NCBI GenBank assembly: GCA_027604185.1
Contig: JADGKB010000001.1
Coordinates: 336,919-400,918 of the forward strand
From: Boothiomyces macroporosus
Taxonomy: Eukaryota > Chytridiomycota > Chytridiomycetes > Rhizophydiales > Terramycetaceae
DNA length: 64,000 nucleotides
Direction: 5' to 3'
In this document: positions 1-64,000 of the stretch, in pieces
Position numbering within the stretch: the stretch's first letter is position 1
How the letters are laid out: each line of letters opens with the position of its first letter
Position numbers and translations under genes: made by a program
Notes under the pieces: model-generated
What the model was told of the DNA's origin: nothing
Seen by the model: the letters and a program-made list of their open reading frames with translations, nothing else
Database searches by the model: none

Positions 1-87
1 ATCAACCATCTTCCCGCCATTCTTTACATGAAAGTCGTACAATTTCGTTTGTTTAAATAAATTGGCTGCTGAAGAAAATCGTCTCAT
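1..87 (-). CDS. GCV1: Glycine cleavage T protein (aminomethyltransferase), N-terminal end only
   Basis: Partial gene running off the left edge. The 29 codons present begin MRRFSSAANLF, a basic mitochondrial presequence, followed by LYDFHVKNGGKMV, which matches the conserved opening of GcvT/AMT proteins (LYDFHV..GGKMV). The enzyme transfers the methylene group of glycine to tetrahydrofolate in the mitochondrial glycine decarboxylase complex. The start at 87 is the only ATG preceding the presequence. The call rests on a short but very characteristic motif; the rest lies outside the window. Confidence 0.8.
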   Translation of the reverse strand, partial: MRRFSSAANLFKQTKLYDFHVKNGGKMVD

Positions 88-163
88 GATTGCGATTAGT
101 TAAGCAAAAATCAAAAAGGAAATTTTCAAACAAATTGGTTTTGGCAGCTGATTTTTACTATTT

Positions 164-1255
164 TTAAAATTCAATGTCTTGTTCGAGGAATGCAGAGATG
201 TCCGCCAAGTCCATTTCTTGGTTTTCGCTCGTCGCTATTGCACTTAGGTTTACAGGTGGGATAAAGCTGATATCTGGTGAATCTGGATTGGATTCCTGTG
301 GCATCTGGGAAAAGACTTGGATAATGTGATCTGAATTGTCGTCAGTGATCTTTTCGCTATGATTCGCGTTTGTATCTTTGTCTATACTTTCTTCATTGAC
401 AGTCTCTTGTACACGCTCTCTTGTAGCTTCTTGTAATTCATTCGAGTTGATATTCCCCTCGTGATCATCAGGCACTGTTATCTCTGTGGGGTTATTTGTT
501 TCTTGATCTTTTAGGGCTGGTAGTTGAATATTAAAATCCGTATTGGTTGGTTCCACTTGGTCAGGGCGCCTTATAACTTCCCGCGGATTCTCTTCCATAG
601 TAATTTCATTCTTTGTTTTTAGTTTCTTTGCTTTCGGGGCTTTAGGAGCCTTTTTCCTCTTCTTTAGTCCTTTTTGTGGTTTTGATATTTTGATACTTTG
701 TTGTAAAGGCTCAATGACTGGTGTTTCTTCAACCGATTGTTGAACCATTTCTTCAGATTGTGGTTGCGACGGATCTTCATGGTCGATACAATCATTTGAA
801 ATCTCTTTAGGAATGTTTTCAATTTCATTCGTTACCTCTTTGCTGGATATTTTTAAATCCTCATGGATTAACTCTTTACTGGAAATATTCGTATTATCCA
901 CAGGGGTATATTTATCCAGCGTTGAATGAACTCTAGGACCTTCATCCACAGAGAGGTTGTCATCCCGCAGGTCTTTTGAGGGTATCCTGTTGGTGGTATC
1001 AATAGTGGGTTTCTCCACTTGCACTGTTTGGGAATCTAATACTTCTGTTTGCTGGGGATCTGCTATCCGATCCTTGGCGTCTAAATGAATCTTGTCCAAC
1101 ACCCTCCTCTCTTTACTTTGTTCCATCAAATCCAAAATCTCTTCAAATATTTCAGAGTACCTTCCAAAGCCATAGTCATTCGTTCTGCTTATGTACACGT
1201 GCTCCTTGTTCTTGAACTGGTGCTTGTAGACATCAATCAACTCTATCAACTCCAT
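164..1255 (-). CDS. Uncharacterised acidic, low-complexity protein (363 aa)
   Basis: Single-exon gene. The first ~50 residues (MELIELIDVYKHQFKNKEHV and onward) look folded and helical. The remainder is rich in Glu, Asp, Lys, Asn and Ser and is probably disordered, with a Lys/Pro-rich basic stretch near residues 195-215 (KKRKKAPKAPKAKKLK) that would serve as a nuclear localisation signal. The C-terminus is acidic and hydrophobic (MDLADISAFLEQDIEF), as in short linear binding motifs. No family recognised. It starts 27 nt from the divergent ELMO gene, so both probably share a promoter. A nuclear role is inference only. Confidence 0.6.
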   Translation of the reverse strand: MELIELIDVYKHQFKNKEHVYISRTNDYGFGRYSEIFEEILDLMEQSKERRVLDKIHLDAKDRIADPQQTEVLDSQTVQVEKPTIDTTNRIPSKDLRDDNLSVDEGPRVHSTLDKYTPVDNTNISSKELIHEDLKISSKEVTNEIENIPKEISNDCIDHEDPSQPQSEEMVQQSVEETPVIEPLQQSIKISKPQKGLKKRKKAPKAPKAKKLKTKNEITMEENPREVIRRPDQVEPTNTDFNIQLPALKDQETNNPTEITVPDDHEGNINSNELQEATRERVQETVNEESIDKDTNANHSEKITDDNSDHIIQVFSQMPQESNPDSPDISFIPPVNLSAIATSENQEMDLADISAFLEQDIEF

Positions 1256-1282
1256 GATTAATTTTTCACAAAAAAGAATCTC

Positions 1283-2460
1283 ATGTTTTACAAACCTTTT
1301 GGGTTGGACTATGCGACATGGTGGTCAAACCTCATAATGCAGCAGATTTACCAATCGGCAATCTTTACATTTATCTACAACACGGCTAAATTAATTTACG
1401 GGTACATTACTGGTACTACGGAAATATACAGGATTTGCGATTCCATTGTCCGAATAAACAATATCCAACCGTTTAAATATCAAGACTTGAACGAAATAAT
1501 CAACGAGCAAAAGCGGATTATTTTGTCACCAGAGGAGCTTTACAGGTTGGACCAGTGTATCCTTCACTCTTCGAAATTAGATGATTTCCGCCGTCCATTT
1601 GAATCTTGGTTTAGTCAAGTGGAAATTGAACCGAATGATATTGTTGAACCCGGACACGGAACAAAGTTTGAAGAGCTATTTCAATTGCTAGCGAAAATCA
1701 AAAAGTTTCCAAAGAAAGAAGGAGAGATTAGGTACCTTTGATTAATGCAGTTCGCAAATGCTTGTATTACGGCAAGGAATGACTGAAATATTCAGCACTT
1801 TTCAGTTATTGCATGAATTGAACGCCAGAGCAGGTAGATATTGTTAACTATAGGTAAATAAAGTTGACAATAGGAACTAGATATGACATTACTGTTCCAG
1901 CCAATGAAAAGAAATTAAAGAGTTTGTGGACAATGTTGATGGATGAGCCACTAACGTCCCGATTTACATCTCAATGGCAAAAGATTGGATTCCAAGTAAA
2001 AAAAATTAATGCAGGGAAAAGACCCATCAACAGACTTCAGAGCAATGGGATTACTAGCCTTGGATAATCTGGTCTATTTTTGTCAAAACTATATTGATAT
2101 AGCTAAACGTATTCTCAATACCAGCCACCATCCTGTATCTTGGTTTTCATTCGCCCTTTGCGGCATCAACATCACCGCCTATTGTTTGCGTCTAGTTAGA
2201 ACTAGGCAGTTGCAGTTCACATTTTACAGCTATGGCATCCACAAGGATACGTTTAATGAAATCTATTGTACTACTGCCTAATCCTAGGTTTTATATTCGA
2301 TGCCTTTGAAAAATATTGGACTAATCAAAAGAAACCGCCAAGTGTGCTTGATTTTGAAAACTTGTTTAGAAAATTCCAGATGGACTATGAAATGTTGCTC
2401 CTAACGCGACAGAATGTGTTTTTGAAACCAAGAATGAAATTAAAGTACAAGAGAGAATAA
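1283..2460 (+). CDS. ELMO domain-containing protein (ELMOD1/2-like)
   Basis: Removing introns 1732-1750, 1834-1853, 1854-1873, 1996-2014 and 2268-2287 (19, 20, 20, 19 and 20 nt) gives one 359-aa frame. Residues ~195-345 form an ELMO domain with the hallmark WQKIGFQGKDPSTDFRAMG and LLALDNLVYF. ELMOD proteins act as GAPs for ARL2/ARF-family GTPases, and the family is linked to ciliary and Golgi traffic. The N-terminus has a hydrophobic stretch (IYQSAIFTFIYNTAKLIYGY) that may anchor it. Two of the introns directly abut with no exon between them. The stop codon TAA lies inside an AATAAA hexamer at 2456-2461. Confidence 0.85.
1834..1873 (+). other. Double intron with zero-length exon (2 units)
   Basis: Two 20-nt GT...AG units abut: 1834-1853 gtagatattgttaactatag and 1854-1873 gtaaataaagttgacaatag. 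Exon sequence GCC AGA GCA G before them and GA ACT AGA after them joins in frame only if all 40 nt go. The two units match at 15 of 20 positions, which suggests a tandem duplication of one intron. Each has its own branch-like motif (GTTAAC, GTTGAC). Whether they are removed singly or together cannot be seen from DNA. Confidence 0.85.
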
Positions 2461-2532
2461 AGTGCTTCTTTACAATTCAACTGATCCACAGGAATTACAA
2501 TCCTAGTCATGCACAATCAATTCGCAATCTCT

Positions 2533-2842
2533 TTATTTTGAAGCCAAACTGTTGATTTTTGATTCAACTTGTTTTTCATCCAACCCTTCCAATAAAACAC
2601 TCTGTTCAACTCCGTGACCTAAATAAGATACTCTATTACTGAATCGTGCATAAACTACAGATTTGATATTCTTTGATTCACGAACCAAGACTGGTAACTG
2701 TGGAAATGACTGTTTAATTGATGAGTAATTGTTTAGTAAGAATTGTCTTGTTAGCGATTGCGTACCTTGCGCCGGCTGATTGCGGAGTGTGAGATAAGTG
2801 GATTCGAAGCTCTTTTAGTTTTGAAAAGTTGAATTTCGACAT
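2533..2842 (-). CDS. NDUFA2: NADH:ubiquinone oxidoreductase subunit NDUFA2 (B8)
   Basis: Two exons split by a 19-nt intron at 2747-2765. The 96-aa product starts MSKFNFSKLKELRIHLSHTP and continues QSAGARQFLLNNYSSIKQSF, then LPVLVRESKN and VVYARFSN. This is the thioredoxin-like L51/B8 domain of NDUFA2, a small accessory subunit of the complex I matrix arm. Length is normal for the family (~95-100 aa). It implies a complete respiratory chain including complex I. It lies tail to tail with the ELMO gene, 72 nt away. Confidence 0.85.
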
Positions 2843-3018
2843 TTTTCTGATTGGAATTTTTTTGTGAAAATCAAATTTCAAAAGATTTTTTATCTTTGAC
2901 GAGGAAATTCAAGTGTATTTATAGCCAAAGTTTGTGTGTTTGTTGGATATTTCTATGGTGAGGATTCTTTAAACACATTTGATTTTAACCGATTTAAAAG
3001 TTTGTCAAATTTTCTCAC

Positions 3019-3776
3019 ATGACCAAGCCTACTGCTCTTGTTACTGGTGGATTATCAGGTAGGATAATGTTAACAAGGGTTGGGTAAAGCCCTGGCTATT
3101 AGATTAGCGCCAACTCATAACCTCATACTGTGTGATCTCAATCCAGATCCTGCATTCATGAAATCGCTCCCATCAGCCATCTTTGTGAAAGCAAATGTTG
3201 CTGATTACAAGGAATTTGAACAGGTATTCAAAGCAGGAATTGAAAAGTATGGAGAAATCAATATACTAGTAAATAATGCTGGAATTACTGAGTCTGTTCC
3301 ATTTCCTACCAGTAACGAAGAAGATTGGAAAAGAGTTGTGGATGTGGACTTGAACGGAGTTATAATTGGATGTAGATTAGCATTGGACTACTTGAGCAAC
3401 GGAGTTGTAATCAATGTTGCAAGTGTTGCTGGATTAACTGGCTTTGCATTTCAACAGCCAATCTACACTGCAGTAAAATGGGGAGTACTTTTCATTAACA
3501 TAGGTTGTGGGGCTCAGCAAATCAATGGTGCTATTTTGCAAAAGAAAAGGACTAAGAGTGAACTGTATCTGCCCTGGGTTTGTGCGTACCCCATTAGTTA
3601 CTGCGTCTGAAAAGAAAGGGTACAAAACAACTGGGAATTTGGTGGACATTAACCTGGTCGTTGATGGATTCATCAAGATTATCAATGGAAAAATGACTGG
3701 GCAAGTCTATTCTGTTACCAAAGACGGTATTTCACTTCATGCGTTTAACGAGAAGGAATTGATTGCCAAAATATGA
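3019..3776 (+). CDS. Short-chain dehydrogenase/reductase (15-PGDH-like)
   Basis: Introns 3059-3077 and 3485-3503 (both 19 nt) leave a 239-aa classical SDR. Motifs: nucleotide-binding TGGLSGLGKAL, acidic residue after beta-2 (LILCDLNPDP) indicating NAD(H) preference, NNAG at the adenine-ring site, catalytic Ser in NVASVAGLTG, and YTAVK with catalytic Tyr and Lys. The PGFVRTPL segment follows as usual. Substrate cannot be told; 15-hydroxyprostaglandin dehydrogenase-like members act on secondary alcohols. A TGA stop is immediately followed by AATAAA at 3777-3782. Confidence 0.85.
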
Positions 3777-4203
3777 AATAAAGAATATGTCTATTCGGTA
3801 TCTGATTGCTGACAATTCCAGTAAGTGTCCATTGGTCTTTGGTTCCACGAAATTGCTCATCTGACATACTGGACTTGCCAGAATAACACCTGATTGTATT
3901 CACATTGGTGGAAAGGATTTAATGAAATGAATCAAAGCACAATCCTAGATTATACTTGCAGTAATCTATATTCAACCAAACACTAAGATTATAAAGAACT
4001 CATTGAACGAAATCAAGGAATAAGGGTCCGCCAACGAGATGTGAATCAATTTAACGGATTCAGGATTATACCAAAGTTACTATTGTGATTACTTTTTTCG
4101 CCGAGTTCCTCAAAAAAACCGCGTGGTTTTGGCTATGCGAAGTTTTACCGAAGTCACGCCGGTCCCTTTTAAGTACCTTCATTCATTTTTGCTGTTTTCA
4201 AAA
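3777..4203. other. Intergenic region upstream of aminopeptidase 1
   Basis: 427 bp with no coding exon that I can support. It begins with the AATAAA signal of the SDR gene. The aminopeptidase frame is open upstream of 4204, with an in-frame ATG at 4135 that would add 23 residues (MRSFTEVTPV...). That extension is absent from the paralogue, so I read it as leader. Confidence 0.5.
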
Positions 4204-7040
4204 ATGACTGCTACAAGACGTTTGCTTCCAGCCTATGCCAAACCAACACATTACAACCTGACTCTAGTTCCAGGATTGGATACCGGTAAATTCACTGGTC
4301 AAGTGTCAATCAGTTTAACTGTTACTGAAACTACTAAAAAACTAGTTGCCAATGCAAAAGACTTGGAAGTCGTCAAAGCTTCTGCTGTTGTATTCAGAGT
4401 AAACCCTGGTGGCTTGCCTAGAGTGAATGCATGGCCAAAAGACCCAAAGACTCACCGCGCTACACAACCAGCAGCCTCAATCACACTAGATAAAGAAGAG
4501 GAAACTGTAACTTTTGAATTTGAACATGAAATCCCTGCTACATCCAACATCATTCTGCATGTCGAATTTAATGGAACCCACTTTGATGATATGAAAGGAT
4601 TCTATCGCTCGTCATACCTTGCTGAAGATGGATCAAAGAAATACCTTGTCACAACCCAATTCGAAGCAGCAGATGCAAGAAGAGCTTTCCCATGTTGGGA
4701 TGAACCTAACCGCAAAGCTACTTTTGATGTCCAACTTTTGGTTCCTCAAGACTTGGTTGCGTTGTCCAACATGAACATTGTTGAAGAAAAAGATGTCGAA
4801 TTTGGATCAAAGACATTCAGATCGTACAAGTATGCTACTACCCCAATCATGTCATCTTATCTGTTGGCATTCTGCGTTGGTGATTTTGAATATATCGAAG
4901 GTGTTGCAAACCCAAAGGCTCCAGCTGATGCGGAACCAATTACCTGCAGAGTATATACCTTGAAAGGAAAGAAGGAGCAAGGCAGATTTGCTTTAGGTGT
5001 TGGTATCAAAACATTGGAGTTCTTTTCAGAATACTTTGATATCAAGTATCCATTACCAAAGATGGATCAAATTGCTATTCCAGACTTTTCTGCCGGTGCT
5101 ATGGAAAACTGGGGGCTCGTTACCTATAGAGACGTAGCTCTTTTAGTTGATGGGGACAAGACCAGTATTGCCACCAGAAGAAGAGTCGCTGAAGGTAAAT
5201 ATTAATTTATTTGAGTTGTATGTCACGAATTTGCTCATCAATGGTTCGGCAACTTGGTAACCATGGACTGGTGGAAAGAACTCTGGCTCAATGAAGGATT
5301 TGCCACTTATGTTGGTATTTTCGCTGTGGACAAGAACTTTCCAGACTGGAAAACTTTTGATGAATTTGTAGGTGAGAACATGGTAATGGCGTTTTCACTT
5401 GATGGTCTTCGTTCCAGTCACCCAATTGAAGTAGAAGTAAACACACCAAAAGATATTGATCAAATCTTTGATGGGATTTCCTACGCAAAGGGCGCCTCTG
5501 TCATTAGATTAATCAGCTCTTATCTTGGTGCTGAAACCTTTATGAATGGTGTCCGCTTGTACTTGAAGAAGTTTGCATACAAAAACGCTACAACTATTGA
5601 TTTATGGAATGCCTGCTCTGAAGCATCTGGGAAAGACATTGCAAAAATTATGAAAGAATGGATTACTGATGTTGGTTATCCAATGGTTACTATCACTGGC
5701 GAAGAATATAACTCTGAAACCAAGCAGCTTACTCTTACTTTGCAGCAAAAGAGATTTTTGGCAACTGGTGACTTGACTGAAGAGGAAGAGGCCAATGGAT
5801 CAATTTGGTCTATCCCAGTTTCTGTCTTGACCCACAATGGTGTAGTCTCTGAAACCTTCTTGTTTACTGAAAAAGCAGGACAAATCACCTTTGACTACGA
5901 TCTTGTTGATGGTGCGTTCTGGAAACTCAACAGTTCCTGCCAATCATTAATTAGAATCAACTATAGTGGGGAACAATTGGCATCAATCAGCCAAGCTTTG
6001 AAATCTAAACCTGAATTGTTTGCAGTAACTGATAGATTGGAAATCTTGATGGACGTATTTTCATTTGCCGAAGGAGGTCTCATTGCTACCACTGGTGCTT
6101 TGGAAATTTTGAAGGGATACTCTGAAGAAACTGATTTGAGGTAACAAAACTTTAACGAAACAGAGTTTTGGAAAGAATCCATGCTAGCTGCTCCAAACTC
6201 AGACGTGCATGGTCTGCTGACAAGAAAGTTGTAGAAGGTATTGACGCATTGCTCTTGTCCATCTTCTCTTCAAAAGTAGAACAACTTGGGTATGACTATC
6301 CTGAAGGAGAAGATGAAACTGTTTCTTCAATCAGAACATTGGCTATCGAAGTTTCGGTAGAGGCTGAAGATGAAAAAGTTAAAGCTGAACTCAAGGAGCG
6401 TTACCTAAAGTTCAGAAACGGCGATGAAAATGCTTTCCATTCAAATATTAGAGGACTAGTATTTGCTTGCGGCCACGCTGGCTCAGATAGCCCACAACAA
6501 GACTTTGATTTCTTGTACAACTTGTATTTGACTGGTGCCAACCCTGGAATTAAGACTGCTGCTCTCACTTCACTGGCAAAAACTAATGATATTACTTTGG
6601 CAAAGAAGTTGCTGGAAGAGTATGTCTTTGATTCCGATAAAGTCAAGCCTCAAGATTTCTTTGGCCCATACTTGACTCTGGTAATGAATCCTGCTCCAGG
6701 TCTCAAAGCCGAACTAACACCATATACTAAAGAATGGGTATTTGCAAACTGGAATTTGATTTACTCAAAGTTTGAATCTCAAGCAGCCAGACTAAGCTAC
6801 GTCCCAATCATCCACATCTATGCCAACTTGTCTTGGGAAATGATTGGATTTGTTGAAAAGTGGGCTGCTGGAGAAGGACTGCCTGAAGAAGAAGCACAAC
6901 TACGCAAGAAACAGGTAGCTAGCTTCATCAGATCATTGAACCAAAGTTTGGAAACTTTAAAGAGCTCCGCAACATGGGTTGATAGAGAAAAGGACTCTGT
7001 TCGTGAATGGTTTGTCCAAAATGGATTCACAACCTTGTAA
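4204..7040 (+). CDS. M1 family aminopeptidase (puromycin-sensitive/Aap1-Ape2 type), copy 1
   Basis: Zinc metallopeptidase of 930 aa after removal of introns 5195-5215 (21 nt) and 6141-6163 (23 nt). It carries the substrate-binding motif GAMENWG, the zinc site HEFAHQW ending in WLNEGFATYVG (third ligand Glu), and the ERAP1-like C-terminal helical domain. These enzymes trim N-terminal residues from peptides in the cytosol. No signal peptide is seen. I chose ATG 4204 over the in-frame ATG at 4135 because MTATRRLLPAYAKPTHYN aligns with the paralogue's MPGKSRLLPQNAQPTHYN. HEFAHQW has Phe where the family usually has Leu. TAA overlaps AATAAA (7039-7044). Confidence 0.92.
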
Positions 7041-7281
7041 TAAAGACTTTGTGCTCGGTAACATTTAGTGAGTCATTTGCTGACCGTTAACGCAGAATTC
7101 TTTATTTTACAGCTTTCCTATTCCCGGCAAGTACCACAAGTTGTACGGTACCAGACAGTATGCGGTACTTATACTTTGTGCCAGCAATCAAACTGGAAAT
7201 TCGTTCAAACATCCTTTGATTTGAAAATTTTCGGAAGCCTTTACCCGATTTGAAACCGGGTTACACAAATGGATCAAAAAC

Positions 7282-7289
7282 TATAAAAG
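7282..7289 (+). promoter_or_regulatory. TATA box of aminopeptidase 2
   Basis: TATAAAAG lies 22 nt before the ATG at 7311, so the 5' leader must be very short. A palindrome GAAAATTTTC at 7223-7232 lies further upstream; the same motif recurs in other promoters of this window. Confidence 0.45.
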
Positions 7290-7310
7290 CAAAGGAAAAT
7301 CTATTCCGAT

Positions 7311-10118
7311 ATGCCTGGGAAAAGTCGACTCTTACCTCAAAATGCGCAGCCAACTCATTACAATTTAACTCTGGTTCCTGGACTCGACACAGCAAAGTTT
7401 ACTGGCCAGGTCTCTATTAGCTTAACTGTATCGGAAGCTACACGAGTTCTAGTTGCTAATGTAAGAGATTTATCAGTTACCAAAGCGTCAGTGGCAGTAC
7501 TGCGTGTCAGTCCTGGTGGTTTGGACAGAGTGCAAAGCTGGCCAAAAGATCCTACAACTCATAGAGCAACTCAAGATTCATCTTCCATTGCTATAGATAA
7601 CGGTAATGAAACCGTCGCAATTGAATTCCAGCATGAAATTCCAGCAATCTCAAAGGTAGTGCTGCATTTGGAATTTGCAGGCACTCACTTTGAGGATCTT
7701 CGCAGTTTTTATCGATCATCATACTTGGCAGACGACGGATCAAAAAAGTATATTGTTACGACACAGTTCCAAGCTGCAGATGCAAGAAGATGTTTCCCAT
7801 GTTGGGACGAACCAAATTTGAAAGCGACTTTTGATGTTCAACTGATTGTACCAAAAGGATTGATAGCACTGTCCAATACGGAAGTTGTTGAGCAAGAAGA
7901 TCTTGTTATTGGAAACAAGGAAATGCGTCTATTTAAATTCGCCACCACACCAATTATGTGCACCTATCTTTTAGCTTTTTGTGTGGGCGAATTCGACTAT
8001 ATCGAAGGAGTAGCCCATCCTAAATCACCAGCAGACGCAAAGCCAGTTACATGCAGGGTTTATACTGTTCCTGGAAAGAGGGAACAAGGCCGATTTGCAC
8101 TCGATGTTGGAATCAAAACTTTGGAATTCTTTTCCGAGTATTTCGATATTGCCTACTCAATTCCAAAGTTGGACCAAATTGCCGTTCCAGAAATGTTGGG
8201 AGCCATGGAAAATTGGGGTTTGGTCATCTATGAGGAAGGTGCACTCCTTGTTGACCCTGAAAAGTCGAGTGCTAACAGTAAAAAAATGGTTGCTTCTGGT
8301 ACTATGATCCTAATGTAGTGATTTGTCATGAGCTTGCCCATCAATGGTTTGGGAATTTGGTAACCATGGATTGGTGGAAAGAGCTTTGGCTGAATGAAGG
8401 GTTTGCTACCTATGTGGGGACCTTTGCTGTTGACTATCTCTTTCCAGAATGGAAAAGCTTTGACAAATTTATTTTGAATAGCATGAACAGAGCGTTGGTT
8501 TTAGACGGTCTTCGGTCCAGCCATCCAATAGAAGTTGAAGTCAATACTCCAAAGGATATTGATCAAATATTCGACGGTATCTCTTACGCCAAAGGAGCAT
8601 CAATTATCAGACTCATTAGCTCGTATTTGGGCCCTGAAGTTTTCATGAATGGAGTTAGAATTTACTTGAAGAGATTTGCCTTCAAAAACGCAACTACCAT
8701 TGATTTATGGAACGCTTGTTCAGAAGCATCTGGGAAAGACATTGCAAAAATTATGAAAGAATGGACTGAAGTTATGGGCTATCCGATGGTGACGATTTTA
8801 GATGAAGAATACGACGAAACTGCCAAAAAGCTTACCCTCACTCTCGAGCAAAAGCGCTTCTTATCAACCGGGGACTTGACGGAAGAGGAAAACACTAATG
8901 GTGCATTATGGTCTATACCGTTTTCAGTTTTAACCCAGGAAGGAGAGTATAGTGAATCATTTTTGTTGGATCAAAAAGTGGGCAAAATAACCTTTGACTA
9001 TGAAGAAAGATCAAATTCTTTTTGGAAATTAAACAGTTCTTGCCATACTCTGTTCCGTGTAAATTATAGCGATGCTCAACTGCGTAGAATCATCCGTGTT
9101 TTGTCCTCTAACAGACATGTGTTTACCGTTGCAGATAGATTAGAGCTTTTAATGGACGTTTTCGCTTTTGCTGAAGCTGGTTTAAGTTCTACTTTGAATG
9201 CACTAAACTTGTTAAAGGAATTTTCTAACGAAACAGACATTACGTAAGATGGATCTTAATTTTAGCGTATTGCAAAAGATCAGGGAATATACCGACACAA
9301 TCAAGAAAGTGTGGGTATCAAACAAGTCAGTTTGCGATGGAATTGATCGCTTAGCTTCATCTATATTTTACGGAAAAGTTTTGGAGCTGGGATACGAATT
9401 TAAGGATGAAACCCAGGACTCTCTTCGAACACTCGCAATTAGTGTAACTGCTGGTGCTAAAGTAAAGCCGGTCTTGGAAGAATTACATTCAAGATATTTG
9501 AAATTCCGTAGTGGAGAGGAAAACGCATTCCATCCAAATATTTGCGACTTGGTCTTTAATGCAGGCAGCACACTATCTCAAACGCCTATGCGAGATTTTG
9601 AATTTTTGTACAATATTTACCTGACTGGTGCTACACCAGCGATTAAGGTTGATGCATTGCGCGCTATAGGCAACACCAACGACTTTGAAATTGCAAAGTT
9701 GTTGGTGGAGAAATACTTGTTTGATTCAGATAAAGTGAAATCTGGCGATGTAATGTACTTGGCTAGAGCATTGATAGGAAACAATGCAGACTTTTCTAAC
9801 AACCTCCTTGCATACATTCAGAATTATGTTGTAACCAACTGGACCAAGCTGTATGAGCTGTACAAGACTCAACCATACACTCTTTCCTCCATATTAGTGG
9901 GATTACTACTCGCAAATCTCAATAGACCTATGGTTGAATTCATGGAAGGCTTTGTTAACGGCACAGGCTTGCCAGACAACCAAGCTTTGCAAAGACGAAA
10001 AGAAACAGAAGGAATTTCTAGAGCATTGGCCCAAAATATCGAAAAAGCAAAGACTTCTCTCAATTGGCTTGAAAGAGAGAATGAAAAGGTTGAGCGTTGG
10101 TTCAACCAGAATAAATAA
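7311..10118 (+). CDS. M1 family aminopeptidase, tandem copy 2
   Basis: Close paralogue of the preceding gene, 921 aa once introns 8299-8318 (20 nt) and 9244-9265 (22 nt) are removed. It shows GAMENWGLVIYEE, the canonical HELAHQWFGNLVT and WLNEGFATYVG, and the helical C-terminal domain. Both introns occupy the same codon positions as in copy 1 (just before the HExxH exon, and after TD[LI]), yet their sequences are unrelated. The duplication therefore post-dates intron gain. The C-terminal half is more diverged than the catalytic half. The gene ends in AATAAATAAA, a built-in polyadenylation signal. Confidence 0.92.
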
Positions 10119-10220
10119 ATCGTATCACACTCAGTAACTCTGATTTCCTTTTTGAGCGGCCATTCAGTTCGTGAAACAGAGCCCACTTGTTTAAATCTTT
10201 CCCCTGATATTTGCAGCAGT

Positions 10221-10538
10221 ATGAAATTCAACTTTGCAGTACTAGCAATTGCCGCTTCAGCAACTTCTACCATCACCTCTTCAGCACCTGCAACTACTTC
10301 TCTTGCAACCACCAATGCAACCACTACTACCGCATCTTCAAACTCTACATTAACTAGCACAATTGCAAATAGCACTACCACTACTGTTCAATCAACTGTT
10401 TACACAAACAATGCACCAGCAACCACAGCTCCTAACTACGGCACTACTACCAAAGCTTACTATCCAACTCTCGCTTCTGATGCAAACTCACTAACTTTCA
10501 GCATGTTTGGAATTTTGTTTGCTGCATTACAATTGTAA
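10221..10538 (+). CDS. Small secreted Ser/Thr-rich, probably GPI-anchored protein (105 aa)
   Basis: MKFNFAVLAIAASATSTITS is a typical signal peptide. The middle is almost entirely Thr, Ser, Ala and Asn with several N-x-T/S sites, suitable for dense O- and N-glycosylation. The last ~20 residues (LTFSMFGILFAALQL) are hydrophobic and end at the stop, as in GPI attachment signals. It is probably a cell-wall or cell-coat surface protein. The frame is open upstream to 10152, but ATG 10221 directly precedes the signal peptide. AATAAA follows the stop by about 11 nt. Confidence 0.7.
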   Translation: MKFNFAVLAIAASATSTITSSAPATTSLATTNATTTTASSNSTLTSTIANSTTTTVQSTVYTNNAPATTAPNYGTTTKAYYPTLASDANSLTFSMFGILFAALQL

Positions 10539-10775
10539 TGTTTTACTTGTAATAAATCCACTACCCAAATAACCCAATACCATTATTCTGATCGTCCATT
10601 CCGATTTGTTCTAATCAATATCCCTGATTTCAGCCGATCGCTTCCGAATTGCTTTGATATTGTGTTCACTTTTGTACAGTTTTCATTCGCCGATTTCTTC
10701 ACACCCGATGATTACCCGCGTTTACCCGTCTTGTTTGTTGCAGGATAAAAAGTCTGAAACGAAAAAGAAAATTCA

Positions 10776-11237
10776 ATGGGTCCAGCGAATACAAGTTATT
10801 TACATTCGCATGACAGCGATTCGCCACTTTCAAACATATGTACAGATACCAGTTGCACCCAGTACAGCGAAGACGACTTTGAAGTGCTAATGACGGCAAA
10901 AGTTTCCCAGTTTACAAACACAGGGTTGTACGCAGAGCAAATTAAAGGCATAGAAAACATAAGGAACTATTTAAATCCAAAACCTGTAAAAAAATATTCC
11001 CTGGAGAAGCAAATGTTTCTAAATTTAATGTCAAAAAGCGACGACGATTTCCTAAGGAGGCCCAAGATGAAGAAGCGGTGCAGTAAAAAGTATAGGGACT
11101 CCAAAGTCTTTAATTTCCAGCTTCCCAACGAAAACTCGGAATCTAAATTCTCCAAGAAGGAAATCGAACGCCTAACCAATGCCGGTGTGGAAGTCGACGT
11201 AGATCCAGAGAATAGGAAATTGACTGTGTTTTTATGA
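10776..11237 (+). CDS. Uncharacterised basic protein (153 aa)
   Basis: Single exon starting MGPANTSYLHSHDSDSPLSN. The N-terminus is polar; the middle is charged with a basic patch (RRPKMKKRCSKKYRD), and the C-terminus is probably helical (FSKKEIERLTNAGVEVDVD). No domain recognised, no signal peptide or membrane segment. The codon pattern resembles its neighbours and the reading frame is intact, but no homologue comes to mind, so this is an ORF-based call. Confidence 0.5.
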   Translation: MGPANTSYLHSHDSDSPLSNICTDTSCTQYSEDDFEVLMTAKVSQFTNTGLYAEQIKGIENIRNYLNPKPVKKYSLEKQMFLNLMSKSDDDFLRRPKMKKRCSKKYRDSKVFNFQLPNENSESKFSKKEIERLTNAGVEVDVDPENRKLTVFL

Positions 11238-11410
11238 ATAAAATGGTCCATCTAGAATATATTCAAAGCGTTCAGTTAGGAAGCAGTAAATTGTGCACAG
11301 TGTTGTAGTTGATTGTATGCGCTACTGAGGGAGCTGCTCTCCATAGGCTGATTAATTTCTAATGGCGATTTTCATCTTTCATCTCTAAAATTTTTAGTGA
11401 AAAAAGTTGC

Positions 11411-12559
<1,149 letters not shown>

Positions 12560-12634
12560 TAAAATCCATTCACTGTTTCATTTCTGTGCACTAACACTGA
12601 CGCACGAGAAAAATGTCAGTGTTCGTGATTTATT

Positions 12635-13042
12635 CTAAACAAGGATACTATTTTCAGCAGCAATATCCTTTAATAGTTGATCATCCATGTCCAAATTATC
12701 TTGATTATATGCTGATTTAGCATACGCTGCGAAATCCTTTGCATCACCTTGATCAACTAATAGTTACCAATCAGCTGGCCACTATCATACCACACTAACT
12801 GGTCCAAACCATCCGGATTCTTTATATTTCTGTCTCTAGCAACTCTATTTCCCCATCCATTCGATTTAAACTGACCGTCAACAAACTCTTTCCAATTACT
12901 CTCATTTTTAAACATAACAGTGACTTTAAAATCAGGCAAATTCTTTTCCAAGTAATACCCAAGCATTTCCGCCTACATTAGCACCAAATACCTTTACAAA
13001 CTCTGTATCGTGTGTTTTTCCTGAAATGATGATGTGCACCAT
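12635..13042 (-). CDS. Stand-alone MDH1B N-terminal-like domain (122 aa)
   Basis: Exons joined across introns 12973-12991 (19 nt) and 12748-12767 (20 nt). The product begins MVHIIISGKTHDTEFVKAEM, then LGYYLEKNLPDFKV, NGW, LVWYDSGQLIGDAKDF and ends DQLLKDIAAENSILV. This pattern resembles the ~120-residue thioredoxin-like N-terminal domain of metazoan MDH1B (KAEML..YL.KNLP.F.V, NGW, YYGI...IA.EN). The malate dehydrogenase domain itself is absent: the frame stops right where it would begin. MDH1B is associated with ciliated cells in animals. The family call is from memory of motifs and moderately sure. Confidence 0.6.
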
Positions 13043-13456
13043 TTAACCGTGGAGATTTTAAAAAAATTGAAAAACTTGCACATAAACAATAATTTTGAAT
13101 TGCAAGTATGGTATATGGTTTATTTTGTGTTTGGTGCATGCGTTTTGGGTGTACGAAAGTGAATGTCCGAACGAGATTTTGGAATTTTGAAAGATTTTTT
13201 TTCAAGTTTTGCAAAGCCCTAGAATGAAACTCGGAGTGTTGAGGTGAAAAGCCGGCGGCACCAACATCCCTTTGGTGGATAATTACTAGGAATAAACCCA
13301 TCATGCATACCTGCCGTAGCTCCATGGAAATCTGCTGCATTTCATGCTTATGCAGGATACAATGCGGATAAAATGCATTCAATTATGAGTTTTAAGTTTG
13401 CAATTTATTTATAAAAAAAGAAGGTATTAATAGGAAAGTAAGCATATTTTTCCTTG
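13043..13456. other. Intergenic region between two minus-strand genes
   Basis: 414 bp. A 134-codon minus-strand frame (12978-13382) overlaps the MDH1B-like gene, but its composition is poor and I do not believe it. In another minus-strand frame a short peptide-like stretch (GMHDGFIPSNYPPKGCW, near 13245-13310) looks protein-like but cannot be extended to a start, so a small gene missed here is possible. No RNA gene seen. Confidence 0.4.
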
Positions 13457-14084
13457 TTAATTTTCCTTGTTTTCGTGGTCATTAAAATCTCTATAAATGG
13501 TTAGATTGTTTTGTTGGATAAGCACCACTCGTTTCGAACGCTTAGCGACTCTGTTAGACTTTCTTTTTGGCTTTTTGATTGGCTCCCAATCGGAATCCTC
13601 GTCTTGATTTTCAACGAGTTCTTGTAGTGGTTTTTGTTTTTTCATGATCGGGGAGTATTCAGCGTATTCTCCTCGATTATCATAAGAGAGAGAATAGTCT
13701 ACCTGGCCAAATGGCAACCAATTGCTTTCAGGAGACGTGGAGGATAGATCCATTCCTATAGCGAAAGGAGATCCCAGGTTTAGTGGTTGATTATAACACA
13801 TGACAGGATTAATATCCAGAGGATTAACGGTTTTAACTTCATCAGGAGAGCTGTAGTCAAAGTTGGGATTCCAAGGAGTAGATAACAGCGAAGGTAGAGA
13901 GCCAGATATATCTTGGTATGATATATTTATAGGAGAGTAATCTTCTTTTGGTTTCAGAACAGAAGTATCAATGTATGGATTGGTATCGTACCTAGTAGGA
14001 TCGTGAGCATATTCTTGCAGCCTAGATAACTATGGTTAAATATTAACTTACTAAATCGTTAGAATTAAATGTCCTCTTTTCCAT
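13457..14084 (-). CDS. Uncharacterised nuclear-type protein (201 aa)
   Basis: Two exons separated by a 22-nt intron at 14030-14051. The N-terminus is MEKRTFNSNDLLSRLQEYAH, followed by a Pro/Ser/Tyr-rich region. The C-terminal third is strongly basic (KKPKRKSNRVAKRSKRV), a bipartite nuclear localisation signal, and ends NDHENKEN. No DNA-binding fold recognised; the basic stretch lacks a following leucine zipper. It could be a transcriptional co-factor or chromatin protein, which is inference. It is divergent from MGM101 with 245 bp between starts. Confidence 0.55.
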
Positions 14085-14329
14085 TCTGCCTCGTTGAACC
14101 GCTAAATGAAAAGAAAATTTTCAAAATCAAAAAAGTAAACGCGGAGGAAAGCCACTTTTGAAGTTACTCTAATGTAAGTAGGAAAGTTACTTTTTGCATT
14201 CTAGATCAAAAATGCGAGTTTTGATTGGCTGGCTACTGTGCCACTGAAAATTTTGAAAAAATGATTGGTTGAAAGCAAGAAGGATTAGGAGTGAAAAAAA
14301 AGTTACACGCGGTAGATCACAAGGTGAAA
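14085..14329. promoter_or_regulatory. Divergent promoter region with CCAAT boxes and GAAAATTTTC palindrome
   Basis: Shared upstream region of the 13457 gene and MGM101. It contains two inverted CCAAT boxes (ATTGG at 14224-14228 and 14264-14268, spaced 40 bp), a perfect GAAAATTTTC palindrome at 14113-14122 and a near copy (GAAAATTTTG) at 14246-14255. Promoter role is inferred from position and from recurrence of the palindrome near other starts. Confidence 0.4.
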
Positions 14330-15221
14330 ATGATAATCATCAGAGGGCTAGCAAACAAATTTAGGTCAATGAATGCGGTAAGAGTAGGATTGAATTCGCA
14401 TTATGGGTTCAGTCCGCTATATTCACTAAAAAGGTGGTATTCGGAAGAGAAACTTGAATCAGTGGTGTTTCAAGGGGAGAGTGTTCAACAGGAATACACT
14501 GGAGTATCTCAAGAAGGATTCAGTCCGGAAATACTCTCGATATTAAATGCACCAATCAGGGAGGAAGATATTGAAGTCACGCCAGACGGACATTTGTATC
14601 TACCGGGAATAAAGTATTAGTTGCTAATAATAGGTATCGCAGAATATTGAACCAGTCATTTGGTCCAGGTGGATGGGCGTTGGTTTGTTGTGATTAATCC
14701 AAGGTATATTTATTTTAATTTAGGTAACTGTAATTTGAGATAGGTAAGTGTAATTTGAGATAGGTAACTGTAAATTGAGATAGGTAAGTGTAATTTGAGA
14801 TAGGTAAGTGTAATTTGAGATAGGTAAGTGTGATGTAACAAGGTAAGTAAAAGTAACAAAGGTGCCACGCGGTCCACATACAACAATCAACAAGACTCTA
14901 TCAAGAGAATATGCTCTATATGCCCATGGAAGATTTATCGCCCAAGCAAGAGGAGAACAAGCTTATTTTTCAGATGAAGGAATCCCAACTGCCACCGAAG
15001 GATGCAAATCAAATGCACTAACACGTTGCTGCAAAGATCTCGGAATAGCATTTGAACTCTGGGATCCTCGCTTTATTCGGAAATTCAAGAGTGAAAATGT
15101 AGTTATGGTACAAGGGGTGCATGTGCGCACTGGGCAATCAAAGTGGTTGTACAAGCTCAAGAATGATACTCTTGAATACCCTTACAAGGAAAAGGAACAA
15201 CCAAAAACTTTTAAAAAATAA
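14330..15221 (+). CDS. MGM101: Mitochondrial genome maintenance protein Mgm101
   Basis: Removing a 20-nt intron (14614-14633) and a 179-nt compound intron (14683-14861) yields 230 aa. The N-terminus is a mitochondrial presequence ([20 protein letters not shown]). The core carries [70 protein letters not shown] and [17 protein letters not shown], all diagnostic of Mgm101. This is a Rad52-like single-strand annealing protein that maintains and repairs mitochondrial DNA. ATG 14330 is chosen because the frame opens upstream only with GTG. The exon-exon junction L|V inside GGWALVPRG fixes the limits of the compound intron exactly. Confidence 0.93.
14683..14861 (+). repeat. Nine back-to-back intron units (zero-length exons) inside MGM101
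   Basis: The 179-nt stretch divides without remainder into nine GT...AG units: 14683-14703 (21), 14704-14723, 14724-14743, 14744-14763, 14764-14783, 14784-14803, 14804-14823 (all 20), 14824-14842 and 14843-14861 (19 each). Units 4, 6 and 7 are identical, gtaagtgtaatttgagatag; unit 3 differs at one base and unit 5 at two. Units 8 and 9 are alike but distinct (gtaagtgtgatgtaacaag, gtaagtaaaagtaacaaag); units 1 and 2 are unrelated to the rest. Every junction is AG|GT. The flanking exons (GGA TGG GCG TTG | GTG CCA CGC GGT) encode the conserved GGWALVPRG only if all nine are removed. Each unit equals a normal intron of this genome in length. Confidence 0.92.
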
Positions 15222-15239
15222 AAAAAAGTTTTACCTGAA

Positions 15240-15827
15240 ATGACAACCCTGAGGAGATTCGTAGCCACAGACTTGTTCAAATTCAACAGCATTAATCTGG
15301 ATCCTTTGACTGAAACTTACTCGATTTCTTCTTATTTACAGTACCTGGCTCAGTGGCCAGATTATTTTGTCGTTGCGGAAAGCTCCAACAAAGCACTGAT
15401 GGGATATGGTAACAATATCTTAACCTGGTTATGGGCAAAGCGGAAGGAGATGATGAGCTATGGCATGGACATGTTACAGCAGTCACAGTTTCGCCAGATT
15501 TCAGAAGAATTGGATTGGCAAATCAACTGATGGATATCTTGGAACAAGTCTCTGAAAAAATGTAGAATTGATTTGATGTAGTTACAATACCTATTTTGTG
15601 GATCTGTTTGTAAGAGTGAGCAATTTGGTTGCTATCGGAATGTATGAGGGATTTGGGTACTCTGTCTATAGGCGAGTGCTGGGATATTATACTGGACCTG
15701 ATGGCGAGGATGCTTTTGGTAATATTTCACTAACTCTGATATGCGGAAAGCTTTACCCAGAGACGTACACAAAAAGAGTATAATCCCTTTGAAGCATCCG
15801 ATAACACCTGATCAACTAGAATGGTAA
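15240..15827 (+). CDS. NAA20: N-alpha-acetyltransferase NatB catalytic subunit
   Basis: GNAT enzyme of 175 aa, near the usual 178. It acetylates nascent N-termini starting Met-Asp, Met-Glu or Met-Asn at the ribosome. Motifs: MTTLRRFVATDLFKFNSINL, DPLTETY, SYLQYLAQWPDYF, ALMGYVMGKAEG, the acetyl-CoA loop SPDFRRIGLANQLM, FVDLFVRVSN and DAFDMRKALPRD. Three introns of 20 nt are needed. The middle one (15562-15581) is canonical. The first (about 15409-15428) and third (15719-15738) keep GTAA donors and TAAC branch motifs but do not end in AG; the in-frame joins demand CTGG and CTG at their 3' ends. The amino acids at both joins match the family, so the boundaries are firm to a base or two. Confidence 0.9.
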
Positions 15828-15882
15828 TTAATTGGATAACCGCAGGAGTTAATATAATTTTTTGTTTTCTAAATTTCTGATC

Positions 15883-17281
15883 ATGCAGCCGTTTGAAACA
15901 AGCGCGCAACTGCTTTACTTTAGTATATTCAATCCGAAATTAAGAGGAAAGTCGGAATCAACCGCCGACATGCTTCGACAAGTATTGTACTTTTATCCAC
16001 CTACATCTGCGGATGAAGTTACTCGTCAAGTAGGATTAGCTCAAGGAATGGAATCATTTACAGCAAAGTTTACTAAATCAAACTATAATATATTCAGAAC
16101 CGGAAAGACGATCTCTATTCTGTATAAAACGGATGAATTCCATTATTTGATCAAGTTACGGATGGCTGCTAGTGCTTACACAAAAGGAAACAAGAAATAT
16201 GCGGAATATTTCACTTCAGATGAAGCAGTGATCTCGTTAGCGAGGAAATCGCATTCGAGGTACTGTTTATTCAATGATACGGAAGAGTTCAAGTTCTTGT
16301 ACAAAGTAGATACAAAGGGAAAGGGGAGATTAAAAGATTCAGAGCCTTTAAATACAGATGAACAATCAGTACGTGGAGCACTAGCGAATTTTGACGAGCA
16401 TTTAGATAGATACAAGCAAAAATTAGAGTCATTCTTTACTTGCTACGTTCAAAGCATTGATTTCAAAAACTTGGAAGTTGCAGCTTTGGAAGGAATACTA
16501 GGATACAACCTGCATCGATCTGTTTATTCAATAATCAACAAAATATCGATAATTACTACCACTAATGTTACCTTACTGTATAAAAACGCGTTGGTGTATA
16601 GTGGATTAGAAAAGTACGAGTATATATATGATCTTTATGATTATTTAGTGGATTCTGAAAGCGGTAAATATGATGACTTTATCATCAATCAAGTGAAAAA
16701 TAAAGGAGAGGTAAAAGTTCCTGACATAGGCTGCAATTTCAGCAAGAATGTATACATTCCTTCACTCTGCTGGCTCTCCGGTTGGTACACCGTTTACAGG
16801 ATTTCTAATAGGTCCAGAAACACTTGATCAAATGGAGCAGAAAGTTGTTCCAAAAATAATATACTTTGGAAAGGTGCCGCATATTATTATTACTTATCAA
16901 CTACATGAACTGCTCACAATTACTTTCACATCAAAGCAAATTGATTTGGAAAAGTTCCACCAGCTATCTTACTATGCATTCCTCCAAAGCTGCATTCATG
17001 AACTATTCACCCCTCTGCTGAATATTCCAGAACGATCTAATTCTGCAATGTATTATTGTACAGTTCAAAACAAGAATACACATAACATACAAATTGGAAG
17101 CAGTAACAATAGGATAAAACACAAGATTAAAAAAATGTTTTTACAAAAGAATCATGATTTAGAGAGTTATACCAATGTCGAAGATGGATGGTTGTGTGTG
17201 ATCAAAGATGGGGACAGGGATATCACTGTATATGTAGATAAGGAGGTTGGATTAGATCGTATCCAAGGTATTTTTGATTAA
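15883..17281 (+). CDS. CCZ1: Vacuolar fusion protein Ccz1 homologue (reading frame broken once)
   Basis: Subunit of the Mon1-Ccz1 complex, the guanine nucleotide exchange factor that activates Rab7/Ypt7 on endosomes. The N-terminal longin-type opening (LLYFSIFNPKL, then VGLAQGMESFTAKFT) and the later FTGFLIGPETLD resemble CCZ1. The first frame runs to about 16768 and the second frame begins near 16748. They join either by skipping one base (VYIPSL then AGSPVGTP) or by a 19-nt intron 16750-16768 with a GTAT donor but a CT end. No canonical intron fits. Length is 459 or 465 aa. It could be a sequencing indel, an atypical intron or a real frameshift. The frame is open upstream of ATG 15883 but only with TTG. 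Confidence 0.72.
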
Positions 17282-17694
17282 CATAGATGAGTTGAATTGG
17301 TTTAAAATGTCACTTGAATAATCTAGCCATTCTAATAAAAACTGAATGTAAATGGCGTTTCTGTCAAATGATTTAGAGTAATCTTCCGTGACTCATCTGC
17401 TGAGTTAGTCATGGAAATAAGCACAGGACTGGATGTTTCAGGATCTTGCTTCATAATTGACCAACTTGCTTGCCATGCTGGTCGCGTTTATACTGCAAGT
17501 TAACGGACAATCGTTATAGGATTAAAATCCGCTTTGAATAGTTAAGTTGCAGTGTAGAACAATACCAATTGTATTATTCTGTAAAATACTGTCAGGTGGG
17601 AATCACAATGCTTCCAGTTTCACTTTCCATTGTCTGAATTTCAGCTGACGCTTGCCTCGCCTGAATAAATATGAACCAATTTCAGTAACTACCA
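17282..17694. promoter_or_regulatory. Region upstream of cysteine dioxygenase with bZIP-type sites
   Basis: 413 bp without coding exons. It contains AATAAA for the preceding gene (near 17334) and a close pair of AP-1/Gcn4-type sites, TGACTCA at 17389-17395 and TTAGTCA at 17405-17411, in an imperfect inverted arrangement. A Gcn4-like bZIP gene lies at 60935 in this window. Regulation of cysteine breakdown by such a factor is an inference. Confidence 0.35.
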
Positions 17695-18411
17695 ATGCTA
17701 CCATTAGATTTATCTACCTTAATCAAAGAAATCCGTAACGAATTCAAGGAAAACGATATTACACAGACAGATGTTGAAAAACTAAAGGTGCTGATGTCGT
17801 CTTACAAATCAAACCGATTGGACTACGCCAAATACGCTCTTTTTGATTCAAAGAAATATACTCGCAACTTGATCGATGATGGCAATGGCAAGTACAACTT
17901 GATTGCACTCTGTTGGGGACCTGGACAAACATCACCAATCCACAATCATGCAAATTCACATTGTATTTTTAAAGTGCTTGAAGGGCAGTTGACTGAAGTC
18001 CTTTACCCAAGCGAACAAGGCCGTTTACCAAAAATATCAAAGTATACTGAAAACCAAGTGAATTATATGCACGACAAGATTGGCACGCATAGAGTAGGAA
18101 ATGATTCAAGTGAGCCCGCCATCTCACTACACTTATACTCGCCTCCAATTGAATATTGCAAGATCTATGATGAAAAAGGGAACGAAAGTTTATCTGGCAA
18201 GACAACATTCTATTCTGTGAACGGAGTCAGGGTGGATGCTGCTGCTCATTTAAAGTCAAAATATCAATCGGAACCAGCCAATCCTCCTAGTCGTACCAGA
18301 TTACCTAAATTATCAGGCGTTAAAGGAGTGCAGCCATCTCTTCCAACTCCACTTAGCCCCACAGCGTTACCCAAAGAATTTGAATACTTTTCTGGATTCC
18401 CAATTACCTAA
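17695..18411 (+). CDS. Cysteine dioxygenase
   Basis: Intronless, 238 aa. Cupin iron enzyme converting cysteine to cysteine sulfinate. The iron-binding HNHANSHC holds two His ligands and the cysteine that cross-links with a downstream Tyr; GTHRVGN supplies the third His; SLHLYSPP carries that Tyr. About 40 C-terminal residues beyond the usual ~200 are Pro/Ser-rich (RTRLPKLSGVKGVQPS) and probably disordered. It is one of few intronless genes here. It converges on the MDV1-like gene. Confidence 0.92.
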   Translation: MLPLDLSTLIKEIRNEFKENDITQTDVEKLKVLMSSYKSNRLDYAKYALFDSKKYTRNLIDDGNGKYNLIALCWGPGQTSPIHNHANSHCIFKVLEGQLTEVLYPSEQGRLPKISKYTENQVNYMHDKIGTHRVGNDSSEPAISLHLYSPPIEYCKIYDEKGNESLSGKTTFYSVNGVRVDAAAHLKSKYQSEPANPPSRTRLPKLSGVKGVQPSLPTPLSPTALPKEFEYFSGFPIT

Positions 18412-18452
18412 ACACAACCGTAATAAACCCGTTTCTAATGATTTTATTTGCA

Positions 18453-20419
18453 TCATACAATTATTTGCATTGGATCAGATCTCCACACTCTGATGGTGGA
18501 ATCCATGCCACCACTAACAATACGTCCACCTTTCAGCTTAACTGCGCGAACACTCTTAGAGTGACCTTCCAATTCGACTACATTGCCTGAAGTACGGTGG
18601 TATACGTTAATAGATTTAGTTGAACATGCAATTGCAATGCGGGAAAAATCAAATGACAAGTCCGTAATATTTCCAGCAGTATTTAGTGAATGAGTATAAT
18701 CTCCCATTCTCAAATCCCACAACTAAATTAGCAAATTGTTACCTTAATAGTCTTATCCATTGAGCCGGAAATGATAACATTATCATCAAAGTTTACAGTG
18801 GTAACTGCACCAAAGTGTCCTTTGAGTTCACGATGGCAACTTCCACTACGCAAGTCAAATAACCGAATAACACCATCACCATAACCGGCGGCTAAAGCAT
18901 GCTGCCAAAAGTGCAATCCACCAACATGTCCTCCAATATTATAGATTTTCTTTTGTACTTTTTCAACAGGTTTATCAAAATCATCCCAGCCAGTTTGCTC
19001 TGCAACAAGTATAGCTGGACTAGCAACTTCGTTTGCGTACAATGCTTGATCTAGGGGGTTATCCAAAGTATCAACAGAAACTTCACTTCGAAGAACTGCC
19101 AAGGTTGAGCCAGTTTCAATATCCCACTGGCAGATAGTCTTGTCGATAGACCCAGTTAAAAGAGTTGTATCGTTGAATTGAAGGCATGAAATACCACCAG
19201 TATGACCAGAGAAGGTTTTAACTAATGGGGTGTAGCTATCATCGCCAGCATCAACTAATTGGGTAGCAGGATTAGTGTCTAATCCAGAAATGTCCCACAT
19301 ATTCACTGTATGATCTCCGCTACCACTCATTACTGTGTATCCAGACATTTGCACGGTTCTTACCCAACCTACATTAAAGAATGTTACCTGTGTGTCCTTC
19401 CAATACTCCCAAGCATTTGTGACTAGACATGTCCCAAACTCTTAGAGTCTTGTCGGCAGATCCAGTAACCAAGTGCCCAAAAGGACTTTCAAAGTCAAGA
19501 CATTCAATAGTATCCATGTGGCCGAAATAAGTCTTAATACAAGTATTAGGTTCTTCAGATTCTTCATCATCTTCAATCATACAAGGTTCTCCTTTTATGC
19601 TACGCACTTGCTTTTCAACTTTTACAGTGTGGTCACCAATAGTATTGATTCTATCGTCAACATTTTCCACTAAATTAAAGACAACTTACATAATTGAGCA
19701 ATGCGGTCTTCTCTTTTGATGATGCGGTTGATTTCTTTAGTCAACTCCTTTTTCCTTTCGTTGAATTTGGTTAATATATCTTCAACTTGACGTAATTCAT
19801 CTTCTGCTGTTTGCTAACAGTCAATAATAACACTTACTCTATCAACCTCCAATGTATCACTCTCGGTGAGCAATTTATCCCTTTCGTTCAGCAGTTCATT
19901 GAATAACTTTGCGATATTATTGATTGCGATTGCTTGATGCCTCGCCTTTGCAGGGAGTCTGCTGGACTTTGAGTTTGTGGAATTCTGCGATAGTGTAGAT
20001 GCAATTGAATCCCTGCGCTTTTCAACCACTGGTACAGGGATGACAGGCTTCAATGGCTGCGGCTTGTGAAAATTCATGGACATTCTTGGATTGGCAGCTC
20101 TGAATCCTTGGAAAAAAGTGGTGCTTTCTTGGACCTGTTCATCTGGTTCGATATTTAGTTGCTGTTTCAACAATTCTTGTTGTTGCTCAACATATATAAT
20201 TGTTGAAGAATTGCTTTGGGGTGACGAATCATCCTCTGGTTTCTCCATTGGAAGCTCCTCTTGTTCAGGCTGCTCTTCATACTGCTCATATTGTTCGTAG
20301 AGCTCTGGAACTGTTTGAGAGTCCTCAGTCATGACATCCAAACCATCATCACCAATTTTACCCCACGGATTCTATTGTTAGATAACAAATACAAAGTTGA
20401 GATTGCTGGTTGAATTCAT
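18453..20419 (-). CDS. WD-repeat mitochondrial fission adaptor (Mdv1/Caf4-like)
   Basis: Removing introns 20372-20392, 19814-19837, 19670-19689, 19369-19387 and 18723-18742 gives 620 aa. The layout is a disordered N-terminal region, a coiled coil (~170-240, LLTESDTLEVDRQTAEDELR) and then seven WD repeats (GHMDTIECLDFESPFG, VTGSADKTLRVWDM and others) to the C-terminus. The order matches Mdv1/Caf4, which links Fis1 to the dynamin Dnm1 on the mitochondrial outer membrane. Generic WD-repeat proteins could also show it, but a coiled coil directly before the propeller favours the fission adaptor. The last blade ends RVWRSDPMQIIV. Confidence 0.75.
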
Positions 20420-21045
20420 TTTCCTAACACTCTTGGAAAACTGAAAGCTTTCAGACATTTCTTGCAAAGAATTTTGCTGCAAGTTTTTTGAGTGGCAACA
20501 GCACTTCGGAGTATTTTCAAGTTTCAAACTTGTCTGCAGACAATACTAGGGAGGTATAGATTTTTGTAGAGCGTTTCGAATCAGGAAGCGGAGCTTTTCA
20601 TTCTAGAATTTATAGTAAATCTCTCCGTTTCAACATTATTTTCTTTTCGCGCCGCTCTTTGGTGATTGTTGTTCCAGTCAACCACTGCAGTCATCGAGGT
20701 GACTCATGCCTTGGAAATCAACTAATGACAGGAAAACTGGCCGATTTGCAATTAAATATTCTGATCTTTTAGTATTCATTCGTAATTTTGGGGATTTGAA
20801 TTTCGGTGCGGCAAATCTCATGTGAAAATGTTATCAGCATTCAAATTGAAATTTGATTTAAATTGATTACTTTTGAGACTGTAGCAGTACATATGAGCAA
20901 CCCAATGCTGGTGAATGACGTCATGCAAAACTTGCTATCCGAAAAGTGATCAACCATCAGAAGCGGACAGTCCTCGATACCCAGTCGATCATTTTTGATG
21001 GTAGCTGTCAGTTGTCACCCAACAATTTTTTCACTTTTTTCTGCA
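20420..21045. promoter_or_regulatory. Divergent promoter region with E2F-, AP-1- and CRE-like sites
   Basis: 626 bp between MDV1-like and LYR-protein starts. Sites seen: TTTTCGCGCC (20644-20653, E2F-like), TGACTCA (20700-20706, AP-1/Gcn4-like) and a perfect CRE palindrome TGACGTCA (20916-20923). A short ATG frame (MSNPMLVNDVMQNLLSEK) at 20893-20949 may be an upstream ORF. No convincing exon otherwise. Confidence 0.35.
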
Positions 21046-21330
21046 ATGAATGGAAGGACGCTATACAAAAATATTTTAAGAGAAATTCAACGATTCCCAA
21101 ACCCAGATTACTACAAGCAGCATTTCAGAGAGCAATTCAGAATCAAAAGTGATTTACAGGGAGCAAAGAACGTCTACGACTTGTTGTTGGCCAATAGAAC
21201 ACATACAGAAATGATGGAAAGGTACTGGCCAGCTTCACAGCTTTCTGATGGAGAAAAGCTGCAACGAACTGCAAACAAGGTTGGATTTAATTTACCTCAA
21301 ACGTTTAACGAAACTGCAAATAATAAATAG
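21046..21330 (+). CDS. LYR-motif mitochondrial protein, Fmc1-like
   Basis: 94 aa, intronless. MNGRTLYKNILREIQRFPNP has the LYR-type tripeptide (LYK) and the Arg further along that define the Complex1_LYR family. The C-terminal TANKVGFNLPQ recalls the TA.RVG..LP ending of Fmc1, an assembly factor for the F1 ATPase. Frames upstream of ATG 21046 lack this similarity. LYR proteins usually bind the mitochondrial acyl carrier protein. The specific Fmc1 label is tentative; the LYR call is firmer. The AATAAA hexamer sits just before the stop codon. Confidence 0.6.
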   Translation: MNGRTLYKNILREIQRFPNPDYYKQHFREQFRIKSDLQGAKNVYDLLLANRTHTEMMERYWPASQLSDGEKLQRTANKVGFNLPQTFNETANNK

Positions 21331-21344
21331 TTTTTACACAGAGT

Positions 21345-24050
21345 TTATTCACTGCCTCCGATACTGTTCGCTTTCCTATTCAGAATAACTCTTCCACGCT
21401 GCGGCTCATTAATTTTGATTCCAGCATCCTTCAAGTTCCGGCCTTCTGGTGTAGTTTCTTCAGTTCTAGCTCCAATGGTAATCAAACCGCTGCCTTTGCG
21501 GTAATGATACCCATACCGTCCTAATTCTTCAAAAATTACAGAAACCATTGTTACCACCAATCCTGTTATCATCAGATTTAATTCTCCAATGTCAAAGAAT
21601 GCTATAGGTACAAAAAGCACACCAAACAAAAATCTACTCTTGATTCTAGTGTTTCTGTTGATTAGTGGTAACCTGAGCGGCTTAACTATTTCCTTGTGCG
21701 TGATTCCCATCAATCCAAGAGTAAAATAGACTCCAACGAAAGCAAAACAGAATACGTAACGAAGACAGTTCTCTGATGGCCCAACTTGGACGAAAACATT
21801 GGATATAATAGGATGGGGATCGTTTGTCCCAGGATCTAGTGAGCTACCAGCATCTGATTCCAACGAATTCTGTTGTAGATTCTTTAGAATCTGTGAATTT
21901 GCTGCCCCTAAAGCGACAATCGCTATTGAAAATGGAATATGAACGAATTTCCAGATAATTGGCCAAACAGCAGCTTTTCGATGCAGCGCATGAATGAAAT
22001 ACTTTGCACCTTCAACTCGAAAGTACAGCAAAAAGATATTGATTGAGATCACGAATGAACACGCAACGTACAAGAGATACTTTGTAAGTTTGGAATTTGT
22101 GTAGTCGGTCAGTAAATTCACTACTATTTCACCTACATTTAATGACATATTTACCCATCACAAACAGTACGAAACAGCCAACTCTTTCTTTTAAATGTTC
22201 GGCATGTATCCCGATTCTAGTTTGTTTGTAGTATGACTTGTAGATATCTGTTCCAGAAAAGGTAATCAACTCGAATAAAAGACCAATAGTCCAGATCCAC
22301 TGTCGAAAAGTCAGCCTGTCTTCGGTGCCATCAGCAGGGAAAAAGTACATTGCAAAGTATATGCCAGATTGGAATAATACCCAAAATAAGTTTGTGTAAG
22401 CACCAATCCCAATGTTTGGGATTGACCTTTTAGCTGCACGTGCGATATAGGATTCCATCAGAATTATTGTTGCGACATGGAAAGCTACAAACACTCCGCT
22501 AGTATTTGTACTGCTTTCTAAATCAAAAGCATTATGGACAGATATTCCCATATAGATTAGTACCAGCATAAACGCACATGTGAAAACCTTTCTAAACATT
22601 CCATTGTGATGAATTGAATTGTTTAGGGCTGCTAAATAGTTCCAGTGAAAGATTAATGGTGTCAAAATCAGCGCAAACCTCCAGATTGCCGTTGGGGTGA
22701 ACTCATAATGTTCAATAACTTTTCCAGCCTTACTGATTGCACCGACGTACAGCAGATCCAAGAATAATTCAAACCACTTTACTTTGATGTGACCAGGAAG
22801 TTGATATAGTGTATCTTTGACATAGAATTGTCTGACTCTTGCACCTCTGAGCTTCTTTAGATTATGCCTGATATCAACTTCAGTTTTGACTTTGGATTTA
22901 CCCATTTTAAGATCATCGTATTCTGTTTCTTCTTCCCCAACTAGCAATCCATCATCATCTTGATCTTCACTAGATTGATTTCTAGTCAATGATGCAGTTT
23001 CTGAATCTTCAGTTTCAGATTCAACGTCAGCTTCTTCAAGTAATGTATCTATAACTCTTTTCTTATCTTGAAGAGCGTTTCTAAAATTCTCGAGAGCCGA
23101 TGCAGGAACAGTGCCTGTACTCTCCAGCATTTTATAAGTTTCTTCCAGCTGTTTAAATGATGCATCTAGGTCTTGAGCATCTTTCAGCTTTAGCTTTGGA
23201 GTGTTGTAATTCATAATATCCTCTGTACAAGAAGAAACAATTTCTTTTCCTTTTGTGACAATCATATCTTGATAAATTCCATCCTTGCGCGTTGCCCGCT
23301 TTGCCCTTTGTGCACGAGTTGACTGTTGGTTTGGTATTGATGGTTGAGAAGGAATAGCTGGGACAGCTGGCACGGGAGGTACAGCAGGAATTGAGCTCGA
23401 AGGCTCAGATTCTGCCGCTCCGGCAAACCTATTGAAGCTCGTTCTTTCCCCAAAACTTAGGTTTCCGGACTCTATAACAGGCTTTGGAAATGGCGTGAAT
23501 TTTTTATGCTCTTCTCGAGCATTTGCCATCATTTCCCTAGCATTCACAAAATCTTGATTGGCCTTTTTCAGTTGAATATTCGCTTCAGCTATTTTAGATT
23601 TCGCATTAGCAATTGAAGAGTCTAAATTAGCATACTAGTACTCATTTGGTCTTTGGCTTGGTCAATCTTTTTGGCTGCATCCGAAACTGATTGCTCTGTG
23701 ATAGAAACGGCTTCTTGCACTTGCACTGATGCACTATCTTGAGCTTGAACTAGTGTATCATGGGCTTGGACAATATTATCGTGAGCTTGAACCATTTGTT
23801 GCTGCACTGCATTCTGGTTTTGCTGTAATACTTGTTGGGCATTCGCAAGCTGGTTACTAGCATTTTCAAATTGCTTTCTTGCATTTCCAAAAGCACTAAA
23901 TATCATTGCTGCTGTGCTGTCACTTTGCTCCAAATTACTATGAAATCCATCAGCTGAATCTTCAAAATCGCTCTCCTCTGAATCAGAGCTGATTGAATTT
24001 TGACTGGTGAATTCCTCCTCTAATTCTTTTCTAATTCTATTTGCGTCCAT
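21345..24050 (-). CDS. Low temperature requirement A (LtrA) domain membrane protein with long cytosolic N-terminus
   Basis: Introns 23622-23641 (20 nt) and 22133-22154 (22 nt) join to 887 aa. Residues 1-390 are soluble: an acidic head, Gln/Ala-rich coiled coil (AHDNIVQAHDTLVQAQDSAS) and a Pro-rich linker (AVPPVPAVPAIPSQPSIPNQ). An LtrA domain follows, opening with KVKWFELFLDLLYVGAISKA and continuing with about ten membrane helices and GTDIYKSYYKQTRIGIHAEH. LtrA proteins occur in bacteria and fungi; function is not settled (tolerance to low temperature in Listeria). The coiled-coil N-terminus is not part of bacterial LtrA. Confidence 0.8.
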
Positions 24051-24168
24051 TTTAGGTTTCGGAAAAAGCAGATAAACACCGAAAATTTCAAATGACCAAA
24101 AGGATAATTCACAATAATATATTTTGTATTCTAATTTACTAGCGTGCGAATATTTCTGATGACGAATT

Positions 24169-24705
24169 ATGACTCATCATCATTATAAAGCAAACAGACC
24201 TGAAATTTCAATAATGGAAGTTGAAAACACAGAAATCGTAAATGCCAGTCAAGACAATTTCACTCCAAAGCGAACAGTATTATGCGCAGTAGACAACTCT
24301 GACTGTTCTCCGAATGTTGTAGAGTGGGCTAAAAAGAACCTCATACCAACCAGCGATTTGATTGTCCTGGTTAATGCATACAAGAAAGCCAGACCATTGG
24401 TTGGAACACCAGTGCTATCTTACCTGGAAGTAGTGCACAAGTTGGAGGAACAAGCACAAAAACAAGCAGTTAAAACGATATCCTTTTATGCACAGAGATT
24501 GACCAATGCTGGATACTACGTTAAAGGAGTAATTGCATGCGGAGATCCCAGATCGCTGATTGATCAACAAATAACAATTCAGAAACCAGATTTAGTCGTC
24601 GTTGGCTCCAGAGGATTAAGAGGATCTGTGCAGCGATTCGTCCTAGGTTCAGTCAGCCAGCACGTAGTTCAAAGTTCTCCCGTACCTGTAGTAGTTGTCC
24701 CATAA
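24169..24705 (+). CDS. Universal stress protein (UspA family)
   Basis: 178 aa, intronless. The UspA alpha/beta fold starts at ~35 (KRTVLCAVDNSDCSPNVVEW). It has the ATP-binding G-2x-G-9x-G-S/T type signature in VVGSRGLRGSVQRFVLGSVS and the final strand SSPVPVVVVP. These proteins bind ATP or AMP and are stress-inducible. In-frame ATGs exist at 24169 and about 24214; the Usp fold needs neither extension, so the start is unsure. Confidence 0.88.
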   Translation: MTHHHYKANRPEISIMEVENTEIVNASQDNFTPKRTVLCAVDNSDCSPNVVEWAKKNLIPTSDLIVLVNAYKKARPLVGTPVLSYLEVVHKLEEQAQKQAVKTISFYAQRLTNAGYYVKGVIACGDPRSLIDQQITIQKPDLVVVGSRGLRGSVQRFVLGSVSQHVVQSSPVPVVVVP

Positions 24706-24792
24706 ACATTTTAATTTTTACGTTCAGTCTTGTTTAGTTTCGAATGAGCCCTCCTTGGCTGTTAAAACCTTTACTTGAAAGGGAAAAAGTTG

Positions 24793-25792
24793 ATGTTACA
24801 GATTGAAGAGTTTTCACTAGTATTATATACATCTGCGCTCTTGGGAATCGCAGGGTCTTTTTGGATACTACAAGAGGATAGACTCCCACAGAATGTATTT
24901 GCCAAATTACTCTATGCGCTTGCAAGAGTGGACATCCTAATTGGAGGTAATTGCTACTAACATAGTAACTGCTGCTGTATTTGGATACCTTGCTGTCAAT
25001 TACAAGCATCTGCTTGCGAATGAAAATTTTGAATACGGGCTCTTTGTAGTATTCTTGTTCCTGGCATACTTGTATTATTTGATTGGCTTTTGTATAGCCT
25101 TTGTGCCAGTGTATATCATATTATTCAAAGGAACTGTTGGGACACTAAACAAGTTCCCTATGGTAACGATATGCGTAGTTGGTTCAGTAACGTGGACCAC
25201 CATCATAGTACTAACTGACTATACGTCTGCGAGTTGGGTGGCTACGGTTGGAATATTGTTCTTGTTTGGAATGTTTAGTTCAATGTGTTTTTGTTTTGGT
25301 ATCTGTTGGAAAGAGTTGAATGCAGACAAGACAAAGAGAAAGAATGTACAGTCAATTTACTCTTTTGAACAAAAGGAATACTATTTAAAACAAGCCAGTA
25401 CAAAGATGACTCGCTTCACTGGTAACTTTGCTCTGGTACAGCTGCTGTTGATTCTGCCATTCTTGGCTTTTGCAGCAGTGATAATCTTGAATGCAACTCT
25501 GTTCAAATCGCAGAGCGTAATCTTGGGCGGTATATCTGATGTGCTATTTTGTATAGTGACTATATCCATCTCTGGCAGTGGTTTCTTTCACTGTCTAGCG
25601 GTACATTTCAGTCTGTTCTACAGGATCAAGAAACAGACCATGACACATGCTCCGTTAAAGCAAGACTTGAAAAAACTAGAGACGAGTACTTTTGTAGATG
25701 GAGTACCTATAAAGCCAGATTTGGTGCATTTATTCACTGGACAAAAGTTGCAATTAAAGCAAATGGATACCATCGACTTGATTAAAGGCTAA
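24793..25792 (+). CDS. Seven-transmembrane receptor-like protein, tandem copy 1
   Basis: 326 aa after removing a 19-nt intron (24947-24965). Seven hydrophobic segments: FSLVLYTSALLGIAGSFWIL, VFAKLLYALARVDILIG and its continuation, FVVFLFLAYLYYLIGFCIAF, MVTICVVGSVTWTTIIVL, VATVGILFLFGMFSSMCF, LVQLLLILPFLAFAAVII and SISGSGFFHCLAVHFSLFY. A charged loop (KELNADKTKRKNVQ) lies between helices 5 and 6. TM1-loop-TM2 resembles cAMP-receptor/Git3-type GPCRs. The C-terminal tail PDLVHLFTGQ...DTIDLIKG is shared with the next two genes. Receptor function is inferred from topology only. The frame is open 18 nt upstream, but ATG 24793 is the first ATG. Confidence 0.65.
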
Positions 25793-25954
25793 GATAATAA
25801 ATTATTTGATTTAGTATTACTTTCAATCTCAACAATAGTATTCCTTGTGGGTAGAGTAAAATATTCTGTTTGATGGTCGTTCTCGGCAACAAATTTTGTG
25901 GAACAGCTCTGCTTGGTGAGCCCAACTTTGTTTAGCTCTTTTTTCCCAGAAAGA

Positions 25955-26948
25955 ATGGAATACCATCAACTATCAATTGTGCTGTACATTACGAGTATAT
26001 TTGGAATAGTGGGGTCGATATGGATCCTATTAGAAAAACGATTGCCAAACAATATCTTTGCGCATTTGATTTATACTCTTGGAAAACTTGACCTTGTAAT
26101 ATCAAGTAAATCTTTACTAACCAGTCACCTTGATTATATTCGGTATTGTAACTAGCAATTACCAACAAGATTTCCAAGATAATTGTGGGATAGGATTATC
26201 CATTTTCCTGCTATTCCTGGCATTCTTTTACTATTTTGTAAATTTCAGCCTATCATTCATCCCTATTTACATCACATTATTGAAAGGTACGGTGCGGACA
26301 CTCAACAAAATACCATTGGTTTTACTGTCGTTTGTTGGTTCAATTATCTGGACATTAATTATTGCAATTGCAACTATTCAAGAGCAGTACGTGTTTACAG
26401 TGCTTGGCTTTGTATTTCTCTATGCCATGTTTGCATCTTCCTGTTTCTGTTTTTCAATATGCTGGAAAGAGCTGAATTCAGACAAGATCAAGAGGCAGCA
26501 TGTACAGTCACTTCGGAACTTTGACGAAAGAGAATTCTATTCCAAACAAGCGAGCGTAAAAATGGCCCGGTTTTCCGGTAACTTTGCTCTTGTTCAATTG
26601 GTGCTAATTCTCCCATTTGTACTGTCAAATATCCTGAATTCAGTCACTGGAATATTGCCAATTCTTGATAGTATGGCAATAGCCGCTCAAGATATTTCGC
26701 AATACATAATGGTAGTGTCGTTCTCTGCTGCTGGGTTTTTTCATGCACTGGCAATTCATTTCAGTTTGTTTTACGTGTACAAGAAAAGAAAGAGCACAGC
26801 TATTCCATTGATGGAGAGGGTTGCTAATCCAGAATCATCGACATTGCTGGATAGAGAGATAATCAACAAGCCAGAGATGGTGCATCTGTTTACTGGTCAA
26901 GCGAGGACACTGAAGGCTCAAGATACCATAGAGCTAATTAAAGCATAA
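25955..26948 (+). CDS. Seven-transmembrane receptor-like protein, tandem copy 2
   Basis: Paralogue of its two neighbours, 324 aa, with a 19-nt intron at 26106-26124 in the same position (between TM2 halves) as theirs. The conserved core includes CWKELNSDKIKRQHVQSL, FDEREFYSKQASVKMARFSG and the tail PEMVHLFTGQ...DTIELIKA. It has the same seven-helix topology. The extracellular loop between TM6 and TM7 (TGILPILDSMAIAAQDISQ) is the most variable part, as expected if ligand choice diverged. Start ATG 25955 aligns with the paralogues; the frame upstream opens only with GTG. Confidence 0.65.
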
Positions 26949-27152
26949 TAATAATTGATTAAACCTTAAACTTTCCATCAGGCGACTTGTAATTTGACTA
27001 TAAATACCAAAGATTTCATTTACTTTCCAATCAAATTCATCCTCCAAGACTTAACTTGCGCAATATCAATTAACAGTTGATTATAATCTCACTCAATCAA
27101 ATAACTTACTCTTTGCTACCTCCAAATTAAAAACTTGAAACATTTTCAAAAA

Positions 27153-28180
27153 ATGCAAGCACAAGACTGGACTCTGGTGCTATACCTATCGTCGCTACTA
27201 GGGATACTAGGTTCTTTTTGGATATTGCAAGAGAAAAGGCTTCCTCAGAACGTATTCAAAACCTTGATTCATACTCTTGCAATAGTTGACGCAATGGTTG
27301 CTGGTATAATGCAGTTAATATAGTGGCACTAGCAGTATTTGGATATCTCTTTACAGCATTACATGATGAAATTTCTAGTCAGGATGCATCCATTCAACCA
27401 ATTATCAGTGTGTTACTTGTCGCTGTTGTGTTTCTAGCTTATTTATATTATTTCGTTGGATTCTGTATCGCTTTTATTCCAGTTTATATTATAGTATTTA
27501 AGGGAACAGTAAATGCTCTCAACAGACTACCACTAGTTTCCATATGCTTGGTTGGAGCAGTATCCTGGACAGTTATAATTGCAATTGGATTATTCAGTTC
27601 TAATTATGTCAGAGTTGTTAGTGGACTTGTATTTCTATTTGCCATGTTTGCGCTAATGTGGATATGTTTTTATATTTGTTGGAAAGAGTTGAATGCAGAT
27701 AAAACCCAGAGAAAGAATGTCCAAACTTTACAGAATTTCAACGAACGAGAGTTTTATTCTAAACAAGCCAGTGTCAAGATGACTAGATTCACTGGAAGTT
27801 TTGCTCTGATTCAATTAACTTTAATCTTGCCTGCATTATTGTTGGGTGTATTAATGTTATTGAACATTGCGATATTTCAAGGTGATAATGGAACGATATC
27901 TGAAATTATATCAATCAGTATACTAGCTATCCTTGTGTCATTTTCAGCTAGTGGGCTCTTTCATTCATTAGCTGTCAAGTTTAGTTTGTTTTACAAGTAC
28001 AGGAAATGGAAGTTCTTACAGCAAAGGCAGCAATTACCCAGAGCTTTACCAAAACATAAATTGGCTACTACTACTTTTAAAGAGGCGGATTTACCACATA
28101 GACCAGATATGGTGCATCTATTTACAGGACAGCGGCCGACTTTGATACAGCCAGATACCATTGAATTAATAAAAGGATAA
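27153..28180 (+). CDS. Seven-transmembrane receptor-like protein, tandem copy 3
   Basis: 335 aa with a 20-nt intron at 27304-27323 at the shared position. TM1 (LVLYLSSLLGILGSFWIL) and the motif LPQNVFKTLIHTLAIVDAMV match copy 1 closely. The longer extracellular segment after TM2 (LHDEISSQDASIQPIISVLL) distinguishes it. The cytosolic tail ends RPDMVHLFTGQ...DTIELIKG. The three genes are all on the plus strand with 160-200 bp spacers, typical of recent local expansion. MQAQDWTLV is the first ATG in frame. Confidence 0.65.
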
Positions 28181-28662
28181 ATGGTGTTGTGGTCCACTTT
28201 TTGATGCTGTAAGGTTTACGAAAACAGGAGTCAAATAACTTGTATTAATTAGTGGTTTTCGAGTTTATGGTCACTCCAAGGTTATATGCCAATTTTTGAA
28301 CATCAAAGTGAAACTTGTTCCAACGTTGGATTTCAACCTTCACTTTTAACTTGTTCTATGGCAATCCTTGCATTTTCCCCACGTTACCAATGAATTGTTT
28401 GAGGAGGGACGCTTGAAAGTTCCAATCTTTTGATAAACCTGCTACACGCTCATGTACCTTTTCAAGGTAACCACTTGGGCTGTTGTCGTTTGAACAGCTT
28501 GCTCAAGTTTGTCTACACTGTATTCAAGATATTTGGTCAATGAAATTATTTTTCGCCTCTTTTTCATTATTGCTCTCTTGTGTTCTAATTGACCCATTTT
28601 TTGAATGTTGTATCATCGTGTCAAAGTGTTGGGTCTCCGCCCGCAAAAGTATCACCTTTGCA
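28181..28662. other. Intergenic region upstream of the TAG lipase
   Basis: 482 bp. The lipase frame stays open back to about 28483 and contains an earlier ATG near 28540 that would add a hydrophobic leader (MKLFFASFSLLLSCV). I place the start at 28663 instead, but the longer form cannot be excluded. Nothing else recognised. Confidence 0.4.
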
Positions 28663-30462
28663 ATGAAAAAATCAACAACAGTAAAGAAAAGAAACTCTTC
28701 AAAAACCTATCATACTGGCGTCAATAGAACTCAATACTTAATATCCTACTCTTACTACATTGTCAAAATCCCAATTCTAGTAATTTTTTTCTAAGCTAGA
28801 TATACGCTGCTGTTAATATCCTTCGCACCTTGCTTATATACTCTGTGGCTAGAGTAGTGGTAAAGATATTTGAATATATTTCAGATTCGACTTCCAAAAG
28901 CAGTGATTTGAAGCAGCGGATGAGTAAAGCTAACAGTTATAGCGAATGGACAGATTATGCTGTCGAATTGGATCAAATGCTGGAGCTGGATGTGTGGAAA
29001 ACTTCAAATACACCAGAAACAATATTTGACGAACCGCTACTAATTAAAATCACCAATAGAATGCACAGATTTCAGGTTTCAAAGGCTACCAATCAATTGT
29101 GTGACATATTGGAGTACAGCGCTTGCAAGAATGACTTGGCAGGTGTAGAACATGAAGCCCTTTACTCTCGGTGTTATTTTGGGACTAAAGACACTGTCAA
29201 CGAGTATGTCACACAGGTCTTGGATTCTTTAAACTATCTTGATGGATGCAAGGATCTTGACACTCTACAAAAGTCTGTTTTGTTTAAAAGATTATCCATG
29301 TCGTACGGTAGAACGGCTCTGTGTTTATCAGGTGGTGCTACACTTGGCTATTTTCATCTTGGAGTGCTGAAATCATTATGGGAACAAAAACTACTACCGG
29401 ATATAATTAGCGGAACTAGTGCTGGTTCGATGATGGCAGCAATGGTTTGCTGTAGAACAGACGAAGAGTTAAAGAGAGATATCTTTGTTCCTGAGCTAGC
29501 AAAGAGGATCAACTGCTGCAAGCTTAGTATTTATGTAAATTATATTGATATTAGGAACGACTCAATAATTTCATGAAGTATCATACCTTGTTTACTGCAG
29601 AACATTTTAGAGAAGCAGCTCGTTGGTTTTGCAAAGAGGATATGACTTTTTTGGAGGCATACAAGCTTACAGGAAAGATTTTGAATATTACTGTAATGTC
29701 AAACGAGCCACATTCAAAATTAAAGGTTTGTTTAACTAATATAGTTGCTCAACTACATCAACACTCCCCACATAACGATTGCATCGGCCACAGTTGCTTC
29801 TTCAGCAGTTCCGGGTGTCCTTCCACCATGTGAATTATTTAGAAAGACTGCTGACGGTAAAATTGTACCGTATAGAGATGATGGAAAGCTGTGGAGAGAT
29901 GGTAGTATGAAAAGTGATATTCCTGAAAAGGAGCTCCAGCAGCAATTTAGAGTACGGCACATAATAGTATCTCAAGTCAATCCACATGTATTTCTATTCT
30001 TTTTCCATGCCAAAGGATCAGCAGGAGCACCACCATCCCATCGAGATGGAAAAGGATGGTAAGCAAAATTAATATAGGCGCGGAGGTTACATTGCATCCT
30101 CAATAGTAAAATACCACAAGTTGGAACTGCTAAAATGGGTGACATTCATTAGAGATGCCGACTTGTTTCCGTACTTTTTCGACGCTGATTTTTCAAATTT
30201 ATGGGTTCAAGGATTTGAAGGAAACACTACGATTACAATGGATACGCCGTCATTCAACAACCTGTTTAATTTGATTTACGATCCGGATGTCAATACTCTT
30301 CGTGATTATATGAAGAGAGGCGAACGACAAACGTGGCCTAAGCTTGTAATGATTAGAAATCGGCTGTCGATAGAGGAGACTATTATCCGACTATTGAAAA
30401 AGTATAATCCCAAAAAAGACATTAATATCGTCGATTCCCAGGAAAACTTGATTGATATTTAA
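28663..30462 (+). CDS. Patatin-like triacylglycerol lipase (Tgl3/4/5-SDP1 type)
   Basis: Introns 28780-28799, 29535-29554, 29726-29744 and 30059-30077 join to 573 aa. After a hydrophobic N-terminal region comes the patatin core: oxyanion glycine loop LSGGATLGYFHLGV, nucleophile elbow GTSAGS, and catalytic Asp in DGSMKSDIP. The flanking AEHFREAARWFCKEDMTFLE and ITVMSN are typical of fungal and plant storage-lipid lipases acting on lipid droplets. C-terminal part (NPHVFLFFFHAKGSAG, then GDTWPK-like RQTWPKLVMIRNRLSIEETI) also fits. Start uncertain (28663 or ~28540). Confidence 0.88.
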
Positions 30463-30480
30463 AACTATTATGCTTATATA

Positions 30481-31952
30481 TTATAAATTTGATCCAGGAC
30501 TTTTTGAGAATTTCGTTTTGTCTGTCATATGATCAAACTCTAGTTTTCTAATTTGGTGGGTTCCAATTGATGACATTACACTCGACAAGCGCTTTAGGGT
30601 AGAGTCTATTGGGTTTTGACCGAATTCGTCCTCTGGTGGATATAAGGAATTCCTTCTAGGAGTTCTTCTTGGAGATGAATTGGTGATTGATGGTGCAGCA
30701 GCACTGTGGGATCTAAGAGAGTTGGGTAGCAGAGGTGTATCTTCAATATGTATAGCTTGTGAAGGATTATTCAAATTGAATAAATCTCCCGTAGGAACAC
30801 TGGTGGCTTGAGCACTGGCATTTGTGGGAGAGTTCCAGCTTGATGGAGGATTCCACAGAGCGTTATTTTCCCTATTCCATTCATTATAAGCAGCCCAATC
30901 CTGTGAGGCAGTTTGGTGATGTTCAACATCTGGTATGGCTGAATACTGGTCCTCTGATTTCGATGTTATCAGGAATACGCCCATAAACATTGATACTACC
31001 CCAAGCAATGCTATAGGGTTGGTTCTGGATAAATCGTGGTACATTATCGACGATCCAATAATGCTTGAGGTTGTGAATAAAACAAAATTGGTCGGTATCA
31101 CTTGCGTAGAGTCAAAAGATGACAATGCCTTGTTCAGAAAGTGGATTTGGGACTAAGTTTAATCAATTCGTACCACGGCAGTGCTTGCAAGCACAAATAG
31201 CATCAAATACGACACCCAATGAGTAAACATATTGTAAAATTCAAGGTTCAACAAGCTAGAAACAGCCTTGATTGACAATACGGTATATCCGCCTAATGTA
31301 AGCTTTAAAATACCCATGATGGATGCAATCAAAAGATCAATAAAGATAAACTGCTTTCCGGCCTCTGTATTTGATAGCTTTACTAGGAATACGAACAGGC
31401 CCATGGTGACAATAACATAGACTACAAATGAAAGTTGAAATAGTGCATTTACAATGTCTTCCGGCGAAAGAGAAGGTTCTGAAGTGCTAGTACTAACCTA
31501 TTCATTATCTATAGAGTACTGCCAAGATAACCAATGTTCCAGCAATTGACAACCCAATACCAATCATATCTCTGATCCTGAACCTTTCCCCAAGAAATAA
31601 AGGCGCAATTATTGCATTGCTAATCTACATTAATCCAAGCCGTACTAAAGCGACGGTTCCAAGTGGAGCAACAAGAACAGCTGGTGCAAAACCATAAGCT
31701 GCAAAGTTACCAAGCTCCCCCAAAGTCATGATAGCCATTCCTAGCCACCACAACTTCACCTTTAAATATGCTTTCGAGTCTGGTTCTGCACCTTCCCTTG
31801 CGGATCTTTGCAACAGAACATTATGCACCTGCTTCTGGATGTTCAGTGCTAAAGATATAAAGATATTCCCCACTAGTATTAAGGGATTTTATACCAATCG
31901 CTACACCTACGCCTATAATGCTGGCAGATATTCGTTCTTCGTCCAGTGTCAT
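30481..31952 (-). CDS. NIPA-type magnesium transporter (DMT superfamily)
   Basis: Introns 31873-31894, 31625-31645, 31498-31519 and 31153-31173 (21-22 nt) give 461 aa. Nine or so membrane helices include the family signature [20 protein letters not shown] and, near the end of the membrane part, [20 protein letters not shown]. Human NIPA1-4 transport Mg2+; fungal members of this DUF803 group are less studied. The last ~170 residues are a soluble Ser/Pro-rich tail. It converges on the TAG lipase with 18 nt between stops. Confidence 0.82.
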
Positions 31953-32105
31953 TCCAAAAGAAAAGAAAACCTGTGCCTCATGATTTTTCCTAAAAAGTGA
32001 TTTAGTCTAATTGAGCACCGGATATGCATAAAAATAAGCGGAACAGAGCCATTTAGGAATATTGATTAATTGGAATCTCCAAAGTCGCGTTTAACTAATA
32101 TAAAC

Positions 32106-32807
32106 ATGCCTCCAAAGAAACCTAAAAAGTCGAAAACTGCCCCTGAAGCAGGTAAGAATAAATCTAACGAATCAGTCGATGCTGCAGAGCTTGCGCTCCA
32201 AGAAAATTATACGAAATGCCTGGTGGAGAAGGAATCTCTTCAACATGAGCTTGGTTCGTGTTGCTAACCTTTAGAGCACAAGAATGAAATCAACGCCCGA
32301 TTGAGACAGACTATTCAGGATCAAAAACTCCGGATCGAGCATTTGGAAACCATTTTGGAAATGCGAACTCAAGACAGACTGGATTTGACGTCAGACATGT
32401 CCAGACAGTACAAAACAATGCAGAGCGAACTGATTTCAGAGGTAAACCGACTAGAAACTGCTTCATTTGAGCTCCATACGAAGCTAGAAATGATCCAAAC
32501 TGCCTTCACTGAAGCGAAAAAGAGCCATGCTGATGAGTTGGCTACAAAGGAAGCACAGTTGGAAGAACAAAACTTGAAAATGGCTTACATGACAGCTGAA
32601 TTTGAGAATATGCTTAAAGTAAATTGGGGCTGATTAAAGGAAACGCTCAACAAGATTACCCACAAGTTGGAAAATGTTTCAACAAGATGGAAAGAGAATG
32701 ATCAGGTAGTATTATCTGAAGCAAATTGCCGCAGGCTAGAAGATTTCCAATTGACTAGACTGGTACTGTATTGTTTATTGTAGGCATTGGGTAAGATTGA
32801 ACATTAG
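32106..32807 (+). CDS. DRC12: Axonemal dynein regulatory complex subunit 12-like (CCDC153)
   Basis: Introns 32254-32274, 32619-32639 and 32763-32783 (all 21 nt) join to 212 aa. A Lys-rich head (MPPKKPKKSKTAPEAGK) precedes an almost continuous coiled coil: LRQTIQDQKLRIEHLETILE, MRTQDRLDLTSDMSRQYK and FELHTKLEMIQTAFTEAKKS. RTQDRLDL and the ending ALGKIEH match CCDC153/DRC12, part of the nexin link in flagella. This supports a flagellated zoospore. A different coiled-coil protein is possible. Its stop codon overlaps that of the convergent gene. Confidence 0.7.
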
Positions 32808-34703
32808 CTCAAGTCTAACTTTGATTTGGTAAATGGCGATTGGCAATATAAGCACTTTGCTGTTGGTAATATTAAATTTAATGTTGAGTTTTGAAGATTT
32901 CTTAATTTGGCAGGGCAAGTGCTGCAGGCAAAGTTATCTGGGAAATCTATAGTGGTTTTGGTTACTGAGCATCTTGAAAAATAATGTCCATTTACACACT
33001 GAGCGTCATTGTAGACAGAGAACGGAATCGATCCGCCGCAAATGGCACACTTGTCATCTGTTGGTCGAGAGTTGATGGTAATATTTGGAACGTGCTTTTG
33101 AAGCTTCTTGATCATTGTTTTGTCTTCACACTGAGCAACCATGTTTTCCAGTATTTTGTAATCAAAGTCTATCAGTTTAGAAATGAAAAACCTTGTAAAT
33201 CTATTGCTTCAATTTTAAATTTCTGAAGCAGCTTTTCCAAAATACTCGAGGCTGCTACTTTACTTGCTTTGACTTCTATATTTGAAAGCAATGCCCTGTA
33301 CTGCTCGCTCATTAACGTATTTTCCCAAACTTTTTCAGAGGCATTGAGGAAATAATAAGTCAGATTGAGAATTTGGGGTTCATCCTTTGATTCACTTTGT
33401 TTAATATGAAAATACCAGCTCGATAATAGAGTTACAACACTATCTATGATATTTATATCAAGATTCTCCCTCTTTTCTGGACAAAAGAATAGATCATACA
33501 GTAATTTTGCAGGAATCAGGCTTTGTTTCTTTAAATTTCCATGCTGAATATCATTTCGCAAAAGATCAATCATTGGATAAATGGAGGGGAATGTATACTC
33601 GGATCGGTGGACCACAATCTTACTTTCTGTCCTATTTGCGTTTGAAAATGGTTCAAATTGTTCAAACACAATAAAATCCAACAAGTTGTGCTGAGAACTA
33701 ACAATACCATCTATGCAGAATTCTTCATAGCCTCCTTCCGAGCCTGCATCACTCGTATCATCTGCTCCGGTATCGACACTGGATGATAAATGCGATCTAA
33801 GAGAATTTGTTTCTTCCATGACATTTATTATTGCTGAATGGTGCAAGTCAATCTCCAAATTGTAGAGCTCAGCATCTGCAGTGTATACTCTTAGCGTATG
33901 GTAATCAGCGCTCTTCTCACCCCAAACAAGTCCAACTATTGAACAGACTGGGAAAACTTTGGTAGTTCGGTTTGGTAATCCAATTTGAGAGACAATCACA
34001 ACGTTGCATTTGGCTAAAGAAACAAATACATTTTCTCCAAAATTTTTAAATTCGAATGCTGTACAGATTCTGTAATCCTTTTCTGAAACTATTTCTACCA
34101 ATTCCACTTGATTCAATTTAGTGTTGTACTTCCACAAGCTAACTGCTCCTTCGCAGCTGCCAGTACCGATGTAGAGTATATCGCCAATCCTGGTTGAAGT
34201 TGAGATCCTTTAATTAGAACTATTTACATAGCTATCCAGTTTTCATGAGCATCAAAGATACACCTCGACACCAGATTTTGGGAATTCCGGTCAAACTCTA
34301 GTATCGCCGCTTTTCCAGTATCATTTCCTACAAATATGTAATTCACTCCAACGCACTCCAAGACTTTGATCTCTTTGATAACTCCGATATCTTCCAATAA
34401 GTCATTCACTGTACACACTTCGCGTTCCAAAACTGTATCATACAGTACCAATCTTCCATACGTGGTTAATATCAGCAGATATAAATCGCAATATGCAGTT
34501 TTCCTTATCCGCTCAAATGTCCAATTCTGAAGCGAGAGAACATCATCTTTTGGGAGCCTAGGTCGCAACTCCAATCTGATAATATTGACCGATTTGGTAT
34601 CAAGACTAGTTATATATATCAATTCTGAAGTAGGGATAGCCAGCTGATTATTTGCCGATAAAGATATCGCATTATTTGCTATTGGTTTTCCCTTTAACCA
34701 CAT
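32804..34703 (-). CDS. TFIIIC subunit (GTF3C4/TFC9-like), WD domain plus zinc finger
   Basis: Introns 34208-34227 (20 nt) and 33169-33191 (23 nt) join to 618 aa. The N-terminal half has beta-propeller character (ANNQLAIPTSELIYITSLD, YIGTGSCEGAVSLWKYNT). The C-terminal ~90 residues are a double zinc-ribbon with Cys pairs CAICGGSIPF, CVNGHYFSRC, CSTCPAKL and CLYCQSPF, the TFIIIC-type zinc finger. That combination marks the 90-kDa TFIIIC subunit that helps RNA polymerase III recruitment. The acidic linker (SSVDTGADDTSDAGSEGGYE) is disordered. TTA (stop, minus) and TAG (stop, plus strand DRC12) overlap at 32804-32807. Confidence 0.75.
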
Positions 34704-35054
34704 TTTTTTTTCTAAAAAACCCTTGAGCTCTATTCAAGAGCTTTTCCTACCAAACTCTACTCTGCAATGATGAACTGGTAGTAGTCTTATACCCCAACGT
34801 AACACCAAAAGCCCTCAACCAAATTTCTCAAAGCCGAAAATGGCAGGGATAGGTTCGCTTGAGATCTGATAGCAGATCTACCCCTTACTTATAGGTCGAA
34901 CCGAATCTTTAATTTCATTCAATTCCGTTATCGCAAAAAGTATTCTTCCGCCTTTAATTCTTACCCCCCGGCAGAACCACGTGATTTCTTGGACATTACG
35001 CCACTTGAATGTATGCTCCAACAGACAATTTCAGGTTTTTTCTTTTTTAATCGA
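34704..35054. other. Divergent spacer with a nested hairpin
   Basis: 351 bp between the TFIIIC subunit and BET protein starts. It holds an outer inverted repeat GGTTCG (34852-34857) / CGAACC (34897-34902) enclosing a perfect hairpin AGATCTG-ATAG-CAGATCT (34862-34879). No coding exon. A tRNA was considered and rejected because the arms do not fit a cloverleaf. Confidence 0.45.
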
Positions 35055-36833
35055 ATGACTGTTGAGCTCAAGCAAGAGCAAGCGTAATTTTCAAAATTAA
35101 TCTCAGACCTGAAATTTCAAAGAAGGAACCTGTTTTTCAACAGGAAGTTAAAGAGGAAGAGATATCTCAAGTAACTGAATCATATACCCAACAAGAGGAA
35201 GAACAGGCAAACGATCTGTTAATATTAGACTGTAGATCAACAGGAGCAACCAGAGCAAGATCCTTTATTGATCAAAGAGCAACTTAAATGGATTGGGACG
35301 ATGATCAAGAACATGAAGCGACGCAAGGGATCCCACATCTTTCATAACCCGGTGGATCCTGTTGCTCTTAATATTCCGACATATTTCGATGTTATCAAGA
35401 ACCCAATGGATATTTCAACAATCGAAAAGAAACTCTCAACTTACAACAGTGCCAAGGAGTGTTTTGATGATTTTGAATTAATGTTCAATAACTGCTATAC
35501 CTTTAACGGCCAGAGCTCAGCTGTTGGAATCATGTCCATGGAATTACAGAAATGGTTCGAGAAAGAATGGGAAAAACTTCCAAAGAGTTTGGAACAAGTG
35601 GAAGCCAAGAAGAAGCGCAAGTCAGATATTGGACTGGTAAGTACTTTATGCCGTAAATGAGCATTACGTATTGTAATTCTGATCTACGCGACCAAAGAAC
35701 CCGCTAATCACAGGGGTTAAGAGAAGTTCCTACTGACACTCGTCCAAGAAGAGAAGCAGCTCATGAGGACGGAAAGAAAAGGCTATTATCAAAGAAATCA
35801 CTCCTCGACATGAAATTTTGTAATCATATACACCGCGAGGTTACACGCAAACAATATAATCATTTCGTTTGGCCATTTTTGACACCAGTTGATCCGGAAG
35901 CTATGGGGATCCCACAGTATCGTACAATTGTTACACATCCTATGGATCTATCAACAATCAAAAAGAAGCTGGATTCTTCCGAGTACTTGTCTGCCGAAGA
36001 CTATGAAGAAGATTTCCGTCTAATGCTCAATAACTGTTTTGCATTTAACGCTGTTGGAACGGAGGTATATAACTACGGAAAGCAACTGGAATCACTGTTT
36101 AATTTAAAATGGGCCGAAAAGACAACCTTCTTACTGCAACACGGTGAATCAAAAGTCAGAAAGATGTCTGGGCTTGACGAGACTTCTGATGAAGATGACG
36201 ATGGTGCATTTGATTTAACACTAGATGAGGATGCAAGACATATCCAGATGTTGAAATCTCAGTTAGTACTCTTAAATCAGCAATTGCAAATGCTCACAGA
36301 AAAACGTGCCAAAAAGAAGAAGAGAAAGTCCATCAGCGGACCCGCTGGAGTTGGTTCCGGGGTTGCAGCACCTGGTCTTGCATCTGTAAAGAAAAAGTCC
36401 AAATCTAAATCTGGGGATAAGAAGAGCAACAAAAAGAAGAGGCCACACAACGACACCGATGATGAAAAAATGCCAGAAACCGATATTACTTATGAACAAA
36501 AGCGAGAACTCTCGGATAATATTAATATTTTACCACCAGAAAAGCTACCACAAGTGTTTGAAATTATTAAAGAAAACACTCAACTGCAGGTAGTTTGTTG
36601 CTTATTCTAGGCTGCTGAAGATGAAGAGATCGAGTTGGATATTGATTCATTAGACAAAGCCGTCTTGTGGAAACTCTATCTTTTTGTGAAGAAGCATACT
36701 CGCCCACCAAAGAAGGCCAAATACGACGATGAAAATGGCACAGCAACAGGCGCAGGTATTTTTTTCATTAACGCAAGCTGCCTCCAGTTCTTCTGAATCG
36801 GATGATGATGATTCAGGTAGTGCTAGCGACTAG
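35055..36833 (+). CDS. BET-family double bromodomain protein (Bdf1-like)
   Basis: 537 aa after removing introns 35084-35106 (23), 35207-35228 (22, GC-AG type), 35637-35713 (77), 36590-36610 (21) and 36756-36777 (22). Bromodomain 1 (~80-175) and 2 (~215-310) each show NPMDISTI/HPMDLSTI and the acetyl-lysine-binding Asn in FNNCYTFN and LNNCFAFN. A basic KKKRKSIS region and a C-terminal NET domain (KRELSDNINILPPEKLPQVF) follow, ending in an acidic Ser tail. BET proteins read acetylated H4 and recruit TFIID. The GC-AG intron is required to avoid an in-frame TAG and restores TVDQQEQPEQDP. Confidence 0.88.
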
Positions 36834-36878
36834 AATAATATGTTGATGGAGGTTATTTTATAAACTCTATAAATAGCC

Positions 36879-37748
36879 ATGAACCCATCAGCTTTCAATG
36901 CCAATCGTACTTTTTTTAATGTGAATCACCTACCCTGTTTTGCCCTTTTTTATTACCGATCCTAAAGAATGAAAAGCGTTTGAGAGTTTTTGGTATTAGT
37001 GGTTAAGAGTTTATAAAATATTTTAAACCCCTATATTATTCTTTTTATATTTACAGATACTAATTCTTTAGACGTGTACCATTCTGAAGGCAGTCCAAAA
37101 CCATCCACGAAAGCACCAAAGAAAATCAATTCAGTTGTTAAGGGCAAGAAGCCTGCCGAACCAAAGAAGCCGACTGCACCAGCTCCAATCGCAAAGAAAA
37201 AGACTGCCTCCCCTTTGCCTTTCAGAACAGAAATTGGAGAATACACAACAAATACAACCACATACGTTTCAAAAAATCCCGTTCCAAAGACCGCACCTCA
37301 TCCCCCAATGCGCAAGCCTACTGCTGTATATTTCCACTAATTTAGCCTGTGCCTGCCAAACCAAAATATGATTCAGTGTTAGATTCAGCATGGGAAAGAC
37401 ACGAATCTATTTCTCAAAGTGAAGTAATATATATTAACATAGCCGGTAGTTGACCCAGAACCAGAGCCAATCATTGAAGCGAATCCGCTGTCTGAACATG
37501 AACATCCCCCTGTTTTAGAAGAATATATTGAACCTACTGAATGGTTAGATTTACAGGGTGTAAGTGACATGATGCAAGACTTTTCAAACGAGTTTCCAGA
37601 AATATCGCCAACTGTTTATCAGCAAAGAGAAGCATATCTGGAAAAAACAATTCAAAAGGTAAAGGAAATGTCCGCAGAAGATTGGTCTTTGAATATTGAT
37701 GAGGGCCGGAACGAATCTGATGAAGAAGGGGCATATGCTAGTGACTAA
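36879..37748 (+). CDS. Uncharacterised Pro/Lys-rich protein (226 aa)
   Basis: Exons after 37057 are clear: VYHSEGSPKPSTKAPKKINS, then introns 37326-37345 (20 nt) and 37424-37442 (19 nt), then PVVDPEPEPIIEANPLSEHE and an acidic, partly helical C-terminus (YQQREAYLEKTIQKVKEMSA) ending EEGAYASD. The first exon is inferred: ATG 36879 (MNPSAFNANH) joins in phase across a 150-nt intron 36907-37056, unusually long for this genome but with a GTAC donor and a pyrimidine-rich TTTACAG acceptor. A TATAAATAG lies at 36868-36876. No family recognised. Confidence 0.55.
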
Positions 37749-37856
37749 CAGTAATTTGCATAATACATAAGGCTTATTTTTATTTTATAGGCAAATACAT
37801 TTGATAACTTTACATTTTTAATCTATTTTTTATTGTAGCAAGTATTAATCATGAAA

Positions 37857-39993
37857 CTAATCTTTTGATGAAATGAATGTCTTGGTTTGAGCAGCATACA
37901 CAGCAGTGCCCTCTGCTTGCAATGGTTCATAATCATGTCTTTCGAATGCATTGGCGTCTAAATCAGGTCTGCTTTCCAAATAATCTGCTTTTGGAACGAA
38001 TTTCAATCTTGTAGGTATTGATTGGAGTCTTGCATGATCTGCTTTAGTCCAGCACCAAATATGCTCTGGTAAATCTTGATGACTATCGATAGCATCTTTT
38101 TGAATCTGGTGGATACAATTTCGGATTAATTCAATATATCCTTCCATTGTTTTCAAAAATACACTTCTTGGGGCCATTTGAGCCATGAATATTGTTTGGT
38201 TGATTGGGTCCCATTCTGCAATGGAAAATGCAACAAAGCAGTGGTGTTTATCTTCAGAATCTTGGCCAGATCCAAATTTAGAAGGACTGATTATCCCTGA
38301 CAATCCCAATCGTTTTAACCATGGTATCATTTCTTTGGTTGGGTTGGATCTACCTATTCCCTTATTGCGGTGTCTCTTGTGGATCCAAGCAACGGTTACA
38401 TATTTACGCCCGTTCAATACATTATTAGTTAAAACATCCAACACAGATGTAACCCAGAGCCTTTCAATTTCCCTCTTAATTGTCTCGAACGAACTATAGC
38501 GGTTTGATGACATTACAGATGGTACACAATATAGTGACAACAGACAGTCGAAAAATACATCCTGGATGCCTTGCAGAATATCAGATGTGAGCTCACTTGC
38601 TCTGATTACTTTGTAATGCAACTCTGCGGTACCAACTCTAATGTGTGGCAGTGAACATGTTCTTCTTCCTTGCTCAAATAATTCTCTAGGTCTCCATTTT
38701 CCGGTGCGCTGTTTACCTCCTCCTCCACATTCGGAGCAAAACATATACTTTACACCACAGTCTCCACAAACGAACTCTACCTTTACTTCTGGGGCGCTCA
38801 AGTGGCCAGTTAGACCACCATTGCCTATTTTGGAGTGACATACTTCACAATCAATTGTTTTTGATTCCCGTCGTTTTCTCTTTCTTTGATCATTAATGTT
38901 CTCGTAATGTACATGAGGCGATTTGGCGGAACAATTCTGGCATACAGCATTTATAGGACCATTGTCATTTTCTCCGCACGGAGCACCTCTAATGAAAGCG
39001 ATTCCCAATTCGAAATTACATTCAGTGCATATGATACTGTGTTGAACTGTCTTCCTTTTGTTTCCAGAAGTGTCTAACCCACTCACCTTTCCTCTTTTTG
39101 AGCCCGAAATAGAAGTCTCTACCGCCTTAATAGTATTGGATGAAGTAAGACTGGGGCAAATATTTTGAGGATGAGCCATATTCCAGTGTTGAGCTGGATT
39201 CCACGCATTGTAGATCGAAGGGTCGATTGTTTTTTGATTAGCAGTCAGAGCAGGATGTAGCTGTAATTGAGGTTGTTCAGGGGGCAAATAGTTTGGATAA
39301 ATCTCGTTTTTTAAATTTCGTTCGTTCTCTGACTCGTCAATTAGTCTTTCCACGAATGAAGAACTGAAAGTCGTGGCGCCAAGCATTTTGACAGCTTCCA
39401 ATGCAGCATTCGCTTTTGACAGCATCGGATAACTGTTGGAATAATAGGGAGATGCTAAAATGAGCAATTGATTACTTCCAGGTAAAGCTCCATTGTCGAT
39501 CGGGAGGGTTAGTTGATGAGTAGAGTCTTTGGATTCTAGTTGGGAGGGATCAATTGCATTAGAATATTCGTTTGAAGAGTCTTTATAATGAGAATCAAAT
39601 ACAAATGGCCAGCAGTTTTTAGTGTCCCCAGAGGACATTACATTGGTGCTGTTTGAAGACATTAATGTTTGAGATTGAGAGTCCAAATTTACTTCAGACT
39701 CTCCAAATTTAGTCCAATCTAGGGGCAGTAATTGGGAATCTATTATTAGCGATAGATCTACCGCTCCCTGATTGGTCGATGGAGGTAAAAATATCAGAGT
39801 TGCTCGACGTCCTAAGAAAAGGTACATCGGAATTAAATGCCAAATTGGTGAATTCCGACTGTTTTTCTGCTTTGATCGCAAATGGCTTGTCTAAAGTATC
39901 ATCCAGAAGACTAATTGAGTAAGTATAATATTACTTGCAATAGGATGACATTGATAGTACTGAAGATTGTTTCTCGAGGTTCTTTTTAGGCAT
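37857..39993 (-). CDS. Uncharacterised protein with multiple zinc ribbons (696 aa)
   Basis: Introns 39911-39934 (24 nt) and 39740-39761 (22 nt) are needed. N-terminal ~250 residues are polar and disordered. A Cys-rich block follows with ICTECNFEL, GAPCGENDNGP, VCQNCSAKS, CEVCHSKIG, FVCGDCGVKY and MFCSECGGGG, plus a basic KRKRRESK stretch, suggesting several zinc-binding ribbons. The C-terminal ~300 residues are a folded domain (WVTSVLDVLTNNVLNGRKYV, AWIHKRHRNKGIGRSNPTKE, HIWCWTKADHARLQSIPTRL) that I do not recognise. A nuclear role is plausible. KRHRNKGIGR faintly recalls an acetyl-CoA loop, but no GNAT fold is evident. Confidence 0.55.
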
Positions 39994-40155
39994 CGGGCAA
40001 GTTTCTGAAAATTAGTAAAGAATGGAGCGTTAATTATTTATTTGTTTTGAAGGCTTTGTTGTGGACGCTGATCTAAATATTGAATTGCGCCTTTGTTTAC
40101 CCAAACATATCATTGTGCAAAATGTAAGCGCGAAGAAAACAGAAACTATGAAATG

Positions 40156-41316
40156 CTAAACACTTTTATATATCGAAAGCAACTTTGATAAATTGGCCCA
40201 AGCAATAAAATCGTTCGTCTCTGGATCTAGACCTTCCAACCGGCCTTCAATCTCTACCAAACACTCTTTCACCTCCTTACTATTAGAAGACGCATCTTTT
40301 GATAAACTTTCACTATACAGGACTAGCAATGATAGGAAGAAAGAAATGCTTCGGATAGACTCTATCATCTTCTGGGATTGCCTTCCAACTTCCCTCTTGT
40401 AATCTAGAAGCTCTCCATGAAAATGAAGATTTTCCAACTTTTTGATTGATGGAGTCAGGCTAATCAGCTTTTTAGCATGCGCCGGGTACAGGCAGTAGGA
40501 AGTGAGAATATAATCAGTAAAAATCAATCGGAAATCTGGATTAATCAGCTATCGTCAATAACAATTACCCGAAGGAAGGTGACAGTATCGCGATAGCAAA
40601 GGGGTTTAATAACATCAGCAACCTTGTCGTTTAATTGATCAATTGACAAGTGATTGAGATGTCTAATACTAGAAATCTGGATAAAACAAGAAATACCGCA
40701 TTAACCCATTTCGCAGCCAAATTAAAATTACTGGCATTTGTGCTTTTTTGTATTATAGATATTGGGACATTCAAGCAAGTGCTCCATCTGCCATCTGCCA
40801 CCGACAAATGCTCAAACAGCTCTCCTGAAATAAATCGAAACCTACCCTTATTATTTTCAATATCCTGTCTAATCATATCTATCAGGAATTCTATAAAGTC
40901 GTGTAAATGTGTCTGTCTTTCAAAATCCTTTTCCTTGCATTCACTGATTTCCTCCATCAAGAATTCAATTAAATCCCAGAATGGAAACATGGAATCCCTA
41001 GACGGCTTCCATACATTTTTGAGGATATTCGTTGAATGAATAGAAATAAATTTTCGATATAAAAAAATTGTAGTCGTCCATTCCGTAGTCGCAGATTTAT
41101 CATTAACTAGCAATTCAAATAGCATTCTGGTAATTGACCTTGGATTACTTGGTTGTTACGCTGGTGGAGGATGGTCTGAAGATGTAAAATCATAGAGCGT
41201 CTGTAACGCTGTTGATACTGGTGTTAGTTGTGTCTACCCTTCTTTTGCTGTAATGAAATATTAATCGCATCGTACTGCGATATCGCTGTGGTTAATCAAG
41301 ACATACGCAAGACCAT
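40156..41316 (-). CDS. Uncharacterised mostly helical protein (343 aa)
   Basis: Six exons joined across introns 41286-41306 (21), 41218-41237 (20), 41139-41159 (21), 40623-40669 (47) and 40549-40568 (20). The product starts MVLPISQYDAINISLQQKKV and is almost entirely predicted helix (LIEFLMEEISECKEKDFERQ, FLIDMIRQDIENNKGRFRFI, AKWVNAVFLVLSRFL), possibly an armadillo or HEAT-like solenoid. No membrane segment or signal. The 47-nt intron is twice the usual size and removes an otherwise open stretch, but its removal restores frame. Function unknown. Confidence 0.5.
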
Positions 41317-41366
41317 TTCAAGATCTTGAATTTAAAATTAAACAATTTATATTTTAAAAAAATACA

Positions 41367-43626
41367 CTAGATTTCAGGACCACTAGCGGCGGTATGGCTT
41401 TGATAGACACCGGTATTTCCAGCCAGATTAGAGAGTGCGGTTTGGGCACGATCTCTAACGTCCAGACTTACATCATTCTTGGACATTATTTTCAGTTTGG
41501 TTTCCGCACCCATTCTCTTGAACAGATTCACTCGGTCGCCTGAACTTGGATCTTCAGCCCAAGTAAGATTGATAATGCACCAGATGCATCCAACGCGCAC
41601 TTGGTCGTTCTCATGATTCTATGTAAAATACTTTGTACCAGTAGCGACATGATAGAGTCCAGTATTCTCGATCTTTGAATTATGCATGTCTTATGCTCAA
41701 ACGATCCAACTGCTATGTTCACTATTACATATATTGTCTTTGTTAACGAACACTTACGTGAAGAATGATTTGTGGATACTCTGTCATCGTGATCAGTTTA
41801 CTTTCCAATGTGTTCAACAAGTTATCCCTTCCGAATCCTTGCAATACAAAGTCGATATCCTATTGTTAGCACTGACTTACAGGTATTTTAGCACAGGCCA
41901 TATTTCGTAGCAGATTAAGCGCTTGAGTCTGTATTTCAACATCTGCATCATGAATTAATCTATAATAAGGAGCAAGTACCGTGCAAGGCCATCCCATCCC
42001 AGGTGGAATATAACATTCTTTTTTGTTTCTAAATCAGAGTTGAATAGCATGTTTTTCAATGCCCAAGCAGCATTCAACTTCAATTCATGGTTATTGGACT
42101 TTACCAATGCAACAAGTTGCTTAACTCCACCTTGTTCGATGATAATCTTTTTCATTGGTGAAAAATCTAAAACAATGTTGCATATAGTTGCAGTAGCAGT
42201 GATCTGGACATTCAAATCAGAATCAAAAAGCAATTTGAAAAGGGGAAGGGCTATACCAGCATCCATCAAGCTAGTGCGGAGACTTTTTACACTTCTCGAT
42301 AGAGATCGTGCGCAATTGCAAGCGGCAATACGAATAGCAACGTTAGGATGTTCTAGATAGCCAACAATGTGGGGAATGAGCTTCAAATCGATTATTTGTC
42401 TTCTGCATTCTTCAGTAATAGAAGAAACTGCAGCAACAGCCTGCAATAAACTTTCGATGGTTTTATCACCACAGACTATTCCTGGATCTGTAACTGACGG
42501 AGTGCAATTTGTGAAAATACGTACTAGTCTTGTGATTGCATCACCCTCCTGATATTAATTTAATTTACCAATGCAGCAACCTGGAGTTTTGCATCTTTAT
42601 CCATCAAATAAGCAAATAGTGCGATTGCTCTTTCTTGGACCGTGGTAATATTCACTCCTAATTGCGATGACAAACTTGAAGTATCGTCAAACAATCTGAC
42701 TACACAAGATAGCAACTGATGCGTAATTTGGTCTTGAAAGTCTATAGGTAATGATCGAGTTTTGTAGAGGTAGGTTATGCTATATCATTTTTGAATTACC
42801 AAGTTGCAGCTCCCAAACGCATCAAAGGCCGTTTATCATGAAGCAGTTTAAAGAGAATGTGAGAGACTGATTTTCCTGATTCAGCTAATATTAAATTTTC
42901 TATACTCTTGTAGTGTGAAATAGTTTCTCCAAGGCTGGTACTACTTTTACACAAACTGGCCAGGGCATCAAGGGCTGATTCCTGCACACGAGACGTATGC
43001 GACCATTTATCATTTAACCACTCCACAAGAATAGGTATCCCACCTGCGTTTGAGATCCTATCGCGTTCTGATTCCGAGTTGGCTAATCTTGCTAAAATGC
43101 TGATAGAAATTTCCGCAATATTCGAAATCGCTGGTTTGGATTGAGGCGGTTTAGATAGAGTCACCAAATTGTAAATATGAGCATTCTAAATTAGCAAAGT
43201 ATACAGTGATTGAGTTTAATGGTATAGAGAGTGGGTGCTGAACAACTGAACGCAAAGCTCTTGCAGTTGCTTCCAATGCCCGGATGTCTTGTGAATCTAA
43301 TGCTTCAAAAAGCGGTAATAGTACTCCTGCTTCAATCAGAATAGAAACATCGTATTGCGCTAAACTACCAATGATGGGGGCGATTTCTCCCATTAGCTCT
43401 GCATCTGATTTATATCTTATTAAACAATCTACAAGTCTACCATTAATTAAACGTACTTTGGGGCAATGCCCAAATTTTTCAGGTAATGCTCCTTTCGAGT
43501 TGGGTTTCCTATTATAGAATTTTTAATAAATCTAAGCGCTTCTAATAATTGATCTGTAGATTTGCTCTCCAAAACCAACACTGCTTGGGCTGACTTTTGC
43601 TGGGTAGATAGGTTTGGTATCGTCAT
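41367..43626 (-). CDS. ARMC8: ARMC8/Gid5-type armadillo protein of the CTLH/GID ubiquitin ligase
   Basis: Nine exons and eight introns (43437-43456, 43186-43204, 42780-42799, 42549-42568, 41960-41979, 41860-41880, 41737-41756, 41619-41638; 19-21 nt) join to 699 aa of armadillo repeats, close to human ARMC8 (~673). Matching stretches are LGIAPKLVDCLIRYKSDAEL, the middle ARM repeats (CNCARSLSRSVKSL) and the C-terminal VRVGCIWCIINLTWAED, which is distinctive for ARMC8/Vid28. The protein scaffolds the GID/CTLH E3 ligase that degrades gluconeogenic enzymes in yeast. It lies in a minus-strand run with the genes on both sides. Confidence 0.82.
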
Positions 43627-43758
43627 GAAGCAAAAAAGTTAAAAAAAATCAGACAAAAGGACAGATCAATTGCAATTATGAAAATAAATCAAGTCTTATT
43701 ATTTTAAAAAAACAACAAGAGTTCCATAAACCTGTCTAAAGCACAAATAAATTCAAGT

Positions 43759-45627
<1,869 letters not shown>

Positions 45628-46166
45628 TATGAATTTTTAAATTTTTTTGATTTTTAGTAGGTTATGGATTTTTTATAGTAACTTTTTTGAAGAAAGAAGT
45701 TGACAGAAAGTATAGTTTTTTTCGCTACTTTTTTTTTTATTCTCAAAGCCACTGTGGCGCATGACTCAATCCTCCGCAATGCAATTCAAGCTTGAAAAGC
45801 CTGCATTAAATGGTGTAGATAAAGTACCGCCAGCAGTATAAAAATTGTCGCATCCAAAGATCTACAAAGTGCATTCAAAGATCTACAAAGTGCAGGCAAA
45901 GATTATCCATCTATCCCTTTTTAATCAATGCAAGATTCAATTTATGGCTGAAGCGACAGAAATTCGTATCCTATTGCCCAGTTAATGGAGCAGCATCATA
46001 TTAGATCCTTGGAGTCATTGCATTACATTATCGCGCCTGAATTCTCGTTATCACCTGAATCTGACTGAAACATCAAATGATGACTCAGAAGTCAATGCGA
46101 CAGAAAATAATTAAACTTTTGCACTTTGTGAATGATATATTGTAAAAAGGTGTTTTGAATAATTTC
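45628..46166. other. Intergenic region between PABP and FAM210-like genes
   Basis: 539 bp, upstream of the PABP gene. T-rich runs lie just before the PABP start. It contains a short tandem repeat described separately. No exon or RNA gene recognised. Confidence 0.5.
45855..45894. repeat. Two-copy direct repeat, 21-bp period
   Basis: CAAAGATCTACAAAGTGCA occurs at 45855-45873 and again at 45876-45894, with a degenerate third start (CAAAGATTAT) at 45897. It lies about 230 bp upstream of the PABP start codon, so it could be a promoter element pair. Confidence 0.7.
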
Positions 46167-46608
46167 CTACTTGAGCTTTGGGAATTTGAGACTCCATCCT
46201 CTCCTTTGGAAGATTCTAGCTACAGTTGGGGTAAATAAAGCTGTTATTCCTACCCTCACTGGTAAAATTACAGTGTGTATCACCCATGTTGCTCCCAATA
46301 TAGTAGTCCAATCAGCCTTTCCATGTGTATCAAAGTCTATATTATCCTGATCAGCGAAAACATAATGTCGCACTTTGTTGATTTCCTTAGTTAAAGGTGC
46401 CAAGTCAATTCCAAAAGAAAGTAAAGCCAGCCTTGATTAATACTTCTTACCATGTCGTGCAAGACACTGCGGATACCATTGAATAAGTTATAAATGTTGC
46501 TGGCCCATATTTCTTTGCAATTTCCTTTACTGAAAAGCTATAATTGGCATGCTTGGGGAGGTGCAGTTTAGAAAGCAGTGGTAAATGAAATGGTCTGTAG
46601 CGAAACAT
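46167..46608 (-). CDS. FAM210/DUF1279-like mitochondrial membrane protein
   Basis: 140 aa with one 19-nt intron (46432-46450). N-terminal MFRYRPFHLPLLSKLHLPKH is a basic presequence. VKEIAKKYGPATFITYSMVS followed by a helix and LSFGIDLAPLTKEI is the start of the DUF1279 domain; a second helix (TWVIHTVILPVRVGITALFT) and the basic end RIFQRRGW complete it. Fungal and animal members sit in the mitochondrial inner membrane; FAM210A affects mitochondrial translation. Two predicted membrane helices agree. Confidence 0.75.
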
Positions 46609-46756
46609 CAAAGTATATCAAGGCACGTTTCGTTTTTCTCTACCTTTGGTTGAAAATTAACGCCTAAACTCTCATCCTTTGTACGGCAGACGTGAAAACT
46701 AATATCCACTTGATTGGACTCTTTACTCTTCATGTTTTATTTTGAATTGTGGAATC

Positions 46757-47065
46757 ATGGTAGGAAAAGTTGTGTTTGGCACTTGTGATCAAATTATAAT
46801 TCCGATCATCTTTTCCAAGCCTTTGAATACAGCGATGACATCCTCATATGGCAAAAGACAGTTCACTTGCCGATTCAAGGACTGCAAAGAGTATTTTACC
46901 GACTCAATTTCTCTTGACATTCATCAAAAGTGTCATATAGTCGATGGGCAATACAATGCAATTTTTAGTGGAGGCAGATATTATTGCATAAACGAAGGCT
47001 GCACTTACTCTGCTGATGAATTAGTAGACATGAGCATGCATAAAATAACACATATCCACCAATAA
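46757..47065 (+). CDS. Small two-finger C2H2 zinc protein (102 aa)
   Basis: Two C2H2-like units: TCRFKDCKEYFTDSISLDIHQKCH-type (split as C-x4-C...H-x4-H) and YCINEGCTYSADELVDMSMH ending KITH (C-x4-C-x12-H-x3-H). Start is either ATG 46757 (MVGKVVFGTC) or an internal MTSSYGKRQFTC near 46835; the longer one is listed. Such proteins bind nucleic acid, but two short fingers alone give no specificity. It ends 11 nt from the convergent RFC1 gene. Confidence 0.6.
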   Translation: MVGKVVFGTCDQIIIPIIFSKPLNTAMTSSYGKRQFTCRFKDCKEYFTDSISLDIHQKCHIVDGQYNAIFSGGRYYCINEGCTYSADELVDMSMHKITHIHQ

Positions 47066-47076
47066 ACTATTTTTAT

Positions 47077-49852
47077 TCACTTGGAACTCTTTTGTTTTCC
47101 TTTGGATGAAGAAGTTTTCGCACTGGCTTTTGCTGGTTTCCCTTTTTTGACAGTCTGTACTGGCTTATCTTCCTCTTCTTCTTCCTCCTCTTCCACCGGT
47201 TCATCTTCAAGAACAACATCTTCTAAATCAGGAACATCCATAGATGCAGAGGCACGCGAGGCTTTCACCTCTGAAGAAAATGGTGTTGGGTGACTGGTTT
47301 TGTTGTATCTAAATTAATATCTGAATACGTTCTGGTAAATGCAGACTTGGTTTTTGATGGAATACCGCTTGGGTATGACTGATACCCTAATTCCATTACA
47401 GAGTCGAAATCATCTTTGTTCAAATAATAACTGTCCATCAGATTTATAACATCTGATATACCATCTTCACTATCAGCCATTGGTTTGGTCAACTTCTTTG
47501 CAAGCAAAGGTAAATAAGACAGACGCAATTCATTCTTGTCTGCAGAGGTGTGCAATCGCGTGTGGAGTTGCAATTCACGCAACAGTCTATTTCCTTTGCC
47601 TTGCTTCGAGTTTTGCCCTAACCAAGATGGGAACTGAATCATTCCTTTCAGTTGACCATGAGCAAAGAAGCAAGGACGAATAGTAGAAATGACACCATGA
47701 ATAGGTAAAAGGGACCAAGAGTTTTCTTTTCTTTGGCTACTATCTAAAATATCTCCCAAAGAAATAGAGTCCGCCGCCTGTGCCATTAAATTCATTACTT
47801 GGTGGTTCATTTGTTTACCAACAGCACCCGACTCTCGAGCAAGTTGAGAGTTGCAATGCAAATAGTTTTCCTAAATCAAATGGCTATTACTTGGACCATC
47901 AATGGTATGAGTGAAAAGTCTTGAAAGTATAAATCTATTTTGTCATTGAAAGAAGTAGATCTAAATGAATGTTGGGTGAATAGACGTGAAGTAATGTCGA
48001 ATGGAGAAAGTGACACATTCTTTGTGACAGAATTAGAGCTAGGTTAACTGCCAAATACATATTCTTGGAGTCGTCAAACGATAAATTGTTGTGAGACAAC
48101 CTGTAAGTGGACAAAATATTCAAAATCTGGCGAATATCTCCTGAAGTGGACGCCACTAATTCTGCAATAGCATTTGGCTCCAGTGTCAGTCCCTCCTTTT
48201 GAGCAATTGTTTTCAATCTTGCTTCAACCTGCTGTGCTGTAGCTCTATGGTTAATTAACGACACCTTCTAAATCTTAAATCCAAAGTGTAATTTGCAAGT
48301 GATCTAATTTTTGGTGACGAGCGATCATTACAGATACAAATAATAGGAACATGGCTCTTTTTGATAATTTGGATAATTTCAGCTATTCCACCACGGTCTC
48401 CACTAGACATACCATCTACTTCACTATTTATCAAAATATAATTACTCCATGATGATTATCTTTTTGCCCTTGGATTGGGGTTTACCACTGAAATAGTCCT
48501 TGACAGTTCCCGACAATGTTGCTTCTCTAACCAAGTCGTCTAATGTTTTCTTGCTTCTAGAATCACTAGCATTGAATTCAAGGACATCAACATTTTCAAA
48601 CTTTGCAACTAAATGCGCTGCTGTTGTTTTACCAATACCAGGAGGTCCAGAAAGTAAAGCAGCCCTATATTGTGTGACAGAGTCTTTGTTGCCTTTTGGA
48701 AAGCCTGCTTTTCTGTTCTTATCCCTACACTCAATATGATGTTACCATTCTCTAACCCATAAAGCTAATTTTTCAATCAAAGTTTTGTTTGCTATCACTT
48801 CGCTGTAGTTTTGGGGTTTATATTTATCTGTCCAGAGTTGGTCTGATGATTTGGGCTTTGTGAATGGAATGGTAGCAGCAATTGGGGCTTTTCCTTTATC
48901 TTTTGCTGGTTTCTTTGAACCAGCTGTTGGTGCAGTGGTAGTTTTAGAGTCTGATTTGGCAGATGCGTTTGTGTTTGCTGACCCAGTTCCAAATGAATTG
49001 ATGAAATCATAAAACTCATCCTCATTAAGGGTTTTCAATTTCAAGTCTGCAATCTTTTCCATCTTTTTTGGTCCAGGATCTTGTCCAACTACCACATAAG
49101 AGGTTTTCTTGCTAGGCGCTGTTGTAACTTTTCTATATTATATCGGTTTGTACCCTCCGTATCTTTTGATGATATCCGTAGAATCTTCTCTGGATAGTGA
49201 AGCCAAATCCCCCGTGAATACAAACGTCAATCCAGCCAAGCAATTTGGGGAGCCAATTGGTGGCGGTCTTTGAACAATAGCTTGTGCATGGACGGCTTTC
49301 CTGGCTGCATATTCATGATAACTGCTTTAAAAAGTAAGTACTTGAACTTCTTGGGCTGTTCATCCTTTGGTTGTTCTTTGACAGGAGACTTTTTCGTGTC
49401 TGCTACCACCACAAACTTAGTTGGCTTTTCTTCAACATCATCCGCTTTTCTCTTTGCTGGTGATGCCTTTGGAACTGGTTTGACTTTTTCAACTTTTTTC
49501 TCAATTTTAGTCTTGCTAGCTGGCGCCTTATCTTCTGGAATGAAATTCTCTTTACTCTTCTCATTCCTTTCGACTTCATCCAACAATTTTAGTGCTGCTT
49601 GATCGAATTCGTCCTCGTTGCTTGCGTTTTGATTCTTTTTTGTAATGGATTTCTCTGACTGTGCAACTGGCTTGTTGAAGAAGCTCGACGGATCGACTAA
49701 TTTCTTTCTAATATAAGAGCTGCTTACGGTTGAGTATCAAAGGCGTCTGGTAGCTTTCTCTTTCCTGCTACTTGTTTAGGTTTCTCTTCCGGTTCATCAT
49801 CAGAGTCTACGATTACGACCGATCGCTGTTCCTTCTTTGCGGATGCTAGCAT
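47077..49852 (-). CDS. RFC1: Replication factor C large subunit
   Basis: Nine introns (49708-49727, 49322-49341, 49133-49153, 48725-48745, 48424-48445, 48245-48264, 48039-48058, 47871-47890, 47309-47328; 20-22 nt) join to 863 aa. A basic N-terminal region precedes a BRCT domain (LAGLTFVFTGDLASLSREDS). The AAA+ module has Walker A SGPPGIGKTTAAH and Walker B IIIMDEVDGM, with sensor-1 type VPIICICNDR. The RFC1-specific C-terminal domain (LYFQDFSLIPLMVQENYL) and an acidic, Lys-rich tail follow. Rfc1 forms the clamp loader that opens PCNA at primer ends. Only the 20-nt introns keep all domains in one frame. Confidence 0.95.
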
Positions 49853-50050
49853 TAGAAATGATGTACATTTAGGCTGTAATTTAAACGTCGAACTACCTTG
49901 AAAAAATCACGAATGTCCTTCTATTGTTAGGGGAGATTACCATTCAAGATTCGGACTTTTTTGGGAAACCAAGGTGGGCGACGAGTACGAAATCTGATCC
50001 ATACTTGGAGATGCGATGGATAATCGTGAATGCATGGTCAGTTTATTAAT

Positions 50051-51131
50051 TCACACAAGTTTTTCTTTTTCTAATGCCAACATTACCGCTTCCTCTACGT
50101 CATGAACAAGGTATTTTGCATCATGATCATGGCCATGAGATTCATCCCAAACGCCAGTTCTGACGAGGATAGATTCCCACCCATGGTCATTGGCTCCCTT
50201 GATATCAGAAGCAGGATTATCTAACTTAGAAACACTGTACCACCAATCGCATAAACAGTCCGTTGAACATGAGTATGTTCTGGCCACATTTCATCGGATA
50301 TATTGTCCAGCAGATCCTCTGCATACCTATGTTAATCAAAATTACCGATAAGTTTCTGCTTCAGGTTTACCAAAGCGGGTGTATTCAAGTTGATTTCCAG
50401 TAAGCCTTTTGTAAACTGCTTCTAGAGATATCCTAAATGCACCTTGCGCAAATCTAGTAAGTGGGTAGTCGTTGCTCCATACAAAATCAGAATTGCTGAA
50501 ATAAAGCGGAACACTAATTAATACGCAATTACCTTTGTTTACTTGGCTCATTTGTAAGTGTGCCCAACTTGCCTTGATTGGACCGAAGTAAATCACACAT
50601 GATCTGCATATCCTGCTGTTAGATTTGACACACCTTTCCCCAATCCCAAGAATCATAAAACATCATTATGGCTGCTATTTGCAAATTCTCCAAATTCAAA
50701 TCAGTACGACGATTTGATGGGGGATTCTTGAACGGCCAAACTGTATGGTTCCATTCATAAATATCATCGGTGGTAACGACATGCTTGAATCCATAAGATA
50801 ATGCAACTTCTCTGCAAGTGTCTTTTCCAACAATTAACACTGGTTTGTCCCCGTATTTTGAAGCCAGCCGCTGCATAGGAGAATGCGATAATACAATTTG
50901 CTTTGGATTGAGTGGGAGGTTGAATTTTGACGATAATTCAGCCGCTTTCCTGGCTTCTGTCACTCCTCCCCCATTGGTCAACAATATGAATGGGCATTTC
51001 TTTTCCTGTAATAATTTGAGCATTTTAACACCCTGCGGAAGTACTTTTGCCCCTCTTATTAGTACACCATCAATATCAAAGGCAAATCCTAATTGTGCTG
51101 GGTGCGACAAATAGCGCTTGAAAATCAACAT
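50051..51131 (-). CDS. HAD-superfamily hydrolase, HDHD5/CECR5-like
   Basis: Introns 50613-50633, 50514-50532, 50327-50345 and 50221-50243 (21, 19, 19 and 23 nt) give 332 aa. HAD motif I is AFDIDGVLIRG (nucleophile and acid Asp), motif II LLTNGGG, and motif IV DNPASDIKGANDHGW. The cap arrangement and LSHSPMQ place it in the CECR5 group, found in mitochondria of fungi and animals. MLIFKRYLSHPAQLG looks like a short presequence. Substrate unknown. Its start codon is 23 bp from that of the divergent IFT57 gene. Confidence 0.85.
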
Positions 51132-51154
51132 GAAAAAATCGCGTAAAATTAAAA

Positions 51155-52478
51155 ATGTCTACGAAAGGAAGTGAGATGGGGTCATTAGAGCAACTATCTA
51201 GCGGAGGAAGATCTTCCAGCAGAGGAACATTATCTTCCACCGCAGCTTCGATGGATGAAATTTTGGATAAACTGAAATGTCTAAATTATCAAAAAGAATT
51301 TTGTATTCCAAAGTACAATTCGTTAACGCTAGCAATATTCCACCAATACACAGATTTTACTTTTCGTATCCAGATACAAACCCTAATGAGCAGTTTTACA
51401 CCTTTGTTCTGTTATTTACTTGGTTTATGAAGATTGTCAATGTTCCATTTGACAAGCCAGGCCAATTCGACGACCCAAATGCCACTTGCGCGAATATAGG
51501 TTTATATTATTAATACAGCTGCGGAATTGAAGAAACTAGGGATTCCATTTGAATACGGACCTCAAAAACTAAAACAAGCCTATGGAGATGCATGTCTGTA
51601 CGTATTGCAAAGTTTGGCAGATATCGCATTGATACAGCGAAAAATTACATTCCAGCAGCCAATTCATAAGGTTGACGAGTAATCTATTTCTGAAGTAGCT
51701 ACCCGGAAGAAGCTGAAGTAGACTATGACGCAGAAGTTACAACAGAGACGGTAGAAGAGGTAGAAGCAAACCAGGAAGAAGATGAAAACTTTTTAGAGAC
51801 TCAAATATCTAGAAAGCAAGAAGTACAGCCACAACAAGCTCCAAAGACTGATCCCGCAGAATGGAGATTGGAAGTTGAACGAGTTACTCCACTTTTAAAA
51901 GTGGTGATTCCCAACGACAACAAGGACTGGAGACTGCACCTACAGCAAATGGAGCACCATCAAAAGAACATTCAAGAAACTAAAATTGAAACACACGCGC
52001 AATTGACCAAACTCCATGCCGAAATCGAGCAAAGTTTGGAAAAGATTGCTAGCAGGGAAAAGTACATTAATTCACAATTCGAATCTCAAGTAACAGTATT
52101 TAACACAGATTGAACAGTATAAACGAATACAAGACCAAGCGTCGGAATCTAAGCAAAAACACTCAGTAGCATCGACTAATGTCACTGAATTGACCAATGA
52201 ACTGTCTAGAATATCAGAGGATCTGGATTCAGTCAAAGTACTCTATGTTAATGTTAGTCTAGAATGGACGAACTCGGAAGTGGAATGACAGATTCAAAGC
52301 CATTGATTGCAATTAAGCAAGGATCCACCAAACTAAAGGTAATTGGGATTAATTTTAGGCTGAAATTAAGCAAATGGATTTGAGAATTGGCGTAATTCAA
52401 AATACTCTGTTGAACGCGAAACTAAAGAATAAGGGCAACAGCAATGATTTTTCTGTACAAGTATTGTCCTTTTACTAG
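51155..52478 (+). CDS. IFT57: Intraflagellar transport protein 57
   Basis: Introns 51313-51332, 51500-51518, 51679-51698, 52090-52108, 52238-52257 and 52339-52358 (19-20 nt) join to 401 aa. The N-terminal calponin-homology-like domain contains LKCLNYQKEFC, HRFYFSYPDTNPNEQFYTF and FDDPNATCANI. EWRLEVERVTPLLKVVIPND, SREKYINSQFES and the C-terminal IKQMDLRIGVIQNTLL are hallmark IFT57/Hippi sequences, the latter parts coiled coil. IFT57 belongs to IFT-B, which builds flagella, so the organism has or recently had a flagellated stage. Confidence 0.93.
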
Positions 52479-52521
52479 TAAATAAAGCTCCAATCTATTG
52501 ATTCAGACTAGATTCAATTTA

Positions 52522-53787
52522 TTATCGAAGCTCGACATTGAATTTTTCAACCACAGCTTTACATAATTCTGCATGAATAGTGTCCACTTCCTTGTTTGTC
52601 AAGTTTCTATATTAATACAAAATACCTATCCATAGCGCGATAGTCTATTCTGAAACACTTGCTGGTTCGTTTGGTTTTAGGATGAACAAATGTATCTATC
52701 AGTGCAACTCTTTCTACCAAATCCCCACAAACTGTGCGAACAACCTCTACAAAGTCATTTTCATGAATTTCACTCTTTATCCAAAATGATAAATCTTTAT
52801 AGCAACTAGGATATTTAGAGAATGGCTTGAATTCTGTTATTTGACCATCTTTAAATTGCGATAGGAATCGTTCATCTTTAGACCAGAATAGTCTAATATC
52901 TGGAATATTAAATAGAATCTTTTGTTAGATATTTATACCATTGCAATGCGTTCTAATCCAATGCCAAATGCCCAACCAACTTTATCCACACCTGCATTTT
53001 TAAGGATTTCTTGCTCAATTACACCACAGCCTAATACTTCTAACCACTCGTTGTTGTAATATATTTCCATTTCCCAGCTAGGAGAAGTAAATGGAAAGTA
53101 TGCTTTTATCCATCTAATCTGTAAATCTTGGTGGAAAAGATGCTTCATCAGCCCTTCCAATTCAATTCGTAAATGTCTAGAAACCAAGTCAACATCACCG
53201 ATATCATGAACTGACTGAACTGGGTTGTCCCCTTCTTTTGATAGTTCTTCCATTACGTGTTGCGGTAACTTTAAATTGGTCAAATCTTTCTTTGAAAAGA
53301 GTCTAATACCTTCCATTTGATGAAATACTGGGTAGTGTGTAGGATCAATTTCATCTCTACGATATACATCTGCGGATAAAATATAACCATCTGATTCCTT
53401 GCTCGCCAATGCTTCAGATTGATGAGCTGAAGTGTGGGTTCGCAACACCAACTCTTCATTAACATAATAAGTGTCTGTTGGTCGTCTCCCTGGATGGTCT
53501 TTTGTGAAAAGCAAGTCATCAAAATTTTGTTTGGTTGTTACAATTGGGTTCATTGAATCCAATATCTTGTAGGCGAAGATCCCGGTAAAATATGAGTCGA
53601 CTTTATCCTTCAATATCTTCAATGGGTGATTTGGAGTTTTCAATAATTTTGCTTCCAGTTTCTCAATAATTGGTAAGGAAACATTGGTAGTGTGGTCAAC
53701 TTTAAATTTCTGATTCAATAATTTAATTTCATTCGTGCTGGAGAAGCGGACCTGAATCGAATATCTTTGAAATATGCAGAGTCTCAT
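52522..53787 (-). CDS. MSF1: Mitochondrial phenylalanyl-tRNA synthetase
   Basis: 408 aa, introns 52919-52938 and 52607-52625 (20 and 19 nt). [18 protein letters not shown] is a presequence. Class II core: motif 2 region [40 protein letters not shown], and motif 3 [11 protein letters not shown]; the C-terminal anticodon-binding domain ([20 protein letters not shown]) is the ferredoxin-like fold found only in mitochondrial PheRS and bacterial PheT. It charges mitochondrial tRNA-Phe as a monomer. It is divergent from MGE1 with 81 bp between starts. Confidence 0.94.
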
Positions 53788-53842
53788 TGACGGAGATGGA
53801 GTGGTTGTAAAGTGATGGGGAAATAAGAATTTAAAGCCACTT

Positions 53843-53852
53843 GAAAATTTTC
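53843..53852. promoter_or_regulatory. GAAAATTTTC palindrome in a bidirectional promoter
   Basis: Perfect 10-bp A/T-rich palindrome between the PheRS start (53787, minus) and the GrpE start (53869, plus). Identical copies occur at 7223-7232 and 14113-14122, also upstream of genes. Role inferred from placement. Confidence 0.35.
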
Positions 53853-53868
53853 AAAAAAAAATTAAAAA

Positions 53869-54522
53869 ATGATTGGAACCATTACAAGAATTGCCCGCCC
53901 TTCTCTGAATTTACTCAAAATCAACCGCGTGTTAACTGCGCAACGATTCGTTGTGCCTAAAAGATTCTACGCAGAAAAGGCCGACGAACCAAAACAAGAA
54001 CAAAAATCTGAGGAAAACAAAGACGGAAAAACTGAAGATTTTCAAGAATTATTAAAGAAGAAGGACCATGAAATCGCTGAATTAAAGGATTTATATCGCA
54101 GAGCATTGGCTGACGCTGAAAATCTCCGAATTAGAACCCGCAAGGAAATTCAGGACAAGGAAGCCTACGCTGTCCAGAAATTTGCCAAAGATTTGCTAGA
54201 CACTGCAGATGTACTCACCCTAGCTCTGAACGCTGTTCCAGAGAGTGAACGAGGAGAAAACAAGTTGAACCCAGAATTGGGCAAATTATATGTTGGTGTT
54301 GAATTGACTAGAAAAGAGTTGTGGAAGGTATTTGAACAATATGGAATCACACACTATAATCCGCTCGGTGAAAAGTTTGACTACAATCTACACACTGCCA
54401 TTTTCCAATCTGTGGTTGAAGGAAAGGAACCAGGTACTATTATCCATGTGGACAAGATTGGGTACAAAATGAAAGACAGAATATTGAGACCAGCCAATGT
54501 TGGTGTAGTCAGGGAAAAGTGA
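53869..54522 (+). CDS. MGE1: Mitochondrial GrpE nucleotide exchange factor
   Basis: Intronless, 217 aa. The presequence (MIGTITRIARPSLNLLKINR) ends near the RFYAEK cleavage-like site. A long helix (DHEIAELKDLYRRALADAEN, LRIRTRKEIQDKEAYAVQKF) and the beta domain ending GYKMKDRILRPANVGVV are the GrpE signature. It exchanges ADP on mitochondrial Hsp70 during protein import and folding. The AATAAA hexamer lies 4 nt after the TGA stop. Confidence 0.95.
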   Translation: MIGTITRIARPSLNLLKINRVLTAQRFVVPKRFYAEKADEPKQEQKSEENKDGKTEDFQELLKKKDHEIAELKDLYRRALADAENLRIRTRKEIQDKEAYAVQKFAKDLLDTADVLTLALNAVPESERGENKLNPELGKLYVGVELTRKELWKVFEQYGITHYNPLGEKFDYNLHTAIFQSVVEGKEPGTIIHVDKIGYKMKDRILRPANVGVVREK

Positions 54523-54551
54523 CTTAATAAAGAATTGCAAAGCTGAAACTT

Positions 54552-56292
54552 TTATTGAGGGGGTTTGTATCTCTTCATATCTGGACCATCAATCGGTGTC
54601 AAACGTCTCTTGCCAGTTTGAGGTGCTTCTTCTTTCTCGTCTGGCAAGCCAGCCCTATTGAGTTGTGGACCCAACATCATCGGACGAGATTGCTGCTGTG
54701 GAGGTGGACGTTGAGGGTTTTGTCCAGGAGGTGGTGGATTTGGATTAGCCAGTTGGTTGAATGAAGTAGGACCGCCGCCATTCAACACTGGTTTCTGGCC
54801 AACTTTTCGCGGTTGCTGCTGTTGGTTACTTGAAGGTCTTTCCGGTAAATGAGGAGACTAGTGTTAAATTGACTTACTCTAAAGTTTACAGGTGCGCTTC
54901 CACCAGCATTTGGATATTTTGGAGGAGCAGTATCTTGGGGAGCTGGTTGTTGAGGTTGTAATTGAGGAGGATTTTCACCATTATTAGGATTCTTTAGATA
55001 TTGAATTCTTTGTTTAATTAATGCGTTATTTGGATCAATCTCAAGTGCTTTGGTGTATGCATCCAGTGCGTCAGATTGCTGGTTTTCGCAAGACTCGTAC
55101 AGTGTCCCCAAGTCAAACCTAAAATTAAAAGCAATTACCAAACTTCAGAGATATATGGGTTTAGTCTAATCGCCCTACTATAAGCATCAAGGGCATCTGA
55201 ATATTGGTTAATTTGGTAATAAAGCACACCAATCGAGCACCAGAAAGTAGGATTACGACCATCCCGGTATACAGCTTGCTGATAGGCATTATAGGCATCA
55301 TTGTACTTTTGCTGGGCCATATAGCAGCGTCCCAAGAAATAAAAGCTTTGGGCATCAGTTTGGTCAGATTCAATTGAGCGAGTAAGATGGCTAATAGCGG
55401 CATCTTGGTTTGTGAACCCGGAATTTGAAATATGGTATAGCCATCCAAGCTGCTGCAATACTTTGGCATGTTTAGGGCTTTCAGCCAAAACCCTTTCGTA
55501 TGCCTCTCTCGCCTTCCCATATTCTTTCTGCTGCTCATACAAATGCCCAATTTGGAACCAAATATCTAGCTCAGTCAACGGGCTTGGTGGACAGTTCAAG
55601 ATGTATTTGAAACACTCTAAACTGTTCTCGTATTTGCCCTCTTGTTTGTAAATAATTCCAAGTCTAAAGTAAATTTCGTTTGCTTTTTCAAAATTTGGAT
55701 CCATTTCGATTACTGCCGAGAATGCATCTTCTGCGTGTTCAAAAGAGCCATATCGATCGTACAATATTCCAATCCCGTACCATAATTTAGGTTCCTACAT
55801 AAATAATAAAGTACTTTTGGGTTTGGTAGGTGGTAGAGCGCTTGTTGGTAAGCGGAATAGGCTTTGTGTAGGTCATCCAACATCAAATAACAGTGTCCCA
55901 AAGCTCCCCATACCTCGCCGTTGCTTTCATGTAATTTGAGGATTCGCTGGAAATACTCAGCCGCCTATAATCAGAATCGAGGACCTTTGCGTATTTTTCT
56001 TGAGATCGACATAACGAGGCGATGATGGTCAGAGTTTTTTCAGAGTATGGATTGTGACGAAGACAGTTTTCGTATGCGGCTAGCGCTTTATCTGGATCAG
56101 ACATGTTTTCAGCTACTTGACCTGCGATTAAGGAGGGTTACCTTATGTTAGATTTCCTATACCTAAACGTAAATCGTTCCTAGTTACCTGTGGGTTATCA
56201 TCGGCTTACCTAGGCGTCAGTTAATTCCTACCTATCTGGAACCAAGTGTTCTCATTCATTACCTGCAATTCCTTTACAATCTGTGAGGCCAT
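54552..56292 (-). CDS. CYC8: TPR transcriptional corepressor Cyc8/Ssn6
   Basis: 516 aa once a compound intron (56122-56231) and introns 55965-55984, 55795-55814, 55119-55138 and 54858-54877 (20 nt each) are removed. About ten TPRs fill residues 12-385, starting ENTWFQIGQVAENMSDPDKA and including LWYGIGILYDRYGSFEHAED and LDIWFQIGHLYEQQKEYGKA, in the order of Ssn6. A Pro/Gln-rich tail and a basic end (RRLTPIDGPDMKRYKPP) follow. It bridges Tup1 to DNA-bound repressors. The join ATA G|GT CAA restores WFQIGQVAE, fixing the compound-intron limits. One intron has an unusual GTCC donor (55965-55984). Confidence 0.9.
56122..56231 (-). other. Five back-to-back intron units (zero-length exons) inside CYC8
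   Basis: On the minus strand the 110 nt divide exactly into GT...AG units of 22 (56231-56210), 22 (56209-56188), 25 (56187-56163), 21 (56162-56142) and 20 nt (56141-56122). The last is gtaaccctccttaatcgcag. Unlike the MGM101 array, the five are not alike in sequence. Each still begins GTA, and most have their own branch-like motif (TTAAC, ATAAC, CTAAC, TTAAT; none clear in the 25-nt unit) and end TAG, CAG or AAG. All four internal junctions read AG|GT. Only complete removal restores the TPR reading frame. Confidence 0.88.
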
Positions 56293-56341
56293 TGAACGGT
56301 CGTTTTTTTGGAGAAATTTTCAGCAAATTTTAAAAAACCAA

Positions 56342-57895
56342 ATGAGCATCACTTCAGACGAAGTAAACTATCTGGTGTACAGGTATCTATTAGAATCAGG
56401 TTGACAAACATTAATATCAGGATTCACTCATACTTCGTTTGCTTTTCAATATGAAACCGCGATACACATGGCAGAGATCAAACAAGGTTCAGTCAGTCCT
56501 GGAGCACTGATAACGCTGCTACAGAAAGGCTTACTCTTTTCACAAGTTGAAACGCACCTCAATGAAGTATTTGTTTTTAACTTCAGGACGGCAGCGAAAA
56601 GAAATGTGTAGCTCCCTTCACACTGTTGGGTCCTCATGTCTGTCAAATACAAGAAAAGAAGAAGAAAAAGAAGCGCAAGGAAGAGAAGGACAAGAGTGAA
56701 GAGAAGCAAAACAAAAATATCGAAATTTCGAGCACTAATGTAATAGCACTGAAAGAGCATGAGTCAGATGTATATATCAGTTTACAATAGGTATTTGTGT
56801 GTTCTTGGAACTCTGTCTATCCTCTGTTGGCCACAGGTAGCGCTGACGGGTCTGCTAGAATATGGAATATACCTGAGGATCCAAGTGTAAAAGTTACGAG
56901 TATAGTTTTGCCACACAGCAATTCTTCAGCTGAAAGCAAAGATATTACTACATTAGAATGGAGTGTAATTAATAGTTAAATGTAGCCCGACGGCAGCCTG
57001 CTAGCCACCGGTTCTTATGATGGATTTGCAAGAATATGGCATAAATCTGGAGAGCTAAAGTTTGTTATGGAAAGACATGTTGGCCCAATATTTTCACTTA
57101 AATGGAACAAAAAGGGGGATTTATTACTTAGTGGGGGATTGGATACTAGCGCAATTGTGTGGGATATTAGGACGGGCGACTCTAGACAGCAATTTTCCTT
57201 TCACACTGGCCCTACTTTGGATGTTGATTGGAGAGATGATATTACATTTGCCACCAGTTCTGCCGATAAAAAGATTTTCGTTTGTCAGTTGGGTTCTCTG
57301 GAGCCTTTAAAGAGATTTTCAGGCCACACAGATGAAGTGAATTGCATAAGGTGGGATCCTAGAGGTAAATATTTGGCCTCCTGTGCAGATGACAGAACTG
57401 CAAAGGTTTGGTCGCTAGATCAAGACGATCCAATATGGGATTTGACTGCCCATGATAAAGAGATCTACACAGTAAGATGGTGTCCAGCTAAACCAAACGA
57501 AGATAAACTATGGCTTGCAACGTAAACCATTGCTAATCTAGCGCTTCTTTTGATGGTGCGATAAGGTTATGGGATATAAATTCTGGGAATTGTCTATATA
57601 CTCTGTCGCAACATAAAGAGGCAGTCTATTCCGTTTCATTCACTCCGGATTCTACCTTTTTAGCGAGTGGATCTGTCGACAAGAGCGTTTATGTATGGAA
57701 CTTGAAGGTAATATTTGATAACCTCAGGATGGAAGTTTAGTTAATTCTTATACCGGCGAAGGCGGAGTGTTTGAGCTTGCTTATAGCCCTAAAGGTGACA
57801 AGTTGGCTGTTTGCTATTCCGATAATAAGGTAATCAATCTGTAACCGCAGTTGGTTGTTTTATATACCAATCGAGAAATTGAAGCCAAAAAGTAA
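56342..57895 (+). CDS. TBL1-type LisH/WD40 corepressor subunit
   Basis: Introns 56400-56420, 56567-56586, 56770-56790, 56965-56985, 57522-57541, 57708-57727 and 57830-57850 (20-21 nt) give 469 aa. N-terminal LisH: MSITSDEVNYLVYRYLLESG, almost identical to human TBL1X. A Lys/Glu-rich linker leads into eight WD repeats (ATGSADGSARIWNI, LEWSPDGSLLATGSYDG, RWDPRGKYLASCADD). TBL1 is part of NCoR/SMRT-HDAC3 in animals and Sif2 is in the yeast Set3 complex. It is head to head with CYC8, 49 bp between start codons. Confidence 0.93.
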
Positions 57896-58085
57896 TCATT
57901 TTCAAGCAAATGGACAAGATTTAATATAAACAATTTAACGCGGTTTACTTTATATTTTGATCGGCTCCAAAACAAATTTGTTTGGTTTTGGAATCCATTT
58001 CTATATCCATGTTTTGAGAGCAGCTACAGGATATCCATTGTGTTTTTTAGTTATAGGAGGCGTTTAATTTTTTCACCAAACATCC

Positions 58086-59293
58086 ATGGCAGACGAAGAT
58101 TTCGATGAAGGCAACAGAAGCATCATAATGGAGATTATTGGTCAATTAAGGAAGGGAACTGACCTTCACAGAGTTACCCTTCCCACATTTGTTTTGGAGC
58201 CAAGAAGCATGTGCGAAAGATTATCAGATTTCTTTACATATCAGGATATTCTATTCAAGTACGATATCGATTTAACACAGATGCGCTGAATTGACTTTGC
58301 CGCAAGAGCGAATCCTACAGGTGGTTCGCTACTTTTTATCCGGATGGCATATTAGACCTAAAGGTGTGAAGAAACCGTTTAACCCAATCTTGGGAGAGTT
58401 TTATAGATGCTCTTGGATTGAGGATGATGGAAGCGAAGGCTTTTATATTTGTGAACAAGTTTCACACCATCCACCAATGTCTGCTTTCTTTTATGGAAAC
58501 CCTCAGAAAGGAATCGCTATTAGTGGAGAGTTGATACCTCAGGCAAAATTCTTTGGAAACAGCGCGGCGACAATGATGGAAGGCGGATCAACCATCTATT
58601 TACCCAACGACGAATACAGAGTTACAGAACCAAATATATACGCTAGGTCAATCTTATTTGGAACAATGTTTATGGAATTGGGCGATTCATGTACCATTTC
58701 TAGCAACAAATCTGACTACAGCTGTACGATTGAATATAAACAAAAAGTACCGTTTCAGCTAATTCAAGGGATTCTTTGGAGGTAGCGATAGAGATTGTAT
58801 CGCTGGTAAAATTATTAAAAAGTCTACTGGTGAGACTGTATACAAGATCTGTGGCAAGTGGTCTGGCAAAACGTTTGCTACAGACTCTAAAGGAAAAGAA
58901 ATCCTGTTGTTTGATGCAACAGTTCCGCCAAAAATCAAACCGAGGACATTACATCCAGATATGGAAGACTTTGAATCCGCAAAGTAATTTGTATTTAAAT
59001 AGACTATGGAAACACGTTGCTGCCGCTGTTAAAGCAAACGATCATACCACTGCAACTCAAGAAAAACAAAAGATCGAAGAGAACCAACGAACATTAGTTA
59101 AATCTAGAAAAGAGCAGTGGGTATCTCGGTTTTTCCACAAAAAGAATGACAAGTGGGAATTAACTATCCTTGATTCGTACCTTCTATTAACTGTAGACTT
59201 GTAAACAAGCCTCAAGATCCAGCTGCATTAAGAGATTTCATTTTTTCAAAGCCAAAGATGCCTGTACATGAAGTATTTTGGGTGAAGGGGTAG
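58086..59293 (+). CDS. Oxysterol-binding protein homologue (Kes1/Osh4 type)
   Basis: 374 aa; introns 58259-58280, 58747-58768, 58984-59002 and 59177-59196 (22, 22, 19 and 20 nt). It is a bare OSBP-related domain with no PH domain: GWHIRPKGVKKPFNPILGEF, the signature EQVSHHPP, and the end LHPDMEDFESAKLWK. These proteins exchange sterol and PI4P between membranes. Length is a little short of yeast Osh4 (434). The TAG stop ends the frame at VFWVKG; a further small exon cannot be excluded. Confidence 0.9.
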
Positions 59294-59945
59294 GTGTAAT
59301 TTAAATATAATAAACTTTGGCTGATGATCCGGTTCATGTTTTAATCAGAGCATTTCAAAGGTGGGCTTTAGATTCAAAGAGTTTCAATTTATGATCCGTA
59401 GACAGTGTCCCGCCAATTAAATCCCGTCATATGTTGGGTGTTTCAGGTATCTTGATTTGGAAGACTCACAATTTAACTAATTACACAAGGTTGCGACGTG
59501 GAAACCCGAGATTCCAACAGAAAGAGTGCTCTTGCTGTTATCGAAGATCAAGGGCAAATCTATCTGTTGATATTAATATAGGATTGCGTCATTCGTTTTA
59601 CACCTATTTGGGGCACTGCCATTTCACAGCATTGATTGGTGGCACCACAATTTGAAACATCATTGCCAAAAACAGAACTCATAAAGAGCCAAAAATATTT
59701 TTACATCATCCTCTGTGAACCCTCAGTACCAATAGCGACGGGATTGCACACAGTTTTCCATATCCATTGGTAAAAACGTGGAATATCGCCACCGCGTTCA
59801 ATGTTACCGTGCATACAAGTGGAACTGAATGTTCTGCCTTTTGATGAACAGAATGGGACACCGTCAAATTGAGCCACCAATTCAAAAGTCCCAGAGTAAT
59901 GTTTCATCAAATATATAAAAGGTGATAACAATCAAATGTGCGCAC
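59294..59945. other. Spacer without convincing gene
   Basis: 652 bp. A plus frame (59431-59655) and a minus frame (59701-59931) are open but have no recognisable domain and no flanking splice partners, and the minus frame overlaps the TATA box of the next gene. TATATAAAA at 59912-59920 probably serves the 59946 gene. Degraded coding remnants are possible. Confidence 0.4.
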
Positions 59946-60254
59946 ATGTTCTCTTCAAACACTCAATATCAATTTGTGTCTTTTAACCCACACGAAAAGA
60001 ATTTGAAGAATCAATTCCAAGTTCAAACACCAGCTATATTTGATGCGCAATCCTTCTACCCACAGCGGCTTTATACTCAGCCGTCGCCTACACTCTCATA
60101 CGTGTCCAACCAATCCTACATCTCGCAAGACTATTTACAAGACCAATTTAGACTAGAAGATTTCATCAATTGCGATGACATTGTTTTTGACCAACCACAA
60201 ATAAGAATATTTACCCCGCTGTTAAAACCACAGTTGAAGAATTCTTTTGCCTAA
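59946..60254 (+). CDS. Uncharacterised small protein (102 aa)
   Basis: Single exon, MFSSNTQYQFVSFNPHEKNL onward, rich in Gln, Tyr, Phe and Ser, with an acidic centre (DYLQDQFRLEDFINCDDIVF) resembling an acidic-hydrophobic activation domain. No family recognised. A strong TATA box lies 26 nt upstream. An ATG at 59936 opens a 16-codon out-of-frame ORF (59936-59986) that overlaps this start, so either transcription begins between the two or the upstream frame regulates it. Confidence 0.5.
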   Translation: MFSSNTQYQFVSFNPHEKNLKNQFQVQTPAIFDAQSFYPQRLYTQPSPTLSYVSNQSYISQDYLQDQFRLEDFINCDDIVFDQPQIRIFTPLLKPQLKNSFA

Positions 60255-60934
60255 TATATTATATACTGTTTGATTCAAATCGATTATGGTTGTATGTGCT
60301 ACTTGAGTGTTGAGGCTAACAATGGGTCTCTGAGAAACTAAACCATATTACCAGACTTTTTGATTTAACATGCCTTCCTGTCTAGATATATGTCAATCAA
60401 ATAACACAAAAAACGGGGCGGAGCTCAGACTTACAAGCCACATTGTAATGTGAGTCACTGGAAATTGTTATTCTTGCGACATCAAAAAGTCTGTGGTTTG
60501 CTCACCAACCCGCTTCAAACTCACACATATATCGATTACAATTGATATCTAATTATTCCGGAGGCTTTTTCGGTCAAATTTCCTTTGTAGCTTTGCTCTT
60601 TGTGTGGTTTCAAAAAGCACTTTGGATCATGTGGCGCGGCGCAGAATTATAAAAGGGGGAGAACCAAGACAAACAATAACAACCGTTTCCGTATCAGTTC
60701 CTCAAAGAAAGAAGGAACTAATTTATCGCAGAACCAAAAGCACGAAAACGAATCACTTTTTGCTCCCTCAAGCACCAGCAAAGCTCTTCTTCAAGACTCG
60801 AAGAATCAAACGAAAACCTTACTCTCTCTAAACTATTCACCATTTCACCAAAACTAAGCGCTCAATGTATCAACAACTACCAAGCTCATCAGATATTGTC
60901 GCCTGCTGTGGAAACATTTTTAACTACCCCATTA
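60255..60934 (+). promoter_or_regulatory. Promoter and ATG-poor leader of the Gcn4-like bZIP, with overlapping uORF
   Basis: TATAAAA at 60648-60654 suggests a transcript starting near 60680. From there to 60864 the leader has no ATG. The first ATG (60865) opens a 28-codon ORF ending at TAG 60949-60951, which overlaps the bZIP start (60935) in a different frame. A seven-codon ORF at 60627-60650 precedes the TATA box and is probably not transcribed. Confidence 0.5.
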
Positions 60935-61408
60935 ATGACACCAACGGATAGTTCTTTCGGCGGAACTGTTTACCAACAACAGTTCCAGTCTCCTTTGAAC
61001 ACACCACTTACCTTTGAAGATATTCTAAAGACTAGCTTCCCAATGGCAGCAATGTCACCATTGGAACAGGTTCCAATCAGCCATTCCCCATCCTTTGGAT
61101 CTATTGGTATGGCTCGTGATCTGTCTGTTACTTCTGCATCTGGCAAAGTAACCAAGAAGAGACGCGAACACTATCTTAACCATCAAGAACTTTTGGCCGA
61201 GGTTGAAGAAAAGAGACGTAGAAATACCGAATCTGCTCGTCGATCTCGTGCTAAAAAGTTGGAAAGAGTTCAAGAATTGGAACGCCTTTTGGCAGAGTCT
61301 GAAAGGGCTCGCCAGGAGATGGCCAAGCAATTGGCAGACCTTGTAGCTGAAAAGCAACAATGGCAAAAGCAGAAGCAAGAGGAATCTCAAGCTACTGAAA
61401 TTTTTTGA
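60935..61408 (+). CDS. Gcn4/Cpc1-like bZIP transcription factor
   Basis: 157 aa. Basic region EKRRRNTESARRSRAKKLER has the invariant Asn and Arg of bZIPs and closely matches Gcn4/Cpc1 (RNTEAARRSRARK). A leucine-zipper helix follows (VQELERLLAESERARQEMAK, then QLADL). N-terminal LTFEDILKTSF resembles a hydrophobic-acidic activation segment. Such factors bind TGACTCA and drive amino-acid biosynthesis under starvation. The coding frame seems protein-like further upstream (LSPAVETFLTTPLMTP) but has no ATG there, so a different N-terminus reached by a +1 shift from ATG 60865 is possible. TGA overlaps AATAAA. Confidence 0.82.
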   Translation: MTPTDSSFGGTVYQQQFQSPLNTPLTFEDILKTSFPMAAMSPLEQVPISHSPSFGSIGMARDLSVTSASGKVTKKRREHYLNHQELLAEVEEKRRRNTESARRSRAKKLERVQELERLLAESERARQEMAKQLADLVAEKQQWQKQKQEESQATEIF

Positions 61409-61636
61409 ATAAAATCTATTAAATCAAGTTTTTTGATTGGTTCATGCAGTGTTTTATCTCACTCGTTCGTGGGAGTATATCATCCCCTACTTTCGACTAA
61501 CAGATTAGAGATAGTCACCAGCAACTGAATTCAATAAACACCTGATCACTATCCGTTATCACCACTCAACTGGTGTTGGGCTGAAAAACTTTGCCTTGAA
61601 TTTTGTCAAATAAAAACACTGCCGAAAAAACTAATC

Positions 61637-62721
61637 ATGTTCCAGTTCCTACTATTTGGAATGGTATTCCCAAAGTGCATTTCGATTACCGAAACTACGG
61701 TTTGTTCACCATGGTCCAACATGCAGATTGACGTTGATGTTCTCTCAAACGTGTACCAACCGAAAACCACTCTGGATGCGAAAACATGGGAACAGTTACT
61801 TTTACAGTCTACAAACACTGAACAAAAAACGCTATGGCAATCATGGGCGAATTGCTCTTTGGATGACACTGCAGTTATTCCATATTCGCGATCCTACAAC
61901 TGCTTGACCGACATCTTTGTGTTTTCAAAGGAATGTAATCAAGGCAAGACTGCTCCAAGGTTAGAAGATTTTGTATGTCAAAGGTATGGAAATTACCTGC
62001 ATTTGATGGAGACAAATGATAATGTTTGTCCAAAATTGAACCAAGGTTCTCCGTACTACGGCATAATGAATCAACGAAGGCAGAGTATGTGTCAAGCGGG
62101 AGATGTCTGCAAGAAATTCTTGGAGTTGCCTAATTTCACAGGACAGCCAAAAATACCTGGTGTGGACACCGATTCTTCTACTTGCGGCACAGGCACTAGT
62201 GATGCCTACAAAAAGTATTGCTCCTTGAATCCAGGTGAGAGCTGCTGCCTAAACACCAATTCAGAAACATTTTCAGAATCCATCGCAGGTGCTATGAAGA
62301 TGTGGAGTGCTGTAACTAAAACTGGTAAGGGTTATAGTGATATGAATTCTGATAACATTGGAAGCATTCTATTGATATTGGTTGTGGCTGCTTTTTGTAT
62401 ATTGGTAGTTGGCTTAATGGTTGCCAAACTAGTGGCATTGAAAAGAAAGAATGCTCCAACTGAAAACACTTACAAGAATTTGGACTCTCAAAGCTCCAAG
62501 GAAGATACGTTGTTGACCACTGCCCAGCTACTGTATCGAGTTAGATATTCTTACACTCCTCAATTAGATGACGAATTGGAATTGGTTGAGGGTGATGAGA
62601 TTGAAATGGAGAGCATTGATGACAAAGGTAACTGAAACTAATCGTAGGATGGGGTGTTGGAAGAAACATAAAGACCAACAAAAGAGGTACCTGTAGCATT
62701 CGATTCATGGAAAGAATATAA
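61637..62721 (+). CDS. Single-pass membrane protein with Cys-rich ectodomain and C-terminal SH3
   Basis: 354 aa with one 20-nt intron (62628-62647). MFQFLLFGMVFPKCISITET is a signal peptide. The ectodomain (to ~235) has about 14 Cys (CSPWSN, WANCSLDD, CQRYGNYL, CGTGTSDAYKKYCSLN, GESCCLN). One membrane helix (IGSILLILVVAAFCILVVGL) is followed by a cytosolic SH3 (RVRYSYTPQLDDELELVEGD, then GWGVGRNIKTNKRGT). The layout recalls fungal membrane SH3 sensors, but I know of no exact match. Probably a surface receptor or adhesion component that recruits Pro-rich partners. Confidence 0.75.
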
Positions 62722-62750
62722 CTTTTTCAAAAACTTTATTCAAAATTACA

Positions 62751-64000
62751 TTATTTACCTTCTCCCAACATTGTCTTTGCAATATGAGCATTTGTCCAAG
62801 GATGGAAATAGTTATCCCAAGACTTTGCATCATCTTCATTCTCATATGTAACTTCAAACTGGTCCTTGTCCAAATAATATCTTCTAGTAAGGTCAGATAC
62901 TTTTTCAACTTTGAATTCTTTCAAGTTTGGTAGTTTCCAGCATTCACCATCGCCTCTCTTTGAAGCAGCTTCATCTTCAAGAGTGAGTTTAGTGAATCTA
63001 CAGAACGATACGAATTCAGGAGTTTCAGAGTGCATCATTCTTGGTTTTGATTCAGAGAACAGTCCTGGTTTACGAAGAATAACTGGAGTGCCAGCTTTTC
63101 CTTTCTTGGCATCCTTTTCTTTGACAGAAATGGCTTCCATCGATGGATTAGTAATGCTATGAGTAGACTTGCTGCCACTCTTTGTGCTTAGAACATTGTC
63201 TTGGACGCAGTGAACTACTTTTAATGAGAATGACGAAACGAGGTTGAAGAATAGCAAGTAAAATACTGCAATCATCTTGATGGCAGCTTTTAATCGGAAT
63301 CCCAAGCCCTCTGATAGCAGAATCGAGATAGCAAACAAAGTAATCTACTATTAAGAAATAGTTACGATAGTAGTATTGTAAATAGCCAGAGTAATTACTC
63401 TAGTTTCGCTGTACTTTGAAGGAATATTTCTAGTCTGGAACGCAATATACAAATTCATTGCAAGAATAATTGCACAATAAACTGATAAGAGCGTTACCAT
63501 CACACTTTGCAAACTTGTTGAAGTTGACGAACAAGTCCAAGCATAAACGCCTTTCATCACCGTAATAGCTGCTGGTTTAGGGGCATCTTTTGCATTCCAA
63601 ATCGCAATGATAATTGCTGGTGGAATACCAAATATAATTCCTCCTATAATCGTTTCGTGTGTTTTCAAGATTCTACTTCTTGGGCGGGTGAAGATTGTGT
63701 AAATTCGGTAATTCTTTATAAACATTAATCCATAGTAAACCGAAAAAGTGATTGGAATAATAATAGAATCAACTGTACAAGTAGTGTTTGTTGGTTTGTT
63801 GAGCATTGTTAATAAATCAAACCAAGTGACAAAGATACAGAATTGCATTGCAAATCCCACAAACACATCTGATGCTCTGATCATTGGTCTATTGCGGTAC
63901 AGGACTATGCCAACAAGTGAGGCAATACTGGTAACAGCACCAACAAAGAATAAGATGATTGCCAGGATACCTAGTCCGTCACCGCTGGTTTGTAAATAGT
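62751..64000 (-). CDS. Class C (GABA-B-like) GPCR, C-terminal part; continues beyond the window
   Basis: The frame is open to the right edge; a 21-nt intron lies at 63345-63365. The visible part has seven helices from GILAIILFFVGAVTSIASLV, through ASDVFVGFAMQFCIFVTWFD, PITFSVYYGLMFIKNYRIYT (a class C TM3 pattern) and IIGGIIFGIPPAIIIAIWNA, to MIAVFYLLFFNLVSSFSL. A ~140-residue cytosolic tail follows with basic and acidic patches. The ligand-binding venus flytrap domain would lie outside the window. Such receptors occur in Dictyostelium and early fungi. It converges on the SH3 gene with 29 nt between stops. Confidence 0.75.

Follow-up and report, generated by a model that had tools for sequence, protein, structure and literature searches.

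In the MGM101 gene of Boothiomyces macroporosus, nine GT...AG units follow one another directly at a single coding position, and arrays of this kind recur elsewhere in the genome. Such arrays probably consist of complete spliceosomal introns, each about 20 nt long, placed at one coding position with zero-length exons between them and excised mostly unit by unit. The MGM101 array is not unique, as the window (the whole stretch of 64,000 nt that was analysed) holds two further arrays and others are found genome-wide.

All parts of MGM101 lie on the forward strand. Exon 1 (14330-14613) opens with the ATG at 14330, the start that the protein of Boothiomyces JEL0838 also uses; the gene finder chose an in-frame ATG at 14369 instead. 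An ordinary single intron of 20 nt, GTATTAGTTGCTAATAATAG (14614-14633), is followed by exon 2 (14634-14682), whose 3′ end ...GGATGGGCGTTG encodes GGWAL, and exon 3 (14862-15221) has the 5′ end GTGCCACGC, encoding VPRG. Between exons 2 and 3 lie 179 nt (14683-14861) that the sequence-only reading had divided into nine GT...AG units of 19-21 nt with AG|GT throughout. This division holds and is the single possible parse into GT...AG units of 15-25 nt, with unit lengths, in order, of 21, 20, 20, 20, 20, 20, 20, 19 and 19 nt. AG|GT is present at all eight inner joints, and because exon 3 opens with GT the last joint of the array is AG|GT as well.

Unit 1 (14683-14703, 21 nt) combines a good branch motif, TTAAT, with the donor GTTTGT, which is rare among single introns (1 of 288). 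Unit 2 (14704-14723, 20 nt) also has the branch TTAAT, and units 3-7 (14724-14823) are five near-identical 20-nt copies in the order A-B-A'-B-B with the donors GTAACT or GTAAGT. Units 8 (14824-14842) and 9 (14843-14861) are 19 nt each and share the donor GTAAGT and the branch GTAAC. Units 4, 6 and 7 were said to be identical and units 3 and 5 nearly so, and the sequence bears this out, unit 3 differing from unit 4 at one position and unit 5 at two. Tandem Repeats Finder independently reported 14721-14831 with a period of 20, 5.6 copies and 94% matches. Units 1 and 2 are dissimilar to the other units, and units 8 and 9 resemble them weakly; tandem copies of one unit, as in a minisatellite, are thus found in units 3-7 and not, or only weakly, in units 1, 2, 8 and 9. 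The array and its gene occur once in the 15.2-Mb assembly of 216 contigs, the copy number being that of the assembly.

Removal of all nine units restores the segment GGWALVPRG. The proposal that this requires the loss of every unit was confirmed, as none of the 511 non-empty sets of retained units leaves the frame open to the MGM101 stop. The fully spliced product matches the Pfam Mgm101p profile at equal lengths (residues 40-207 to profile positions 3-170) and aligns with yeast Mgm101 (PDB) without a gap at the array position. The closest protein, from Boothiomyces sp. JEL0838, is 98% identical across the full query, with four differences, all in exon 1. The annotated Mgm101 of Boothiomyces JEL0866 carries a 12-residue insert, VSLFNVSFNVIK, precisely where the array lies, and 31 residues around this site are missing from the model of Terramyces JEL0728. 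We read the insert and the skip as probable mis-annotations of intron sequence in those relatives too, and as examples of how gene predictors will mishandle array sites.

The second array of the window lies on the reverse strand (56122-56231) and comprises five units of 22, 22, 25, 21 and 20 nt in a TPR gene, with the joint WFQIG^QVAEN. This gene, which we take to be CYC8/SSN6-like, has its array on two contigs, C1 and C173 (L059), in identical sequence. The third array, on the forward strand at 1834-1873, consists of two 20-nt units in a gene of the ELMO/CED-12 family, with the joint ARAG^TRYDI.

The intron landscape was described with two gene finders; initial versions with loose intron costs yielded a runaway 767-1,015 introns and were discarded. 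Finder A allowed introns of 15-300 nt, with a prior for 17-26 nt and without chaining. Its better genes contained 226 introns, 193 of them at 16-25 nt (mode 20), in agreement with the earlier statement that introns here are about 20 nt long. Of its 33 introns longer than 26 nt, only the two of 40 and 43 nt can be divided completely into two units. Finder A fused neighbouring genes, and several of the other 31, which do not tile, span gene boundaries in other runs; the rest may include genuine long single introns, which would count against the unit-by-unit reading. Finder B allowed introns of 15-27 nt and their chaining; it predicted 96 genes, with 293 intron sites in 130,404 coding bases. A yTrAy branch motif was found in 205 of 288 single introns, and in 163 of these the branch A lies 5-6 nt from the 3′ end. 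GT...AG ends, a branch-like motif near the 3′ end and restoration of a conserved frame on removal, as in U2-type introns, were all observed, and U2 snRNA gave two matches above the cut-off. Literature on chytrid intron length offered nothing useful on introns of about 20 nt in this lineage. Array units resemble the single introns in length (20.8 ± 1.4 nt for 101 units versus 20.5 ± 1.6 nt for 288 single introns, the finder being limited to 15-27 nt).

In 191 kb that had not been picked for arrays, five of the 293 predicted intron sites were arrays (95% interval 0.6-3.9%): 288 were single, three had two units, one had five and one nine. Two independent introns would be expected to share a position about 0.7 times (293 x 293/130,404), whereas 15 extra units were observed. 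The genome-wide search for tandem introns called for by the sequence-only reading was run with four pair patterns, which gave 27, 38, 42 and 20 matches against 9, 4, 6 and 5 for the reversed controls. The total is 127 versus 24, with overlapping matches in one array and near-duplicate contigs each scored separately, and arrays of two to six units recur. A pattern of three spaced AGGTA motifs showed a weak excess (34 matches versus 24 in controls), and some of its matches are unrelated repeats; AGGTA-spaced tandem repeats at C25:31562-31630, C68:72617, C128:6840 and C164:22087-22145 have no intron signals and resemble other repeats. A GTAAGT pair pattern matched MGM101 only. Pattern matches recur on a second contig or twice per contig (C1/C173, C49/C100, C20/C31, C65, C10), which suggests that the assembly has kept separate haplotypes or contains recent duplications.

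Gene models were built for two samples, neither of them random. The first, of 20 stretches, covered 24 of the 65 matches from two pair patterns, including all four overlapping triples; the second consisted of 15 further loci picked for length or novelty. The models contained an array at 13 of the 20 loci of the first sample and at 11 of the 15 of the second; those of L033, L034, L039, L040, L042, L046 and L047 had none. The largest arrays beyond the window have six units (L029, a glycogen debranching enzyme gene), five units (L051) and four units (L030, a USP/MATH gene, and L062). Two rows of L049 (rows 1 and 2) are fragments of one five-unit run, and the two rows of L050 are, judged by eye, probably one run joined through a GC-donor unit. 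By eye, some units of L050, L054 and L056 appear to begin with GC instead of GT, and the GC-start unit of L056 has 18 nt in common with the next unit. A weakly supported pair in L027 sits after the first codon.

The arrays fall inside the matched Pfam domain in eight of ten peptides of one set and in all four of another. A pyruvate-carboxylase-like gene of L025 has a unit pair in its biotin carboxylase region. Alignments of the glycogen debranching enzyme with solved structures, and of a GID8-like protein with seven relatives, have no gap at the array joint. Fibrillarin (L037) and a TB2/DP1 gene (L035) were not counted as domain evidence, because their arrays fall outside the matched domain.

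Tiling was simulated with 200,000 sequences per length, having GT...AG ends and intron-like composition, and with GT...AG units of 18-27 nt as tiles. Full tilings numbered 2,772 at 40 nt, 4,445 at 43 nt and 58 at 61 nt, and none was obtained at 82, 110 or 179 nt; for MGM101 this figure is a description and not a test, given its near-identical units. The CYC8-like array of 110 nt, on the other hand, tiles fully with mutually unlike units. Since random sequence of that length never tiled, tiling must be kept by use. Of 81 units, just three can be retained on their own without closing the reading frame.

A spliceosome working mainly on introns of about 20 nt would remove the units, or small groups of neighbours, separately and in no fixed order. 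Taking out any unit would re-create exon|GT... or ...AG|exon exactly. By the logic of the sequence, AG|GT at every joint means that any order, and any donor paired with a later acceptor, gives the same mRNA; copy number should therefore be silent in the protein, and arrays can persist.

Alternatively, each array could be one longer intron (179 nt in MGM101) that is spliced out in one step, using only the first donor and the last acceptor, with the GT...AG units inside it being tandem-repeat relics or chance. The mRNA product would be identical, repeats within introns are common, and MGM101 units 3-7 have an off-consensus TTGAG at the usual place of the branch, units 1, 2, 8 and 9 being better, although the strict motif is absent from 83 of 288 single introns as well. 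We nevertheless consider this reading unlikely, as intron lengths in this genome centre on about 20 nt and repetition offers no explanation for the full tiling of unlike units, which chance would produce at 110 nt in less than 1 in 200,000 sequences by simulation. In addition, the outermost donor, which such an intron would use, is the weakest of the MGM101 array (2.1 bits, against 5.7-7.1 bits for the eight inner donors and a mean of 5.7 bits for single introns). Across the five arrays of the unchosen sequence, donors and branch motifs were no poorer than in single introns: inner donors averaged 6.4 bits versus 5.7 for singles (p = 0.065) and inner branch motifs compared with singles gave p = 0.11; these two of three comparisons of inner signals are weak, with 15 sites each, of which the eight from MGM101 are not independent.

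Removal could also be mixed, with some units leaving singly and others in blocks, such as one running from the donor of unit 3 to the unit 8 acceptor, if good branch sites are confined to some of the units; the remaining units would then be dead passengers. Branch strength is indeed uneven along the MGM101 and CYC8-like arrays, and the final mRNA is the same for any donor-acceptor pairing. However, blocks of at least 40 nt would exceed nearly all predicted single introns, which makes this scheme quite unlikely. An artefact, either a repeat expanded in assembly or coding or untranslated sequence misread as introns, is very improbable: the evidence comes from the assembly and from home-made gene models, but slippage during assembly cannot produce arrays of unlike units, the CYC8-like array has identical sequence on C1 and C173, every one of the 511 retention patterns breaks MGM101, and conserved domains continue across array joints. 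Separate removal of the units thus remains the preferred reading.

The sequence-only reading had further proposed that introns expand here like a satellite by silent tandem duplication. This picture fits MGM101 units 3-7, which are tandem copies. Clear similarity between units (Bonferroni p < 0.01) was, however, detected in only 3 of 34 array rows (MGM101, L044 and L051), with one more at 0.023, and silent tandem duplication alone therefore does not explain most arrays. The term minisatellite may accordingly suit MGM101, through its units 3-7, but not most of the others. Even with MGM101 excluded, the mean similarity of neighbouring units exceeds that of randomly chosen introns (p = 0.0015, L044 and L051 included).

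New units probably arose partly by tandem duplication of a unit, as in MGM101 units 3-7 and in L044 and L051. The order A-B-A'-B-B in MGM101 would be obtained if a two-unit block had been copied, and then one unit. Unlike units may be duplicates that have diverged beyond recognition, or introns that inserted independently at AG|GT joints. An exon flank ending in AG or beginning with GT accompanies 22 of 34 array rows versus 100 of 288 single introns (p = 0.001), or 20 of 31 rows after doubtful ones were merged or dropped. Such flanks are compatible with slippage that uses short direct repeats at the edges of an intron, and also with insertion at AG|GT. In the first array of L044, two identical 19-nt units are followed by an exon that opens with GTAATAG, seven bases as in the units, as if short homology had guided the copying.

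Literature searches covering exons of zero length, introns in tandem or back to back, and stwintrons with tandem duplication, with most subscription journals outside their scope, yielded no description of arrays of whole introns, in line with the earlier remark that none was known. Tandem genomic duplication has reportedly turned a duplicated exon stretch into one intron, whereas here an existing whole intron would be duplicated or joined by further introns. Duplication of a segment containing AGGT is reported to yield introns and to leave the protein unchanged (PMC4974935). The recursive splicing of Drosophila uses zero-nucleotide exons or ratchet points, where adjoining intron sections meet at AG|GT (PMC8906543). 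The present units likewise abut at AG|GT without an exon, as at 8/8 inner MGM101 joints, and separate reactions are possible. Whereas the Drosophila case concerns the subdivision of one very long intron, the pieces here measure about 20 nt, number up to nine and lie at coding positions in a genome of short introns, and the MGM101 array spans 179 nt. Sequential removal is putative in the present arrays.

Stwintrons contain an inner intron lodged within a splice element of an outer intron, which means that the inner one has to leave first (PMC9024468, PMC8469720). The arrays share with those of ascomycetes a complex intervening sequence of several U2-type introns in a fungus, but no element is interrupted, the order would be free, there can be more than two units, and the MGM101 parse is uniquely abutting and not nested. 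Stwintronisation in Lipomyces creates new splice sites inside an intervening sequence and allows removal in one or two steps (PMC7138796). It needs a host intron long enough to split, whereas introns here are too short for that, and some array units are clear whole-unit duplicates.

On balance, we lean towards a genome-wide habit in which a spliceosome that accepts only introns of about 20 nt lets each AG|GT intron edge dock another intron. Rows could then reach nine units and be cut in any order with the mRNA unaffected, intron number per site instead of intron length would be the free variable, and some rows would spread like a satellite. If so, introns multiply in place with the gene product visibly unchanged, a route of intron gain that is direct and can be dated, and the near-identical MGM101 units would show the process caught in the act. 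The arrays, sitting in ordinary housekeeping genes and with a putatively free order of removal, would also allow intron definition to be tested in nature at the lower end of intron size, with up to nine sets of donor, branch and acceptor in 179 nt.

Scans of the window for tRNA genes and Rfam families gave no matches. A 21-nt tandem repeat of 2.6 copies lies at 45850-45903. Two adjacent, similar genes of M1-family aminopeptidases (4204-7040 and 7311-10118, forward strand) apparently represent a tandem gene duplication.
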